DNA of 64,000 nucleotides from Oscillospiraceae bacterium (GTDB taxonomy: Bacteria > Bacillota > Clostridia > Oscillospirales > Oscillospiraceae): contig WQWC01000002.1 in NCBI GenBank assembly GCA_009785525.1, positions 60,814 through 124,813 on the forward strand. Direction: 5' to 3'. A program made the translations under genes and the position numbers. Of this stretch, positions 1 through 64,000 are shown one piece after another. The stretch's first letter is position 1, and each line of letters opens with the position of its first letter. The notes under the pieces were generated by a model. That model was not told where the DNA came from and made no database searches. It saw nothing but the letters and a program-made list of their open reading frames with translations.

Positions 1-43
1 ATTATCCGCGGGCGCACAGTGTGCGCCCCTACGGGGGGACGAA

Positions 44-185
44 GAACCACCCCGCCCCTATGGGGCACCCCTCCACGGGAGGGGAATTTTTGTAGGGCGC
101 GGCAACCTGACGCGCCGTGTGTATCGCGTTCCTAATTCCCCTCCTTTGGAGGGGTTGGCGGCGAAGCCGACGGGGTGGTTTGTGC
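44..185. repeat. Composite palindromic repeat, family B (AACCACCCCGCC ... GGCG/ACGGGGTGGTTT)
   Basis: Terminal inverted repeat accaccccgcccc...gacggggtggttt with internal ggaggggaatt / aattcccctcc; second copy at 57664-57780. Confidence 0.7.
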
Positions 186-367
186 GACACGCCGCGGTAC
201 AATTACCGCAAATCCAACACGGGGCACAGAGGACTGCGTCCCCTATACGGTCAACGCATAAGTGTCCGGGTCATCCCCGCCCATGTAGGGGCGACCGTCC
301 CGGTCGCCCGCGGGCACACTGCGTGCGCCCCTACACAGTTTGCAGTAATGGTATTATGGGATGTCCC

Positions 368-2707
368 CTAACTCCGCTCCGCTATGAATATTGACGCGCG
401 GCTTTGTATAACCCTTGCGGCATCCTGAGCGGTTCTTCGGCCGCTAAAGAAGTCGGCCGCGCCTTCGGTGATTATGTCCATCAGATCCTGGTCATGGTTG
501 AATGTCCCGGAGACTGAGTCTATAAGCTCCATTATCTGGTCAATGTCTTGCTGGGTTGACGCGTATATATTTATCGACATGGTACCCCAACCCATGCCCC
601 AAACCGAAATCTCGACTTTATTGCCGTCCTCGTCGATGTAGTAATGTTCAATCGTCATGGCGTCTTCAACTCTTTCATCGAACACGGCCCTATTTGTCGG
701 GAAGTTCCACTGTACATTCTCACGCTGCCACTCTTCGGTAAGTATCGTACGTACGAACGCCCAAGCACCGTCCGGGTCGGACGCTCTGCTGGTTATCGCA
801 AGCCCCGTGCCGGTTTCCAGCACGTGACCGCTTCTGCTCGCGGTCGGGAACCCTTTGAACACTATGTCCCCGCCGAACGTTGCCCTATCCATCTGTATGC
901 GTTGAAAATCATTGACCCACGTAGTCTGCATTATCTGCCGGCCTTCGCCGATCAAATCATCCATCTCCATCATCATATCGCGCCGGGTGTCCATTTCAAA
1001 ATCCCAATCAAACTCATCCGGGAATGTATACGCAAACTCAAGAAGCTGGACAAACTCGTCACTGTCAAAATGGGTCGTTCCCGCTGCCCAGTCAACGTGT
1101 TCGTTTATAGTCATCATAACGAACTGCATCAGGAAACTTTCTCTGGTGAAGCCCATGCCCAGCGGCATATCTGCCTGGGGATTGTTCTGCAGTACCTGCC
1201 TGAACTCGTTCATGTTCCAGCCCATATTCGGCCCCAAGACCGCAGGATTACCGACCAGGGTGGATACGGCGAAGTTCGGGAATACCTTATAAAGCCCGCC
1301 ATTGACCTCGGTCACGCTGAACACGCTTTCAATAAAGTCACCTCTGTTAAGCACCGGATCCGCGTCAATAAACTGATATAAGTCCACAAGCAACCCCCGG
1401 GCAACGTATTGGTTGAATGGCAGGTCTCTCGACAAATTCAGGATATCGGGTACCCTGCCGGCGATAAGCTCTGTCGTCAGTCTGGTAAACCCGGCCTGCC
1501 AGTCATCCGCGGTGGCGAACTCCATAAAGTCGGTCACCTCTATGCGGTACGTAGGATTTGTTCTGTTGAATTGTATGATAGCGCCGCGCAGCTGCCAGTC
1601 CAGCCCGACTGTCGCCATCGTGATTATCGTTCTCGGCGGAAGACTGTCGTAAGGCACTCGCGTGAGTATAATAATCTCAAAGCGCGACTCCCCTGTCGTT
1701 CTGTTCCATGAACGGTTGGTGACCAGCACCCGCCCGTCCGGCAGGATTACTATGTTCTCCAATCCGTCACCGTGAATGTCACTGCCAATCCAGCTGAGTA
1801 GTCTGACACTCTCGCCCGTGTCTGCTTCAACCCCGGACAGGCCAATCCCGTCGTCGAAAATAACGCTGTGCACGCCGTCTCCCGTGAAAACAGTACGTGC
1901 GTTAAACGGTATTTCTATATTTTCGCCAAAGCCTCTGGACGCAAAATCTATCGTCCGCAGTCTGCGTCCGCTTTCCACCCACTCGGAAAATGCGATGGAG
2001 CCATCCGGCAATCTGACAAGCTGCTCAATCCAACTATCAACCTCAAGCCGGAACAGCGACCGACCGGTGTTGTCCAGCACATAAATCGCGCCGTCGGTAG
2101 CTACATAGATGTTGCCGTGCCCGTCAATATTAAACGTCCTGAGGAAAAAATGCGGGTCATTAGTCAGGTCGCTGACGTCTGTCGACAAAAGCTCCGACCC
2201 GGTGTTGTCCAGCTTGCGCAGCATCATTACACTTCCGATTTCATAGTGGAACTCCCACATTTCCCATTCTTCCCCATCGAAGTCTTCCGGCACATCCAAA
2301 CCCCAGAAGGATCCACTTTCGGCAACCCAGATGTTCCCTCCGTCATCAACGCGTATGGCATTTATGCCCACACCGCCCATGGCGCCTTCCGGCGGTTCTG
2401 GCGGGGTGTAGTTTGGCAGTTCCGTAAAGTTTGTGCCGTCAATATTCACGGCAAAGAGTGAATTCGCGGAAGTTCCGGCCTCTTCATCAAAAACCCAAGA
2501 TGAAAAATAAAGTCTGCCGTTGGAATACGCGAGGTTGTCCATGCTTGTGATACCGTCCGGGAGCGTTACATATTCCGGCACGAAAACGAATTCCGGCGTC
2601 TCCGCCAGGCCGTCGTCGGCATCGCTCCTTCCGCAGCCTGCCAGTGCCAAAACAAGCATTATCGCCGCCATTGTCGCGGCTATTGTACGTTTTAAATTCT
2701 TCTTCAA
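368..2707 (-). CDS. Extracellular solute-binding lipoprotein with N-terminal beta-propeller-like region and C-terminal family 1 SBP-like domain
   Basis: Lipobox signal MKKNLKRTIAATMAAIMLVLALAGCG; repeated propeller-like segments (GNIWVAES, GNIYVATDGAIYVLD, LPDGSIAFSE, LPDGRVLVTN); C-terminal SBP-like pattern (ATVGLDWQLRGAIIQFNRTNPTYRIEVTDF...). Confidence 0.8.
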   Translation of the reverse strand: MKKNLKRTIAATMAAIMLVLALAGCGRSDADDGLAETPEFVFVPEYVTLPDGITSMDNLAYSNGRLYFSSWVFDEEAGTSANSLFAVNIDGTNFTELPNYTPPEPPEGAMGGVGINAIRVDDGGNIWVAESGSFWGLDVPEDFDGEEWEMWEFHYEIGSVMMLRKLDNTGSELLSTDVSDLTNDPHFFLRTFNIDGHGNIYVATDGAIYVLDNTGRSLFRLEVDSWIEQLVRLPDGSIAFSEWVESGRRLRTIDFASRGFGENIEIPFNARTVFTGDGVHSVIFDDGIGLSGVEADTGESVRLLSWIGSDIHGDGLENIVILPDGRVLVTNRSWNRTTGESRFEIIILTRVPYDSLPPRTIITMATVGLDWQLRGAIIQFNRTNPTYRIEVTDFMEFATADDWQAGFTRLTTELIAGRVPDILNLSRDLPFNQYVARGLLVDLYQFIDADPVLNRGDFIESVFSVTEVNGGLYKVFPNFAVSTLVGNPAVLGPNMGWNMNEFRQVLQNNPQADMPLGMGFTRESFLMQFVMMTINEHVDWAAGTTHFDSDEFVQLLEFAYTFPDEFDWDFEMDTRRDMMMEMDDLIGEGRQIMQTTWVNDFQRIQMDRATFGGDIVFKGFPTASRSGHVLETGTGLAITSRASDPDGAWAFVRTILTEEWQRENVQWNFPTNRAVFDERVEDAMTIEHYYIDEDGNKVEISVWGMGWGTMSINIYASTQQDIDQIMELIDSVSGTFNHDQDLMDIITEGAADFFSGRRTAQDAARVIQSRASIFIAERS

Positions 2708-2783
2708 AATTATCTCTCCTCATACTAAATCACGAATAAAAAATGGCTTGTCGCTCACTTTTGACATTCATCGTAGCATCATC

Positions 2784-2853
2784 TTATTATGAAGTTATTA
2801 AGACAAACAAAGTCATTTTATTACGAATTTATTAAAAGTGACAAGTCATTTTA
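2784..2853. repeat. Two imperfect ~36-bp tandem direct repeats in the 5' leader of the solute-binding protein gene
   Basis: ttattatgaagttattaagacaaacaaagtcatttta / ttattacgaatttattaaaagtgacaagtcatttta. Confidence 0.6.
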
Positions 2854-2917
2854 AATGTATGACGAAAAAGGCGGGCTTTATGTTCCGTCTTTTTTGCGGA
2901 ATTTCCGTATGTGTGTT

Positions 2918-2946
2918 ATTTTAGCATATCTTGTGTCTGTTTTCAA
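2918..2946 (-). promoter_or_regulatory. Predicted sigma-A promoter TTGAAA-17-TAAAAT for the solute-binding protein gene
   Basis: Reverse complement reads TTGAAA ACAGACACAAGATATGC TAAAAT; implies a ~200-nt leader. Confidence 0.5.
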
Positions 2947-3040
2947 TAGTTAAAGGAAAAAACGCAATATTTGGATGAACCCGTCACGTCAGTTACAAAT
3001 CATCCGCCGCCTGGCACGTGCTTGTTGTTGATTCGACCCT

Positions 3041-3092
3041 GTAGGGGACGTCGTACCGACGTCCTGCGGGCGACCGAGACGGTCTCCCCTAC
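3041..3092. repeat. Dispersed palindromic repeat, family A (GTAGGGG...CCCCTAC)
   Basis: gtaggggacgtcgtaccgacgtcctgcgggcgaccgagacggtctcccctac. Confidence 0.75.
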
Positions 3093-3240
3093 AACGTAAA
3101 AGCAAAAACATCCTTTACAGCTCACAACCTACGGTCGGCGGGTGTTTTGTACCCCGCTTCCATATTTCTGCGTTTTTTTCACAACATATAGCGTATCATA
3201 GTCGCAACAATACTATATATTGCTAAAGGAGCAACGGATA

Positions 3241-4071
3241 ATGCAATTTATAAGGAAACGCGGACTGTATGAGGCAAGCCGGATAATCTATCTGCCGATA
3301 AGCGAGATATCGGCAAATCCAGATCAGCCAAGGCGGCGTATGGATACCGGGGAAATACAGAAGCTGTCTGAGAGTATTGAGAAATACGGCGTACTCCAGC
3401 CGCTGTCCGTCAGGCGGCTCGGGCGGGGGTATGAGCTACTGTCGGGCGAACGCCGAATGCGCGCGGCAATGCTGGCGGGACTCAGTGAGGTTCCGTGCGT
3501 TATAATGGATGTGAACACGCGCGAATCGGCGGTTCTGATGCTTGTGGAGAATCTGCTGCGGCGGGACTTGGATTTTATTGAGGAAGCGCGCGGTCTCTCC
3601 CGCCTTGTGAACATGTACGGCTACAGTCAGGAAGAGGCCGCTCGGCTGGTCGGACTGACTCAGCCGACTGTCGCGAATAAACTGCGGCTTTTGAAAATGC
3701 CGCCGGCGTTGCTCTTGACAATCCGCGAGGCAGGATTGTCGGAACGGCACGCCCGCGCATTGCTGCGCCTGGATGGTGAGGAAGACATGACCAAAGTCTT
3801 GGAAGCGGTGATAAAGCGGGACTTAAACGTGGCGAAAACGGAGAGTTTTATTGAGGATTTTTTGACGAATGCGCAAAATCCAGCGCTTGCGGATACTCCG
3901 CCCGCCGAGGCACCGCAGCAGAAATCCGTTTACGTCATCCGCGACCCCCGGCTTCTGGTGAACTCCATAGCACGCGGAGTAAAACTGCTGCGTAAATCCG
4001 GAGTTCAGGTAGAGATGACGCAGCAAGAAACGGAATCCTCGATTGTACTTACGGTGACTATACCGAAGTAA
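3241..4071 (+). CDS. ParB/Noc-like (ParB/RepB/Spo0J family) DNA-binding protein
   Basis: NPDQPRRRMD, GERRMRAAMLAG, ENLLRRDLDFIEEARG and HTH YSQEEAARLVGLTQPTVANKLRLLKM motifs. Confidence 0.88.
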   Translation: MQFIRKRGLYEASRIIYLPISEISANPDQPRRRMDTGEIQKLSESIEKYGVLQPLSVRRLGRGYELLSGERRMRAAMLAGLSEVPCVIMDVNTRESAVLMLVENLLRRDLDFIEEARGLSRLVNMYGYSQEEAARLVGLTQPTVANKLRLLKMPPALLLTIREAGLSERHARALLRLDGEEDMTKVLEAVIKRDLNVAKTESFIEDFLTNAQNPALADTPPAEAPQQKSVYVIRDPRLLVNSIARGVKLLRKSGVQVEMTQQETESSIVLTVTIPK

Positions 4072-4096
4072 GATAGTGTGGCGTTGAATAAAACAA

Positions 4097-4125
4097 TTGA
4101 TTGCGTATCATAACTATGATACAAT
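4097..4125 (+). promoter_or_regulatory. TA promoter TTGATT-17-TACAAT with embedded palindromic operator GTATCATA-AC-TATGATAC (4105-4122)
   Basis: Perfect 8-bp inverted repeat in the -35/-10 spacer upstream of the Phd/ParE genes. Confidence 0.65.
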
Positions 4126-4237
4126 GATTTAAGATCGTTTCGCTCACGTGAGGCGGCGGAACTTCGCTAGTGTGATTCCCCTCCGAGAACGCCGCCGCAT
4201 TACGCAAGCGCGAAACATGATGAAAGAGGCTGATTAT

Positions 4238-4507
4238 ATGTTAAATGTCCATGTGCGCCCGGTGCGGGATTTGCGGAACAATTATCCGGAACTGGCTGAA
4301 ATAATTAAAAATAATGACCAGGTGATTATTACAAACAACGGCAGGGGTGAGGCGGTACTCATCAACATTGACGAATACGCCGCTTTTGAGGAATACACCC
4401 ACAAACGTTACGTTGCCGCAAAATTGGCCGAAGCCGAGGCCGAGGCCACCGACCCTGACACAAAACGCCTTTCCCATGAGGAATTCTGGCATACCTTTGA
4501 TCTATGA
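4238..4507 (+). CDS. Phd/YefM-family antitoxin
   Basis: VRPVRDLRNNYPELAEIIKNNDQVIITNNGRGEAVLINIDEYAAFEE pattern; overlaps the toxin start. Confidence 0.85.
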   Translation: MLNVHVRPVRDLRNNYPELAEIIKNNDQVIITNNGRGEAVLINIDEYAAFEEYTHKRYVAAKLAEAEAEATDPDTKRLSHEEFWHTFDL

Positions 4508-4800
4508 AATATAAAGCTGTCTATTTGGCACTGGCACTGAAAGACGTCTCGGAAATAAATAGCTATCTGTCGCGGTTTTATCCTGACACCCCGGCAAAGT
4601 TTTTGTCTGCGTTGAAGACACACATTGAGAATCTTTGCGGCAATCCCTTTGTTTACGCAGAGCATGATGGCAATAAGGCTTACCGAAAAATGGTGGTCCT
4701 TGATTATCTTGTGTTTTATAAAGTGTTTGCGCCGGAGGGCATAATCGAAATACACCGCGTCCTTTACGGCATGAGGGATATCAAAGCATATATCCCGTGA
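4504..4800 (+). CDS. RelE/ParE-family toxin
   Basis: YKAVYLALALKDVSEINSYLSRFY...NPFVYAEHDGNKAYRKMVVLDYLVFYKV...IHRVLYGMRDI; 4-nt overlap with antitoxin. Confidence 0.85.
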   Translation: MKYKAVYLALALKDVSEINSYLSRFYPDTPAKFLSALKTHIENLCGNPFVYAEHDGNKAYRKMVVLDYLVFYKVFAPEGIIEIHRVLYGMRDIKAYIP

Positions 4801-4925
4801 GTTTGTTGTCTCTCATAGCCACCGTTCACAATGGCCATCGTGTCAAATCCGCTAAATCCACTATTGATTATTACCTTTTGATGGTGTATAATTTTTCTAC
4901 AAAAATAAACGGAAGGGACTCTGAT

Positions 4926-5870
4926 ATGGAAGTTTCCAAATTCACTGAATATCGTCGCAAAGTGGTAGACAATTGCTCAAAAGTCATCGTCGGCAAGGAG
5001 GAATCTATTTTTCTTGTACTGATATGCTTCATCTGCTCCGGCCATGTGCTGCTTGAAGATGTGCCCGGCACCGGAAAAACTATGCTGTTACGGGCGTTTG
5101 CCAAAACAATCGGCGGGGATTTCAAGCGCGTACAGTTCACACCGGATCTTTTGCCGTCTGATCTGACCGGAATCCACTTTTTTAACCAAAAATTAAGTGA
5201 ATTTGAGTTCCGCCCCGGTCCGCTGTTCACAAATGTCGTGCTGGCGGACGAAATCAACCGCGCCACGCCGCGCACGCAATCAAGCCTGTTGGAAGCGATG
5301 GAAGAGCGGCAGGTCAGCGTTGACGGGACCACTTTCCCGCTGCAATCACCATTTATGGTCATGGCCACGCAGAACCCGTTGGAATCTTACGGTACATTCC
5401 CATTGCCGGAGGCACAGACGGATAGGTTCTTTATGCGCCTGTCTCTGGGATATATGACGCGGGAGCAGGAGATATCTGTTCTGTCCCGCGTTTCAACTAT
5501 TGATATTGTCGAAAGTCTCGCACAAGTCGTGACTGATGATGAAACGGAATATGTCCGCAATCATTTCCCCAATGTCAAGGTAACGGATGATGTGGTGGGG
5601 TATATCATGGATATAATTGAGGCAACGCGTAATGAAAGCCGCTTTATCTCCGGTGCTTCCACCAGGGGCGGCATGGCGCTTTACAAAGCCTCGCAAGTCT
5701 GCGCCGCCATGAATGGGCGGGATTATTGCCTGCCTGAAGATGTCCGGTTCGTCGCGCCGCATATCCTCGCGCACAGGCTGAACACAGGCGGCGGCGTGGG
5801 CGGGGAATCCACTTCCGACGCGATTAACAGGATTATCAACAAGGCAACGGTGCCGCTGGAAGACTCGTAA
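4926..5870 (+). CDS. MoxR-family AAA+ ATPase
   Basis: Walker A EDVPGTGKT, FTPDLLPSDLTG, LADEINRATPRTQSSLLEAMEERQV, ATQNPLE..GTFPLPEAQ.DRF. Confidence 0.95.
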   Translation: MEVSKFTEYRRKVVDNCSKVIVGKEESIFLVLICFICSGHVLLEDVPGTGKTMLLRAFAKTIGGDFKRVQFTPDLLPSDLTGIHFFNQKLSEFEFRPGPLFTNVVLADEINRATPRTQSSLLEAMEERQVSVDGTTFPLQSPFMVMATQNPLESYGTFPLPEAQTDRFFMRLSLGYMTREQEISVLSRVSTIDIVESLAQVVTDDETEYVRNHFPNVKVTDDVVGYIMDIIEATRNESRFISGASTRGGMALYKASQVCAAMNGRDYCLPEDVRFVAPHILAHRLNTGGGVGGESTSDAINRIINKATVPLEDS

Positions 5871-5962
5871 GGGATGATTTCAGGGTACGGTGCGATATTG
5901 GCATCGCACCCTGCGGGGGCGGCAGAATGCCGCCCCTGCAACGAATACCCAGCCCCCGCCCC

Positions 5963-6006
5963 ACGTCCAAAGCCCCCTTCGCGAACGAAGGGGGAAGGGG
6001 GATGTC
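5963..6006. repeat. Dispersed palindromic repeat, family C (CCCCCTTCG...CGAAGGGGGAAGGGGGATGT)
   Basis: agcccccttcgcgaacgaagggggaagggggatgtc; related copies near 24186, 25312, 43968, 50391 and 51722. Confidence 0.65.
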
Positions 6007-6151
6007 TCCTGACGTATTACATTGCAGCAGATACGTATGCGGCTCGGCATGGTTGCCCACAGGCGGATTGCCATCCGACGCTACGGGATTTGGTTTTCCT
6101 ATTGCACCAGGGGATTAACCCAATCCCCGCAAATTGAAAGGCTTAAATCTT

Positions 6152-7240
6152 ATGATCATTTTATTAGGCATTCTCATAGTGGTGGCCGCTTTTTTTCAGT
6201 TCCGGGCGATGAGAAACGCGCTGAAAGGCATCGGTTACAGCACGCTATGCTCCAAATTGCTTGTAGAGCCGGACGAGCCGCTTGAAATGGTTACGACCAT
6301 TTCAAACACGTCCCGCCGATTTGTCCCATTTATAAAGCTTGACGAGGTTCTGCCGAGAGGGACAACCGTGCTGGATGAAACCATCCGCACAACCATTGAT
6401 ATCAAAGAGAATATCAGGCGCATGTCCTCGGCTTATATGATGCCGCGGAGTAAGCTGGAACGGCGGCTGCCGATATCCCTGCCGCGCAGGGGGCGGTATC
6501 TGTTCAGGGGCGCCGAACTCTCCGGCGGTGATTTCCTCGGCTGGAATGACGAAAAGCGGAGCTTCTTCGCGCTGAACGAGGTCGTGGTATATCCAAAAGC
6601 CGCCCCGGTGGATAATTTGGATAGCGTTCTCGGCGGTTTTCTCGGCGATGTATCGGTCAGGCGGTTTATTATGGAAGACCCTGTTTTAACTGTCGGTGCG
6701 CGTGAATACACAGGGCGCGAGCCGTTAAAACAGATATCCTGGACTCACAGCGCGAAAACAGCACGGATGATGGTAAAACAGTTCGATTATACGGTTGAAC
6801 CTGTCGTATCGGTAATGCTGGATGTTAACACCAAAAAGCACCTGGAGGAAAAAGAGCAGTTGATCGAAAATTGCTTTTCGCTTGCAAGAAGCGTGTGTCA
6901 GCTGCTGGAAAAAAAGGGCATCGCGTATGATTTTATAACAAACTCCACGACAGGCAATGCCCTTTCCTCATGGTCTTACATGGGTGAGGGGCTGGGAAGA
7001 GGGCATTTATTTTCGATACTGGAAGGACTTGGCAGGGCAACATATGATTGTATTGAATCTTTCGGGACGACAATTGAGAAAATGAAAAGACACCGTGAGG
7101 GTAATCGCTCCGTCATCATCATCACATCGGAGCGGGACGGCAATAAACATCAGGCAGCTCATCGTTTGCGGGAATTGACGGGCGGGTCGGTCACGTTTAT
7201 TTATGGAGAGGATATAGATGATATTTACAGCGGGTCTTAA
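6152..7240 (+). CDS. DUF58 domain protein
   Basis: RRGRYLFRGAELSGGDFLGW, GAREYTGREPLKQISWTHSAKT motifs; follows MoxR. Confidence 0.85.
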   Translation: MIILLGILIVVAAFFQFRAMRNALKGIGYSTLCSKLLVEPDEPLEMVTTISNTSRRFVPFIKLDEVLPRGTTVLDETIRTTIDIKENIRRMSSAYMMPRSKLERRLPISLPRRGRYLFRGAELSGGDFLGWNDEKRSFFALNEVVVYPKAAPVDNLDSVLGGFLGDVSVRRFIMEDPVLTVGAREYTGREPLKQISWTHSAKTARMMVKQFDYTVEPVVSVMLDVNTKKHLEEKEQLIENCFSLARSVCQLLEKKGIAYDFITNSTTGNALSSWSYMGEGLGRGHLFSILEGLGRATYDCIESFGTTIEKMKRHREGNRSVIIITSERDGNKHQAAHRLRELTGGSVTFIYGEDIDDIYSGS

Positions 7241-8423
7241 ACGGGTATGTGAAATCTGTTTTTACATGACTTTCGCGAATTTCTTCAGCTCACTGGCCGG
7301 CGGGTCTAACCTTTTTATCACCCTGCCGGTGTTTATACTGGTGGCGTTTTCAGCCGCTTGCCTTGCAGAGCGCGGGAAGATACGATATCTCACGATAGCG
7401 CCGCTTGCCTTGTGTTTTTTCATTGTGCCGCTGAGCATGGCAAATGTGATTGCGCTGGTTCCGGCGTGTATTTATATGATATTTGCGCTTCCTGGTCCGC
7501 GGCAAAGAGCCAGTCACTTTGAATATCTTAAAATGTTAAAAACATTTGCAATGATATTCTTTACGTATCTCCCTATCGCACTGTTTGTTGGCCAGCGGGC
7601 CGCGGTTGAAAACGGCTCTTTACTGTTTGCTATGACATGTTTTGTAGGCTCAGTAATATTACTGCGCATATTGCGCCATGAAGACGAGGTAATTAATGAG
7701 CGGCGCTTCAAGGCGCTGAACCTTATATATATCGCTGTGGTGGTGCTTATAGGGGTTGTGTTGAGCAATGAAATTCTTTTTTCCTTCGTCACAACAATTT
7801 TGGGCGCGTTTTTTCAAAATGTCATCGCACCCCCTATCTCGTTCCTTCTAACAGGCTTAGCAAGCCTGTTTACAAGACTTTTCGGCGGTATATATATAGA
7901 GGAAGAAGCGCTTGACGACATGGAAGTCTTCACCAATGAAGATTATGAGGATGCCGATATGTTCGCGTATGTCGAGCCTTTACCTGATATTGTCAATCAC
8001 ATTTTATCCGCCATTGTTATTTTGATTCTGGCGTATTTTATTATAAGAATTGTGAAAAGAGTAATTGAACGGTTTTCCGCTCACTTAGGGCGCCAAGGCT
8101 CACCCGAAACACGGATGCCAATCACAGGTGCCCACAACGAAATCACGCAAAACCAAAAACGCCGCGGTCGTCCGGACAATCCGGTGCGGGAGATATATTG
8201 CAAATTCTTAAATCTATGCAAAGACCGGGGCATGGAAATCAGGCCGCATATGACAAGCCATGACATACAGCACGAGGCTACAAATCATTTCCCTCGGCAG
8301 CAATTGAGCGGGTTCCGCGATATCTACATCAAAGTGCGTTATTCCGACATGGACTGCACTAAAGAGGATATCAAAAAGGCGAAAGATTTGTACGGGGAAA
8401 TAAGCCGGGGGAAGCCAGAATAA
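7218..8423 (+). CDS. Membrane protein with C-terminal DUF4129-like region, third gene of MoxR-DUF58 operon
   Basis: Multiple TM segments; C-terminal REIYCKFLNLCKDRGMEIRPHMTSHDI. Confidence 0.55.
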   Translation: MIFTAGLKRVCEICFYMTFANFFSSLAGGSNLFITLPVFILVAFSAACLAERGKIRYLTIAPLALCFFIVPLSMANVIALVPACIYMIFALPGPRQRASHFEYLKMLKTFAMIFFTYLPIALFVGQRAAVENGSLLFAMTCFVGSVILLRILRHEDEVINERRFKALNLIYIAVVVLIGVVLSNEILFSFVTTILGAFFQNVIAPPISFLLTGLASLFTRLFGGIYIEEEALDDMEVFTNEDYEDADMFAYVEPLPDIVNHILSAIVILILAYFIIRIVKRVIERFSAHLGRQGSPETRMPITGAHNEITQNQKRRGRPDNPVREIYCKFLNLCKDRGMEIRPHMTSHDIQHEATNHFPRQQLSGFRDIYIKVRYSDMDCTKEDIKKAKDLYGEISRGKPE

Positions 8424-8439
8424 AAATGCGTTAAATCTC

Positions 8440-8468
8440 GTAGGGGCGGCCTTTGGCCGTCCCTTTAC
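8440..8468. repeat. Dispersed palindromic repeat, family A (short)
   Basis: gtaggggcggcctttggccgtccctttac. Confidence 0.6.
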
Positions 8469-8551
8469 TTGCCCTATTTGCCCCATGGAATTATGCGCCC
8501 ATGGGGCGAATAAGGCATTGTCCTGCAATGTGCAGCGCCAGAAATGACCTT

Positions 8552-8609
8552 GTAGGGGCGAATGGCAATCCGCCCATGGTTCGGCAGGACGATTACCATC
8601 CGCCCCTAC
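8552..8609. repeat. Dispersed palindromic repeat, family A
   Basis: gtaggggcgaatggcaatccgcccatggttcggcaggacgattaccatccgcccctac. Confidence 0.75.
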
Positions 8610-8936
8610 GAAAATGCCGCATGTTACGCGGGACGCACGGGGTATCGCGCCCTACAAAAATGCGTACGATATCACGTAAAATAGATTGACATGAATATTC
8701 CAACCTGGTGCTGTGTACATAACATTTGTGGAAAAACCTGTGGAGAATGTGCAAAACCTATATGGCGGAACGAAAAATTTCCTGTGGGAAATATTTCTGC
8801 CGAATTTGAGCATTCATTTTACGATGAATATTTTCAGTTGGTTCAATATTATTTTACATATTCTTCACTTTCGGTTCATTACTCGATAGTAAAAGTGATA
8901 TATTAGCATTATTTGGACAATATAATTTATTATCAT

Positions 8937-9017
8937 GTTTCGCGGTTCCGCATTTCGGCGGAGAGCAGCTGAAAGCCGCTATACCGAAGCGGTTCCGTTG
9001 AAATGCGAGAACGAAAC
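8937..9017 (+). promoter_or_regulatory. Predicted highly structured leader or DNA palindrome upstream of htrA-like gene
   Basis: GTTTCG/CGAAAC outer stem, 13-bp stem 8949-8961 with 8995-9007, inner 7-bp hairpin 8974-8994; TATAAT at 8921-8926. Confidence 0.5.
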
Positions 9018-9049
9018 GATATGTATAATAGTCAAAAGGGGGACTCGCA

Positions 9050-10240
9050 ATGTACGATAACCGGGACTTTAATTTTGAAGTTTATAGGAGACAACGCAGG
9101 CCGCGCCGCACAGGCGGCAGCGCTTTTGCGATAATCCTGTTATGCGTGATTATATCCGCCTCTGCCGGATTTGCCGGCGGATTTGTTATGACCCAAATGC
9201 TGCCCAATTGGGACGTGAGCGAACCGATACAGGCATCCGATGAACTGCGTCCGATGAATACCGCAGTCTACGCGGATTCGATCAGCACTGCAATGCACGA
9301 AGAAGATATTATCCCGCTCACGCGCGGCGATAAGCAGCTGTCAGCCCCGGAAGTCGCACGTATAGTCACGCCGAGCGTTGTAGAGATTCAGGCGGAAGTT
9401 GTAACCTCCGCCGGAAGGATGGAGCAAGTACGCGAAGGCGCGGGCAGCGGAGTCATCATCAGCGCGGACGGATATATTGTCACCAACAGCCACGTAATAG
9501 CGGACGCACGCGCGATAAACGTGCGTTTAAGCAACGGGACACAGCATATGGCGGAAATTATCGCCGACGATCCCCGCAGCGATTTAGCCATATTAAAAAT
9601 AGAAGCCGATGGCCTGACTCCGGCGGTGTTCGGAGACTCATCTGCAATGGTGGTCGCCGAGCCGGTGTTTGCCGTTGGGAATCCGCTCGGCGCCCTCGGC
9701 GGCACGATGACGGGCGGGCTTATTTCCGCCACTGACCGGGATATTATCATAGAAGGCCAGCCGATGACGCTGTTGCAGACCGACGCAGCGGTTAACCCCG
9801 GTAATTCCGGCGGAGGGTTGTTTAATATGAACGCGGAGCTTATAGGCATCGTAAACGCCAAATCCGGCGGGCTTAATGTAGAGGGGCTGGGGTTCGCCAT
9901 CCCCACCAATACGGCGAGCGCGGTTATCAGCGACCTGTTCACCTACGGATTTGTCAGGGGCAGGGTGGATACCGGCTTCACACTGGTTGATATCCAGACG
10001 CCGATGGTGGCAATGCGCCATAACGTAAGCCAGGCGGGTCTGTATATCGCGGATTCAGTTCACCCGGAGTTTCGTCAAGGAGACAGAATTACGTCAATTG
10101 ACGGCCGGGCAGTGACAAATCTGGCGAACTTCAACGCCGCGTTAGCATCCCACGCCGTAGGGGATTCCGTCAGCATAACCGTCGCACGTGGCAACGAAAG
10201 CGTGACGCACAGTATTATTCTTGCTGAATTCAGGCCATAA
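9050..10240 (+). CDS. HtrA/DegP-like S1C serine protease with PDZ domain
   Basis: Triad motifs TNSHVI, SDLAILKI, NPGNSGGGL; N-terminal TM anchor. Confidence 0.93.
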   Translation: MYDNRDFNFEVYRRQRRPRRTGGSAFAIILLCVIISASAGFAGGFVMTQMLPNWDVSEPIQASDELRPMNTAVYADSISTAMHEEDIIPLTRGDKQLSAPEVARIVTPSVVEIQAEVVTSAGRMEQVREGAGSGVIISADGYIVTNSHVIADARAINVRLSNGTQHMAEIIADDPRSDLAILKIEADGLTPAVFGDSSAMVVAEPVFAVGNPLGALGGTMTGGLISATDRDIIIEGQPMTLLQTDAAVNPGNSGGGLFNMNAELIGIVNAKSGGLNVEGLGFAIPTNTASAVISDLFTYGFVRGRVDTGFTLVDIQTPMVAMRHNVSQAGLYIADSVHPEFRQGDRITSIDGRAVTNLANFNAALASHAVGDSVSITVARGNESVTHSIILAEFRP

Positions 10241-10262
10241 ATTGTTGACAGATATAAGCGTT

Positions 10263-10309
10263 AAGAGTTAAGATATAAGATACGAAATCTTATATCTTAA
10301 CTCTTTTTA
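10263..10309 (+). terminator. Intrinsic terminator
   Basis: 19-bp perfect stem aagagttaagatataagat/atcttatatcttaactctt followed by T run. Confidence 0.75.
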
Positions 10310-10318
10310 GGGGGGCCT

Positions 10319-11035
10319 ATGACAATATTACCAGCTATCGACCTGTTCGATGGAAAGGCCGTGCGGCTTCGGCAGGGCGATTATCAGCAGATGACCATAT
10401 ACAGCGCTCACCCATGGATGACAGCGCGGGCATTCAAAGAATCCGGGGCGGAGTGGATACATATTGTCGATCTTGAAGGCGCACGGGACGGTGTGCCGAA
10501 AAATTCTGACATTATCAGCAGGATTGTCGGCGAAACCGGCCTGAAAGTCGAAGTTGGCGGCGGAATCCGCACGGTTGAAGTTGCCGAGGAGTATCTGAAC
10601 CTGGGCGTCTCCCGCGTGATACTCGGCACAGCGGCTGTGGCATCCCCCGGATTTGTGGAGGATTGCGTCAGCCGGTTTGGGGACGCTGTCGCTGTCTCGG
10701 TCGATATGAAAGACGGCAAAGTCGCCACCAGCGGCTGGACTGAGGTGTCGGATCAAGATGCGATCTCGTTCTGCCGCGTTATTGAGAGTTGGGGCGTACA
10801 GACGCTGATCTGCACCGATATATCTAAGGATGGGCTTTTGCAAGGCACGAACATACAGCTGTATCAAACACTGCGCGAACAGCTGACAATCAGCATTATC
10901 GCCTCCGGCGGGATAACCGGATTGGACGAAATCCGGACGCTGTGTGACCTCGGCGTCAATGGCGCGATTCTGGGCAAGGCGATTTTTACAGGTGCGCTAA
11001 AACTTACAGAAGCAATAAAGGAGGCCGCAAAATGA
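10319..11035 (+). CDS. hisA: 1-(5-phosphoribosyl)-5-[(5-phosphoribosylamino)methylideneamino]imidazole-4-carboxamide isomerase
   Basis: PAIDLFDGKAVRLRQGDY, VEVGGGIR, ASGGITGLDEI. Confidence 0.95.
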   Translation: MTILPAIDLFDGKAVRLRQGDYQQMTIYSAHPWMTARAFKESGAEWIHIVDLEGARDGVPKNSDIISRIVGETGLKVEVGGGIRTVEVAEEYLNLGVSRVILGTAAVASPGFVEDCVSRFGDAVAVSVDMKDGKVATSGWTEVSDQDAISFCRVIESWGVQTLICTDISKDGLLQGTNIQLYQTLREQLTISIIASGGITGLDEIRTLCDLGVNGAILGKAIFTGALKLTEAIKEAAK

Positions 11036-11787
11036 CAGCAAAAAAGATTATCCCCTGCCTTGATATCAAGGATGGCCGCGTCGTAAAGGGCGTGAAATTT
11101 GTAGAGCATCGCGATGTGTCGGATCCTATTGAACTAGCAAGGCTCTATAACAGCGCGGGAGCAGATGAGCTTGTTTTCTATGACATCACCGCCTCTGTCG
11201 AAGGGCGGCAGTTGTTCGGCGATATGTTCCGCCGGGTTCGTGAATGCGTGGATATACCGCTTGTCGCCGGCGGCGGTGTAATGACGGTTGAGGACGTTGA
11301 CGCACTGTTGGACATGGGTGCGGATAAGATCAGCATAAACTCCGGCGCGATTAAAAATCCGCAGCTCATCTCCGATGCCGCGAAAAAGCACGGCAGTTCG
11401 CGCATCGTCATGGCCATAGATGCCAAGCGTGTGGGCGATAAGTATCACATCTTCAAAAGCATCGGCACGGAAGACACTGGAATTGATGCTATCGAATGGG
11501 TCAAACACGGCGCGGACTCCGGCGCGGGGGAGCTTGTGGTGAACAGCATCGACACCGACGGGGTTAAAGAGGGCTTTGACCTGCCGATGTTAGAAGCGGT
11601 GTGCGAGGCTGTGGCAATCCCTGTAATTGCCTCCGGCGGCGCGGGGGCTATGGCGCATTTTGCGGAGCTTTTCAGAACCATACCAAAAGCAGCCGCAGGT
11701 CTCGCGGCATCAATTTTCCACTTCGGCGATGTGAAAATTCCGGAGCTGAAGCAATATTTGCGTGAAAATGGGATTAATGTGCGATGA
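11032..11787 (+). CDS. hisF: Imidazole glycerol phosphate synthase cyclase subunit
   Basis: KKIIPCLDIKDGRVVKGVKF, LVAGGGVMTVED, GAGELVVNSIDTDGVKEGFD, IASGGAGAMAHF. Confidence 0.96.
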   Translation: MTAKKIIPCLDIKDGRVVKGVKFVEHRDVSDPIELARLYNSAGADELVFYDITASVEGRQLFGDMFRRVRECVDIPLVAGGGVMTVEDVDALLDMGADKISINSGAIKNPQLISDAAKKHGSSRIVMAIDAKRVGDKYHIFKSIGTEDTGIDAIEWVKHGADSGAGELVVNSIDTDGVKEGFDLPMLEAVCEAVAIPVIASGGAGAMAHFAELFRTIPKAAAGLAASIFHFGDVKIPELKQYLRENGINVR

Positions 11788-11821
11788 GTGTGGGGGACCC
11801 AGCGCATGGTCAATGCGAACG

Positions 11822-11852
11822 CCCCATGTAGGGGCGCGTCCCCTACATGGGG
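11822..11852. repeat. Perfect palindrome, family A variant (CCCCATGTAGGGG CGCGT CCCCTACATGGGG)
   Basis: 13-bp perfect arms. Confidence 0.75.
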
Positions 11853-11882
11853 CGGATTAATATATTAATAGGAGATTTACAC

Positions 11883-12125
11883 ATGCGTCTTGATAAATAT
11901 TTAAAGGTATCGCGGCTGATCAAACGGCGGACTGTCGCCAATGAAGCTTGCGACAGTGACCGTGTGACCGTCAACGGGCGGACGGCCAAAGCCTCTTACA
12001 CCGTTAAACCGGGGGACGTTATTGCGCTAAAGTTCGGCAATTCTGAGTTGAAAATTGAGGTCTTGAGTGTGGCGGAACACGTCTCAAAGGCTGATGCCTC
12101 GGCACTTTATCGCGAGATAATCTGA
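11883..12125 (+). CDS. RNA-binding S4 domain protein (Hsp15/RlbP-like)
   Basis: MRLDKYLKVSRLIKRRTVANEACDSDRVTVNGRTAKASYTVKPGDVIAL. Confidence 0.9.
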   Translation: MRLDKYLKVSRLIKRRTVANEACDSDRVTVNGRTAKASYTVKPGDVIALKFGNSELKIEVLSVAEHVSKADASALYREII

Positions 12126-12145
12126 ATAAGCGGGGATAAGTAATC

Positions 12146-12562
12146 ATGGAACAAACAATAGATGGTTTTTTGATAAGTGACGATAAAAATCTACTGCAAA
12201 TAGACAGAGTTTATCAGATGCTGCAGACCACATATTGGGCAAAAGCCCGGCCGCTTGATGTAGTCCAGCGCGCTATAGCGTCTCCGAGTCTGGCGTTCGG
12301 CGTGTATCTCGGCGATATGCAAATCGGATTCGCCAGAGTCGTAACAGATTTTGCAACATTATATTATTTATGCGATGTTGTTATTGAAAACGCCTACCGA
12401 AGGCGCGGATTGGGGAAAGCGCTGGTACGCTTTATTGTGGAGCGGGAAGACATTAAAAACCTTTTGGGACTGCTGCATACAAATGATGCGCATGGCCTGT
12501 ATGAGCAATACGGATTTGCGAAAGATCCTGATAAAGCCATGATTAAAGCCAGACCCGGTTAA
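12146..12562 (+). CDS. GNAT family N-acetyltransferase
   Basis: FARVVTDFATLYYLCDVVIENAYRRRGLGKALVRFI, HGLYEQYGF. Confidence 0.9.
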   Translation: MEQTIDGFLISDDKNLLQIDRVYQMLQTTYWAKARPLDVVQRAIASPSLAFGVYLGDMQIGFARVVTDFATLYYLCDVVIENAYRRRGLGKALVRFIVEREDIKNLLGLLHTNDAHGLYEQYGFAKDPDKAMIKARPG

Positions 12563-12639
12563 ATAATTGTGCAGGGTTGCGTTAAACTCGCCCTTTGTGG
12601 TATAATTTTTCCATATCGACTTGCATCATTTGAAAGAAG

Positions 12640-13581
12640 GTGTTCAACTTGCGTAAAAAGATCATATCGCTCTTAGCCGCGGCCGCGATGATAGCCGTTC
12701 TCGCCGCTTGCGGAGTTGGGGCGGCTGAAGAATTCCCGCAGCCTGCCGCTGATGTTATTGAAAGCACGGCGGCTAAATACGCATCAACAGAAGATGCGGT
12801 GCCAGCGTATGCGGGGAGTGAAGATTTGACTATCGAAGACGCTGTTATCGAAGACACGGCAATAGAAGCGGCGGCCATCGCGTTTGAGGCGTATTCGCGG
12901 ATTTTAGACCAGTTGCAAGCCTCTTACAACATCGATTTCTTCACGGTTACCGACATAATCTCCAACGGTGAGGCAGGCACGTTTATCGTTGATGGCAACG
13001 TGAGCGTAACGGCGGACGGAAACACGGCCAATACATCCCTTACCATAGATCTGGGCGGGCTTATTGGTGACTTGCTTGGCGACATGTTTGACGGCGTTGT
13101 GGATCTTCACATGGTGACGGAGGGGTGTGAAGTCACATCTCTGCGCTTGTTAATCGGCGGATTTGAGATACCGTTAGAACTGCTTGCCCTCATGGGCGGT
13201 CTCCATCTGGGTGATATCCATGAGATGCTCGATTTTGACGAGGTTGCGGACAGGCTGCGCACTGTGGAACTGCCGGAGATAGACATAGACTCGATCCTGT
13301 CGGTCGAAATTGTGGAAGCGGATAACAAGATTACTATAAACATGACTGTCAACGGACAGGCAACACTGGATATCGGCCTCGGTTTGATTGAGGACTATAT
13401 GCCTGACGGGGATTTCACCCTGGACGATATTCAGATGACCATCGTGACAGATTCCTGCGGAAATCCGCTGACGGTGACGATGACAATGGGCGTGGCCGCA
13501 GAATCGGGCGGCAAAACGATACAGGTGAACTTTGCATCTGAGTTCATTTTCAATACAGTTGCCGAAGGGGCCTTGCTGTAG
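12640..13581 (+). CDS. Hypothetical lipoprotein (start may be TTG at 12649)
   Basis: Lipobox IISLLAAAAMIAVLAACG; acidic, LppX-like composition uncertain. Confidence 0.6.
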   Translation: MFNLRKKIISLLAAAAMIAVLAACGVGAAEEFPQPAADVIESTAAKYASTEDAVPAYAGSEDLTIEDAVIEDTAIEAAAIAFEAYSRILDQLQASYNIDFFTVTDIISNGEAGTFIVDGNVSVTADGNTANTSLTIDLGGLIGDLLGDMFDGVVDLHMVTEGCEVTSLRLLIGGFEIPLELLALMGGLHLGDIHEMLDFDEVADRLRTVELPEIDIDSILSVEIVEADNKITINMTVNGQATLDIGLGLIEDYMPDGDFTLDDIQMTIVTDSCGNPLTVTMTMGVAAESGGKTIQVNFASEFIFNTVAEGALL

Positions 13582-13864
13582 GGCCGCTGTAATCCTCGTT
13601 CAAATTTTTTGTTTTCCCGGCGGAATAGCGAAAACCCGATCACGGGACGCGGAGGACTGCATCCACTACAGGGTCCTTGGGGGTCGTTTAAATGCAGCAA
13701 CGGACACGCTAAGCATTCCGATGCACCAAAATACAGCAAAATTCAACAAAATATGACACATTGTGCTTTTTGTAGTTGAAGTATTTGCCAATATAGGTTA
13801 TAATACAAAGACAGACGGAGTTCTTGCGAATTTTTTCTTATTATTTTAGGTGGAGGTTTTAGCA

Positions 13865-16471
13865 ATGAAAATGAAGTATAAACGTTTGATATCCTTGATC
13901 TTAATTATCGTCATGATTATAGGGGCCGCACCCGTTTTAGCGGCTCAGGCTTTCATTGGCTGGGATGCTACGAACAGAGAATCAAATATGGCAGGATTCT
14001 TTACCCCCAGCGCCGCGCGGGATCCCAGAGCCTATTTCACCAGGGCTGAAGTGGCCGAGCTCGTAGTTCTTATGGTTGAGCGGGCACTCGGCGAACCATT
14101 GCCTATCCCGACTGTCAACCCGTTCAGCGACACGAATGACATCAACGTACTCAAAGCGTCATACTACGGAATTGTTCTAGGTGTGGGTGATGGTCTGTTC
14201 GCCCCCACCCGCGAAGTGCAGCGCCAGGATTTTTGCACAATGATAATAAGAGGCATCCGGAGTATGGAGCGAGACCTTAACAGGACGCTTCTTGAGCAAC
14301 CTGCCGCATCGACGCTGCCGTTCCGGGATGCGAACATGGTTCAAGATCACGCTCTTGAGCCTGTCAGACTCGCACTTTCCAACGGAATAATGGTAGGCGA
14401 CGGCACAGGCAACGACCCCGGCAATTTCAATCCCCGGCGGTCAATCTCGGCACAAGAGTGCGCGCTTGTCATCCGCCGCGTATCCGATATGATCGAAGTT
14501 GTTCTCGCACGTGGGGCTCCAGTGGCAACGCTGCTTGATATGGCTTACCGCCGTGTAAATATTGGTTTTGCTTACGGTGATGCAGCCACAGGCGTGACCC
14601 GCAATTTGCAGTTGCCGACGACAAGCACAGGTAACGCGACTGTCAGCTGGCAAAGCAATAACCCGTCTGTGATAAGCCCAGCCGGCATTGTCAATCTAGC
14701 CGGTGGCGCGCAGAACGTCACACTCACGGCGACAATCAGCATTGGCACACAGACGCGCACGAAAGCATTCCCGTTGCGGACATCTATGTTATCAGGGAAT
14801 CAACTGTTGATGCAAAATGCATTTGATACACTGGACATCATCTACTTAAACGCAGATGACAACGCTGACTCCGTAACAGGGCGGATTGCTTTACCCACCA
14901 CGGTTATGGGTCTGCCTGTTACCTGGGTCAGTAATAACCCCACCGTTGTTACAAACACAGGTCTCGTAACCATCCCGCCCAATGCGGAGGTGCGTACGGC
15001 GACTTTAACAGCCACGATCAACAACGCGGGGCAGACACGTACGAAGACATTTACATTAAGGGTTGTAAATCCGGCATTCGTCACACGGACGGCAACTCTG
15101 CACGGAGTTGGCATCGGGATGACTCCGGTGCAAGTCGCACAGATACTGGGCACGCCCACGAGGACTATCGCTGCATCCGCTACAGAGAGTTGGCAGCTTT
15201 ATCACACAAATTTCAGCAATTTTATAGCAGTCGCAATTGTCGGCAACAGAGTCGTCGCGGTATACTCAATGGCACCCAACGTGATGAATAATCTGCGGAA
15301 CGACCTCAATGCGCCTATCACGCTGGCGCAGGCTAACGCCATACCCGGGGTGACAGCGGTCGCGTATAATGACGGCGGTGCGACATACGCCGTTATGATC
15401 TCCGACACGGCCTCTCCGCTGATTGCCGGCCGCGCCCTTCTTGCTGAAGGGCAGGAGCAGTTGATGCTTTCACTTGTAAACGCTTTCCGCGTGCGCAACA
15501 ACCTCGCCGTGCTTGAATGGTCGCCGGAGCTTGGCACAGCATCCAGGACGCACAGCACTGAAGTGGCCGTCAGCACACCGACGCAAACCATTGCACAGCG
15601 CGCGGCGACGGCAGGATATCCCGGCAACAGATTTGTCGGCGGCAACGTCCTGACCGGCAATAACGACGCATTCGACTTCTTCAGCCAGATGGTGGCTTCC
15701 CCAACAATGCGGACTGAGATACTCAACGTCACAGCCACAGTTCTCGGCACCGGATTCCAGGGCGGAGTCACGATCCCTGGTCGCCCCAGCGGCGCGATGA
15801 CATACATGCTGGGCATCGGTGCGGCATACGCCGGCAGACTCTCTGTAGATTTCGACGGCAGACGTATTGCAGATTCCTCCCCAAGCCTACTTCCGCCAAC
15901 GCTTGTCATGGGCGCCGGTGAAATGATATCTCTCACTGCGGCAACTGACTTATCCGGAACTAATATCACGTGGCAGGTTATAGACGGTTTTGCGACAATA
16001 AATTTAACACCGAATACGTCAGGAACAGTAGCCACCATAACCGCCGGAGGTGTCCAGGGTACCGCCACAATCACGGCTACAGTACAGACAGGGACGTTAA
16101 CCAACATCACACACACATTTAGAATAGAGGTAGTCTCGCTGGCGGTGACTATGAATAATCAGACGCCTCCGATGGCATTTGTACCACCCGCCGGTTCAGC
16201 GGCCACATCCGCGACGGTAACTCCGGGATTTGGTATGACTACGTCGCCAATGTCGTGGAGCTGGGTCTCCGCTAATCCGGCAGTGGTGAATGTGGCAGGT
16301 TCGCCAACCATGGCCAACTGGACATCTACTGCGACGCTGGCGTCCCCTGTTGGCGCGGCTATGGGCACAACCGCAGCAATACATGTTACCGCCAGCTGGG
16401 ACACAGCAACCCACCTAGGCTCCGCCACCAGTTTGCTGACCGTAACGATCGGCTATATTCCTACTGCGTAA
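13865..16471 (+). CDS. Surface protein with SLH repeats, bacterial Ig-like domains and CAP (SCP/PR1) domain
   Basis: Signal peptide; SLH motifs (AYFTRAEVAELVVLM; REVQRQDFCTMIIRG; FNPRRSISAQECALVIRRV); Ig-like VTWVSNNPTVVTNTGLVT; CAP LVNAFRVRNNLAVLEWSPELGTASRTHS. Confidence 0.85.
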   Translation: MKMKYKRLISLILIIVMIIGAAPVLAAQAFIGWDATNRESNMAGFFTPSAARDPRAYFTRAEVAELVVLMVERALGEPLPIPTVNPFSDTNDINVLKASYYGIVLGVGDGLFAPTREVQRQDFCTMIIRGIRSMERDLNRTLLEQPAASTLPFRDANMVQDHALEPVRLALSNGIMVGDGTGNDPGNFNPRRSISAQECALVIRRVSDMIEVVLARGAPVATLLDMAYRRVNIGFAYGDAATGVTRNLQLPTTSTGNATVSWQSNNPSVISPAGIVNLAGGAQNVTLTATISIGTQTRTKAFPLRTSMLSGNQLLMQNAFDTLDIIYLNADDNADSVTGRIALPTTVMGLPVTWVSNNPTVVTNTGLVTIPPNAEVRTATLTATINNAGQTRTKTFTLRVVNPAFVTRTATLHGVGIGMTPVQVAQILGTPTRTIAASATESWQLYHTNFSNFIAVAIVGNRVVAVYSMAPNVMNNLRNDLNAPITLAQANAIPGVTAVAYNDGGATYAVMISDTASPLIAGRALLAEGQEQLMLSLVNAFRVRNNLAVLEWSPELGTASRTHSTEVAVSTPTQTIAQRAATAGYPGNRFVGGNVLTGNNDAFDFFSQMVASPTMRTEILNVTATVLGTGFQGGVTIPGRPSGAMTYMLGIGAAYAGRLSVDFDGRRIADSSPSLLPPTLVMGAGEMISLTAATDLSGTNITWQVIDGFATINLTPNTSGTVATITAGGVQGTATITATVQTGTLTNITHTFRIEVVSLAVTMNNQTPPMAFVPPAGSAATSATVTPGFGMTTSPMSWSWVSANPAVVNVAGSPTMANWTSTATLASPVGAAMGTTAAIHVTASWDTATHLGSATSLLTVTIGYIPTA

Positions 16472-16542
16472 ACAAGCATACCCTGAAATAATCCTGCTAA
16501 AGCAGAATAAATCCCTCTTAGCGGGATTCGGCAAAATTATCG

Positions 16543-16573
16543 GCTCCCCGTGCTATATGATTAGCACGGGGAG
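16543..16573 (+). terminator. GC-rich hairpin terminator-like
   Basis: ctccccgtgctatatgattagcacggggagtttt. Confidence 0.65.
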
Positions 16574-16581
16574 TTTTACAT

Positions 16582-17538
16582 ATGAAAAAAATCAAAAACG
16601 CAACTGGCGACATCTGGATCCACTCTGGCGGATTTTGCTTCCATTCCGGCAATTTGCCGCCGGATTATGACTGGCAATCAGGGGATTTTCACACGCAGAG
16701 TCTGCCGTGGCCCGCATATCCGGCAAACAGCGCAAATCCAATCTCCGGCGAGCTAAACGGCCGTTCCATCTATGTGCTGGACGATACGCCGCTTTTTTTC
16801 GGTGAGACGGATGGGATTGCAGAGGTGTTCGGCATACGTGAACTCAACGTCTCTGGTGGAACACTCTGCGCCCGGTCTGTCCGTGCAAAATCTGGGCTGT
16901 TTATCGCCCCTGGCTGCACTGTGCGGGTGGGTTGCGAAATAAGCTCCGGCGGAATTATCGAATGTTACGGCGGTGATATATCGGCGGCGTCAATAGATGC
17001 GCGGCAGATACGCTTCGACAGTGCAGGCGGGCCGCTATGTGTGTCAATACAGAGCAGTGTAGTGACGGAGCGGTATGAGCAACACGGCGGCAACGTCACG
17101 ATCGGCGGCGGACTTTTCAGCGGGGCTGACTCTGCCGCCGTCATATCAGTGAACGGCGACTATGCTTATCACAACCCGGCAGCACTGTCGGTAAACGGGG
17201 ATATAATAAGCGCCGGGGGGATTATGATAGGCAAGCCGGGGCAGAACACCCGCGTCACTGTTCTGGGCAACATGCGTGCCGAGCGGGTGATATCTATCTC
17301 CGGCGGGAAGACATTCATACGCGGCATGATCGAATCTCGCACTGGCGACATAAACGTAATCGGCGGAATTGTAAACGCTGGGTCACTTAACGCCGCAGGT
17401 GAACTCGCTATCGGCACGGCGGAAGATTTTTACGGCTTGAACAGCAGGATAACGGTGTTCATCGCCGACAAACTGCACACAAAAAGCCCCGTCCGAATCT
17501 CCGGCGGGGCCGTCTACGACGGCGGCAATATTGCGTAG
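16582..17538 (+). CDS. Hypothetical beta-solenoid-like repetitive protein
   Basis: Repeating short hydrophobic/Gly patterns (GGIIECYGGDISAASIDA, ISGGKTFIRGMIESRTGDINVIGGIVNAGSLNA); no signal peptide. Confidence 0.6.
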   Translation: MKKIKNATGDIWIHSGGFCFHSGNLPPDYDWQSGDFHTQSLPWPAYPANSANPISGELNGRSIYVLDDTPLFFGETDGIAEVFGIRELNVSGGTLCARSVRAKSGLFIAPGCTVRVGCEISSGGIIECYGGDISAASIDARQIRFDSAGGPLCVSIQSSVVTERYEQHGGNVTIGGGLFSGADSAAVISVNGDYAYHNPAALSVNGDIISAGGIMIGKPGQNTRVTVLGNMRAERVISISGGKTFIRGMIESRTGDINVIGGIVNAGSLNAAGELAIGTAEDFYGLNSRITVFIADKLHTKSPVRISGGAVYDGGNIA

Positions 17539-17583
17539 GAGGCTTAGGACGGGGGTACATCCCGTATAACATGCGTTATTTTC

Positions 17584-17643
17584 GTAGGGGACGATGGCAA
17601 TCGTACTGCTGAACCGCGGGACGTCGAGTACGCCGTCCCCTGC
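17584..17643. repeat. Dispersed palindromic repeat, family A
   Basis: gtaggggacgatggcaatcgtactgc...gtacgccgtcccctgc. Confidence 0.65.
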
Positions 17644-17780
17644 AATATACAATTGCGTGTTTTTAATTAACAAATTGTTAAAACGTTTGACTTAATGAGC
17701 GAGCTATGTTATTATGTGCTTTGTGTCCGAAATACAGGACACAAAATGCAAAACCTTTAAAAATGAAATGGAGAAATAAC

Positions 17781-18374
17781 ATGAAAAAGAAGATTTTAGC
17801 CCTTTTAATCGCCGTTATGCTTCTGTTGCCGTTGTTGGCGGCCTGCGGCAACGGGGACAACGACACAGACTCCGGCAGAAATAACGACGCTGCAGACACT
17901 ACCCAAAACAATGAAGCCGGCAACAATGCTGCGGATGCTACCCTTTCCGGCACTTTTGTTCTGGAAGATGACCCGGTATTTTCGATTATATTCAGTGGAA
18001 ACTCATTCCGTATGCCGTTTCCTTATGCCGAAATGGGTATACCGGAACTGGACGGCAACTTTTACTTCAGCGGTACTTTTGAAGTAAATGATCGCGCCCG
18101 CACAATCAGCCTCAATTTCGATGAAGACGCCATTATAGACAGCATAACGGATATGGTATGGGTCATGCTTGAAATGGATCCGGAGATGCAGGAGATTTTA
18201 AACGATCCGGAAATGGAAGAGTTTCTTGACATGATCCTTGATATTACGATTGACTCTATGATACCTATGATAATGGACGAGATTTTAGATGAGCTGGCCG
18301 GTCTTGAGTTAACTTTTGAAGACGGCTTTGAAAGACTCTACACAGATGAAGGCGATGCTTTTATCCGCCAATAA
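17781..18374 (+). CDS. Hypothetical lipoprotein
   Basis: MKKKILALLIAVMLLLPLLAACGNGDNDTDS lipobox; acidic C-terminus. Confidence 0.7.
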   Translation: MKKKILALLIAVMLLLPLLAACGNGDNDTDSGRNNDAADTTQNNEAGNNAADATLSGTFVLEDDPVFSIIFSGNSFRMPFPYAEMGIPELDGNFYFSGTFEVNDRARTISLNFDEDAIIDSITDMVWVMLEMDPEMQEILNDPEMEEFLDMILDITIDSMIPMIMDEILDELAGLELTFEDGFERLYTDEGDAFIRQ

Positions 18375-18400
18375 GCAACTATCTGACTGAAAATTAATTT

Positions 18401-18440
18401 AAAGAACGCCTACCGGTATTTTCTCCCGGCAGGCGTTCTT
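18401..18440. terminator. Hairpin terminator between convergent genes
   Basis: agaacgcctaccggtattttctcccggcaggcgttctttt. Confidence 0.8.
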
Positions 18441-18444
18441 TTGC

Positions 18445-18483
18445 AATCAATACCACCGATTTATGCCGGTGGTATTGATTTTT
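18445..18483. terminator. Second hairpin overlapping the 3' end of the nucleotidyltransferase gene
   Basis: aatcaataccaccgatttatgccggtggtattgattttt. Confidence 0.75.
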
Positions 18484-20782
18484 CATCCTCCAACAACCCC
18501 AACACCTCGGCACAGAGTTCTTCCGCTATCTCTGCGTCTGCGCTTTCCGCCCGTATGCGGATAGCGTTTTTTGTCCGCAGCGGCGATATCAACACCGTGC
18601 CGGATTGCACGCCGAATCTTATGCCGTCGGAAAACTCCGCGCCCAGTTCGCAGGCGGTTTTTGCCAACTCACCCATAACCTCAGCCCTGGCACGGTTGAG
18701 GGTAATCTCCCGTTCGATTCTTGCAAATTTAGGCACTTTCCGCTCCACCAGGTCTGTGAGGGTGATGCCATCTTTTTTCATCCGCGCACAGATCAATGCC
18801 GCGGCAAAAACTCCGTCACGCAACGGGCGCAGATCTCCATAGAGCACCTCTGCCGCATCTCCGTCTCGCCCCAGCCGATAGATTTCCGCGTGATACGGCT
18901 CGGAGAGCGTTTCAATCGCCATCGGGGCATCGAATGGGACGGCGAGTCTGCTTCTGCCGTGTTCGAGCTCAATTGTGCAAATTAATGCCAGCATCTGCGC
19001 CGGGGTGAATTGCTGCCCGTCTTCGCCTTCGGCATATAGCTCAGTGCCGTCATCTCCGACCGCGAACCGGGGTATACCTGTCGATTCCTCCGTGACAGTA
19101 CAACCGAGAAACGTCAACGCCTTTTCAAGCGCCTTGTTTTGTGGCTCCCCGCCTGTAACGGACACCGCAAGTCCTAAGGCATCTCCCTCGTGCGAAAACG
19201 CGTATTTCATCGCGGCGGCGGCATAGATTTCAGCAACGCCGCGCAAATCTTCCGCGCGGCCTGTCTTGCCTGTGTACGGCAAATCATCCTTGTCGGCGAT
19301 TGACGACAATTCTCGCTCCAGCACGTGGGGCAAGGCTCCGCCGGCTTTGCCGAAGAATGTGAGGTCTATTTCCGCAAGCCTCTGACTCACGCAGATTGTC
19401 AACGGCAGGTCCATGCGCTCTCCAACGAATGACGCACAGGATGGCAAGCCGGAATCGAACCTCAGCAGTTCCGCGCCCCCGGCGCAGACGCCGCAGCCGA
19501 TTGCCTCGGCGGCGATTCTGGCCTCTTCTCCATCAGAATGTCCGAGGCCGACCCTGCCGAAACTCGCGGCGGCCCGGCCCAGCTTCAGGCAAATCTCGGC
19601 GGTCAATTCCGTGCCGAGGCCGCCTGAAATAACGCCCCGCGCGGTGAACGACACCCCGGCCTTTATATGCCCGTGGGTTATACTGCTTCTCACAGTCTTC
19701 CCTGCCGGAATCTGCCTCTCTGGCCAGATTTTGACGGCTTCGGCAATCACCGCCTGTTCGCCGACGACTGTTCCCTCGCCGATCACCGCGCCCTCAAACA
19801 CGGCGGCGGATTTGCCTATAGCGGCCCCTTTGCATATCACCGCGCCATCAATCACCGCACCGTCCGAAATCGACGCACCATTAACAACGGAATCCCTGAC
19901 AACACCGGCAATGTCAGAGCCTTCGCCAATCACGGCGCGGGGGCCGATTTCAGCGCCCCGCCGCAGTGTAACGCCGCGTCCTATATATATAGGCGGCATT
20001 ATCGTCACGCCATCCGGCATAGGTGACGCGCTGTATACGCCGGGCCTGATTTCCGACACGCGAATATCAGCTTTTACCCGCCCCTCCAGCATGTCAACGG
20101 CGCACCTGCGATAGGCTTCAGAGCTGCCGATATCGCACCAGTAACCTTTCTGCGCCATGCCGTAAAGTCCGCGGTTTTCGGCAAGTATGTCAGGGAAAAA
20201 CTCTTTGCCGAAATCATATTTTCTGCCGGGCGGGACTTTACTTTTAAACAGCGCGGGGGAGAGAATGTATATTCCTGTATTTATCGTGTTTGTCACAACG
20301 CCTTCCCACGGCGGCTTTTCTATGAACCCGGCAATCCGCCCATCCTCCCGCGTGACAACAAGACCGTATTCCAGCGGCTCCGGGTGCTCATACAGCGCGA
20401 TTGTCGCTTCGGACATTTTTGCTTTGTGGAAAGTCATCAGGTCTCTCAGGTCGAAGTCGCATACGCAGTCGCCGGAGATTACGAGGAAGTCATCGTCCCC
20501 GATAAATTCAGCGCAGGCTCGCACGCTGCCGGCAGTTCCCAGCGCCTCACGCTCAATACTCGTGTGGAGTTTAATCCCGCACCTGTCGGAAATGTAGCTT
20601 ATTATCGACTCCGGCATAAATTTAAGCGTCAGGCACGCTTCGGTAACACCATTTTTCTCCAGAAGCTGTAAGATATATTCCAGCGCCGGGGCGTCTAACA
20701 GGCGCGCCATTGGCTTCGGTTCATTCATGCTGACAGGCCGCAGCCGCGTACCTTCTCCTCCGGCCATGATAACTGCTTTCAC
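18461..20782 (-). CDS. NDP-sugar (mannose-1-phosphate) pyrophosphorylase / left-handed beta-helix / phosphomannomutase-like fusion
   Basis: MKAVIMAGGEGTRLRPVSMNEPKPMARLLDAPALEYIL; hexapeptide repeats (PSITAP antisense region); C-terminal PGM-like region. Confidence 0.88.
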   Translation of the reverse strand: MKAVIMAGGEGTRLRPVSMNEPKPMARLLDAPALEYILQLLEKNGVTEACLTLKFMPESIISYISDRCGIKLHTSIEREALGTAGSVRACAEFIGDDDFLVISGDCVCDFDLRDLMTFHKAKMSEATIALYEHPEPLEYGLVVTREDGRIAGFIEKPPWEGVVTNTINTGIYILSPALFKSKVPPGRKYDFGKEFFPDILAENRGLYGMAQKGYWCDIGSSEAYRRCAVDMLEGRVKADIRVSEIRPGVYSASPMPDGVTIMPPIYIGRGVTLRRGAEIGPRAVIGEGSDIAGVVRDSVVNGASISDGAVIDGAVICKGAAIGKSAAVFEGAVIGEGTVVGEQAVIAEAVKIWPERQIPAGKTVRSSITHGHIKAGVSFTARGVISGGLGTELTAEICLKLGRAAASFGRVGLGHSDGEEARIAAEAIGCGVCAGGAELLRFDSGLPSCASFVGERMDLPLTICVSQRLAEIDLTFFGKAGGALPHVLERELSSIADKDDLPYTGKTGRAEDLRGVAEIYAAAAMKYAFSHEGDALGLAVSVTGGEPQNKALEKALTFLGCTVTEESTGIPRFAVGDDGTELYAEGEDGQQFTPAQMLALICTIELEHGRSRLAVPFDAPMAIETLSEPYHAEIYRLGRDGDAAEVLYGDLRPLRDGVFAAALICARMKKDGITLTDLVERKVPKFARIEREITLNRARAEVMGELAKTACELGAEFSDGIRFGVQSGTVLISPLRTKNAIRIRAESADAEIAEELCAEVLGLLEDEKSIPPA

Positions 20783-20814
20783 GACATCAACCCCCGTTTT
20801 AATAGTAAAGCACT

Positions 20815-20842
20815 ACGTTCCCGCCCTTTGCGGGCGGGAACG
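20815..20842. terminator. Perfect GC-rich hairpin
   Basis: cgttcccgccctttgcgggcgggaacg. Confidence 0.5.
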
Positions 20843-20922
20843 CAAAACATACTATAATTATTGGTCGATATCGTGAAATTTATTCGCTATGTGGAGGGTT
20901 AAAGCCTTCGTTTGTTTTTATA

Positions 20923-20974
20923 TGGCGGGGCGTCGTCTCCGACCGCCCGCGGACGACCGGGACGGCCGCCCCTA
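20923..20974. repeat. Dispersed palindromic repeat, family A
   Basis: atggcggggcgtcgtctccgaccgcccgcggacgaccgggacggccgcccctac. Confidence 0.6.
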
Positions 20975-22072
20975 CATAGGCGTATATTCCATACCAAAGG
21001 CCTCTGCCACTTCGCGGCAAACTAGCTTTCCGTTGTAGGTATTTACCCCAAGCTTCAGGCCGGGGTCTGTTTCGATAGCTTTCTCCAGTCCCATGTCGGC
21101 AATCTTTATGCCATAGCCTAACGTCGCGTTGGTCAGGGCAAATGTGGACGTCTGACTCACCGCGCCCGGCATGTTGGCCACGCAGTAGTGTATAACGCCG
21201 TCCACAACAAACGTCGGGTCGTTGTGATAGGTGATCCTTGTCGTCTCGCAGCAGCCGCCCTGATCGACAGCCACATCCACGATTACCGAGCCTGGTTTCA
21301 TTTTTTTAAGGTACTCTTTCTTAATCAGCTTCGGGGCTTTCGCGCCGGGTATCAGCACCGCGCCGATTACAAGATCGGCTTTCATAACAGCCGCTTCCAC
21401 CGCGGCGGGGGTTGAATACACGGTTTGAATGCTGTTACCGAACACATCGTCCAGATAGTAAAGGCGGTCTATATTGTTGTCCATTATCGTCACATTCGCA
21501 CCAAGGCCGATGGCCATTTTCATCGCCGACACGCCAACCACGCCGCCGCCGATTATCACGCATTCTGCATTTTTCACGCCAACGGCACCGCCAAGCAGTA
21601 CTCCACTGCCGCCCATCGGCTTTTCCAGACAGCGCGCACCGACTTGTATGCTGAGTTTTCCGGCTATCTCACTCATTGGCCGCAGAAGGGGCAATCCGCC
21701 CGACGCGTCCCGAATGGTTTCGTACGCGACCGCTTTCGCGCGGCGTTCAAGCAGCGCTTCTATCAATGATCTTTCCGCCGCGAGGTGGAGATAGGCGTAA
21801 AGAATCTGGTTCTCCCGGATTAGCGGGAACTCTTCTTCCAGTGGCTCTTTCACCTTGACAATCATGTCACAGGTATCCCATATTTCTTTGGCAGTGGCTA
21901 TAATTTTCGCCCCTGCCGCGGCGTATTCCTCATCCGTCAGGGAAGATCCCAAACCCGCCCCGGCTTGCACAAAAACCTCATGCCCGCGGTTAATATAATC
22001 CTTAACATTGCTCGGCGTCAGGCCGACGCGGTATTCGTTCTGTTTGATTTCTGTAACTGTGCCTACTTTCAC
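20972..22072 (-). CDS. ald: Alanine dehydrogenase
   Basis: MKVGTVTEIKQNEYRVGLTPSNVKDYINRGHEVFVQAGAGLGSSLTDEEY; VIIGGGVVGVSAMKMAIGLGANVTIMD. Confidence 0.96.
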   Translation of the reverse strand: MKVGTVTEIKQNEYRVGLTPSNVKDYINRGHEVFVQAGAGLGSSLTDEEYAAAGAKIIATAKEIWDTCDMIVKVKEPLEEEFPLIRENQILYAYLHLAAERSLIEALLERRAKAVAYETIRDASGGLPLLRPMSEIAGKLSIQVGARCLEKPMGGSGVLLGGAVGVKNAECVIIGGGVVGVSAMKMAIGLGANVTIMDNNIDRLYYLDDVFGNSIQTVYSTPAAVEAAVMKADLVIGAVLIPGAKAPKLIKKEYLKKMKPGSVIVDVAVDQGGCCETTRITYHNDPTFVVDGVIHYCVANMPGAVSQTSTFALTNATLGYGIKIADMGLEKAIETDPGLKLGVNTYNGKLVCREVAEAFGMEYTPM

Positions 22073-22236
22073 TTATATACCCCTTTCTTTTGGTGATGTG
22101 TTATTTTACGATATTTTCAAAAAAAAGGGAAGTGTAAATTTAAAAAAATTTTACTTCTTCCCTTTCGTGTACTAAAGCGCGCCCCTGAACGGCTGATTCC
22201 GTAGGGGCGCACTTTGCGCGTGCTAAATTTTAATTC

Positions 22237-22929
22237 TCAATTTTCAACTGCCAATTCAAATTTATACCCCACGCCCCATACTGTCTTCAGTGACCATTTA
22301 TCGCTCACATTCTCCAGCTTTTCGCGCAGGCGTTTTATATGTACGTCCACCGTGCGAGAGTCGCCGAAGTAGTCGAATCCCCAGACTTCATCCAGCAGCT
22401 GGTTGCGGGTGTATACTCTGTTCGGTGAGGATGCGAGGTGGAACAGCAGCTCCATCTCTTTCGGCGGGGCTTCTACCCTTTTGTCGTTCACGTACAACTC
22501 AAACGAATCCATATCGATCACCAGTTTGTCGAATACCAGCTTCCTGTCTCGGTCGTTGGAATCGCCGTCCACGCGGCGCATTACGGCGCGGACTCGGGCC
22601 AGGAGTTCCCCAACCTCGAACGGTTTTGTCAGATAATCATCCGCCCCGGCGTCCAGGCCCATGACCTTGTCTGCAGTTTCACCCTTGGCGGTCAGCATGA
22701 TTACCGGGACTTTCGATTGCGCCCGAATCTCCCGCAATACGCCCCAGCCATCTAAAATAGGCAACATTATATCCAGCAGGACGAGATCCGGCGATATATT
22801 CTCAAACTCCGTCAGGCCGACAGCCCCGTTACCGGCAATAAAAACGGTGAACCCAGCCTTCTCCATATACAGCCGCAAAAGCTCTGCAATATTGTTGTCG
22901 TCTTCTATAATCAACGCTTTTTTTGACAT
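22237..22929 (-). CDS. OmpR/PhoB-family response regulator
   Basis: MSKKALIIEDDNNIAELLRLYMEKAGF...DLVLLDIMLPILDGWGV; winged helix RTVDVHIKRLREKLE. Confidence 0.95.
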   Translation of the reverse strand: MSKKALIIEDDNNIAELLRLYMEKAGFTVFIAGNGAVGLTEFENISPDLVLLDIMLPILDGWGVLREIRAQSKVPVIMLTAKGETADKVMGLDAGADDYLTKPFEVGELLARVRAVMRRVDGDSNDRDRKLVFDKLVIDMDSFELYVNDKRVEAPPKEMELLFHLASSPNRVYTRNQLLDEVWGFDYFGDSRTVDVHIKRLREKLENVSDKWSLKTVWGVGYKFELAVEN

Positions 22930-22981
22930 GTTGGTCACCTCTTTTTTTGTGTGGGACAAAACACCCAACCCTGCGGAGTCA

Positions 22982-23048
22982 CCCTCTTTAGTAAAGAGGG
23001 TGGAGAACGCGCAACGCCAAACCTTGCCCTCTTTAGTAAAGAGGGTGC
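22982..23048. repeat. Two copies of ccctctttagtaaagaggg hairpin (family D)
   Basis: Same 19-nt inverted repeat twice, followed by gcagtcggcgggtgctttgt. Confidence 0.7.
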
Positions 23049-23185
23049 CGACCGCAGTCGGCGGGTGCTTTGTCTGTTGGCTTGTGGCAATCATACCACG
23101 GGGCGCCGGGGACGACGCCCCCTACATTGGCCGTTCGTAGGCGAAATGGCGGACAAATACATCAGCGGACGCGCAGTGCGCGCCC

Positions 23186-24193
23186 CTACGATTTTATCTG
23201 CCGTATATCCTCGCCTCGGAACTCACGCACCGTGTATTCGCCTTCCAGTCGGGATACTATCTGTTCCGTGTAGTTGTTCCGCAGTTCTTCTTGGCTCATG
23301 TTTGTGCTTATTATCGTCTTCTTGCCCGTTATCAGGCGGGTATTTACAATCTCGTACAGCACGCTTTTGGTGAACGCCGTGACAAGCTCCGTGCCTAAAT
23401 CGTCGATAATCAGCAGGTCGCATTCTAGCATTCTTTTTGTCTCACGCCTGGCCTCCTGCCGATCCTCTTCTTCTCTTGAAAACTTCGCGTCCTCAAACTT
23501 GGCGAAAATCGCCCCCGCCGTGTCGTATACTACAGAGAATCCGGATTCCGCGACTACTCTGGCGATACATGCAGACAGGAATGTTTTGCCCAATCCCGGC
23601 GCGCCGGTAAAGAACAGATTATCCGCCCTTGCCCCGAACTTATACGCGTACTGCCTGCAAGTCTCAAAAATAATCCCCATCGCCCGCCGTGGGGACACGC
23701 CGTTCGCGTTCGGCTCGTCGCTGTAGTAATCGAGCCGGAATGTCTCGAACGTCTCCGCTCCTAGCTTTAGCAGGTTGCTCAAATCCAGGCTCTGTTCCTG
23801 CCTGTACAACGCTATCAGGCACTCGCATGGCTCGGTTGCGTTGATAAACCCGGTATCGCGGCAGCTTATGCATAGCGGGTCGTCGTTCAGATACCCGTCG
23901 GCAAATCCGGCTTTAACTATTTCGCGGTGCCGCTGTTGCTGCAAGTCCAGATTCTTCTCGCGGATTTGCCCACCCCGCCCGGCGGCGTCCTTATCCAGGG
24001 CGGCGGCCAGAAGCTCCGCCATTGTGCCGCGCAATTGGGCATCCAGCTCCCGCACGCTCGGGGCTCTCGCGTATACCTCCAGCTGTCGTCTAGCAAACTG
24101 TTCTTCATGATTATGGCGTCGGGATTCCAACACGCCGCGGGCGCGGGCTAATAGTTTTCCGTCGTATGTCATATGTGACCTCCGATGGGACAT
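23186..24193 (-). CDS. DnaC/DnaI-like AAA+ helicase loader ATPase
   Basis: FTGAPGLGKTFLSACIARVV, CDLLIIDDLGTE, KKTIISTNMSQEEL. Confidence 0.92.
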   Translation of the reverse strand: MSHRRSHMTYDGKLLARARGVLESRRHNHEEQFARRQLEVYARAPSVRELDAQLRGTMAELLAAALDKDAAGRGGQIREKNLDLQQQRHREIVKAGFADGYLNDDPLCISCRDTGFINATEPCECLIALYRQEQSLDLSNLLKLGAETFETFRLDYYSDEPNANGVSPRRAMGIIFETCRQYAYKFGARADNLFFTGAPGLGKTFLSACIARVVAESGFSVVYDTAGAIFAKFEDAKFSREEEDRQEARRETKRMLECDLLIIDDLGTELVTAFTKSVLYEIVNTRLITGKKTIISTNMSQEELRNNYTEQIVSRLEGEYTVREFRGEDIRQIKS

Positions 24194-24233
24194 CCCACTT
24201 CCTCCTTCATGCGCGAAGGGGGAAGTGGGCGTC

Positions 24234-25196
24234 CTAATCCTCTTGCAGTTTTTTCAGATAGCTCTCCATCCGTTCCACCTCGCTCATATCCAGTTCGTTG
24301 AACTTCTGCGGATTTTCGCTCGTTTTCGGTTTCTGATTCTTCGCAGCTCTGGTGTCTTTCTTTAGAATATCTTCCGGCGTGTAGAGTTTCTTTTCGTGCC
24401 AGTTTTTTATTATCGAGTCTATATATGCCCAGCTGAGTTTGCCTGTTTTCAGCACCGTCCTGTCATAGGCAATTTCAATTGCATCACTTTTAAAGCCCAT
24501 TCCTATCCACTCGTCAACATAGCGTTTTTCAGAGCTTGCGAGATCCCTATCGCGAATCTTCAGCGCCGACCTGATTTTACCCCTGGCGGATTTCCTTTCT
24601 TCCAGCGATTTTAAATACGCATCCGCTTTATCAAGGGAGAAAATTTCTTCCCGGTGCCATGTGTAGGCGGCTTTTTCTATGTACCGCATTCCTGGCGGGC
24701 GGCTTGCGCCTTTTTTGCGGCTCTCTGACATACAATGCGTCATCAACAGCAGGATAACCTCCGGCGGCAAACCCAGGTTGTCATATATTCCGAACAGGCG
24801 CGTCAGATCATCCGGGGATAGAATTTTGCCCAAACTGCGCTGAGCTTCCTCCACCAAAACGGAGAAGTCAGAGCTGTTCTCCAGCTCGTGCTTTATCTCC
24901 TCGGTCGAATACACCCGCGGCGCTTCATCCGGCGGCAGATTGTCAATATCTGCGCCGATTTCGCCGCACTCAATAAGCCGCAAACGGGAGAGCGTCGCCA
25001 TCGCCGTCCTGACAGCGCCCGGAGATTGCCCTATCGCGCGGCTTGCCTCCTCGGATGAGCTTTGTCCCCCGGTCCTCAATATGTACAGATACAGCAGGGC
25101 CGCGTCCCCGTCCCCGTCCCGTATCAGCTTGTCCACAGTCTGCCCCGAAAGCGTAATGACTTCCGCCCCGGGCAGCTTAAATCTCATATCAGCCAT
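24234..25196 (-). CDS. DnaD domain protein
   Basis: LGKILSPDDLTRLFGIYDNLGLPPEVILLLMTHC...YIEKAAYTWHREEI; SYAYIDSIIKNWHEK-type motif; adjacent to dnaI-like gene. Confidence 0.9.
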   Translation of the reverse strand: MADMRFKLPGAEVITLSGQTVDKLIRDGDGDAALLYLYILRTGGQSSSEEASRAIGQSPGAVRTAMATLSRLRLIECGEIGADIDNLPPDEAPRVYSTEEIKHELENSSDFSVLVEEAQRSLGKILSPDDLTRLFGIYDNLGLPPEVILLLMTHCMSESRKKGASRPPGMRYIEKAAYTWHREEIFSLDKADAYLKSLEERKSARGKIRSALKIRDRDLASSEKRYVDEWIGMGFKSDAIEIAYDRTVLKTGKLSWAYIDSIIKNWHEKKLYTPEDILKKDTRAAKNQKPKTSENPQKFNELDMSEVERMESYLKKLQED

Positions 25197-25448
25197 AGGA
25201 GTATTATACCAGAAATGATGGCGATGGGCAAGTGCGGGTTTGAAGAAGATTGCCGCTCCCTACGGGGGGCGCACCATCCTTAGGGGCAGCTCATTGGCCG
25301 TCCGCGGCGAGGAACATCCCCCTTCCCCCTTCGTGCGTGAAGAGGGAAGGGGGATGTTCCTTATCGCACATGCGGCAACCACACCCCACACACACCAAAA
25401 CGGGCGCACCCAAACAGTGCGCCCGCTTCAAATCTCACGCAAACTCCG

Positions 25449-26945
25449 TCAATCCGCTGCGTTGAAGGTTATCTCCAGCTCCAGAACCTCGCCATCACGC
25501 CAGATTGTTATGTCTGCCGTGTCTCCCGCACGGTGGCGGCGCGTGCGCATTATAAGCTCCTGGTGAGTCATCACGCGATAGTTTTCTAAATGGGTAACTA
25601 TATCACCCGCTTGAATCCCTGCGGCTTCGGCGGCGGAGCCGGGAGTGACCGACTCAATGTACGCGCCGCGCTCCCAACCGCGATACGCAGCCACAGCACT
25701 TGTAACCGTGCTAACGTAAACACCCATGCGTGCCCTGGGGATAAAGCCGTGCTCAATAAGCTCGGAGGCTATCGCTATCGCGTCGTTAATCGGGATGGCA
25801 AAGCCTATCCCCTCAACGGAGGCCAATCTATCGGCGGCCAGCTTTGCCGTTACAATGCCTATCACCTCGCCGCTGATATTATACACCGGCCCGCCGGAAT
25901 TGCCGGGGTTGACGGCGGCACTTAACTGAAACGTGTTGATGGTCCTGTCCTCAACCGTGACAACCCGCTCTAACGCTGAGACTATGCCGTCAGTCATTGT
26001 ATAAGTGAGATCCCCGAACGGATTGCCAACGGCGTACACGCGCTGGCCGACGCGGAGTTCATCACTGTCGCCTATCACGACCGGCATAAGTCCGCCGGCT
26101 TCTATTTTGATGACCGCGACATCGCTTTGCGCGTCATGGCCGATGACCCGCGCCTCATAGGCTGAACCGTTGAACAAATAAACCGTGATCGGCTGATCCG
26201 CCAAATAGGCGGGTTCTATCACGTGATAGTTGGTCAGAATATACCCGTCTGCGGAGACGATGAATCCCGACCCGGACGCGCGGCCCGGCTGCGTCAAATC
26301 GAATCTGCCGCCGCTCCCGGCACGAATCGCCACCACTTGCTGGATTGCAACATCGTAAATATCGGCGGCAGACATGGTGTAAGGTGGCAGAGGCAAAAAC
26401 ATTCCGCTGTCGGGCGTTGTGCCCGGCGTCATGCCCGCCGGTTCAGTCCGCGGCCCAGGTTCCGCGCCAAGCACGACCTGGTTAACGGTGGGGAAATCCC
26501 CGCTTCTGATCCGAAACTCAATGGCTCCGTAAGCGGCGGCGATGCTTATAGCAGCGCACGCAGCAATCAAGCCCACGGCCCGCCAGAACCTTTTAGGCTT
26601 AGGCTCTGGCTTTGTTTGTTCTTTGCGATATTCGCCTCTGACAATCCCGGGTGAGTACATGCTCTCCTGCACCGCTTCTGAGTACGCCGGTTCACGCCAC
26701 ATATCGCGTAGCGGTTCAATTACGACCGGGGCGGTTTCCGTTGCGGCGGTTTGGGCAATGTATCCCGACGCAAGCTCCACCGCGATTTCCGCGACATACT
26801 CCGGCAAGGGTTCCGGAATCGGCTCAATGGTTTCCGTGATGGTCTCGGTCGGCGGCCCGCTCCGTTGCATGATTAAATAGATATCCGGCGCATCGTAACG
26901 TTCCGCAGGCGCGCCGGGTCTGAGTTGGTTGTCACTGTGCTGCAT
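25449..26945 (-). CDS. HtrA/DegP-like S1C serine protease with PDZ domain (second copy)
   Basis: TNYHVIEPA, SDVAVIKI, NPGNSGGPV; single TM anchor. Confidence 0.93.
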   Translation of the reverse strand: MQHSDNQLRPGAPAERYDAPDIYLIMQRSGPPTETITETIEPIPEPLPEYVAEIAVELASGYIAQTAATETAPVVIEPLRDMWREPAYSEAVQESMYSPGIVRGEYRKEQTKPEPKPKRFWRAVGLIAACAAISIAAAYGAIEFRIRSGDFPTVNQVVLGAEPGPRTEPAGMTPGTTPDSGMFLPLPPYTMSAADIYDVAIQQVVAIRAGSGGRFDLTQPGRASGSGFIVSADGYILTNYHVIEPAYLADQPITVYLFNGSAYEARVIGHDAQSDVAVIKIEAGGLMPVVIGDSDELRVGQRVYAVGNPFGDLTYTMTDGIVSALERVVTVEDRTINTFQLSAAVNPGNSGGPVYNISGEVIGIVTAKLAADRLASVEGIGFAIPINDAIAIASELIEHGFIPRARMGVYVSTVTSAVAAYRGWERGAYIESVTPGSAAEAAGIQAGDIVTHLENYRVMTHQELIMRTRRHRAGDTADITIWRDGEVLELEITFNAAD

Positions 26946-27069
26946 AGTCAAACCTCCAGATTGTGTCTGTTTATATTTAATATAATAGCCTGATTTTATT
27001 ACGAATGCATGAATAAAGTGAAAAAATTTTTGTTGACAAAAATAAAAACCACCGTCATGGTGGCGGCCT

Positions 27070-27136
27070 TACAGGGGCGGATGGCAATCCGCCCGTTTGT
27101 CAATCTGTATCCGGGACGATTGCCATCGTCCCCTAC
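27070..27136. repeat. Dispersed palindromic repeat, family A
   Basis: tacaggggcggatggcaatccgcccgtttgtcaatctgtatccgggacgattgccatcgtcccctac. Confidence 0.75.
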
Positions 27137-27192
27137 GAATAACAATTACATATGCCCTTGGCTATCTGCGTACCGCAGACGGCGGGTGTTTG

Positions 27193-27423
27193 TTATTGGT
27201 TTTCTATTTCATTTTCTATGGAGCGCAATATATCGCTTGCCCTAACTTCTAATGCTTGGCTAATTCTATAAAATGTTTCAAGTGTAGGTTTGCGTTCACC
27301 CCTCTCTATTGCGCTTAGGTGTGTACGCCCTATATCAGCAAGGCCACTCAAAACTTCTTGTGATACGCCTTTCTTTTCCCTATATTGTTGTATAATTTTA
27401 CCTACTATTACAGCGTCTAGCAT
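27193..27423 (-). CDS. XRE-family HTH transcriptional regulator
   Basis: GKIIQQYREKKGVSQEVLSGLADIGRTHLSAIERGERKPTLETFYRISQAL. Confidence 0.93.
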   Translation of the reverse strand: MLDAVIVGKIIQQYREKKGVSQEVLSGLADIGRTHLSAIERGERKPTLETFYRISQALEVRASDILRSIENEIENQ

Positions 27424-27557
27424 ATTATTTACCCCTCTTCAGTTTATTGTAAATGGGTAAATGATATGCATCGAACACATATGTTGACATCTATGGCTTT
27501 CCGTGATACAATCGCCCGTGCGTGCTGTTTTTGTGCTCGAAAATGAGGTGACAATAT

Positions 27558-27746
27558 ATGATTGACGAAAATATACCAGAAAATCTCTCAAACAGTGAAG
27601 AAGTCAATTTCAAAACTTTATATTTCGGCCTTTTTAACGGCATCAGCCTAATTATTGAAAATACTTTTACATACGAACAGTCTATCGATGCCCTGAAACA
27701 GCTGCAAAGAAAAGCAAAAGATTATTATATAGAGTTTGATGGGTAA
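27558..27746 (+). CDS. Hypothetical small protein divergent from XRE regulator
   Basis: ATG with upstream gaggtgac; 62 aa acidic. Confidence 0.5.
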   Translation: MIDENIPENLSNSEEVNFKTLYFGLFNGISLIIENTFTYEQSIDALKQLQRKAKDYYIEFDG

Positions 27747-27792
27747 GCTAAACAGCAGCTGCACAGCCAAGCTTGACGAAATTGCGGGATAA

Positions 27793-27834
27793 AAGGGAAA
27801 GCGGTTACACTCAAAAGTGTAACCGCTTTCCCTT
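27793..27834. terminator. Terminator of the tRNA operon
   Basis: 19-bp perfect stem aagggaaagcggttacact/agtgtaaccgctttccctt, 4-nt loop. Confidence 0.8.
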
Positions 27835-27852
27835 GCAAGGCTTTTGAAAATC

Positions 27853-27930
27853 TGGTGGAGACTACTGGACTCGAACCAACGACCTCCTGCGTGTGAAGCA
27901 GGCGCTCTAACCAGCTGAGCTAAGCCTCCA
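27853..27930 (-). tRNA. tRNA-Val(CAC), CCA encoded
   Basis: TGGAGGCTTAGCTCAGCTGGTTAGAGCGCCTGCTTCACACGCAGGAGGTCGTTGGTTCGAGTCCAGTAGTCTCCACCA. Confidence 0.93.
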
Positions 27931-28023
27931 AAAACGCGTGAAATGCAAATTATGAATGCTGAACCATTAATTTTGAATACATTCATAATTTAACATTCAA
28001 CATTCATAATTTAGAATAAAAGA

Positions 28024-28098
28024 TGGTGACCCGTACGAGATTCGAACTCGTGTTGCCGCCGTGAAAGGGCGGAGTCTTAACCGCTTGACCAACGGGCC
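28024..28098 (-). tRNA. tRNA-Glu(TTC), CCA encoded
   Basis: GGCCCGTTGGTCAAGCGGTTAAGACTCCGCCCTTTCACGGCGGCAACACGAGTTCGAATCTCGTACGGGTCACCA. Confidence 0.95.
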
Positions 28099-28198
28099 TT
28101 GTCGCCGCTTCGCGGCGAGAGCTGAGTGTTAAGAGTTAAAATGATTTTATATTTTAAGCTCCTATATCTCATATCTAGCGTTCGCAGAGCGAACGCGC

Positions 28199-28275
28199 TG
28201 GTAGCGGCAGCAGGATTTGAACCAGCGACCCTCCGGGTATGAACCGAATGCTCTAGCCAACTGAGCTATGCCGCC
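28199..28275 (-). tRNA. tRNA-Met(CAT), CCA encoded
   Basis: GGCGGCATAGCTCAGTTGGCTAGAGCATTCGGTTCATACCCGGAGGGTCGCTGGTTCAAATCCTGCTGCCGCTACCA. Confidence 0.93.
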
Positions 28276-28393
28276 ACATTACTATGGCCTAAAAAAATTA
28301 TATGAGCGTGGATCATTATACTTTATGTTTTGCCTGTTGTCAACACGTTTTTTTCGTGTATAATATATATCTGATGAAATTGCGGGAGGTTCT

Positions 28394-29368
28394 ATGGATA
28401 TTGTAGTATTATGCGGGGGGCTGAGTGCGGAGCGCGACGTCTCTATAGCCAGCGGCACAATGGCTGCCGCCGCGTTGAGGCGGCGCGGTCACAGCGTCTC
28501 GCTTGTCGACTTATTTTTCGGGCATGAAGTAAAAGAATTGCCGGCAGGCGTCAGTGAAAGCGCCCCGGATCTTGAAAATTTGCGGAAACAAAAATCCGGG
28601 CCCGGTCGAATCGCGGATAATATCCCGGAAATATGCAACGCTTGCGATATCGTGTTCATCGCCTTACACGGGGAGGATGGCGAAGACGGTAAGATTCAGT
28701 CCTTGCTTGACCTCATCGGCGTAAAATACACCGGGACAGGCGCGTTAGGCAGTGCAATCGCGATGGACAAAGACATAACAAAACAGCTGTTTTTGCAAAA
28801 CGGGATAAAGACCCCTCGGCGATATTCGGAGGAAAACGCGGAATTCCCATGCGTCGTCAAGCCGAACGCCAGAGGTTCATCGGTCGGCGTATCTATCGTG
28901 ACGGCAGAACACGAATACCCGGCGGCGCTCGCCGAAGCCGCAAAATACGGCGGCGTGATTGTGGAGCAATACATACAGGGCCGTGAACTCACAGTCGGCA
29001 TACTATCCGGGCGCGCTATGCCAGTGGTAGAGATTATCCCCAAAACCGGGTTCTACGACTACAAGAATAAATACCAAAGCGGCATGACCGACAAGGTCTG
29101 TCCGGCAGAGATTTCTGAGGAACTTGCGACGAAGCTTCAGCGTGAAGCGGAGCGTGTCTTTGAGGTGCTAAAATTCGACGTGTATGGGCGCATAGATTTT
29201 ATCGCAGACGACGATGGTGAGGTTTGGTGTCTTGAGGGTAATACTCTACCGGGATTCACCCCGCTGAGTCTTGTTCCCAAAGCGGCGGAGACGGCGGGAA
29301 TGTCATACGACGACTTGTGCGAGACGATTGTATATGAATCGCTGAAAAAGTACGGAGAAACGCCATGA
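28394..29368 (+). CDS. ddl: D-alanine--D-alanine ligase
   Basis: VLCGGLSAERDVSIASG, ALHGEDGEDGKIQSLLDLIGVKYTGTG, CVVKPNARGSSVGVSIV, LEGNTLPGFTPLSLVPK. Confidence 0.96.
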   Translation: MDIVVLCGGLSAERDVSIASGTMAAAALRRRGHSVSLVDLFFGHEVKELPAGVSESAPDLENLRKQKSGPGRIADNIPEICNACDIVFIALHGEDGEDGKIQSLLDLIGVKYTGTGALGSAIAMDKDITKQLFLQNGIKTPRRYSEENAEFPCVVKPNARGSSVGVSIVTAEHEYPAALAEAAKYGGVIVEQYIQGRELTVGILSGRAMPVVEIIPKTGFYDYKNKYQSGMTDKVCPAEISEELATKLQREAERVFEVLKFDVYGRIDFIADDDGEVWCLEGNTLPGFTPLSLVPKAAETAGMSYDDLCETIVYESLKKYGETP

Positions 29369-30732
29369 AACATCTGACGCCGCAAATAATTGCCGACATC
29401 ACGGGTGGGGAGTATATCGGCCGCGATGAGGATCTCAATATCCGCGTTCAGGGGGCCGCTCGCGATAATCGTGAGGTCATGCCAGGCAATCTCTTCATCT
29501 GCATACCCGGTACACGTGTGGATGGGCATTCATTCGCCCAGAGCGCGTTTGAGGCGGGCGCGGCGTGTTGCCTTGCCGAACGCACTCTCACCGACGTGAC
29601 AGGGCCATATGTGAGAGTCAAATCCACGCTGGAAGCGGTTAAAACCCTCGGCGGATACTACAGGAGCCTGTCTGATATCCCGATCATAGGTATAACCGGC
29701 AGCGTGGGCAAGACCACGACGAAAGAGTTGGTCGCTGCTGTCTTGGGTGCGCGGTTCAGCGTGCTGAAAACGCCTGAAAACCTGAATAACGAACTCGGCG
29801 TGCCGCTGACGCTTCTGTCGCTTACAGATCAGCACGAGGCGGCGGTCATTGAAATGGGTATCAGCGATTTCGGCGAGATGAGCGTGCTGGCAGAGATGGT
29901 GCGGCCCGATATACTGGTTATGACGACAATCGGCCATGCGCACCTGGACGCACTGGGCGATTTGGACGGCGTGCTGAAAGCTAAAACAGAGGTGTTTCTG
30001 TACATGCGGGCCAGCGGCATAGGCATTTTAAACGGCGACGATGAATTTTTGCGTAAATACGACCCCGGATTGCGCAAAATAACATTCGGGCTGGGGCACG
30101 GCAATGATTTCCGCTCCGAAAATATCCGCGCTGACGGCATTGCCTCGGTATCATGTGATATTGTGAGCGATAAAGGCCGGTTCTGGGTGACGATACCTGC
30201 TTTCGGGGAGCATTTGGCAATGATGGCACTGCCGGCCGCCGCTGCAGGCAGGTTGCTGGGTCTGTCAGACGAGGAGATTATCCGCGGGCTTAACGCTTAC
30301 ATTCCGGTAGGCGGCAGATCCAATGTGAAGGAAACGGGACATATAACGCTGATTGACGACTGCTATAACGCAAGCCCCGCATCCGTGAAGGCAGCGTTAA
30401 AATCACTGGCCGGACTCACAGGGCGCCGAGTTGCGATTTTGGGCGATATGCTGGAGCTGGGAGATCACGCGGATGACCTGCATCGTGAAATAGGTGAGGC
30501 GGCTTATCGGCATTCGCTGGATTCTCTGATCTGTTGCGGAGATAAGGCACGGCTGGTGTACGACGGTTTCGTAACATCCGGCGGAACCAGCGCGCGGTAT
30601 TTCAAGACAAAGGCGGAACTTATCGCGGAGTTGCCGGAATTGATAGAAAAAGACGACATAGTACTGGTCAAAGCCTCGCACAGCATGGGGTTTGGCGAGA
30701 TCGTTGAGTATCTTGCGGCTATGATGATATAG
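29365..30732 (+). CDS. murF: UDP-N-acetylmuramoyl-tripeptide--D-alanyl-D-alanine ligase
   Basis: GITGSVGKTTTKELVAAVL, NLNNELGVPLTLL, DDCYNASPASVKAAL. Confidence 0.96.
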   Translation: MKHLTPQIIADITGGEYIGRDEDLNIRVQGAARDNREVMPGNLFICIPGTRVDGHSFAQSAFEAGAACCLAERTLTDVTGPYVRVKSTLEAVKTLGGYYRSLSDIPIIGITGSVGKTTTKELVAAVLGARFSVLKTPENLNNELGVPLTLLSLTDQHEAAVIEMGISDFGEMSVLAEMVRPDILVMTTIGHAHLDALGDLDGVLKAKTEVFLYMRASGIGILNGDDEFLRKYDPGLRKITFGLGHGNDFRSENIRADGIASVSCDIVSDKGRFWVTIPAFGEHLAMMALPAAAAGRLLGLSDEEIIRGLNAYIPVGGRSNVKETGHITLIDDCYNASPASVKAALKSLAGLTGRRVAILGDMLELGDHADDLHREIGEAAYRHSLDSLICCGDKARLVYDGFVTSGGTSARYFKTKAELIAELPELIEKDDIVLVKASHSMGFGEIVEYLAAMMI

Positions 30733-30740
30733 GTATGTGA

Positions 30741-30790
30741 AAAGATGATTGCGTTCAACCGAATCAGGTTGAACGCAATCATCTTTGTCT
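30741..30790. terminator. Bidirectional terminator between murF and dapB
   Basis: 20-bp perfect stem aaagatgattgcgttcaacc/ggttgaacgcaatcatcttt. Confidence 0.85.
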
Positions 30791-30801
30791 TTTAGATACC
30801 T

Positions 30802-31566
30802 TTATTCAGCCGAATTTAGGACATCGCGCATATCGTACAGGCCGGGGTTGCGAACTCCGGCCATGAATTTTGCCGCCCGCAGCGCGCCGACGGCGAAAAT
30901 GTCGCGTGAAAACGCCGTGTGTTTAAGCTCAATAACCTCATCATACCCGGCAAAAATAACCTCGTGCTCACCGACTATTGTACCGCCTCTCACGGCGGAA
31001 ATCCCGATTTCATGGGACTGCCGCGCTTCCCGGCGGCTCTGGCGTTCGTGAATATATTCCGGTTCATACGGCAGAGCTTCCCGCGCGGCGTCGGCCAGCA
31101 TAAGGGCGGTTCCGCTAGGTGCGTCAACTTTGCGGCGGTGATGACGCTCCGCAACCTCAACATCAAACGACAGACCAAGAACGGCGCAAGAGCGCTTTAC
31201 GAGATCCGCGAGCAGGTTGATCCCAAGCGACATATTGCCGGAGCGGAACACAGGAAGCGTTTCGGCGGCCTTGTGAATCGCATGTAGGTCGTTGTCAGAG
31301 TATCCTGTGGTGCAGAGGACAAGCGGTATTTTCCTTTCGAGGCAGTAAGAGAGCAAATCCCCCAGAGCGGAGGGCGTCGAAAAATCCACCACAACATCAG
31401 CTGCGCCGCTAAACTCACGCGGGGCGGCGTATACGGGGAAGTTATACAGCTTCTGCGCGTCAACATCAAATCCGGCGGATATGGTGAGTTCCCGGTCGTT
31501 TAACGCAAGTTCCGCAACGGTTCGCCCCATGTGTCCGCTGGAACCTGATATGATTATCTTTAGCAT
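30802..31566 (-). CDS. dapB: 4-hydroxy-tetrahydrodipicolinate reductase
   Basis: MLKIIISGSSGHMGRTVAELA, ERHHRRKVDAPSGTAL, GEHEVIFAG. Confidence 0.95.
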   Translation of the reverse strand: MLKIIISGSSGHMGRTVAELALNDRELTISAGFDVDAQKLYNFPVYAAPREFSGAADVVVDFSTPSALGDLLSYCLERKIPLVLCTTGYSDNDLHAIHKAAETLPVFRSGNMSLGINLLADLVKRSCAVLGLSFDVEVAERHHRRKVDAPSGTALMLADAAREALPYEPEYIHERQSRREARQSHEIGISAVRGGTIVGEHEVIFAGYDEVIELKHTAFSRDIFAVGALRAAKFMAGVRNPGLYDMRDVLNSAE

Positions 31567-31655
31567 GGTAATGATCCCTTTCTCTGTGTAAATGGAATAC
31601 AATGGTACGCATGGCGCATCATCGATACAACTGTAGAAAATGCTTATTGTCGAGG

Positions 31656-31919
31656 CTATAACGTTGCCCATTCTTTACACTGTTCAATCATTTCGCCATT
31701 ATTGCCGTGTTCCTTGTTATATGCAAAGCTGTTAAGTAAATCACATGGGAAATCTTCACATAACCCGCAGTGCGCTAGTCCTTTACTCTCACAGCAAATT
31801 TTTACATCACACTCACCCCAAAAGGGCTTGTCCATTGCAACACAACCCGGACAATCAACGCCGAAGGCTTCTTTGCATTTTAACGGTTCACAAACGGTAC
31901 CACATCTTGATTTGACCAT
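31656..31919 (-). CDS. DUF3795-like Cys-rich small protein
   Basis: CGTVCEPLKCKEAFGVDCPGCVAMDKPFWGECDVKICCESKGLAHCGLCEDFPCDLL. Confidence 0.8.
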   Translation of the reverse strand: MVKSRCGTVCEPLKCKEAFGVDCPGCVAMDKPFWGECDVKICCESKGLAHCGLCEDFPCDLLNSFAYNKEHGNNGEMIEQCKEWATL

Positions 31920-31997
31920 TTTAATCTATCTCCACTAGTACAAATTATTGCCGCGGTAAAACAAAAGCGGGACGCCGGGAGGGCGTCCCCTACAGCG

Positions 31998-32882
31998 TTA
32001 AATCAACCCCACTGCAGCCATTGCCTTCTTCAGCTTCTCCAGATTCTCCGGCGCGGGATCAACCAGCGGCAGACGCAGTTCTCCGACATCCATGCCCATC
32101 AGGTTCAGAGCGGCTTTTACCGGGATCGGGTTGACCTCTATAAACAGCTTACCGATGAGATCAAGATATTTTAGCTGCAATCCGGCGGCGGTTTTGAAGT
32201 CGCCCACCAGACAGGCGTTCGTCATCTCGGCGACGACGTTTGGGACAACATTCGCCAGCACAGAGATAACGCCTTTCGCGCCGATTGACATCATCGGGAC
32301 AACGTCTTCGTCATTCCCGCTCCAGATATAAAACTCATCCCCGCAGGCGGCAATGGCGGAGGCAATCAGCGTGAAATTGCCAGAAGCCTCTTTCACACCG
32401 TTAATATTGGGGTGTTTTGCGAGTTCTTTGTATGTATCAACCTCAAACGACATGCCGGTTCGCGCGGGGACGTTATACAGGATAATCGGCGTATTCACCC
32501 TGTCTGCGATAAAAGCAAAGTGCTTGACAAGGCCACGCTGTGTTGTCTTGTTGTAATACGGTGTGGCCATCATAAGCGCGTCCACCCCTGATTTCTCCGC
32601 CTCCTGCGATAAGAACAGCGCTGCCATTGTATCGTTGCTGCCTGTACCGGCGATTACTTTAACACGGCCGTTCACATGCTTGACGCAGTAATCCACAGTC
32701 GCGCAATGCTCTTCTAAAGACTGGGTGGAAGCCTCTCCGGTAGTTCCGCAGATTGTAATGGCGGCGGTTCCGCCGGCTATTTGGAAATCAATCAGCTCGC
32801 CAAGTTTTTTGTAATCGACTTTCCCGCTACGAAAAGGCGTGACAATAGCGACTGATGAACCAGTAAAAACGGGGATTTTCAT
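31998..32882 (-). CDS. dapA: 4-hydroxy-tetrahydrodipicolinate synthase
   Basis: ICGTTGEASTQSLEEH, VIAGTGSNDTMAALFLSQEAEKSGVDALMMATPYYNK, YNVPARTGM, GVKEASGN. Confidence 0.97.
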   Translation of the reverse strand: MKIPVFTGSSVAIVTPFRSGKVDYKKLGELIDFQIAGGTAAITICGTTGEASTQSLEEHCATVDYCVKHVNGRVKVIAGTGSNDTMAALFLSQEAEKSGVDALMMATPYYNKTTQRGLVKHFAFIADRVNTPIILYNVPARTGMSFEVDTYKELAKHPNINGVKEASGNFTLIASAIAACGDEFYIWSGNDEDVVPMMSIGAKGVISVLANVVPNVVAEMTNACLVGDFKTAAGLQLKYLDLIGKLFIEVNPIPVKAALNLMGMDVGELRLPLVDPAPENLEKLKKAMAAVGLI

Positions 32883-32999
32883 TGTTTGGAACATCCTTTC
32901 ATTGTAATGCGCTGTAGGGGACGATGGCAATCGTCCCGCCGAATCACAGGCCTGACCCTGCAAAAAACGTGATCCCGTAAGGGCGATTATTAATCGCCC

Positions 33000-34079
33000 T
33001 TACATCCACCCCTCCGCACACAGCAATTCCGCCAGCAGAACCGCGCCTCCGGCGGCCCCGCGTAAGGTGTTGTGGCTTAGAGATATGAACTTATAATCGT
33101 ACTGCGTATCAGGCCGCAGACGGCCTATAGAGATGGCCATGCCGTTTTCCAGATTACGGTCAAGCTTAGTCTGCGGGCGATTCTCTTCTTCAAAGTAATG
33201 CAGGAATTGCTTCGGCGCGGACGGCAGATCAAGCTCCTGCGGCCTGCCTTTGAAATCGCGCCAGATTGACTTGATTTCATCCATACTTGGCGGATTCTCA
33301 AACGAAACGAACACGGCGCCCATATGCCCGTCAGACGCGGGAACGCGGATGCACTGCGTCGTAATCGCGGGCAGACTTGCGGGAACTATCTCGGAGGACG
33401 TGACTTCGCCCCAGATTTTCAGCGGTTCTTTTTCCGACTTCTCTTCTTCGCCGCCGATGTAGGGAATCACATTGTCAACCATCTCCGGCCAGGTATCGAA
33501 TGTCTTCCCCGCCCCGGAAATCGCCTGATACGTACATACAAGGGCGCGGTTAAGTCCAAATCTATCACGTAGCGGATGAAGCGCGGGGACATAGCTTTGG
33601 ATAGAACAGTTTGACTTAACGGCGATAAATCCGCGGCTAGTCCCCAGCCGTTTTCTCTGGGCTTCAATCACCGCGATATGATTGGGATTAACCTCCGGTA
33701 TCACCATCGGTACATCCGCAGTCCACCGGTGGGCTGAATTGTTAGAAACGACGGGGCATTCAGCTTTGGCATATGCCTCTTCCAACGCCTTGATTTCTTC
33801 TTTTTTCATGTCAACGGCCGAAAAGACAAAATCCACGGAGTCGGCAATTGCTTTGATATCCATCTCGGCGGAGGTAACTATCAGATTTTTTGCGGATTCC
33901 GGCACCGGGGTTTCCATCATCCACCGGCCCGTGACAGATTCACCGTATGTCATCCCGGCAGAGCGTGAACTGGCGGCGACGGCCGTCAACTCAAACCACG
34001 GGTGTTTGTCAATCAACGAGACAAAACGCTGGCCGACCATTCCCGTGGCGCCGATTACGCCTACTTTGTACTTCTTCAT
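33000..34079 (-). CDS. asd: Aspartate-semialdehyde dehydrogenase
   Basis: KVGVIGATGMVGQRFVSLIDKHP, VVSNNSAHRW, KSNCSIQSYVPAL, YQAISGAG. Confidence 0.96.
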   Translation of the reverse strand: MKKYKVGVIGATGMVGQRFVSLIDKHPWFELTAVAASSRSAGMTYGESVTGRWMMETPVPESAKNLIVTSAEMDIKAIADSVDFVFSAVDMKKEEIKALEEAYAKAECPVVSNNSAHRWTADVPMVIPEVNPNHIAVIEAQRKRLGTSRGFIAVKSNCSIQSYVPALHPLRDRFGLNRALVCTYQAISGAGKTFDTWPEMVDNVIPYIGGEEEKSEKEPLKIWGEVTSSEIVPASLPAITTQCIRVPASDGHMGAVFVSFENPPSMDEIKSIWRDFKGRPQELDLPSAPKQFLHYFEEENRPQTKLDRNLENGMAISIGRLRPDTQYDYKFISLSHNTLRGAAGGAVLLAELLCAEGWM

Positions 34080-34227
34080 TTTTTCAAGACCTCCGTACCC
34101 TATAATATTCAAAAAACAAGATTTAGACTCTATGCAAATTTTGATAAAGCAAATTCGCTAAAATCAAGCTTTGATTCCCCATTGTAACTGTATTTGTAAC
34201 AAAAAAATATAAAAAGTTACAAAAAAA

Positions 34228-34264
34228 TTAATCAGCAGGCTAGTCAACCGGCTGATTTTGTTAT
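34228..34264 (-). terminator. Riboswitch expression-platform terminator upstream of asd
   Basis: Reverse complement AAAATCAGCCGGTTGACTAGCCTGCTGATTAATTTTTTT. Confidence 0.7.
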
Positions 34265-34315
34265 ATAATGTTATCGTAAAAACACGGATAAACACGATAA
34301 ACTACATTTCAAAAG

Positions 34316-34495
34316 CAGACAGCGCTCCAACCCTTCACGGGGCGGCAGTCTTATGGATATTATCCGAAAAGACCAGAGTCAACGCCCCGATTCAGCGCGA
34401 ACCCTTCGGCGGTTTGCCCCTTTTACAGCGGGTTATAAGACTTATCGGAACCCTCGCCGCTGCTACTGATGATAGACCGCACCTCTGAGCTTTTA
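34316..34495 (-). promoter_or_regulatory. Lysine riboswitch (L-box)
   Basis: Reverse complement contains AGAGGTGCGG...AGTAGCAGCGGCGAGGG...AAAAGGGGCAAACCGCCGAAGGGTTCGCGCTGAATCGGGGCGTTGACTCTGGTC...GGGTTGGAGCGCTGTCTGC; upstream of asd-dapA-dapB. Confidence 0.88.
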
Positions 34496-34508
34496 TGGTA
34501 TATCTAGC

Positions 34509-34537
34509 ATTTTACTATGTCTGTGTTTGTTTGTCAA
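34509..34537 (-). promoter_or_regulatory. Sigma-A promoter TTGACA-17-TAAAAT driving the lysine riboswitch operon
   Basis: Reverse complement TTGACA AACAAACACAGACATAG TAAAAT. Confidence 0.75.
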
Positions 34538-34586
34538 GTGGACATCCCCTATGGTCCATATCACGTCATAAGGAGTCAGCAAAAAA

Positions 34587-36356
34587 ATGAACAAAACGAT
34601 AAAACGGATAGTGTCTGCTATAATGGCGCTTTGTATAATCTTTGCCGCGGCGGTGTTTGGATCGCCGCAGATGGTGCATGACGCTCACGCGGCGAATCAG
34701 GCGGTGTTTACGCCGCCCGTTTCTACGATGCGGATAGGCCTGGCTTTCGGTACAAATGCGGTTGCATCGGCTAATCTGCAAAACGCCGATGGTATGGGCA
34801 GTGGATTTTACTTCGGTTTTTTCCATGACAGGGAGTTTGTCCCGATAGGCGCATATACAAATGCCACGGCGATATCGATGATGATGGACAGGAACATGAC
34901 TTGGCACCCCGATTCAAGAGAGTATCGCGAAGGTACAGAAGGCTCTGTTGTCGTTGGAGTATTTCATATCCAGCTGGATATGCCGTTTGATACATATGCG
35001 GAAGCCAGGGCGGAGGCTAATTTGCGGACGCGGCAGAACGCGCGGTCATTTGTCAAATACTATAGGGGGCGGTTTTTCGTCTGCGTGGGCCAGTATACAA
35101 CAAGGGACGCGGCAGAATCGGCACAGGCGGCGATGAATCTCACGGAAACAAGTCATATAACAGCAGGTTCGCAGCATACAATAACGGTTGTGGAAACCGG
35201 CACGAATAATATTCTGTTTGAATTCGACTACGGCGCGACTCGCCATCTTGGCGTGATGCCGAGGTCACAACGGGGTGTGAATCCTGAAACATGGTTCAGG
35301 GGGAATCGGTATCACGGCGGGTTCCAATACGCCCGGCTGACCGGCGGGGCGATAACGGTGGTCAATTTTGTCAATATTGAAGACTACGTAAAAGGCGTTG
35401 TGCCTTATGAAATGCCGAATAACTGGCCGATTGAGGCGTTGAAAGCCCAGGCCGTCACCGCGCGGACGTTTGCCATGGGCAGACTGGACAGATATCGCGC
35501 CCAAGGGTTTGATATATGTAGAACGGAACACTGCCAAGTTTACAGGGGGCGCGGGGAAGCTAACGCGCGGACCGATACAGCCGTAAGGGAAACTGCCGGT
35601 GTGTACGTGACGATTAACGGCAGACTGGTCGGGACATACTATGCGTCATCCAATGGCGGCGCGTCTGAAAACAGTGAGAATGTGTGGGTCTCAGCATACT
35701 CGCACTTACGGGGCGTGATCGACCCGTTTGAGGCGGAGATCGCCTATAGGATACCGAATTATCATTGGGAAGTCAGCTTCACCTCGGAACAGATTACACG
35801 GCGTTTGCGGGACAGGGGATTTAATGTGGGACAGATCGTCCATATGGAAGTGTCTGAATATTCGCCGACAGGCAACGCGATAGCCGTGACGATGAGAGAT
35901 GAGAACGGCAGAAACTGGACATTCAGAAGGCGCAATGAGCTTATGACCGCACTCGGTGTCCGTACGCAGCGGTTTGACATCGGCGAGAGACGATGGGTGA
36001 GCAACTTTGCCGGAGTCGGCGGGATACATGTAAACAGTCCCGGCAACAGGCTCCCGTCAAGGGCATACGCTGTCGGAAGTGACGGAGTCTCACGCCCGGT
36101 GACAGGAGGATATATGTACGCGATAACCGGTACAAATGCAGTTGAACGCCTCATCACAGCCCCGCAGACTGGCGGAGGCGGGACAATTGTGGGCGGAGGC
36201 AACGGCATGATAGACGGGGTCTTCACTATCAGAGGTACCGGTAACGGCCACAACGTCGGAATGAGCCAGTGGGGCGCATATGCCATGGCAAGCTTGCATG
36301 GAAAAACTTATGTTGAGATTATTCAATTTTATTTCACGGGGGTAACTGTTGGATGA
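34587..36356 (+). CDS. SpoIID/LytB domain protein
   Basis: [89 protein letters not shown]. Confidence 0.93.
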
Positions 36357-37375
36357 ATAAAAGCGACTTTAGCTTCACACTGCCGGAAGAGCTGATTGCA
36401 CAGACACCGTTAGAGCGGCGCGAGGACTCAAGACTTATGTGCCTGAACAGGAAAACGGGTGAGACGGAACATAGGATATTCCATGAACTGCCGGACATTT
36501 TACGTGCCGGGGATTGTCTTATTATGAACGACTCACGCGTGTTGCCGGCCCGCCTTCTTGGAAATCTGAGGACAGGCGGCGCTATAGAAGTGGTGCTTCT
36601 GCGTGACTTGGGGGACGGCGTTTGGGAATGCCTCACCCGTCCGGGAAGAAAGACAAAAATTGGCACGGAGATTATCTTCGGCGATGGCGAGCTGACAGCA
36701 GAAGTAACCGGCGAGGCCGAAGATGGGAACAGGCTGTTAAAATTCCACTATAGGGGGATTTTCCTAGAAGTGCTGGAGCGGCTAGGCAGAACTCCGTTGC
36801 CGCCGTATATACATGAAGAGCTGGAGGATTCTGAGCGGTATCAGACAGTGTATTCAAAAGAGGTTGGCTCCGCCGCCGCGCCGACAGCGGGATTGCATTT
36901 TACGAAAGAACTGCTTGCGGAGATAGAATCCCGAGGGGTAGAGCTGTGTTATCTGACACTGCATGTGGGTCTGGGTACATTCCGCCCTGTCAAGGTGGAT
37001 GATATTGAGGATCATAGAATGCACGCCGAATATTGCCTGATATCAGCGGAAACGGCAGCGCGGATAAACAAAGCGAGAGAATCTGGCGGACGCGCAATTT
37101 GCGTTGGAACAACATCGTGCCGCACACTTGAATCGGTCGCCGATGAATCAGGCAAGCTCTCCGAATTTTCGGGATTCACGGATATTTTCATCTACCCCGG
37201 ATATGAGTTCAAAGCTACAGACGGATTGATTACGAATTTCCATCTGCCGGAGAGTACGCTTATAATGATGATATCAGCCTTGGCCGGGCGTGAAAACGTG
37301 CTGGACGCGTACAACGAGGCAGTGCGGGAGCGGTACAGATTCTTCTCTTTCGGCGACGCGATGCTGATTGTGTGA
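36353..37375 (+). CDS. queA: S-adenosylmethionine:tRNA ribosyltransferase-isomerase
   Basis: [69 protein letters not shown]. Confidence 0.97.
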
Positions 37376-37401
37376 TAAGCACTATTGTAACGTTTTCCCT
37401 G

Positions 37402-37434
37402 TGGCAGTATAATACCGTCACAGGGAATTGTGTT
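37402..37434. terminator. Hairpin after queA
   Basis: ttccctgtggcagtataataccgtcacagggaa followed by ttgtgttttttg. Confidence 0.65.
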
Positions 37435-37584
37435 TTTTGACAGTAAAAATGAGGTCGATTATCGACACGTATCAGATCATAGTGCTCAATCAACGGCAAA
37501 ATTGCCGGGGACAACACTGAGCATTTTTTGACATGACTTTTCATTATTTGATATTGTAATATTGACAAGAAAGGGGGCTAACCT

Positions 37585-39177
37585 GTGAACTGGATACAAA
37601 GCCTGACAAAAGCCATCAATTATATCGAAAACAACCTCACCCATAACATTAGCGTCAGCGGTGTCGCGGACAAGGTGTATGCTTCCAACTCCAATTTCCA
37701 ACGTGTTTTTCATCTGGCAACAGGCATAACCATCGGAGACTATATCCGGAACAGGCGCTTGAGTTTGGCCGGGCAGGAGTTGCTGCATCCAAAGAATAGA
37801 ATTATTGATGTGGCAATGAAGTATCAATATGATACGCAGGAAAGTTTTTCTAAGGCTTTCACACGATTCCACGGAATCAGCCCTTCTGATGCGCGGAAGC
37901 AACGGAGTATGCTTAAATACTTCCACCCGTTAGTCATCAATATTACGATTCAGGGAGGATTCAACATGTCAGATAGCTTGGAAATCTTAACATCGGCACA
38001 GCACTCGGCAATGGAATCGGATTCCATCGCAGACTTATTTGCGGGGGTCGAGCCTGCACGTACAAGCAACAAGATTCAGAACTACCGCAGAATTGAATCT
38101 TGGCAGAATTATTTTCTTTGTTCCGCCATTTACTCTGTTGGAGAAAAGCTGGGTGTGGATATAGAAGATTTTAAGTTTTACGCCAACTTTACCGGCGACA
38201 ATTTTACCTATCTCTATGCCGCCGAGAAAGGCAATCCCGCCAATGTGCAATGTGACAGCGGTGTGACTGCCTCTTTCTTTATGCCCCATGTAGTGAAAAA
38301 GGCATATGCCGCTTTCGGCTATAACTGTATTTATATCTCCAACAGTCAAATAAAAAAGGACTTCCGCGCGGTGATGAATGCCATCAAAGCCTCCATTGAC
38401 AAGGGGATCCCCGTTTTAGCTTGGGGCATGGGCAATGTGATGGTGGGAATGGGCGACAGGTATGACCCGTCTGATTGGGCCGCGGGTGATGTAAATATTA
38501 GCTTTAGCCGGTATGATACGCTGCCTGAAGGATGTCTTATCGGCGGCTACGATGAAAACGATGTGCTGTATGTGAATCTTTACCCCGGAGAGGAACGTAT
38601 GCCCGAAGGGTCTATTGATGAATATGGCTACTCTGCGATTACCAATGGCTTGGACACCACTTGTGGGCTATTTTTCGTGGGCGCTAAACTTGAAAACCAG
38701 GATATGCGCCAACTGTATCTGGACGCGATTGAATCCATTCCCACCTTTCTGACCCTGCCCGTCTTCGAAAGCACTTGGGGAGGCACATACGCTTTTGGTA
38801 AAGCGGCCTTTGATGTATGGGCGGATACGCTTGTCACAGAAGAATATTTCGCTGATAAAGCCGATGAGGAACTCAACGGAATATGCTGGAACTTGCATTG
38901 TTCGCCTTACTGTTGCGTTTGCACAAGCGGGGCGTATGAGTTTATCAAAGACGCGGCTGAAAAATATCCCGACCTAACGATAGCCGCAAATATTCTGCCG
39001 CTATATAAGAAAATGGGCGAATATAAGGATGAAATCTGGCGACTGCAAGACGGCTTCTTCCCCTCGATGGATGAATTCCGAAACCCCGAATTTAGGATGC
39101 AAATAGCTGAGATATTGATGAAAATGGGAGGGCTTTGTGTCGACATACTTAGGCTGTTTGAACGGGATTTAGTATAA
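37585..39177 (+). CDS. AraC-family HTH regulator fused to a large C-terminal BtrH/C39-like domain
   Basis: INYIENNLTHNISVSGVADKVYASNSNFQRVFHLATGITIGDYIRNRRLSLAG...FSKAFTRFHGISPSDARK; C-terminal ~400 aa with GIPVLAWG and CLIGGYDENDVLYVNLY. Confidence 0.8.
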   Translation: MNWIQSLTKAINYIENNLTHNISVSGVADKVYASNSNFQRVFHLATGITIGDYIRNRRLSLAGQELLHPKNRIIDVAMKYQYDTQESFSKAFTRFHGISPSDARKQRSMLKYFHPLVINITIQGGFNMSDSLEILTSAQHSAMESDSIADLFAGVEPARTSNKIQNYRRIESWQNYFLCSAIYSVGEKLGVDIEDFKFYANFTGDNFTYLYAAEKGNPANVQCDSGVTASFFMPHVVKKAYAAFGYNCIYISNSQIKKDFRAVMNAIKASIDKGIPVLAWGMGNVMVGMGDRYDPSDWAAGDVNISFSRYDTLPEGCLIGGYDENDVLYVNLYPGEERMPEGSIDEYGYSAITNGLDTTCGLFFVGAKLENQDMRQLYLDAIESIPTFLTLPVFESTWGGTYAFGKAAFDVWADTLVTEEYFADKADEELNGICWNLHCSPYCCVCTSGAYEFIKDAAEKYPDLTIAANILPLYKKMGEYKDEIWRLQDGFFPSMDEFRNPEFRMQIAEILMKMGGLCVDILRLFERDLV

Positions 39178-39183
39178 AAACGC

Positions 39184-39212
39184 TTGACAGCGGCGCGGAG
39201 GTCGCGTATAAT
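39184..39212 (+). promoter_or_regulatory. Consensus sigma-A promoter TTGACA-17-TATAAT
   Basis: ttgaca gcggcgcggaggtcgcg tataat upstream of the cobalamin riboswitch. Confidence 0.88.
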
Positions 39213-39242
39213 CAACTCGAACTTAATTATTGATAAAATGAA

Positions 39243-39421
39243 GGTGCAAAAGCCTGTTTTGCAAACAGGCCTAGGGAATCAGGTTAGAATCCTGAGCAGT
39301 CCTGCTGCCGTATTGACCCAGCCGCGTTTCACGTTCCATAGGGGGACAGTCATTGGGTAAATTGTTATCCGAGAAGGCGAAACGTTGGCGCGTAAAGGTC
39401 TTAGCCGGAATACCTGCCTCA
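39243..39421 (+). promoter_or_regulatory. Cobalamin riboswitch
   Basis: aaggtgcaaaagcctgttttgcaaacaggcctagggaatcaggttagaatcctgagcagtcctgctgccgta...gagaaggcgaaacg...agccggaatacctgcc. Confidence 0.88.
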
Positions 39422-39499
39422 TTTTCCATAGCAGCTCCACAGAGTATGGGGACTTTATGATTTGTTGTGGGACATGTATTGTCTCGTGGTATTGCAGTT

Positions 39500-39534
39500 A
39501 TCCCGGCTCGTGTAATGAGGCGGGATTTTTATTT
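39500..39534 (+). terminator. Riboswitch-associated terminator
   Basis: atcccggctcgtgtaatgaggcgggatttttatttt just before cobT. Confidence 0.7.
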
Positions 39535-39545
39535 TGGAGGATTGC

Positions 39546-40631
39546 ATGTTAAAAGAATACATATCCCAGATCAAAGCGCTTGATACCGGCGCAATGGAAC
39601 GCGCGAGAATCCGTCTTGACAATCTTGCCAAGCCGCCCGGCAGTCTCGGCAGACTTGAGGATATCGCCGAAAAACTTGCCGGGATCAGCGGAGAGCTGTT
39701 TTATGATACAAGCAAACGGTGCGTGATAATAATGTCCGGGGATAACGGAGTCTTTGAAGAAGGCGTCGCCGCGACTCCGCAATCGGTCACATACGCGCAG
39801 ACTATCAATTTTGCCAGAGGCCTCACCGGAGTGGCGGCAATAGCGAAGCAGTTCAATACCGATTTGATTATCACCGATGTCGGGATAAACGCCGATATCG
39901 ATTTCCCCGGCGTGAGGGATAGGAAAATCAGAAAAGCTACATGGAACATAGCCAAAGGCAGTGCCATGACATGCGAAGAGGCTGAACAGGTGATTTTAAT
40001 CGGGATAGAAACAGCTATCGAAGCCGCGCAAAACGGATACAAGCTGCTCGGCGCCGGTGAGATGGGCATCGCGAACACAACGACTTCCGCCGCCGTATTG
40101 TGCGCACTCACAGATTTACCGGCGGAACAGATAGCCGGAAAAGGCGCCGGGTTGAAAGAAGAGGCATACAGGCATAAGATTGAAGTTGTGAGAAGCGCCG
40201 TCAAAAACAACCGGCCCAATCCGGACGACGCCGTGGACGTTCTGGCAAAAGTCGGCGGATTTGAGATAGCGGCCATGACGGGTGTGTTTTTGGGCGGGGC
40301 GGTTGCCCGTGTCCCAGTGGTAATCGACGGATTTGTCTCAATAGTTGCAGCCCTATGCGCGGCGAGAATTTCGCCGGTTGCGAAAGATTATATGATAGCG
40401 TCTCACGCGTCGTTTGAGCAGGGATTTGTTCATGCGGCAAAGGCGTTGGGGGTTGAGCCGTATCTGAACCTGAACATGCGCCTTGGTGAAGGCAGCGGCT
40501 GCCCGATAATGTTCGCGGTAATCGACGCCGCGTGCGCCGCGATACGGGACATGGCAACATTTGAAGAAGCTGAGATCAACGATGAATATGTAGATGAGCT
40601 GAGAACCGGCGACAGCTTTACAATACGGTGA
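39546..40631 (+). CDS. cobT: Nicotinate-nucleotide--dimethylbenzimidazole phosphoribosyltransferase
   Basis: LAKPPGSLGRLEDIAEKLAGI, MSGDNGVFEEGVAATPQSVT, LLGAGEMGIANTTTSAAVL, GEGSGCPI. Confidence 0.96.
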   Translation: MLKEYISQIKALDTGAMERARIRLDNLAKPPGSLGRLEDIAEKLAGISGELFYDTSKRCVIIMSGDNGVFEEGVAATPQSVTYAQTINFARGLTGVAAIAKQFNTDLIITDVGINADIDFPGVRDRKIRKATWNIAKGSAMTCEEAEQVILIGIETAIEAAQNGYKLLGAGEMGIANTTTSAAVLCALTDLPAEQIAGKGAGLKEEAYRHKIEVVRSAVKNNRPNPDDAVDVLAKVGGFEIAAMTGVFLGGAVARVPVVIDGFVSIVAALCAARISPVAKDYMIASHASFEQGFVHAAKALGVEPYLNLNMRLGEGSGCPIMFAVIDAACAAIRDMATFEEAEINDEYVDELRTGDSFTIR

Positions 40632-40635
40632 CGCG

Positions 40636-41196
40636 ATGAAGATATTTATTTCAGGCGGCTGCAAAAACGGGAAGTCGTATTACGCACAAAAGCTCGCAAA
40701 AGCGCAGGCGGCGGGCGAATTATATTATGTTGCGACAATGAAATCCGCGGATTCAGAGGACGATGAGCGTATCGAACGTCACCAGAGAGAACGCGATGGC
40801 TGGGGGTTCACAACAGTGGAACAGCCCGCCGATATTGAGAATATTTTGCATAACTGCGACAGCGGCGGATCATTCCTGTTCGACAGCTTGACTGCGCTAC
40901 TATCAAATGAAATGTTCCCGATGGACGGCGATATAAATGTCCGCGCGGCAGAAAAGGTATCAAGCGGACTTAACCGTATTTTGGATGAGGTTGAGGATAT
41001 AGTAATCGTTTCGGACTACATATACAGCGACGCGATGATATACGATGAACTCACGGAACAATACCGCGAATCGCTTGCCGCGCTTGATCGTGAAGCCGCA
41101 GGAAAGTGCGATGTTGTGCTGGAAGCCGCGTATGCGAATTTAATCGTCCATAAAGGTGAGGAAATGTTCCATGGCATTTATCAAAAGATTCTTTAA
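40636..41196 (+). CDS. cobU: Adenosylcobinamide kinase / adenosylcobinamide-phosphate guanylyltransferase
   Basis: FISGGCKNGKSYYAQKLA, YYVATMKSADSEDDERIERHQRERDGWGF. Confidence 0.93.
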   Translation: MKIFISGGCKNGKSYYAQKLAKAQAAGELYYVATMKSADSEDDERIERHQRERDGWGFTTVEQPADIENILHNCDSGGSFLFDSLTALLSNEMFPMDGDINVRAAEKVSSGLNRILDEVEDIVIVSDYIYSDAMIYDELTEQYRESLAALDREAAGKCDVVLEAAYANLIVHKGEEMFHGIYQKIL

Positions 41197-41941
41197 GGGG
41201 CTGTACATGTCGTTCAGCATGTTCTGCACGATACCACTGCCATTTAAAATATGGGATGACGCCAGCGCGAACTTAATGCTCCCGATGTTCCCACTTGTGG
41301 GCGTATTGGTCGGTGTGTTATGGTGGGGAGTCGCACATGTTTTGATGCTTACAGGGATACACGTCATGCTCACGTCGGCAATATTTATGTTGATGCCGTT
41401 TCTGGCAACCGGGTTTCTGCATTTGGACGGGTACATGGACACAAGTGACGCGATTTTATCGCGCCGTCCGCTTGAGGATAAGCTGCGTATACTAAAAGAT
41501 CCGAACGCCGGTGCGTTCAGTGTTATAATGCTTGCCGTTTTGTTTATCCTGCAGTTCGCGGCATCATTCGCAGTTATTGAAAATGGGAGATATTTTATAC
41601 TGCTGATCGTTATAACGGTCGTGTCGCGCTGTTGCTCTGGACTGTCTGGACTCTGTTTGAAAACACTGGAGCAAAGCGGATATGTCAACATGTTCCGCCA
41701 AGGCGCCGGGGGACGGCACAAAATTTGTTTGATCGTTATAGCCGCTATTGCGTTCGCATTTGCGTATTTCATCGCGGGATTTTACGGCATTAGTGTCGCC
41801 GCGCTCACGGTTGCGGGATTTGTCGGGGCGATGGCATATGCATATTTCGGCTTAAAAGGTGTTTCGGGCGATTTGATGGGGTTCGCGCTTGTGATAAGCG
41901 AACTGTGTGGTCTCGTTGCGCTGTCTGTAATGTGGAGGTAA
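41171..41941 (+). CDS. cobS: Adenosylcobinamide-GDP ribazoletransferase
   Basis: FSMFCTIPLP, FLATGFLHLDGYMDTSDAILSRRPLEDKLRILKDPNAGAFSVI. Confidence 0.95.
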   Translation: MAFIKRFFKGLYMSFSMFCTIPLPFKIWDDASANLMLPMFPLVGVLVGVLWWGVAHVLMLTGIHVMLTSAIFMLMPFLATGFLHLDGYMDTSDAILSRRPLEDKLRILKDPNAGAFSVIMLAVLFILQFAASFAVIENGRYFILLIVITVVSRCCSGLSGLCLKTLEQSGYVNMFRQGAGGRHKICLIVIAAIAFAFAYFIAGFYGISVAALTVAGFVGAMAYAYFGLKGVSGDLMGFALVISELCGLVALSVMWR

Positions 41942-41946
41942 AAGAC

Positions 41947-42327
41947 ATGATTCTAATATTCGGCGGGGCCTATCAGGGTAAGCTAGACTATGCGTTAGAT
42001 CGGTTCAATTTATCGGAGAAAGACATTTTTCGGTGCAGTGATGACAATTCAGATATGCCCGAAAACAAGAAGATTATATACGAAATAGACAAATGGATTC
42101 TGGCGCTTGTGAAAACAGAACCCGGAACCACGGACGCGGTAAAGCAATTTATTATCAAAAATAAAGACGCTGTTGTGATCTGCAACGATATTTCCAGCGG
42201 AGTTGTCCCGATAGATCCGCTGTTGCGGAAATGGAGAGAAACCGTTGGCAGAACGCTTGCGGCATTGTCCCGCGAATCTGATGAGGTTGTCCGGCTGTTC
42301 TGCGGCATACCGACAATGTTGAAGTGA
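41947..42327 (+). CDS. CobU-like P-loop protein in cobalamin operon
   Basis: MILIFGGAYQGKLDYAL P-loop; ICNDISSGVVPIDPLLRKWRETVGRTLAALSRESDEVVRLFCGIP. Confidence 0.7.
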   Translation: MILIFGGAYQGKLDYALDRFNLSEKDIFRCSDDNSDMPENKKIIYEIDKWILALVKTEPGTTDAVKQFIIKNKDAVVICNDISSGVVPIDPLLRKWRETVGRTLAALSRESDEVVRLFCGIPTMLK

Positions 42328-42902
42328 TGAAGATACATTTAATCAGACACGGGGAAACGATGGCGACCGAGAAAAAATTGTATTATGGAAAAACCGATTT
42401 GCCGTTGACTGCGTCCGGTGTTGAGGGAATCGCACTTCTGCGCAAACAAGGGATATATCCCGAGGGCGGCATATTTTTCACAAGCGGGCTTTTGCGGGCG
42501 GAACAGACTTTTAATATAATTTACGGAAATATGCGCAGAAGAGTAATACCGCTTATAGCCGAACTAAATGTCGGCGAATTTGAAATGAAAAGCTACGATG
42601 AACTAAAAGACAGGGCTGATTATCAGGCATGGATAACTGACGAAACCGGTGATGTTGCCTGTCCCGGCGGGGAGAGTGTAAACCAATTTAGGAGTCGTAT
42701 TATGGAGGGCTATAACCGCATAATAAGCGAAGTGCGGGAAAGCATGTCAGCCATCGCGGTGTGTCATGGCGGCGTCATTGCTTTAATTATGGAGCATCTC
42801 TACCCCGGCGAGAAAAATTTTTACGAGTGGGTGCCTGAAACGGGGCGTGGATACACGATTGCGTATGACTCGGACGGGCTTCACGAATATGAACCTATTT
42901 AA
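42324..42902 (+). CDS. Histidine phosphatase family protein (alpha-ribazole phosphatase-like)
   Basis: IHLIRHGETMATEKKLYYGKTDLPLTASG; AVCHGGVIALIM. Confidence 0.88.
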   Translation: MMKIHLIRHGETMATEKKLYYGKTDLPLTASGVEGIALLRKQGIYPEGGIFFTSGLLRAEQTFNIIYGNMRRRVIPLIAELNVGEFEMKSYDELKDRADYQAWITDETGDVACPGGESVNQFRSRIMEGYNRIISEVRESMSAIAVCHGGVIALIMEHLYPGEKNFYEWVPETGRGYTIAYDSDGLHEYEPI

Positions 42903-42921
42903 ATTAAAGGAGCTTATTAAA

Positions 42922-43896
42922 ATGAAAACAAGAAAAAAGATCATTGCCCTGTTCCTGGTGGCAATTATACTCACAGCCATCGCGGCTTGCACAGCTAATG
43001 AGCCGGAGGGAAGTCAGCCGGAGACAACAGAACCAATTGAGAACGGTCCCGAAACAGAGCTTCCAGCGACGGTCATAGACAGGGATAGAGAGGGCAACCC
43101 AATCACGCTGCCGGAGACTATAGCGCGGGTAATATCCATTGGCCCGTCGAACACCGAAATCCTTACCGCACTCGGCTTCGCTGACAGAATCGTCGCCACC
43201 GATACATTTTCCGACAACATTGACGGAATAGACCCCGCCATCGCTATACTGGATATGATGGCCATTGACGGGGAGCAGATTCTTTATCTGCAGCCTGACG
43301 TTGTTTTTATAACGGGAATAACCAGGCAAGGTACCGATGACCCGTTCAGACTTGTAGACGACGAGGGAATATGCATAATATTTATACCTTCAAGCACAAG
43401 CATAGAGGGCATAAAAGAAGATATCCGCTTCATCGCGGCGGTGATGGGGGCGGAACCCGGCGGTGAGGAGCTTATTGAGGGCATGGACGCGGCGATAGAT
43501 GAAGTGCGGCAAATTGGTGAAACTATAACAGAACGAAGAACCGTTTACTTTGAAATTACCCCCGCCCCGTGGATGGTCAGTTTCGGCGCGGGTACGTTTT
43601 TGAATGAAATGCTAGAAATAATCGGCGCTGAAAACATTTTTGCCGATGAAGAGGGCTGGATATCAGTCGCGGACGAAGTTATGCTGATGGCTAATCCTGA
43701 TGTAATCCTCACATCGGTGAACTTTATTGACGACCCGATTGGTGAGATTATTAGCAGACCCGGCTGGGGCGGAATAACAGCTGTACAGAACGGCGATATA
43801 TTCATAATAGATACCGACGCAAGCAACCGCCCGAACCACAACATAGTGATAGCGCTGCGCGAAATGGCAAGGGCAATATACCCAGATGCGTTTTAG
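42922..43896 (+). CDS. BtuF-like ABC transporter substrate-binding lipoprotein
   Basis: Lipobox AIILTAIAACTA; ARVISIGPSNTEILTALGFADRIVATDTFSDN; PWMVSFGAGTFLNEMLEIIGAENIF. Confidence 0.88.
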   Translation: MKTRKKIIALFLVAIILTAIAACTANEPEGSQPETTEPIENGPETELPATVIDRDREGNPITLPETIARVISIGPSNTEILTALGFADRIVATDTFSDNIDGIDPAIAILDMMAIDGEQILYLQPDVVFITGITRQGTDDPFRLVDDEGICIIFIPSSTSIEGIKEDIRFIAAVMGAEPGGEELIEGMDAAIDEVRQIGETITERRTVYFEITPAPWMVSFGAGTFLNEMLEIIGAENIFADEEGWISVADEVMLMANPDVILTSVNFIDDPIGEIISRPGWGGITAVQNGDIFIIDTDASNRPNHNIVIALREMARAIYPDAF

Positions 43897-43927
43897 CGGG
43901 ATGTTTTCGTAGGACCTATACACAAAT

Positions 43928-43965
43928 ATCACCCCGCCTAAATAATTGGCGGGGTGATATTTTAG
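43928..43965 (+). terminator. Intrinsic terminator of cob operon
   Basis: aaatatcaccccgcctaaataattggcggggtgatatttt. Confidence 0.85.
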
Positions 43966-44050
43966 ATCATCCCCTTCATGCGTGAATGGGGAAGGGGGAT
44001 GTCCAAAACAAAACATTGACAACTTGACCTACAACCTATAATATCATACT

Positions 44051-45181
44051 ATGTTTAAACTACTTACAAAACAAGGCCGCGCCCGCAGAGGCGTGCTGAC
44101 CACGCCGCACGGCACAGTAGATACCCCGGTTTTTATGAATGTCGCGACTCAAGCGGCGGTGAAAGGCGCACTTTCCGCTAACGATTTAACATCTATCAAC
44201 TGCCAGGTCGCGCTTGCAAACACGTATCATCTGCATGTTCGGCCCGGGGATGAGCTTATACGCGCCCTCGATGGATTGCACAAGTTTATGGGCTGGGACG
44301 CTCCACTGTTGACCGACAGCGGCGGGTTTCAAATATTCTCGCTAGCGTCGCGCAGGACGATTTCTGAAGACGGCGTGGTGTTCCAATCCCACGTTGACGG
44401 GCGGAGAATATTCATGTCGCCGGAGGACAGCGTGCGGATACAGTCCAACCTAGGCTCCGACATCGCGATGGCATTCGATGAGTGTATCCCGATTCCGTCA
44501 AGCCGCGAGTACGTGCTGGAATCCTGTAATAGAACGACAAGATGGCTTATCAGGTGCCATGACGAGCTAGCACGGCAGCAAGAGTCCGCAATCAATCAGG
44601 GGCAAATGCTGTTTGGAATCAATCAGGGCGCGGTGTTCAATGACATACGCATCGCGCATATGCGGCGGATTGCGGAGCTTGAGCTGCCGGGTTACGCAAT
44701 CGGCGGATTAGCCGTCGGCGAGACGGCAACGGAGATGTATGATATAGTCGAAACTGTGGAAGAGCATATGCCGCAGGATCGCCCCCGCTATCTGATGGGG
44801 GTTGGCACGCCTTTGAATCTTATTGAGGCTGTGGCCCGCGGCATAGATATGTTTGACTGCGTGATGCCCGCCAGAAACGGCCGCCACGGCAGATTGTTCA
44901 CTAAGTGGGGCAGTATTAATATACTGAACGAAAAATTTAAAGATGACCCGCGCCCGATTGATGAAGAATGCAACTGCCCCGTATGCGCGAAGCCCTTTGC
45001 GCGGGCGTATATCCGGCATTTGTTCAAGTCCGGTGAAATGCTGGCAATGCGCCTTGCAGTTCTGCACAACCTGCATTTTTACAATGATTTGATGCGAAAA
45101 ATCCGGGACTCAATAGATAACGGATCTTTTGAAGAACTGCGGGCAAATTTATCTTGCAATTTTGTTCAGGGACAAGTATAA
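44051..45181 (+). CDS. tgt: Queuine tRNA-ribosyltransferase
   Basis: RRGVLTTPHGTVDTPVFMNVATQAAVKG, LTDSGGFQIFSLA, GGLAVGET, CNCPVCAKPFARAYIRHL. Confidence 0.97.
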   Translation: MFKLLTKQGRARRGVLTTPHGTVDTPVFMNVATQAAVKGALSANDLTSINCQVALANTYHLHVRPGDELIRALDGLHKFMGWDAPLLTDSGGFQIFSLASRRTISEDGVVFQSHVDGRRIFMSPEDSVRIQSNLGSDIAMAFDECIPIPSSREYVLESCNRTTRWLIRCHDELARQQESAINQGQMLFGINQGAVFNDIRIAHMRRIAELELPGYAIGGLAVGETATEMYDIVETVEEHMPQDRPRYLMGVGTPLNLIEAVARGIDMFDCVMPARNGRHGRLFTKWGSINILNEKFKDDPRPIDEECNCPVCAKPFARAYIRHLFKSGEMLAMRLAVLHNLHFYNDLMRKIRDSIDNGSFEELRANLSCNFVQGQV

Positions 45182-45218
45182 TGCTTGATAGTCTAACAAA
45201 TACTGGAGGAAATTAACA

Positions 45219-45503
45219 TTGGAATTCACAACTATAATAATGCTGGTGGGTATGGTCGCTATATTCTACTTTTTTATGATCCGCCCGGAACGCAAGAAGA
45301 AAAGAGCCCTGCAAGATATGCGCAACAGCCTCTCTGTCGGTGACACGATAACGACTATCGGCGGCATGGTAGGCAAAGTGGTGGATATTGATGGGGAGAA
45401 AATCACTTTCGAGACAGGTGCGGACAGGGTTCGTATACAAATCGCCAAATGGGCGATATCTACAGTAGGTGACTCCGCGGAATCACCTCCGCAACGAAGA
45501 TAA
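45219..45503 (+). CDS. yajC: Preprotein translocase subunit YajC
   Basis: MVAIFYFFMIRPERKKKRALQDMRNSLSVGDTITTIGGMVGKVVDIDGEKITFE. Confidence 0.93.
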   Translation: MEFTTIIMLVGMVAIFYFFMIRPERKKKRALQDMRNSLSVGDTITTIGGMVGKVVDIDGEKITFETGADRVRIQIAKWAISTVGDSAESPPQRR

Positions 45504-45661
45504 CAACGACTTAGGGGCGGCCTTATGGCCGTCCGTTGTTTTTTGTGTGGTTGTTTTACAAATGCGATTAATTGCGATCACTGGTGATTTATTGTGGCCG
45601 CGGGCGACTGATAGCCGCCCCTATATGGGTACACAGCCCCGTTTCAAACAAATAGCTTGTC

Positions 45662-45725
45662 ATTTTACGCCCTCTGAAAGAATAGTATGTCTTACGACTA
45701 TATTTCTTTGAGAGGGCGGTTTTTA
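45662..45725. terminator. Terminator-like hairpin
   Basis: cgccctctgaaagaa...tttctttgagagggcggttttt. Confidence 0.6.
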
Positions 45726-46150
45726 TGCAAAAAAGTGATGTTCAAAGAGGTGGGAAAAATCCGGGATTCGCCGCTGTGGCGCTGCGCGGTGCGCTGATGG
45801 GTCTCGGTGTTATATTAGTCTTACTTGCCGTCTTTGCCCTGTTTGTATCCTCTGGACGTGTGCCGGAGCAGGCGATGAGTATTATTATGTGGGGCACGGC
45901 GGCACTCGGTGCGTTTTCTGGGACCGTTATGGCTGTGCGGGTACACTCACAGCGCACGCTGATGATGGGGCCTGCCATATCCGGAACGCTGTTCGCCCTG
46001 ACGCTCATCGGCTCCGCGTTCTCCGTTGACGGCGGATTGATCGGGCCGTTGACCCCGGGGCTGCTGCTCGCAATTTTCGGCGGCGGCGTGCTGGGCAGTT
46101 TGATATCCCCGAAAAAGAAGGGAGCCGCCCGCTCCCGCAGGCGCGGGTGA
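45725..46150 (+). CDS. TIGR04086-like membrane protein
   Basis: Four predicted TM segments, YrzE-like pattern; downstream of tgt-yajC. Confidence 0.7.
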   Translation: MQKSDVQRGGKNPGFAAVALRGALMGLGVILVLLAVFALFVSSGRVPEQAMSIIMWGTAALGAFSGTVMAVRVHSQRTLMMGPAISGTLFALTLIGSAFSVDGGLIGPLTPGLLLAIFGGGVLGSLISPKKKGAARSRRRG

Positions 46151-46153
46151 TCT

Positions 46154-48829
46154 ATGACCGGCACAAGCGTGAACGAAGCCGCAAAAAGGATAAAAGGGCT
46201 TTCTGAAAAAGAAGTCTTACAGGCAAGAGATCTGCACGGCGACAACTATCTCGCGGAGCGTAAGCGGAAGGGCTTTTTTAAGGAGTTTATCCGCAACTTC
46301 GGCGACCCGATAATCAAAATATTGCTGATCGCCCTGGCTGTGAATATAATTATACAGCTGCGCGACCTAGACTGGTACGAGTCCTTTGGAATCGCCGTTG
46401 CTATACTGATATCCACATTTGTCTCCACGCTGTCGGAATACGGCAGTGAATCCGCGTTTGAAAAGCTGCAGGAAGACGCGCTGAAGATAAAGTGCCGGGT
46501 GAAGCGTTCGGGCGCGGTCACAGAACTCGCGCTCGGCGAACTTGTCGTTGGGGATTATGTCTTGCTGCAAGCCGGGGAACGGATTCCAGCTGATGGGGTG
46601 ATAGTAGGTGGAGAGATTAGCGTCGATCAATCCCCGCTCAACGGCGAGAGCAAAGAGACATACAAGTCATCGAACGGAAAATCGTCATCAGACGCAGGGT
46701 TCAGCGATTGGACTAGGCTTTTCAGGGGCTCTATCGTCTTATCGGGCGAAGCTGTTATGCTTGTCAAAAATGTAGGTTCCAACACGTTTTACGGCAAGCT
46801 GGCAGAAGAAATTCAGGACGCGCCGAGGGAGAGTCCGCTTAAAGCGCGTCTGCGCCACCTCGCGGGGTCAATCAGCAAGCTCGGATACCTGGGCGCAGGT
46901 CTTGTGCTGTTCGCAAATCTGTTTTTCACCATCGTGGTGACGAATAGGTTTTACTGGCCCGCGATATTGGGTACGCTTGCAAATCCACAAATCCTGTCGG
47001 GATACCTGATTGCCGCTGTGACTCTGGCAATTTCCGTAGTCGTCGTCGCAATTCCGGAGGGGCTGCCGCTTATGATAACCGTCGTTCTGTCGTCTAACAT
47101 GAAGCGGATGCTACGCGACAACGTGCTTGTGCGCAGACTTGTGGGGATAGAGACATCCGGCAGTTTAAACATCCTGTTCACAGATAAGACAGGGACACTC
47201 ACTATGGGCAAGCTTAAAGTAAGCCGGTTTATAACAGGCGATGGCGTGAGTTTTGAAAGTTTCACAAAACTCAGTAAAACACATACCGGCAGATTGCTGG
47301 CTATCACGGCATTGCACAATACAGGCGCGTTTGTCGGCAAATCGGATGGGAAGGCCGCGGCTCTCGGCGGTAATTCTACAGAGCGTGCGCTGTTGGAGTT
47401 CACCGCATTGGGCCGGGGTGTGACTGATAAGCTCAGGCCGGTTGTGACCATCCCGTTCTCCAGCAGTTTAAAATTCTCCGCTGTACAGCTGGCAGGTGAT
47501 TTCTCTATAACCCTGATAAAAGGCGCGCCGGAGCTTATTCTGCCGAACTGCACGCATTGCTATAACGAACACGGAGCGGTTGTGGAATTCACAGGCGGTG
47601 CAAAGCTTAAATCGGAGATGGAGGCTTTGCAAAAAAACTCGTACAGACTGCTTGCCATCGCCGCCGGGGATTCGCCGTTGGGCAAGGCATCCCCCGGCGG
47701 GAATCTTACCCTCATAGGCATCTCCGCGATACGGGATGAAGTGCGGCGCGAGGCGGCAAGGGCTATCGCCGATGTCAGAGGCGCAGGAATTCAGGTCGTT
47801 ATGATTACCGGTGACAATAGGGACACCGCCGTCTCCGTTGCCCGTGAAGTCGGATTGCTACGCGACGATGGCGGGGATGCAAATTCAGTCATCACAAGCG
47901 CCGAGATGAAAAAGATGCCGGATACGGAGCTTAAACAGAGATTGCCGTCATTGCGGGTCGTAGCCAGGGCTGTGCCGTCCGACAAAAGCAGACTTGTCGC
48001 TATATCGCAGGATCTTGGACTGGTTACTGGTATGACGGGTGATGGGATCAACGACTCACCCGCCCTGAAGAAAGCAGACATCGGCTTTTCAATGGGTTCC
48101 GGGGCAGAGGTTGCAAAAGAGGCCGGGGATATCGTAATACTGGACGATAACTTTATGTCAATATCAAAAGCGATTCTATACGGCAGGACTATATTTAAGA
48201 GCATACGCAAGTTTATCATTTTCCAGTTAACTATAAACTTCTGTGCTGTCGGCATATCGGTTATTGGACCGTTTATAGGGATTAATTCGCCGATCACGGT
48301 TCTGCAGATGCTTTGGGTGAACATGGTGATGGATACGCTGGCAGGATTAGCGTTCGCTGGGGAACCGCCGCTGCGTGAATACATGAAAGAGCCGCCGAAA
48401 AAGCGCGATGAGCCTATTTTGAGTCCCTATATGTATAATCAAATTCTCGTCACAGGCACATACGTCACGCTTCTTTGCATACTGTTTCTGAAACTACCCA
48501 GAATCCGCGGCGTGTATCTGCCGCCGCATTTTATGACAGCATTTTTCGCTCTATTTATCTTTGCCGGGATTTTCAACAGCTTTAACGCCAGGACTGCACG
48601 GATTAATCTCTTCACAAACATTTGGAAGAACAAAGCGTTTATGATAATTATGCTCTTCGTAACCGCGGTGCAAATTATAATCATCTACTTCGGCGGAACT
48701 GTCTTCCGCACAACCGGCCTCACCGTCCGGGAGCTGCAATTCTCTATACTGCTAGCGTTTACGGTGATTCCCGTGGATATGATTCGCAAGGCGCTGATTG
48801 ACAAGCGCCGCCGTGGAAATGCGTTGTAG
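46154..48829 (+). CDS. Calcium-translocating type P-type ATPase
   Basis: FTDKTGTLTMGKL, VVAIPEGLPLMITV, MVTGDNRDTA-type and MTGDGINDSPALKKADIGFSMG. Confidence 0.96.
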   Translation: MTGTSVNEAAKRIKGLSEKEVLQARDLHGDNYLAERKRKGFFKEFIRNFGDPIIKILLIALAVNIIIQLRDLDWYESFGIAVAILISTFVSTLSEYGSESAFEKLQEDALKIKCRVKRSGAVTELALGELVVGDYVLLQAGERIPADGVIVGGEISVDQSPLNGESKETYKSSNGKSSSDAGFSDWTRLFRGSIVLSGEAVMLVKNVGSNTFYGKLAEEIQDAPRESPLKARLRHLAGSISKLGYLGAGLVLFANLFFTIVVTNRFYWPAILGTLANPQILSGYLIAAVTLAISVVVVAIPEGLPLMITVVLSSNMKRMLRDNVLVRRLVGIETSGSLNILFTDKTGTLTMGKLKVSRFITGDGVSFESFTKLSKTHTGRLLAITALHNTGAFVGKSDGKAAALGGNSTERALLEFTALGRGVTDKLRPVVTIPFSSSLKFSAVQLAGDFSITLIKGAPELILPNCTHCYNEHGAVVEFTGGAKLKSEMEALQKNSYRLLAIAAGDSPLGKASPGGNLTLIGISAIRDEVRREAARAIADVRGAGIQVVMITGDNRDTAVSVAREVGLLRDDGGDANSVITSAEMKKMPDTELKQRLPSLRVVARAVPSDKSRLVAISQDLGLVTGMTGDGINDSPALKKADIGFSMGSGAEVAKEAGDIVILDDNFMSISKAILYGRTIFKSIRKFIIFQLTINFCAVGISVIGPFIGINSPITVLQMLWVNMVMDTLAGLAFAGEPPLREYMKEPPKKRDEPILSPYMYNQILVTGTYVTLLCILFLKLPRIRGVYLPPHFMTAFFALFIFAGIFNSFNARTARINLFTNIWKNKAFMIIMLFVTAVQIIIIYFGGTVFRTTGLTVRELQFSILLAFTVIPVDMIRKALIDKRRRGNAL

Positions 48830-48942
48830 ATGCGACCGTCTCGGTCGCCCGCGGGCGGTCTGGGGATGACCGCCCCTACGGAGTCGGCAAAAATCCAACC
48901 ACGGGGCGCGTTATATACCCCTATCCCCCATCAGGAGGCAAC

Positions 48943-50331
48943 ATGCATTGTCTTATATCATTCAACGATTCGATAATCTGGGGAATCCCAATGCTCATAC
49001 TGCTGCTCGGAGCCGGGGTTTTCCTCAGCCTGCGCACTGGGTTTGTGCAGATTTTTGAGTTCAGGTACGCCATGCGGCACACACTCGGCAAAATTTTCAA
49101 AAGGCAGACGGCGGAGCCCGGTGCAATCACTCCGATTCAGGCGATGACGACGGCGTTGGCGGCCACCGCGGGTACCGGGAACATCGCCGGGATCACTTAT
49201 GCCGTCACACTGGGCGGGCCGGGCGCGGTGTTCTGGCTGTGGATTTCAGCGTTAATCGGCATGTGTACAAAATACGCTGAGACGGTGCTGTCCGTTAAAT
49301 TCCGCACCCGGAACGAAAACGGCGAATTTGCCGGCGGGCCGATGTATTACATCAGGTGTGGGCTGTCAAAGCGCTGGCATTGGCTCTCGGTGCTGTTCTG
49401 CGTATTCGGCGCGGCGGCGGCGTTTGGAATCGGCAACGCCGTGCAGGTCGGAAACATGACAAGCTCTGTCAACCATGCGATTTCGGCGTTTACCCCGGCC
49501 TTTGCAGGTCATCGCGGGGCGGTGAATCTTATCATCGGAATCTGCGTCGCTATTTTTACCGGGATGACACTGCTGCGCGGAATCAAAACCCTTGGCCGGG
49601 TGACGGAGATGATTGTGCCGCTTATGTCGGTCGTCTACTTAGGCGGCGCACTGATTGTGATTTTCGCAAATATCGGCGGGATTTTCCCCGTTTTCACCGA
49701 CATATTTACTGCCGCGTTGACTCCTAGGGCAGTAATCGGTGGAGCTGCCGGAATATCAATGAGACAAGCGGTTAGCGTGGGCCTTAAACGCGGTGTGTTT
49801 TCAAACGAGGCGGGACTTGGCTCCGCGCCGATTGCACACGCGGCATCAAGTGAAAAAGACCCTGTCAAACAGGGTCTTTACGGGATTTTTGAAGTTTTTA
49901 TCGACACAATCGTCATGGGCACGATAACCGCGCTGACGCTGCTTTTGTCGGGATTCCCGATACAATATGGTACCGAGGGCGGCGTGGAGCTTAATATTCT
50001 GGCATTCTCAACCGTGTTCGGTGAGCGTGCGGGGGCGGTGATTATCTCAGCGTGCATGGTGCTGTTCGCGCTGGCGACGGTGCTGGGGTGGTCGTTCTAC
50101 GGCGTGCGGTGCTGTGAATATCTATTCGGCCCCAGAAGCGTGAAGCCGTACCTGATGATATACGTGCTTGTAACAGTCCTCGGCGCGACTATGGATCTCT
50201 CACTCGCCTGGGAGATATCCGACACGCTGAACGGCCTGATGGCAGTGCCGAATTTGATAGCCCTGCTGGCGTTGTCCGGAGTTGTTGTTCAAGCAACGCG
50301 GGAGCATTTCGGGTTGCGGAGATTGTTGTAG
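48943..50331 (+). CDS. Alanine/glycine:cation symporter (AGCS family)
   Basis: ALAATAGTGNIAGITYAVTLGGPGAVFWLWISALIGM, KRGVFSNEAGLGSAPIAHAA. Confidence 0.96.
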   Translation: MHCLISFNDSIIWGIPMLILLLGAGVFLSLRTGFVQIFEFRYAMRHTLGKIFKRQTAEPGAITPIQAMTTALAATAGTGNIAGITYAVTLGGPGAVFWLWISALIGMCTKYAETVLSVKFRTRNENGEFAGGPMYYIRCGLSKRWHWLSVLFCVFGAAAAFGIGNAVQVGNMTSSVNHAISAFTPAFAGHRGAVNLIIGICVAIFTGMTLLRGIKTLGRVTEMIVPLMSVVYLGGALIVIFANIGGIFPVFTDIFTAALTPRAVIGGAAGISMRQAVSVGLKRGVFSNEAGLGSAPIAHAASSEKDPVKQGLYGIFEVFIDTIVMGTITALTLLLSGFPIQYGTEGGVELNILAFSTVFGERAGAVIISACMVLFALATVLGWSFYGVRCCEYLFGPRSVKPYLMIYVLVTVLGATMDLSLAWEISDTLNGLMAVPNLIALLALSGVVVQATREHFGLRRLL

Positions 50332-50390
50332 GGGCGCGCATTGCGCGTCCATTGTCCCACGCTGTCGCCGTAATTCCGTCCCTCGTCCAA

Positions 50391-50430
50391 AGCCCCCTTC
50401 GCACACGAAGGGGGAAGGGGGATATCCCCC
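50391..50430. repeat. Dispersed palindromic repeat, family C
   Basis: agcccccttcgcacacgaagggggaagggggatatccccc. Confidence 0.65.
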
Positions 50431-50468
50431 GCGGACGGCCAATGGCCGCCCCTACATGCGGTTATTCA

Positions 50469-50699
50469 TTATCTCTGCCTTTTCCGTTCATACGGCGTTG
50501 GATTGTCGGTTAGTTCAAGTAAATAATCCGTGCTTGTTTTATGGAGTTTGGCAAGCGCGAGTAGAATTTGCGTTGGTATATCACGCTGTCCGAGTTCATA
50601 ATTAGAATAAACCTGTTGCGAACAGTGCAGATATTCCGCAACCTGCACTTGTGTCATATCATTGTCCTCGCGCAGCTCCCGTATGCGTCGGTACATCAA
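50469..50699 (-). CDS. XRE-family HTH transcriptional regulator
   Basis: RIRELREDNDMTQVQVAEYLHCSQQVYSNYELGQRDIPTQILLALAKLHKTSTDYLL. Confidence 0.94.
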   Translation of the reverse strand: MMYRRIRELREDNDMTQVQVAEYLHCSQQVYSNYELGQRDIPTQILLALAKLHKTSTDYLLELTDNPTPYERKRQR

Positions 50700-50748
50700 A
50701 CCACCTCAACAAAAATATATACCTTACGGAATTTATATTCTTGACAAA

Positions 50749-50765
50749 TACCGCAAATTGCAGTA
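50749..50765. promoter_or_regulatory. Candidate XRE operator TACCGCAAATTGCAGTA between divergent genes
   Basis: 17-bp palindrome with one mismatched pair, downstream of TTGACA at 50741-50746. Confidence 0.5.
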
Positions 50766-50788
50766 TTGCAAAAATGAGATGATAGCAT

Positions 50789-51022
50789 ATGTCGCTACAT
50801 AAAGAAATAATCAGCCGCGAAATAGGCAAAATGATGATTGATTTACTTGATAAGGGCGCGATAGATTATTCGCAGATTGTGGAGCAGGAATCTCTTGCGG
50901 TGCTGGAAAGAATCAAGGCCGTCATTGCGGATAGCAGCCTCAGCGATTTTGATTGCGTTGAGCAGATTGTCCGGGTGTTTGAGGAGATCGGCAGCAGTTG
51001 TGGGACGCGGCATGATTTTTAG
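50789..51022 (+). CDS. Hypothetical small protein divergent from XRE regulator
   Basis: ATG after gatgata; 77 aa, helical composition. Confidence 0.55.
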   Translation: MSLHKEIISREIGKMMIDLLDKGAIDYSQIVEQESLAVLERIKAVIADSSLSDFDCVEQIVRVFEEIGSSCGTRHDF

Positions 51023-51126
51023 AAAAATTTACATATCATAACCGCATGACTTTAATCGTACAATAATTGTACAAGCACAGAAAATTGTACGATTGGGGGT
51101 GAATCTCGCTGCAAGACAGGAAAAAA

Positions 51127-51201
51127 ATGGTGTTTTCGCTGTTTGTGATATTTACCCTTAATATACTGATAATACTACTGGCAGCCAGAGGTATCATATG
51201 A
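51127..51201 (+). CDS. Candidate hydrophobic micro-ORF MVFSLFVIFTLNILIILLAARGII
   Basis: 24 aa; stop overlaps next start as ATGA (51198-51201). Confidence 0.4.
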   Translation: MVFSLFVIFTLNILIILLAARGII

Positions 51202-51344
51202 GCAAAGCAGGAATGAGACGCCCAAGTCCAAAAGAGCCGCATGGCACTGAATCAAATCGTAAAACGCGTGTTCCAAAAAATCAGGCAAAACCGGTGCCGG
51301 AACTCTCCGACAGGCAACGGCACAGCAAAGGCCCGGTAACGTAA
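51198..51344 (+). CDS. Candidate basic 48-aa small protein MSKAGMRRPSPKEPHGTESNRKTRVPKNQAKPVPELSDRQRHSKGPVT
   Basis: ATGA overlap with upstream micro-ORF; strongly biased composition. Confidence 0.5.
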   Translation: MSKAGMRRPSPKEPHGTESNRKTRVPKNQAKPVPELSDRQRHSKGPVT

Positions 51345-51438
51345 TACAGGATATGTTATTAAAGCGTAATATTAGCTGAATAGAGTCCGCCGGACGATAG
51401 ATACTAAAGAGGAAGTCTAAAATAACGGCGGAGTAATT

Positions 51439-51657
51439 ATGGTTTGGAATAACAGTGATTTTGACGTAAAACAGTATCACCCGAAAAAGCGGAACAGGGG
51501 TTATGAGAACTCCATGACATTTCCTTTTCCCAGAGGCGAGGACGCGGATCTGCAAAATTATATCCGCAGTGAGGGCATAGAAGACCGCGTTGGCGGAGGG
51601 GTTATGATGACAACCGCGGAAATTCTCGATTTTTCGGAAGGCTCAGATTCATATTAG
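51439..51657 (+). CDS. Hypothetical 72-aa protein
   Basis: ATG preceded by cggcggagtaatt; MVWNNSDFDVKQYHPKKRNRGYENSMTFPFPRGEDADLQNYIRSEGIEDRVGGGVMMTTAEILDFSEGSDSY. Confidence 0.5.
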   Translation: MVWNNSDFDVKQYHPKKRNRGYENSMTFPFPRGEDADLQNYIRSEGIEDRVGGGVMMTTAEILDFSEGSDSY

Positions 51658-52034
51658 GGATGTAATATATATTTGAGACGCAAAAGGAGCCTGAATTTTT
51701 CAGGCCCCTTTTTGTGATGAGACAGCCCCCTTCCTCCTTCGTACGCGAAGGGGGCTTGAGACGTGGGATCAGATCGCCGAGGATGCCGATCTTTGCAGAA
51801 AGGGGAACCCCGCCGTCCACAGACGGCGGGGTGGTTTCTTACGTCCAAACCCACGTTATCCCGCAGGTCGGCGGAAAATCCGACAGCGGGACGCGGAGGA
51901 CCGCGTCCCCTACAGAGGCTGATCGGTTCATTCCACGCCCCGCGCCACACAGAAACCACTTGCACAACTGGTTAAGATGGCCTATAATTAGCTATAATAT
52001 TCAAAAAAAGAGCTATTTCGGAGGGCTATTGCAT

Positions 52035-52790
52035 ATGGCAGAGGGTGGAAACAGAAACAAAGAGGCTGACAGACGGGAATCGGGCGGCGTTACGTATTTC
52101 GACAGGGGAGACAAAGAACTGGATGGTACACTTTACAAAAGACTCGCCATCCAGACCCATTTTATAGGCCGCGGCGAGGATTATATCGCCGTGATAAAAC
52201 AGTATATCCTGCCTGTTCACGAGACGGGGGATATAGTCATGTTGGGCGAAAAGGCAATCGCAATGTGCCAGGACAACACCGTGGAAAAAAAAGACGTCAA
52301 GATCGGGTTTTGGGCCAAATTTCTATCCCGCTTCGCTTCCAGAAGCAAGCATGGCGTTGCAATGGATGAGCCGTATAAGCTTCAGCTGGCGATAGACTTA
52401 AAAGGATTGCCGCGCATATTGCTGGCAAGCGTGCTGGGCGGAATCTGCCGCATATTTGGAAAACGGGGTGTTTTTTACGACATCGCCGGAAAGGATATCG
52501 CCGGAATAGACGGATTTTACGCGGCCTCGTCTTTTGAGGTATATCACGATCTTGCAGTACTCGTTCCCAACGACCCCGACGGCGTGTGCGCCGAAATAGA
52601 GCAGGAGCTCGGTGTGTTAAGCGCTTTAGTAGACGCGAATGATCTCAATGTCGAAATACTGGGGAAATCCCCGTCATTGTCGGACAAGCCGGAGGAATTT
52701 TTTGCGGAATTGATCCGCGACAATCCCGCCGGACAGTCTGACGAACTGACGCCGTTTGTCATTGTGCGGGAAATCAGAGAAGCGATATGA
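52035..52790 (+). CDS. Coenzyme F420-0:L-glutamate ligase (CofE)-like protein
   Basis: YKRLAIQTHFIGRGEDYIAVIKQYILPVHETGDIVMLGEKAIAMCQ... GRGVFYDIAGKDIAGIDGF-type pattern. Confidence 0.7.
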   Translation: MAEGGNRNKEADRRESGGVTYFDRGDKELDGTLYKRLAIQTHFIGRGEDYIAVIKQYILPVHETGDIVMLGEKAIAMCQDNTVEKKDVKIGFWAKFLSRFASRSKHGVAMDEPYKLQLAIDLKGLPRILLASVLGGICRIFGKRGVFYDIAGKDIAGIDGFYAASSFEVYHDLAVLVPNDPDGVCAEIEQELGVLSALVDANDLNVEILGKSPSLSDKPEEFFAELIRDNPAGQSDELTPFVIVREIREAI

Positions 52791-53377
52791 CACAGGGTAA
52801 ATACGTGACACTCAGAATGGCGAGGGCGGATGAAATAAAACTCGCATATGAAATGGGGCTAAGTACGCCATACATGAAACAAGCCTTTGAAGATGAATAT
52901 ACTAACGGGCTTGAAGATTTTGAAAATGAATATGAACGGTATTTTGATAGCAGCGAGTCTTCCCTATGCGGCGGAATGATGATTTGCTTGGGTAATCATC
53001 CTATTGGTTTTACCACTTATGCTCGAATCAGCTATGAGGATGACTGGATACAGCCCGGCGTTATGGAAATTGATATATGGATGAACGGAGAGGAGAACTG
53101 CGGCAAAGGATTTGGTAGCGACGCCATTGTGACTTTAATGAAATATCTACATAATAAGTATGATATTCATACATTCTTCGGCTTCCCTGATAAAGTCAAT
53201 TCACGCTCGATTAAAGCGTGTGAAAAAGCAGGTTTTATTCAGGTTAATACCCACGAAAAACAAAGCGCTCTTGAAAAAATATTTACACCAAAATGTCTGG
53301 CTTCATTAAAACCCGATGACCAGTATATATCAGAAGAAGGTGTTTTAATGTTAAATGAATACAGCCGTACAAAATAA
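52787..53377 (+). CDS. GNAT family acetyltransferase
   Basis: GFTTYARISYEDDWIQPGVMEIDIWMNGEENCGKGFGSDAIVTLMKYLHNKYDIHTFFGFPDKVNSRSIKACEKAGF. Confidence 0.85.
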   Translation: MTQGKYVTLRMARADEIKLAYEMGLSTPYMKQAFEDEYTNGLEDFENEYERYFDSSESSLCGGMMICLGNHPIGFTTYARISYEDDWIQPGVMEIDIWMNGEENCGKGFGSDAIVTLMKYLHNKYDIHTFFGFPDKVNSRSIKACEKAGFIQVNTHEKQSALEKIFTPKCLASLKPDDQYISEEGVLMLNEYSRTK

Positions 53378-53405
53378 GCAATATCAATAGAAATGGAGGA
53401 TTGAC

Positions 53406-55361
53406 ATGGTAAACGCATACGAAACATTCCCGAACCTGCTGTCCCCGATAAGAATCGGCGGCGTGATGTTCCGCAACAGGATGTTTGCGGCACCGCTGAC
53501 CTCCGCAGAAATTATTTACGACGGCCAGCCAAGCCTGGACACGGTCATGTATCTGGAGAGAAAAGCCATCGGCGGCGCGGCGGCTGTCACGTTCGGCGAA
53601 TCCGAGTGCGATCCCCTGTATCACAAGGAAGGGCGGCTGCCGTATGAAGTCACACGAATGGGCAACTACAATTTCGCCCGCGCCGCAAGTGATATCACGC
53701 GTCATGGGGCTGTCGCCGTGTTAGAGCTTGCGTTTGCCGGTATTAATTCCCACGGCAGTGATCCGCTGTGGGGGCCTGTGGAGATGGAAATGCCGTTCGG
53801 CAGAAAAGTCACCGCGCTGACGGATGAGCGCATACATCAGATCATCGGAGGATTCGCGAATGCCGCTTTAGCCGCCAAAAACGCCGGATTCGGCATGGTG
53901 ATGCTGCACGGTGCGCATGGATTCGGTCTCCAGCAATTCATGTCGCCGACTTTGAACACCAGAACAGACCAATGGGGCGGGTCCCCGGAGAACCGATGCC
54001 GCTTCCCGGTCATGGCCATGCAAGAGATACGCAGACTTTGCGGCCCGGACTTCCCGATTGAAATACGCATCAGCTCCACAGAAGTAGTTGATGGCGGATA
54101 TGGCATTGATGAGGGAATCCGGATAGCGGAACAGCTTGACGGTCACGCCGATATTATAAACGTCTCCGTCGGCGCGATATCGCGTTACGGGGCGGAGACT
54201 TTTGCGCGCACCCATGTGAGTATGTTCCACCCCGAGGGCGTGAACGTCGAATACGCGGCGGAGATAAAGAAGCATGTGAAAAAATCCCTGATTGCAGCCG
54301 GCGGCGGGTTGACCGATCCGTATTTGATGGAGGAAACTCTCGCCCTAGGCAAGGCCGACATTGTCTACATAGCGCGCGGCCTTGTCTGCGACCCCGATCT
54401 ACCAAATAAGGTCAGGCGCGGCCGCGTTGAAGAAATACGCAAATGTATGCGCTGTCTCAACTGCTTTGCGGAAGGTGTGTCGCACGGCGACCTTGTCTGC
54501 GCCATAAACCCGGAAATCAGCCGTGAGCGAGAGGTTTACAGGGCCTTGCCGTCACCGGCAAAGCAGCGCGTCCTTGTCATAGGCGGTGGAATAGCCGGTA
54601 TGCAGGCGGCGCTGACGGCGAGTCAATATGGGCATGACGTCATCTTGTGCGAAAAGAACGGAGAACTCGGCGGAACAATCCTCTGCGAAGCCGAAGTGCC
54701 GTTCAAGCGTCAGCTGCATGAATATATTCTGCGGCAAAGGGCGAACATTGCAGAATCAAACATAGACCTGCGACTCAACACCGAGGTAACTCCCGACTAT
54801 GCACGGGCAGAATGTCCGGACGTAATCATCGCCGCCATAGGGTCAGCGCCGATAACGCCGGACATCACGGGAATAAACGGCGTGAACGTCCATCAGGCAA
54901 TCGAGGTATTCAAAAATCCGACGCTGGCAAAGGGCAAAACCGTGATTATCGGCGCGGGATTCGCCGGAACTGAGTTGGCTGTATATCTCAAAGAAGAATT
55001 CGGCATTGACTCCGAGATAGTGGAGACGCTTGGAATGATCAGCTCCGGCGGAAATCACACCCACATGAATGCAGTTACCGACATAACCACGCGGCTCGGT
55101 ATCCCCATCCGATTCAATATGAAAGCACTGGAAATAACGGCAGACGGCGTCCGGTGCCAAGGCCCGGAGGGCGAGGTATTCTATAACGCCGACACCGTGA
55201 TCCACGCCGCCGGAATGAATCCGCTGCAGGAAGAGGCAATGAAGTTCAATCAATGCGCAGCGGCGTTCCATATGGTCGGTGAGTGCCGCAAAGCCGCAAA
55301 CATTTTGTTCGCCACAAGCTCCGCTTACGCGGCGGCAAAATACATTGGGCGGTTTCTGTAA
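53406..55361 (+). CDS. NADH:flavin oxidoreductase / OYE-FAD fusion (BaiCD/FldZ-like enoate reductase family)
   Basis: OYE barrel (GVMFRNRMFAAPLTS, MLHGAHGFGLQQFMSPTLNTRTDQWGGSPENRCRFP), Cys cluster CMRCLNCFAEGVSHGDLVCAINP, VLVIGGGIAGMQAAL. Confidence 0.93.
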   Translation: MVNAYETFPNLLSPIRIGGVMFRNRMFAAPLTSAEIIYDGQPSLDTVMYLERKAIGGAAAVTFGESECDPLYHKEGRLPYEVTRMGNYNFARAASDITRHGAVAVLELAFAGINSHGSDPLWGPVEMEMPFGRKVTALTDERIHQIIGGFANAALAAKNAGFGMVMLHGAHGFGLQQFMSPTLNTRTDQWGGSPENRCRFPVMAMQEIRRLCGPDFPIEIRISSTEVVDGGYGIDEGIRIAEQLDGHADIINVSVGAISRYGAETFARTHVSMFHPEGVNVEYAAEIKKHVKKSLIAAGGGLTDPYLMEETLALGKADIVYIARGLVCDPDLPNKVRRGRVEEIRKCMRCLNCFAEGVSHGDLVCAINPEISREREVYRALPSPAKQRVLVIGGGIAGMQAALTASQYGHDVILCEKNGELGGTILCEAEVPFKRQLHEYILRQRANIAESNIDLRLNTEVTPDYARAECPDVIIAAIGSAPITPDITGINGVNVHQAIEVFKNPTLAKGKTVIIGAGFAGTELAVYLKEEFGIDSEIVETLGMISSGGNHTHMNAVTDITTRLGIPIRFNMKALEITADGVRCQGPEGEVFYNADTVIHAAGMNPLQEEAMKFNQCAAAFHMVGECRKAANILFATSSAYAAAKYIGRFL

Positions 55362-55414
55362 GCACGGGTGTCGGCGGCAATTTGTCAATATCGTTTGAGT
55401 TTTATTGTGTTACA

Positions 55415-55471
55415 CAAGGGCGTTTCTTCAACCCGTCCGGGGATTCCGGCTGTTTGAAGAAACGCCCTTGT
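55415..55471. terminator. Strong hairpin terminator
   Basis: acaagggcgtttcttcaa...ttgaagaaacgcccttgt. Confidence 0.75.
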
Positions 55472-55478
55472 AACCTTT

Positions 55479-55543
55479 ATAGGGGACGATGGTAATCCGC
55501 CCGCTGACAATCTGTTTTTGGGACGATTTCCATCGTCCCCTAC
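55479..55543. repeat. Dispersed palindromic repeat, family A
   Basis: ataggggacgatggtaatccgcccgctgacaatctgtttttgggacgatttccatcgtcccctac; close relative of 27070-27136. Confidence 0.75.
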
Positions 55544-55593
55544 AATAATCCGCGTGCGGGGGAAACCTCCGCACTATTCAGGGATCATCTCCC

Positions 55594-56772
55594 TCAAATC
55601 CGCAGCAAACACCCCTCCGCTTCATACAAACGCACAATCTTCTCCTCTACGCCGGATTGGGCGTTTATATACACGAAGAATGTCTCTCCGGATTCTTCTG
55701 CCGCGCATTTGAATTCATGGCAGTAGACCTCTTCCAAATCCACGAATATCACCGCCATTTTGTGCGCCTCCACCGTCAGCAGTGTTGAGAGCGATTTTTC
55801 AGCCTTAGTCTGGTTGACAGCGGCTTCCGGAAAATCCCGATTACGGCGGTTTATGATGTATTCCCGTGCGGAGAACGCCGTCATGCCGCCGCCACGGGTC
55901 AACTCAACACAGATTTCGTCCGGATAATACACCACGCCGCCGTCTGAGTACGCAAAAGTGACGGCAACCGTACCTCCGTGCGTTTGATACTGCGTCATGG
56001 TCATGTTGGTGAATCCGTTCGACCGTAGCAGCGATACGGCGCGATTCACAACCTGCTCCGGCGGCAAATCGGATGATGACGAAGCCTGCGCGGACGCCAT
56101 GCCTGTAACAAATCCGCCCTGCTTTGTTACCTCAACTGTGACACGCCCATTATTGCCGCTGAACACATAGACAGGCATTGCGCCGTGGATTTCACGCTCT
56201 AGACGCATCGAATTGCGGTGCAATCCGACAAATGCGGCGGCTCCGGCGGCGGCTTCGCCGGGCGGAACCTCGCGCTTGCCGCGCAGCATATGAGGTTCCG
56301 GCAGATTTTTATTCTGTTGTGCAATCGGCATGTACGGCAGCTCACCGCCAGAGACTATTGCCGCACGGATTCGAGATAGAGAATCCGCGTATTTACCGAG
56401 CCGGGCGGCGGATTCAGACGTAATCTCCTCACCGGAAGCCAGCGACTTTGTCAGCCGTTGAGTGAACGCAAATCCGGATTTCAACAGGCTATCCAGATGT
56501 TCGGCACCCTCAACCCGGGCGAGCATTATCCGCGCCTCGGCAGACTTTACACAGGCCGACGCACACTCAAACGCTGCTGACGGCAACGTGCCTGCGTGCA
56601 AGCAGGCTCGCGCCGCGGACTCCGCTTGTAGCAACACGGCCGCGAGTTCGGAATGATCCGCGGGTTCCGTGTCGGCGGATCGATGTGCGAGTTCGCTGGA
56701 AAACAATCCGCCCACAACAGCAAGGCAGACGACACAGATAACACTGTAAACAATCATGGCTCGTTTTGACAT
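55594..56772 (-). CDS. ypeB: Germination protein YpeB
   Basis: N-terminal TM; RLTKSLASGEEITSESAARLGKYADSLSRIR; VTKQGGFVTGMASAQ repeats of PepSY-like C-terminus; VEEKIVRLYEAEGCLLRI. Confidence 0.85.
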   Translation of the reverse strand: MSKRAMIVYSVICVVCLAVVGGLFSSELAHRSADTEPADHSELAAVLLQAESAARACLHAGTLPSAAFECASACVKSAEARIMLARVEGAEHLDSLLKSGFAFTQRLTKSLASGEEITSESAARLGKYADSLSRIRAAIVSGGELPYMPIAQQNKNLPEPHMLRGKREVPPGEAAAGAAAFVGLHRNSMRLEREIHGAMPVYVFSGNNGRVTVEVTKQGGFVTGMASAQASSSSDLPPEQVVNRAVSLLRSNGFTNMTMTQYQTHGGTVAVTFAYSDGGVVYYPDEICVELTRGGGMTAFSAREYIINRRNRDFPEAAVNQTKAEKSLSTLLTVEAHKMAVIFVDLEEVYCHEFKCAAEESGETFFVYINAQSGVEEKIVRLYEAEGCLLRI

Positions 56773-56832
56773 AGATACAAATACCCCCTGTAGAATTAGT
56801 GTCTCTACAGGGGGGGTAATATATGACAGGAA

Positions 56833-57495
56833 TCAATTGTCAATTGTCAGAGTGTCAAGCAAATCGTACAGCGCGTCGCGTTGCGTGTAATTGATATAGT
56901 TGATGATTACCGCGACCCCGAAACCGTCTCCTAGGTCGTGAATCCAGGCCTCATAAGCCTCGTCGTGATTGTAGACCATCACGAAGTAACCGGCCACATC
57001 GGAAGAGGCAATGTTGATCAGCCCCTCAGTAAGAAAATCTGTGAAGTCGAGAAACGGGATTAAAAATCCCCTGGCGAATATCTCTATGTTATCGCCGACC
57101 GGGACAAGGCTGATCTCAAGCGTTGCACCGTCCAAGCCCGTAAACATGGCTCCGGTATCGGTCTCGTGTTGGGTGAAGACGCCTTCCGGGACAAACAGCG
57201 TCATGTAATTATCGTCCAGCAACGGAATCCATGTATTCGGAGGTTCCGGCGACCGAGCCGGAGTTGCCGCCTCGCCCGCTTCCGGCACGGTGGCGTCTGC
57301 GGTGTCTACGGAAGCGTCATCCCCGGCGGGGGGGTATTCCCCCTCATAGCCGTTGTAAACTCCTGCAACGGTAACGGACGGATCCGTGTCATCCCGCGCC
57401 CTGTTCAGCAAGAGTGTCTGAATTATAAACACGACGAACGCGACAGCCAGCACTGCAAATACGACAGAGAGGAATAAACGAGTGTTTTTAGTCAT
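56833..57495 (-). CDS. Hypothetical membrane-anchored protein
   Basis: N-terminal TM LFLSVVFAVLAVAFVVFIIQTLLL; acidic linker. Confidence 0.6.
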   Translation of the reverse strand: MTKNTRLFLSVVFAVLAVAFVVFIIQTLLLNRARDDTDPSVTVAGVYNGYEGEYPPAGDDASVDTADATVPEAGEAATPARSPEPPNTWIPLLDDNYMTLFVPEGVFTQHETDTGAMFTGLDGATLEISLVPVGDNIEIFARGFLIPFLDFTDFLTEGLINIASSDVAGYFVMVYNHDEAYEAWIHDLGDGFGVAVIINYINYTQRDALYDLLDTLTIDN

Positions 57496-57562
57496 TATGA
57501 AAACTCCTTATTTACAGGCAAACTACGTTCACCCGTGGAATTTGTTGCGGGGGGTGCACCCC

Positions 57563-57637
57563 GTAGGGGCGCGCATTGCGCGTACGCCGTCCATGAAATC
57601 GTAATGGATTCCACGGACGACCAATGGCCGCCCCTAC
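57563..57637. repeat. Dispersed palindromic repeat, family A
   Basis: gtaggggcgcgcattgcgcg...ccaatggccgcccctac. Confidence 0.7.
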
Positions 57638-57663
57638 AGGGGATGAGAAATTGTATGCTGGGG

Positions 57664-57780
57664 AGAACCGCCCCGCCCCTGCGGGGCACTCCTCTAGGGG
57701 AGGGGAATTTTGGTGCAACGTTCCTCTCATTCCCCTCCCTCGGAGGGGTGCCGTCTGCAGACGGCGGGGTGGTTTTGTAC
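57664..57780. repeat. Composite palindromic repeat, family B
   Basis: gaaccgccccgcccctgcggggcactcctctaggggaggggaattttg...attcccctccctcggaggggtgccgtctgcagacggcggggtggttttgtac. Confidence 0.75.
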
Positions 57781-57814
57781 AAAATGCAACCAGGACGCGC
57801 AGAGACGCCGTCCC

Positions 57815-59176
57815 CTACCCGCCTAACATCTCAATCCCCAGCCTGACCCTGCGCAGCGTTTCCTCCCGGCCCAGAATCCAGCAGAGTTCCACCGCGCCGC
57901 CGGGGGTTACTGTTTGACCCGATACCGCGATTCGCAACGGCCACATGACTGTGGCGTTTTTCACGCCGAATTCCGTTGCCAAATCGGTTAACGCGGCTGC
58001 AATAGCCTCTGCCGTCCAATCTAATTTCTCCAGCGGTGCGATTACGGCGCGGAGCATGTCCAATGACACCTGCTCGTCCGTTTTGGATTTCTTGTGTACG
58101 TACAGCTCAGTAGAATATTCCGGCAGCTGATCGAAAAAGCCGATTTTTTCCGGGATGTCGGATAAAATTTCGCATCTGGGTTGCAGGATTTCCGCAATCG
58201 CCGTCCGTGATATGTCGGCTGTTTTGACAGCCTGGTCGATATAAGGCCGCGCCAAGTCGGCGAATTTTTCGGGATCCATGGCCTTGATATACTCGCTGTT
58301 GAAGTGCTTCAGCTTGTCGTGATCGAATATCGCGCCGGATTTTGAGATTCCGCTGATGTCGAAGACCTCCACCAGCTCCGGCAGTGTGAAAATTTCACGC
58401 TCTCCGCCAGGGCTCCAGCCCAATAGGGCGACGTAGTTCAAGACGGCTTCTTTTAAGTATCCCCGTTGCAACAGATCGTCATACGTCGGGTCGCCGTGGC
58501 GTTTGGAGAATTTATGCTGCGCGTCACGCATGATCTGCGACACGGTGACGTATTGCGGAATTTCCCACCCGAATGCCTCGTATAGCAGATTATATTTCGG
58601 TGCGGAAGCCAGGTACTCATCCCCGCGCATAACGTGGGTGATGCCCATCAGGTGATCGTCTACCACGTTCGCGAAGTTATACGTCGGCATCCCGTCGCTT
58701 TTTAACAGAACCATGTCGTCTAGCGTATCGTTTTGCACGGTGATTTCACCGAAAATCATGTCGTGGACGGTGGTTGTGCCCTCTGTCGGTATTTTCATAC
58801 GGATCGCGCCCTCATCGTGATACGCCGCGCCTTTTTCGACCAGCAGATCGGCGTAATGCTTGTAGATTTCTTTGCGTTCACTCTGCGTATACGGCCCGGC
58901 AGGGCCGCCGACGTCGGGGCCTTCGTCGTAAATCAGGCCAGATTCAAGCAAGGTTTTGATTATAACCTCGGTCGCACCTTCGACGTATCGGGCCATATCT
59001 GTGTCCTCAATACGCAGTATAAATGTCCCGCCGTTCCGCTTTGCCAACAGGTACGCATATAGCGCGGTGCGCAATCCGCCAACGTGCATGTATCCGGTTG
59101 GGCTCGGTGCGAACCGTGTGCGGACGCCGTTACGCGGGATGCTGGCTTCCAAATTAGTGAAGAATGTGTTGTCCAT
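57815..59176 (-). CDS. gltX: Glutamate--tRNA ligase
   Basis: TRFAPSPTGYMHVGGLRTALYAYLLAKRNGGTFILRIEDTD; KFSKRHGDPTYDDLLQRGYLKEAVLNYVALLGWSP. Confidence 0.97.
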   Translation of the reverse strand: MDNTFFTNLEASIPRNGVRTRFAPSPTGYMHVGGLRTALYAYLLAKRNGGTFILRIEDTDMARYVEGATEVIIKTLLESGLIYDEGPDVGGPAGPYTQSERKEIYKHYADLLVEKGAAYHDEGAIRMKIPTEGTTTVHDMIFGEITVQNDTLDDMVLLKSDGMPTYNFANVVDDHLMGITHVMRGDEYLASAPKYNLLYEAFGWEIPQYVTVSQIMRDAQHKFSKRHGDPTYDDLLQRGYLKEAVLNYVALLGWSPGGEREIFTLPELVEVFDISGISKSGAIFDHDKLKHFNSEYIKAMDPEKFADLARPYIDQAVKTADISRTAIAEILQPRCEILSDIPEKIGFFDQLPEYSTELYVHKKSKTDEQVSLDMLRAVIAPLEKLDWTAEAIAAALTDLATEFGVKNATVMWPLRIAVSGQTVTPGGAVELCWILGREETLRRVRLGIEMLGG

Positions 59177-59306
59177 CTTGATCTCTCCTAATGTAAATTT
59201 GCTGATGCCAATTATTCTACCACAATTCCGGCGGGATGGCAAAAAGTAACGAGACAAAACAAAAATTTTGCCTCGTTACTCTTATATTAATGAAGTACCT
59301 AAAATC

Positions 59307-59801
59307 TTAAGACGCGGGTCTGTTCCTGTTCTGTGCGTTTTCATTCGGCGCGGGTGCGGGGGCTGGGGCCGGTGAAACGCTGCGTCTTGTTTCCGCCGGT
59401 TTCTGTGGTACGGCGGGTGCAGGCTGCGTTGGCGGTTTCAACGGTGAGTTGGTATTAAACGCAATTCCCGGCATGTTAGGCATTTCGGCTCCGCCGCGGA
59501 GTCCTGCGTGATGCCCAGCGCGATTTCCTTCATGAGCACCGCCAACGCCTGTCTGCGGGAGATTCCCGCGCACACCATCTCTTGCCGTTTCGTTGTCAGC
59601 CGGGACGTTTGCCCGCGGTTGGCGGCGATGGTAAGTTCCGGCGTGCGGCCTTGGATGCGGCACGTGTCTTGCACCGCCATCATTCGCGTTATCACGCACC
59701 GGAGTGCTGGATCTGGCCCTATACGTTGACGCACAGCCTGCTAATCCGATTAAACCGATTACTGCTACAAGTAAAAGGATTATCGCAATTGTTCTTTTCA
59801 T
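59307..59801 (-). CDS. Low-complexity lipoprotein
   Basis: MKRTIAIILLLVAVIGLIGLAGCAS lipobox; His/Arg/Pro-rich; RBS ggaggaaat. Confidence 0.6.
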   Translation of the reverse strand: MKRTIAIILLLVAVIGLIGLAGCASTYRARSSTPVRDNANDGGARHVPHPRPHAGTYHRRQPRANVPADNETARDGVRGNLPQTGVGGAHEGNRAGHHAGLRGGAEMPNMPGIAFNTNSPLKPPTQPAPAVPQKPAETRRSVSPAPAPAPAPNENAQNRNRPAS

Positions 59802-60080
59802 ATTTCCTCCTAGGTTTAAATAATGAGTTGTCCCCACTATTATTTCCCGGAGGTATTGAAATACATTTGGCAATTTTTGTGAATTTTTGCGGAAGGGGTA
59901 CGTTGCCAATCCGAACGGCCTGTGTAGGGGCGACCGTCCCGGTCGCCCACCGTATCCCTCGTCTACCTCCGTTCCCCCGTCCCCTGGAGCAGACAACCAC
60001 GGGCGACCGAGGACGGTCGCCCCTACGGGACATCGCATAAACGTAACCTGCGGGGGCACGTCCCCTACAACACAAACCCC

Positions 60081-63000
60081 TCACCCCACTACAACACTAT
60101 CCAGCCCCAGCATTTCTTGCAGCTCAGTCACCAACGCCTGGTGAATCACGCAATTCGTGCCGATTTTCTTCTTTGTATCATCAAAATACATCACCATTTT
60201 CTCACGGCCCGGGAACATGTCCAGCACCAGCTTGAATCGCTCGTATTCCTCAGATTCTTCGCTGCTGATCTTGACGAATATTTTTCGATCCTCCGGCTGT
60301 TCGGTGAGCGCCGGCTCCGGAGTCTTCGCCGCATCCATGGTCAGTTCTCGCATGGAGTTTATCACTATCTGCGGCGGCTTTTCATCGCGGTGCGACACCC
60401 TGCCTTGGATTATTACGCGTTCGCCGATTCGTATCAGGCCATCGCTGTCGTCCAACGTCCGTTGGAAGGCGATCAGCTCGATATTCCCGGTGGCGTCTTC
60501 AATCTCCAGATACGCCATCAGTCCGCCGTTGCGGGTCGGCTTGAATTTCGTGGCGGTGATAATCCCGGCGATTGTCACGTCCATGTTGTCGCGGAACCGA
60601 GTTTTGTCTTCATCCGTCAAAATCTCGCCTATTGGGGCGGCTCCTATCGACTTTAACGCGTCTGTGAACTCATCCATCGGGTGGCCGGACAAGTACAGAC
60701 CCGTCACCTCGCGCTCCATACGCAGCAGCTCCATTTTTGAATAGTCTTCCATCTCCGGAATCGTGATTTCACCCTGTTCCGAATCTTCTGGCTTATCCGC
60801 CGACATGCCGAACAAATCTATCTGCCCTGCCACGTTTTTTCTATGATGCTCCGCAATTGAGTCAATTATCATTTCAAACGTCGTCATCAACCGGCGGCGG
60901 TTTATGCCGAACTCATCAAAACAGCCGGATTTTATCAAACTCTCCACTGCGCGCTTGTTCAGGTCGTGGCCATACATTCGCTGGCAGAATTGATACAGGC
61001 CGGTGAACGGCCCCGCCGCCTCGCGTTCCCGCATCAGCTCGCTTATAAATCCGCGCCCGATGTTTTTTAACGCCACAAGGCCGAATCTTATATTCTCGCC
61101 CTCCACTTTAAACATCGCGTCGGACTCGTTGACGCTCGGCGGCAAAAGGCGGATCCCAAGCTCACGGCATTCTGCTGTGTATTCCGCGACTTTTTCAGCC
61201 CAACCGAGGATTGAGCTCATCAAGGATGCCATGTATTCCCGTGGATAATGACACTTTAAATACGCCGTCTGATACGCCACCACGGCATACGCCACGGCGT
61301 GGGATTTGTTGAACGCGTAATTGGCGAAATCCAGAATCTCGTCATATATTCCGTTGGCGATCTCCCGCGGAATCCCGTTTGCAACGGCCCCGGCAATTCC
61401 GCGTTCGGCATCGCCTTCGATAAACGATTTCCGCTCCCGCTCTATTTCGTCGCCTTTTTTCTTCGATATCGCGCGGCGGATCATGTCGGCCTGCCCCAAG
61501 GAGAATCCGCCGAGCCGCCGAAATATTTCAATCACCTGCTCTTGGTACACGATGCAACCGTAAGTAACTTCCAGAATCGGCACCAGTGACGGGTGCTTGT
61601 ACGTGATTTTCGACGGGTCGCGGCTGGACTCCAGGAACCGCGGGATCGAATCCATCGGCCCTGGGCGGTACAGCGAGATAATCGAGGCGATGTCATCAAT
61701 ATTTTTAGGCCCCAGCCCGACCGACACACCGGTCATGCCTTGGGACTCAATCTGGAACACGCCGGACGTCTTGCCGTCAGCCAACAACTTAAACGTCGCG
61801 GCATCGTCTTCCGGGATGGCTTCGATTGTGAATTCAGGGCCGCCCCTACGGTTTATCATTTTCACCGTGTCATCTATTACTGTCAAGTTCCGCAGGCCGA
61901 GGAAGTCCATTTTTAAGAGACCCAACTCTTCAAGCGTACCCATCGTGTATTGTGTGGCGATTGAATTGTCTTTTTTCGACAACGTCAGCGGCACATATTC
62001 CTGCACCGGGCGCTTTGTTATTACAATCCCGGCGGCGTGGGTGCCGGGGTCTTTCGGCATGTCTTCCAAGGCGAGACTCAAGTCAATCACGCGGCGGATT
62101 CTGTCGTCGGTGTCATACCTCCGCCGCAGATTCGGGGATGTTTGCAATGCGTCCGCTAGACGTATGTTCAGTACGGTCGGAATCTCTTTAGCCAGCTCAT
62201 TCTCCTCGGCAAATGACAATCCCATCGCTTTCGCGACTGATCTGACCGCATTTTTCGCTTTCAGTGTGTTGAACGTCATAATCTGCGCAACATGGTCTTC
62301 GCCGTACTTGGCTTTGACGTAATCGATAACTTCACTGCGCCGGCGCTCACAGAAATCTATGTCAATATCGGGCATACTGATCCGCTCCGGGTTCAAAAAC
62401 CGCTCGAATATCAGCCCGTATTTTATCGGATCCACGGCAGTGATGCCCAGGCAATACGACACAACACTCCCAGCGGCGGAACCTCTTCCCGGGCCGACAG
62501 GGATCCCCTGATTTTTCGCGAATGCAATAAAGTCGGCGACTATCAGCATGTATCCAGTGAAACCCATTTTGGAGAGCATCGCAAGCTCAAAATCCAGCCG
62601 CTCTAATATCTCCGGATCCCCCGCGTCGTACAGGCGGCCCAGCCCTTCCATACACAACTTTCGCAAATACGCATCCGCGTCCGATTCACCTTCCGGCAAC
62701 TGGAACTCCGGCAAATGCAGTTCGCCGAACTCGAAATCCAGCTGGCACTGCGCGGCAATTTTCGCGGCATTGTCAATCGCCTCCGGGTGGTCGGGAAACA
62801 ACGCCCGCATCTCATCCTCGGACTTGAGGTAAAGCTCCTGATTATCAAATTTCAGCCGGTCCGCATCATAGATAGTCTTGCCCATTTGAATGCACATCAG
62901 GACATCCTGCGCTTCGGCGTCGTCGCGATTTATATAATGTGCGTCGTTAGTCGCGACCAGCGGAATCCCTGTTTCATCGTGAATGCGTATCAGTCCGGCG

Positions 63001-63554
63001 TTGACCTCCGGTTCATCCGGCAAGTTGTGTTTTTGCAGCTCCAGATAAAATCCGTCCGTGAATATATCTCGCAGTTCCGCGGCTTTTTTGAGCGCCGCGT
63101 CATGCTGCCCAGCGAGAATCAGCTGCGGAATCTCGCCCGAAACACACCCGGACAGGGCGATTATGCCCGCGCTGTGTTCACGCAACAGGTCAATATCCAC
63201 ACGCGGTTTCTGGTAAAACCCCTCTGTAAACGATAGGCTGACCATCTGGCACAGGTTCTGGTATCCGCTTAGGTCTTTGCATAACAGAACCAGATGGAAC
63301 CTCGCGGAATCTTCCTTGTACTCCATATCAAACCGCGTGCGCGGCGCGACGTATACTTCACAGCCGATAACCGGGTTGATTCCGGCCTTCTTCGCGGCTT
63401 TGTAGAAGCTGACAGCTCCGTACATCACGCCATGGTCGGTGATGGCAAGACTATCCTGCCCCAGCTCTTTGGCGCGGGCAACGAGGTCAGTAATCCGGCA
63501 AGCGCCGTCAAGCAGGCTGTATTCTGTGTGTACATGCAAGTGGGCGAATGGCAT
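60081..63554 (-). CDS. dnaE: DNA polymerase III subunit alpha
   Basis: MPFAHLHVHTEYSLLDGACRI; VGPGRGSAAGSVVSYCLGI; PDIDIDFCERRR; PKDPGTHAAGIVI; C-terminal OB-fold. Confidence 0.98.
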   Translation of the reverse strand: MPFAHLHVHTEYSLLDGACRITDLVARAKELGQDSLAITDHGVMYGAVSFYKAAKKAGINPVIGCEVYVAPRTRFDMEYKEDSARFHLVLLCKDLSGYQNLCQMVSLSFTEGFYQKPRVDIDLLREHSAGIIALSGCVSGEIPQLILAGQHDAALKKAAELRDIFTDGFYLELQKHNLPDEPEVNAGLIRIHDETGIPLVATNDAHYINRDDAEAQDVLMCIQMGKTIYDADRLKFDNQELYLKSEDEMRALFPDHPEAIDNAAKIAAQCQLDFEFGELHLPEFQLPEGESDADAYLRKLCMEGLGRLYDAGDPEILERLDFELAMLSKMGFTGYMLIVADFIAFAKNQGIPVGPGRGSAAGSVVSYCLGITAVDPIKYGLIFERFLNPERISMPDIDIDFCERRRSEVIDYVKAKYGEDHVAQIMTFNTLKAKNAVRSVAKAMGLSFAEENELAKEIPTVLNIRLADALQTSPNLRRRYDTDDRIRRVIDLSLALEDMPKDPGTHAAGIVITKRPVQEYVPLTLSKKDNSIATQYTMGTLEELGLLKMDFLGLRNLTVIDDTVKMINRRGGPEFTIEAIPEDDAATFKLLADGKTSGVFQIESQGMTGVSVGLGPKNIDDIASIISLYRPGPMDSIPRFLESSRDPSKITYKHPSLVPILEVTYGCIVYQEQVIEIFRRLGGFSLGQADMIRRAISKKKGDEIERERKSFIEGDAERGIAGAVANGIPREIANGIYDEILDFANYAFNKSHAVAYAVVAYQTAYLKCHYPREYMASLMSSILGWAEKVAEYTAECRELGIRLLPPSVNESDAMFKVEGENIRFGLVALKNIGRGFISELMREREAAGPFTGLYQFCQRMYGHDLNKRAVESLIKSGCFDEFGINRRRLMTTFEMIIDSIAEHHRKNVAGQIDLFGMSADKPEDSEQGEITIPEMEDYSKMELLRMEREVTGLYLSGHPMDEFTDALKSIGAAPIGEILTDEDKTRFRDNMDVTIAGIITATKFKPTRNGGLMAYLEIEDATGNIELIAFQRTLDDSDGLIRIGERVIIQGRVSHRDEKPPQIVINSMRELTMDAAKTPEPALTEQPEDRKIFVKISSEESEEYERFKLVLDMFPGREKMVMYFDDTKKKIGTNCVIHQALVTELQEMLGLDSVVVG

Positions 63555-63580
63555 GGCTGCGTCCTTTCTTATAGCAGGTC

Positions 63581-63610
63581 TTGACAGGTGATGGTTGTGT
63601 GTGGTATACT
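63581..63610 (+). promoter_or_regulatory. Predicted promoter TTGACA-18-TATACT for an antisense/convergent small RNA
   Basis: ttgacaggtgatggttgtgtgtggtatact in the dnaE 5' region on the + strand. Confidence 0.6.
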
Positions 63611-63616
63611 GTCTAT

Positions 63617-63701
63617 ACAAAGAGGAACTGTCGCTTTTCGTATGGCGGCTCAGTCCTTTATTAGAATGTTTGAGACGCCTTAACTGTTAAGGCGTCTCGA
63701 A
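63617..63701 (+). ncRNA. Candidate type I antitoxin sRNA
   Basis: Begins after the TTGACA/TATACT promoter; runs to the 12-bp hairpin 63672-63698 at the toxin 3' end. Confidence 0.4.
63672..63698. terminator. 12-bp perfect hairpin gagacgccttaa-ctg-ttaaggcgtctc (possible bidirectional terminator)
   Basis: Perfect inverted repeat between toxin stop codon and convergent promoter; no strong T run on either strand. Confidence 0.55.
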
Positions 63702-63800
63702 TCATTTATCGCTGTTGTCGTTATTAAATAACGTGTAACAGAGAGTAACAACCGCTACGATTACCATTGTATACACGAAAAGTGCATCATATGTAACCAT
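63702..63800 (-). CDS. Putative holin-like type I toxin, MVTYDALFVYTMVIVAVVTLCYTLFNNDNSDK
   Basis: M-x-T-Y-[DE]-[AS]-L start typical of holin-like toxins, single TM, charged tail; strong RBS AAAGGGGGTGATGAT. Confidence 0.7.
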   Translation of the reverse strand: MVTYDALFVYTMVIVAVVTLCYTLFNNDNSDK

Positions 63801-63855
63801 ATCATCACCCCCTTTGCAAGAGAGTGACCGAGTCGCCAAGCGACAGTTCCTAGTT

Positions 63856-63884
63856 ATTATATCTCATACTTTTACTTTTTGCAA
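63856..63884 (-). promoter_or_regulatory. Promoter TTGCAA-17-TATAAT for the holin-like toxin mRNA
   Basis: Reverse complement TTGCAA AAAGTAAAAGTATGAGA TATAAT; predicted start near 63849. Confidence 0.7.
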
Positions 63885-64000
63885 AATAAACTTCATGCAA
63901 GCTGCGTTACACCCCGATGAATGAAAACGAGGTGTAAGTCCGGGATTGTTATGGTATACTTTATTGCGCACGGCATCAGGTCGGCTTTTTTTGCCGCTAC

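Follow-up and report, generated by a model that had tools for sequence, protein, structure and literature searches.

The predicted toxin-antitoxin locus and its inverted repeat

The window, which is the whole stretch of 64,000 nucleotides that was analysed, carries close to its end a small cassette that lies upstream of dnaE (60081-63557, minus strand) and whose toxin gene is on the same strand as dnaE (Table 1). The toxin peptide of the window matches the Pfam family Hol_Tox (PF16935) with an E value of 5e-4, which is under the curated cut-off. Hol_Tox is matched by 25 of 29 homologous peptides, with a best value of 3.3e-8, and it is the only credible family; none of the toxin peptides gave a match to Fst in Pfam. 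From its sequence, the cassette would be a BsrG/TxpA-type (Hol_Tox) type I toxin-antitoxin locus and thus belong to a known type of system, with toxicity and repression by the antitoxin as predicted properties.

Two convergent sigma-70-like promoters face the arms of an inverted repeat, and of all promoter-like sites in the 19.5 kb that were scanned they are the top two. The -35 box of the antitoxin promoter is exactly TTGACA in most cassettes. The repeat, AGGAACTGTCGCTT / AAGCGACAGTTCCT, is perfect over 14 nt, and both arms were found where a sequence-only reading of the window had placed them, 201 nt apart. This reading had also described the neighbouring sequence as partly complementary. 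Indeed, complementarity continues beyond the arms into the flanks GGCGGCTCAGTCC (63644-63656, plus strand) and GACCGAGTCGCC (63826-63837, plus strand), and on the toxin strand GGCGACTCGGTC and GGACTGAGCCGCC pair at 11 of 12 positions, one of these pairs being a G.U. By an arithmetic estimate, about 0.05 exact 14-mers with arms within about 230 nt are expected by chance in 64 kb. It is conservation that settles the matter: the repeat is kept at the same place in other copies of the same genome and in 36 intact cassettes, and had it been absent from orthologous loci, this would have counted against the sequence-only reading. The 14-nt inverted repeat is therefore real and not a product of chance.

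A 121-bp repeat adjoins the toxin promoter and overlaps its -35 region. It occupies positions 63880-64000, where the window ends together with the contig, and has nine near-identical copies in the genome, several of which occupy the first ~120 bases of contigs. It is probably the end of an insertion sequence or of another repeat at which the assembly breaks.

Table 1. Positions of the features discussed in the text (P1, proposed helix between the two ends of the toxin mRNA; SD, Shine-Dalgarno; L175, L177 and L178 lie outside the window)
Feature	Position	Strand	Basis or remark
Inverted-repeat copy 1, AGGAACTGTCGCTT	63623-63636		sequence
Inverted-repeat copy 2, AAGCGACAGTTCCT	63838-63851		sequence
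Antitoxin promoter, TTGACA-18-TATACT	63581..63610	+	11/12 matches, best in 19.5 kb
Predicted antitoxin RNA (~95 nt): A-rich leader, 5' hairpin, linker, terminator hairpin	63617..63712	+	promoter, covariance model
P1 3' strand (arm b' 63644-63656; arm a' 63623-63636 = repeat copy)	63623..63656	-	
Middle hairpin, TTTGAGACGCCTTAAC/GTTAAGGCGTCTCGAA, directly past toxin stop codon	63669..63701	.	repeat search; compensatory changes
Toxin ORF, 32 aa, hydrophobic, MVTYDALFVYTMVIVAVVTLCYTLFNNDNSDK	63702..63800	-	translation, Hol_Tox match
SD region, AAAGGGGG	63808..63815	-	sequence; predicted to be sequestered by upstream CU-rich sequence
Upstream anti-SD strand, GTCACTCTCTTGC, GTC common to P1 end	63816..63828	-	SD-stem covariation; two partner sets
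P1 5' strand (arm a 63838-63851 = repeat copy; arm b 63826-63837), predicted toxin mRNA 5' end	63826..63851	-	
Toxin promoter, TTTGCA-18-TATAAT	63856..63885	-	promoter scan
L175	G000:C8:2736-2865		Hol_Tox-like locus
L177	C9:29252-29383		Hol_Tox-like locus
L178	C47:10544-10797		Hol_Tox-like locus

Relatives and distribution

The 36 distinct intact cassettes that were extracted come from at least four genera in two families and have the repeat at both ends. A search of the window's own genome for further copies, which the sequence-only reading had suggested, found intact or decayed cassettes on C8, C6, C1, C20 and C37; together with the window cassette on C2, those on C8 and C6 are intact, and those on C20 and C37 are decayed. 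In the cassette on C1 (L003), a 118-bp insert in the toxin leader (1383-1500; G000:C1:74711-74828) stands in place of the SD and start codon. This insert, which has partial relatives on C23 and C37, may be a small mobile repeat by which the toxin was inactivated.

Cassettes or parts of them occur in 12 of 19 congeneric genomes, and a search of the GTDB collection with the antitoxin signature returned 18 stretches, all titled Oscillospiraceae MAGs, which we take from their isolate names to be of termite-gut origin. The antitoxin covariance model R1, built on 22 members, gave 9 and 10 matches in two genomes of another genus (g10) and led to further cassettes in genera g107 and g197 of the second family, so that a genome can hold up to 9-10 cassettes. 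Of the weak R1 matches (E above 1e-8) outside g1, g10 and f2, the inspected ones (L071-L089) have the look of ordinary terminator hairpins beside other genes, and a second cassette-like match in G007 (L103) is merely a terminator-like hairpin.

Several copies are incomplete or unusually arranged. Apparently intact antitoxin RNA genes lie beside missing or truncated toxin genes at L024, L026, L035, L039 and L041, and these orphan antitoxins are perhaps able to act on toxin copies elsewhere. L005, L006 and L104 are cassettes decayed by internal deletions, and in L104 the toxin arm and the antitoxin arm are nearly fused into a single hairpin. At L066 / L098 (G027:C11:53600-55200), three cassettes follow each other within ~1.2 kb in alternating orientation and lie between near-identical spacers of ~100 bp.

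Predicted transcripts and their ends

In 34 of 36 cassettes the predicted toxin -10 box ends 5-9 nt (median 7) ahead of the toxin arm; the predicted antitoxin -10 box ends 11-16 nt (median 13) ahead of the antitoxin arm. With this spacing, transcription of the toxin RNA is expected to start at the arm itself and that of the antitoxin RNA about 6 nt ahead of its arm, in an A-rich leader. Toxin and antitoxin RNAs are thus predicted to begin with the same ~25-30 nt, and the -10 box positions in the 36 cassettes agree with the earlier proposal that both convergent transcripts start with the same sequence.

In the toxin direction, at least five T are found in the first 10 nt past the second arm in 30 of 36 cassettes, and a T-tract follows the middle hairpin in 10. 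In the antitoxin direction a T-tract follows the middle hairpin in 28 of 36, and because the T-richer side faces this direction, the antitoxin 3' end is placed here; the middle hairpin is likely the antitoxin terminator, which overlaps the toxin mRNA. The pattern of T-tracts therefore suggests a toxin mRNA that spans both arms (63850 to ~63616, about 235 nt) and an antitoxin that stops at the middle hairpin. With these ends, the entire antitoxin would be complementary to the 3' part of the mRNA.

The repeat as a probable terminal helix of the toxin mRNA

We think it likely that the two copies of the repeat belong to the two strands of a helix of ~24 bp, P1, which ties the full-length toxin mRNA of a BsrG-like locus together at its 5' and 3' ends, and that the antitoxin starts inside this helix. 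P1, the geometry of the arms and the promoters are supported by comparison of the cassette sequences. Over the 24 pairs in 36 cassettes, 96.5% of the cells are paired, whereas shuffles reach 94.0% and slid strands no more than 49%, and 33 cells are double-changed, against 11.2+-2.8 in shuffles (0 of 500); double changes occur in nine pairs. An earlier set of 31 sequences gave 96.4% paired cells and 31 double-changed cells, compared with 11 in shuffles. When seven possible arm pairings were tested, strong covariation was found only between the toxin 5' arm a and the toxin 3' arm a' (0.176 vs 0.048+-0.014), with little or none in the other six. A trans pairing of the toxin arm with the antitoxin arm gave a weak signal and was set aside, as were local 5' hairpins, with a covariation not above shuffles, as the source of the likeness of the arms. 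As the 5'-3' pairing of the toxin mRNA is the only one clearly supported by covariation and the local hairpins are not, we identify the repeat with P1.

Individual changes can be followed between groups. A C-G pair is replaced by U-A between genera (GGAACTG/CAGTTCC in g1 vs GGAATTG/CAATTCC in g10), a G-C pair by A-U in family f2 (GAAACTG/CAGTTTC), and in G001 a one-base deletion is matched at both ends of P1. Pair 20-241 of P1 is broken in 10 of 36 cassettes. In a tree-based test of independent pairs, the best column pair had 2.8 of 4 pairs in the right direction and essentially none in the opposite one, a result from few events in an underpowered test. The arms could also stay alike through gene conversion or template switching between them.

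Folding leads to the same helix. RNAalifold picks P1 unaided, and P1 is predicted with a probability of 0.99 in the toxin RNA and of 0.31 when the 3' end is shuffled. Cognate ends pair with -41.5 kcal/mol, compared with -37.4 for swapped ends and -40.4 for swaps within a genome, and 0 of 10,000 permutations were as good as the cognate ends; P1 is also ~23 kcal/mol better than both local hairpins together. Covariation across homologues (36 cassettes) and RNA folding, two of the checks named in the sequence-only reading, hence both speak for a 5'-3' helix. That reading had assigned the helix to a read-through toxin mRNA. The helix is supported, but the RNA that closes into P1 looks like the normal full-length mRNA and not like read-through, as 30 of the 36 cassettes have a T-tract past the second arm.

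The arms might also be alike through a common need for a 5' hairpin, through gene conversion or through a site for a common regulator, with no 5'-3' pairing at all. Each arm can indeed form a hairpin, the four arm segments are mutually related, and although 20 of 20 arm-a transitions keep a wobble pair, as P1 predicts, pairing of the antitoxin hairpin on both DNA strands could also cause this. However, besides the lack of covariation above shuffles in the local hairpins, several copies have a break in the middle of the toxin hairpin (column pair 9-20, unpaired in 7 of 31), the long-range pairing is stronger by more than 20 kcal/mol, and gene conversion alone would not favour G.U-compatible differences. 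We regard this explanation as quite improbable. In particular, the common regulator that had been considered earlier is not needed at the DNA level and would not explain changes that preserve pairing.

It had further been suggested that the repeats bound a mobile unit of ~230 bp. The number of cassettes per genome would fit such a unit, as would their differing positions, given that the other g1 genomes have no cassette upstream of dnaE where this region is readable. However, the homology does not stop at the arm on the antitoxin side but runs ~42 nt past it to the antitoxin -35 box (63581), the other end being the toxin-side arm. There is no transposase, decayed copies arise through internal deletion and not through excision, and the arms behave as RNA strands under a pairing constraint. 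A mobile unit is therefore a highly unlikely origin of the repeat.

With the repeat as P1, the similarity of the two RNA starts would have a simple reason: both would begin alike because the antitoxin starts inside one strand of P1, namely the 3' strand, read from the other DNA strand. The P1 3' strand can also be read as a GC-rich hairpin with a T-tract behind it, and this T-tract, which comes immediately after the GC-rich arm, is the A-rich antitoxin leader seen on the toxin strand. The toxin mRNA probably ends on the P1 3' strand, and the same strand read backwards would be the antitoxin start. The toxin terminator would then be the reverse complement of the antitoxin 5' hairpin and A-rich leader, with transcript ends that we infer.

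The Shine-Dalgarno stem and a proposed switch

The toxin gene has a strong SD, whose stem has 94.6% of its cells paired and covariation above shuffles. At its base this stem contains GUC (63826-63828), the same nucleotides with which P1 ends, and both pairings are conserved. In L092 and L101, U26 is changed to C along with a matching change in both partners, although these two triple changes may not be independent of each other. The SD is predicted to be paired in full-length and in 3'-truncated toxin RNA alike, and as it appears sequestered with or without P1, P1 alone would not be an on-off switch. Without the 3' region, 27 of the 36 cassettes are predicted to have a longer SD stem, 5 an equal one and 4 a shorter one, as computed by omitting this region and not by modelling the antitoxin for each cassette. 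In the window the predicted stem grows from 8 to 11 bp without P1, and likewise in a cofold with the antitoxin; the modelled effect of removing P1 is modest. The antitoxin is predicted to bind with -97.5 kcal/mol to the full-length and with -37.3 kcal/mol to the truncated toxin mRNA.

In Bacillus subtilis, binding of SR4 lengthens the SD stem of bsrG from 4 to 8 bp (PMC7430163). As the SD-stem growth predicted here resembles this case and the GUC is common to both helices, we propose an extension of the SD stem that is driven by the antitoxin. In the resting state, the free toxin mRNA would be closed by P1 and the SD held in its local stem. Being complementary to the toxin 3' UTR over its full length, the antitoxin would pair with the P1 3' strand and thereby open P1, and the freed GUC of the P1 5' strand would lengthen the SD stem and block translation more tightly. 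The long antitoxin/toxin duplex would finally be a substrate for RNase III and be cleaved. What the data support here are the pairings; the functional steps we infer from the model.

Through a direct repeat, AGAGAGTRAC (63740-63749 and 63819-63828), the toxin ORF itself contains a second CU-rich sequence that resembles an anti-SD. This recalls the sequential anti-SD elements of aapA3, but folding gives it little weight.

As an alternative to the extension of the SD stem, a fold-back similar to that of hok and AapA mRNAs can be considered, in which P1 keeps the full-length mRNA translationally inert and protected until slow 3' trimming to the middle hairpin takes away the P1 3' strand, activates the mRNA and makes it the target of the antitoxin. 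A long-distance 5'-3' interaction together with mRNA activation by 3' processing is known for hok and for aapA1/aapA3 (PMC6733600), the middle hairpin would stop 3' exonucleases, and the predicted antitoxin binding is strong to the full-length mRNA and weaker but present to the truncated form. However, P1 contains no anti-SD, and its removal is predicted to leave the SD paired in an even longer stem; moreover, activating processing seems to be absent from the par and txpA mRNAs of Gram-positive bacteria (PMC11228461). We therefore find this mechanism rather doubtful.

Another main role for P1 would be to terminate the toxin mRNA and to seal both of its ends against RNases, as the upstream helix of RNA I of pAD1 does, with no part in translation. 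End protection of this kind is the role of the 5'-UH of pAD1 (PMC7472228), a transcription start at the beginning of the arm, as predicted, would leave the 5' end of the mRNA base-paired, and the unpaired A-rich leader of the antitoxin fits a stable toxin mRNA and a labile antitoxin. As the main role of P1 this is possible but not probable, and it leaves unexplained why the last P1 bases belong to the SD stem and change together with both partners. End protection is compatible with the P1 reading as an added role.

Further Hol_Tox-like loci

Searching the same genome with the BsrG model (Rfam RF01412) revealed three further Hol_Tox-like loci with complementary 5' and 3' ends (Table 1). The model scores are 17.1 bits for the window, 29 for L004 and 37.9 for L175, with a cut-off of 55, and in the window region none of the Rfam families passed its threshold. 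The toxin RNA of the window does align with the SD stem of the model. In the Rfam consensus an outer 5'-3' helix runs from model position 1 to the 3' region with the SD stem inside, and the cassette family of the window has the same plan. L178 has a 5'-3' helix followed by a separate terminator and is thus BsrG-like. The arms of L175 and L177 (GGCGTTG...GGTTAGC) are unrelated to the window repeat, yet both loci have its layout, with matching RNA starts and a terminator merged into P1. The compact form, in which the antitoxin starts inside P1, is hence present in at least two sequence-unrelated groups of one genome.

A bolder idea, which we consider unlikely as a whole, is that the locus acts as a compact RNA switch that senses the antitoxin. 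The same leader nucleotides of the toxin mRNA would pair with either the mRNA 3' end or the SD stem, and the antitoxin, with a 5' end that copies the one of the toxin RNA, could attack both ends of the mRNA, using perfect antisense pairing for the 3' strand and strand exchange for the 5' hairpin. A single sequence would then be toxin start, toxin terminator, antitoxin start and regulatory helix, and this design would have been reached more than once in one genome from unrelated sequences.

Comparison with known systems

The cassettes extend BsrG-like type I toxin-antitoxin regulation to uncultured gut Oscillospiraceae, with up to about ten copies per genome, and provide comparative evidence for a 5'-3' helix in Hol_Tox mRNAs. 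They raise the testable question whether an antitoxin can repress by opening a terminal helix so that the SD stem can grow. The compact layout, with promoter, arm and terminator in one repeat, is also a simple signature for finding unannotated toxin-antitoxin loci.

Among systems other than the BsrG type, hok/Sok and aapA/IsoA also have a long-distance 5'-3' interaction of the toxin mRNA that is supported by covariation (PMC6733600). In aapA3 the 3' end sequesters the SD (PMC6733600), whereas the end of P1 directly precedes the SD stem. Loss of the 3' end, which frees the translation start in hok and AapA mRNAs, is predicted to leave the SD paired here. The par locus of pAD1 (fst/RNA II) likewise has convergent promoters, a small toxin mRNA of ~230 nt, an SD stem-loop and a sequestered 5' end (PMC7472228), but its toxin belongs to a family other than Hol_Tox. 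Its DNA repeats are direct and make the two RNAs complementary near the toxin start, in contrast to the inverted repeats described here, which would give identical RNA 5' ends; the sequence-only reading had correctly drawn this distinction (PMC7472228). Systems of the par type also have a bidirectional terminator common to both RNAs; here the middle hairpin has a T-tract on the antitoxin side in 28 of 36 cassettes and on the toxin side in 10. The txpA/RatA system of B. subtilis has a toxin of a related family, an antisense RNA that overlaps the 3' part and an SD in a short stem, the surroundings of which are left unchanged by RatA binding (PMC7430163). Common 5' ends are not described for txpA/RatA in the literature covered.

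Closest are bsrG/SR4 and bsrE/SR5 of B. subtilis (RF01412), which have a small Hol_Tox peptide, a convergent antitoxin complementary to the 3' region of the mRNA, the SD in a local stem and the outer 5'-3' helix P1 in the Rfam consensus. The BsrG model differs in having a separate terminator after P1, whereas here the P1 3' strand is itself the likely terminator. SR5 (163 nt) overlaps bsrE by only 114 bp (PMC7430163) and thus starts outside, in contrast to the antitoxin described here, which would start inside P1 and so give both RNAs a common 5' sequence. This start inside P1, with its common 5' sequence, is best read as the predicted novelty of these cassettes with respect to the BsrG type.
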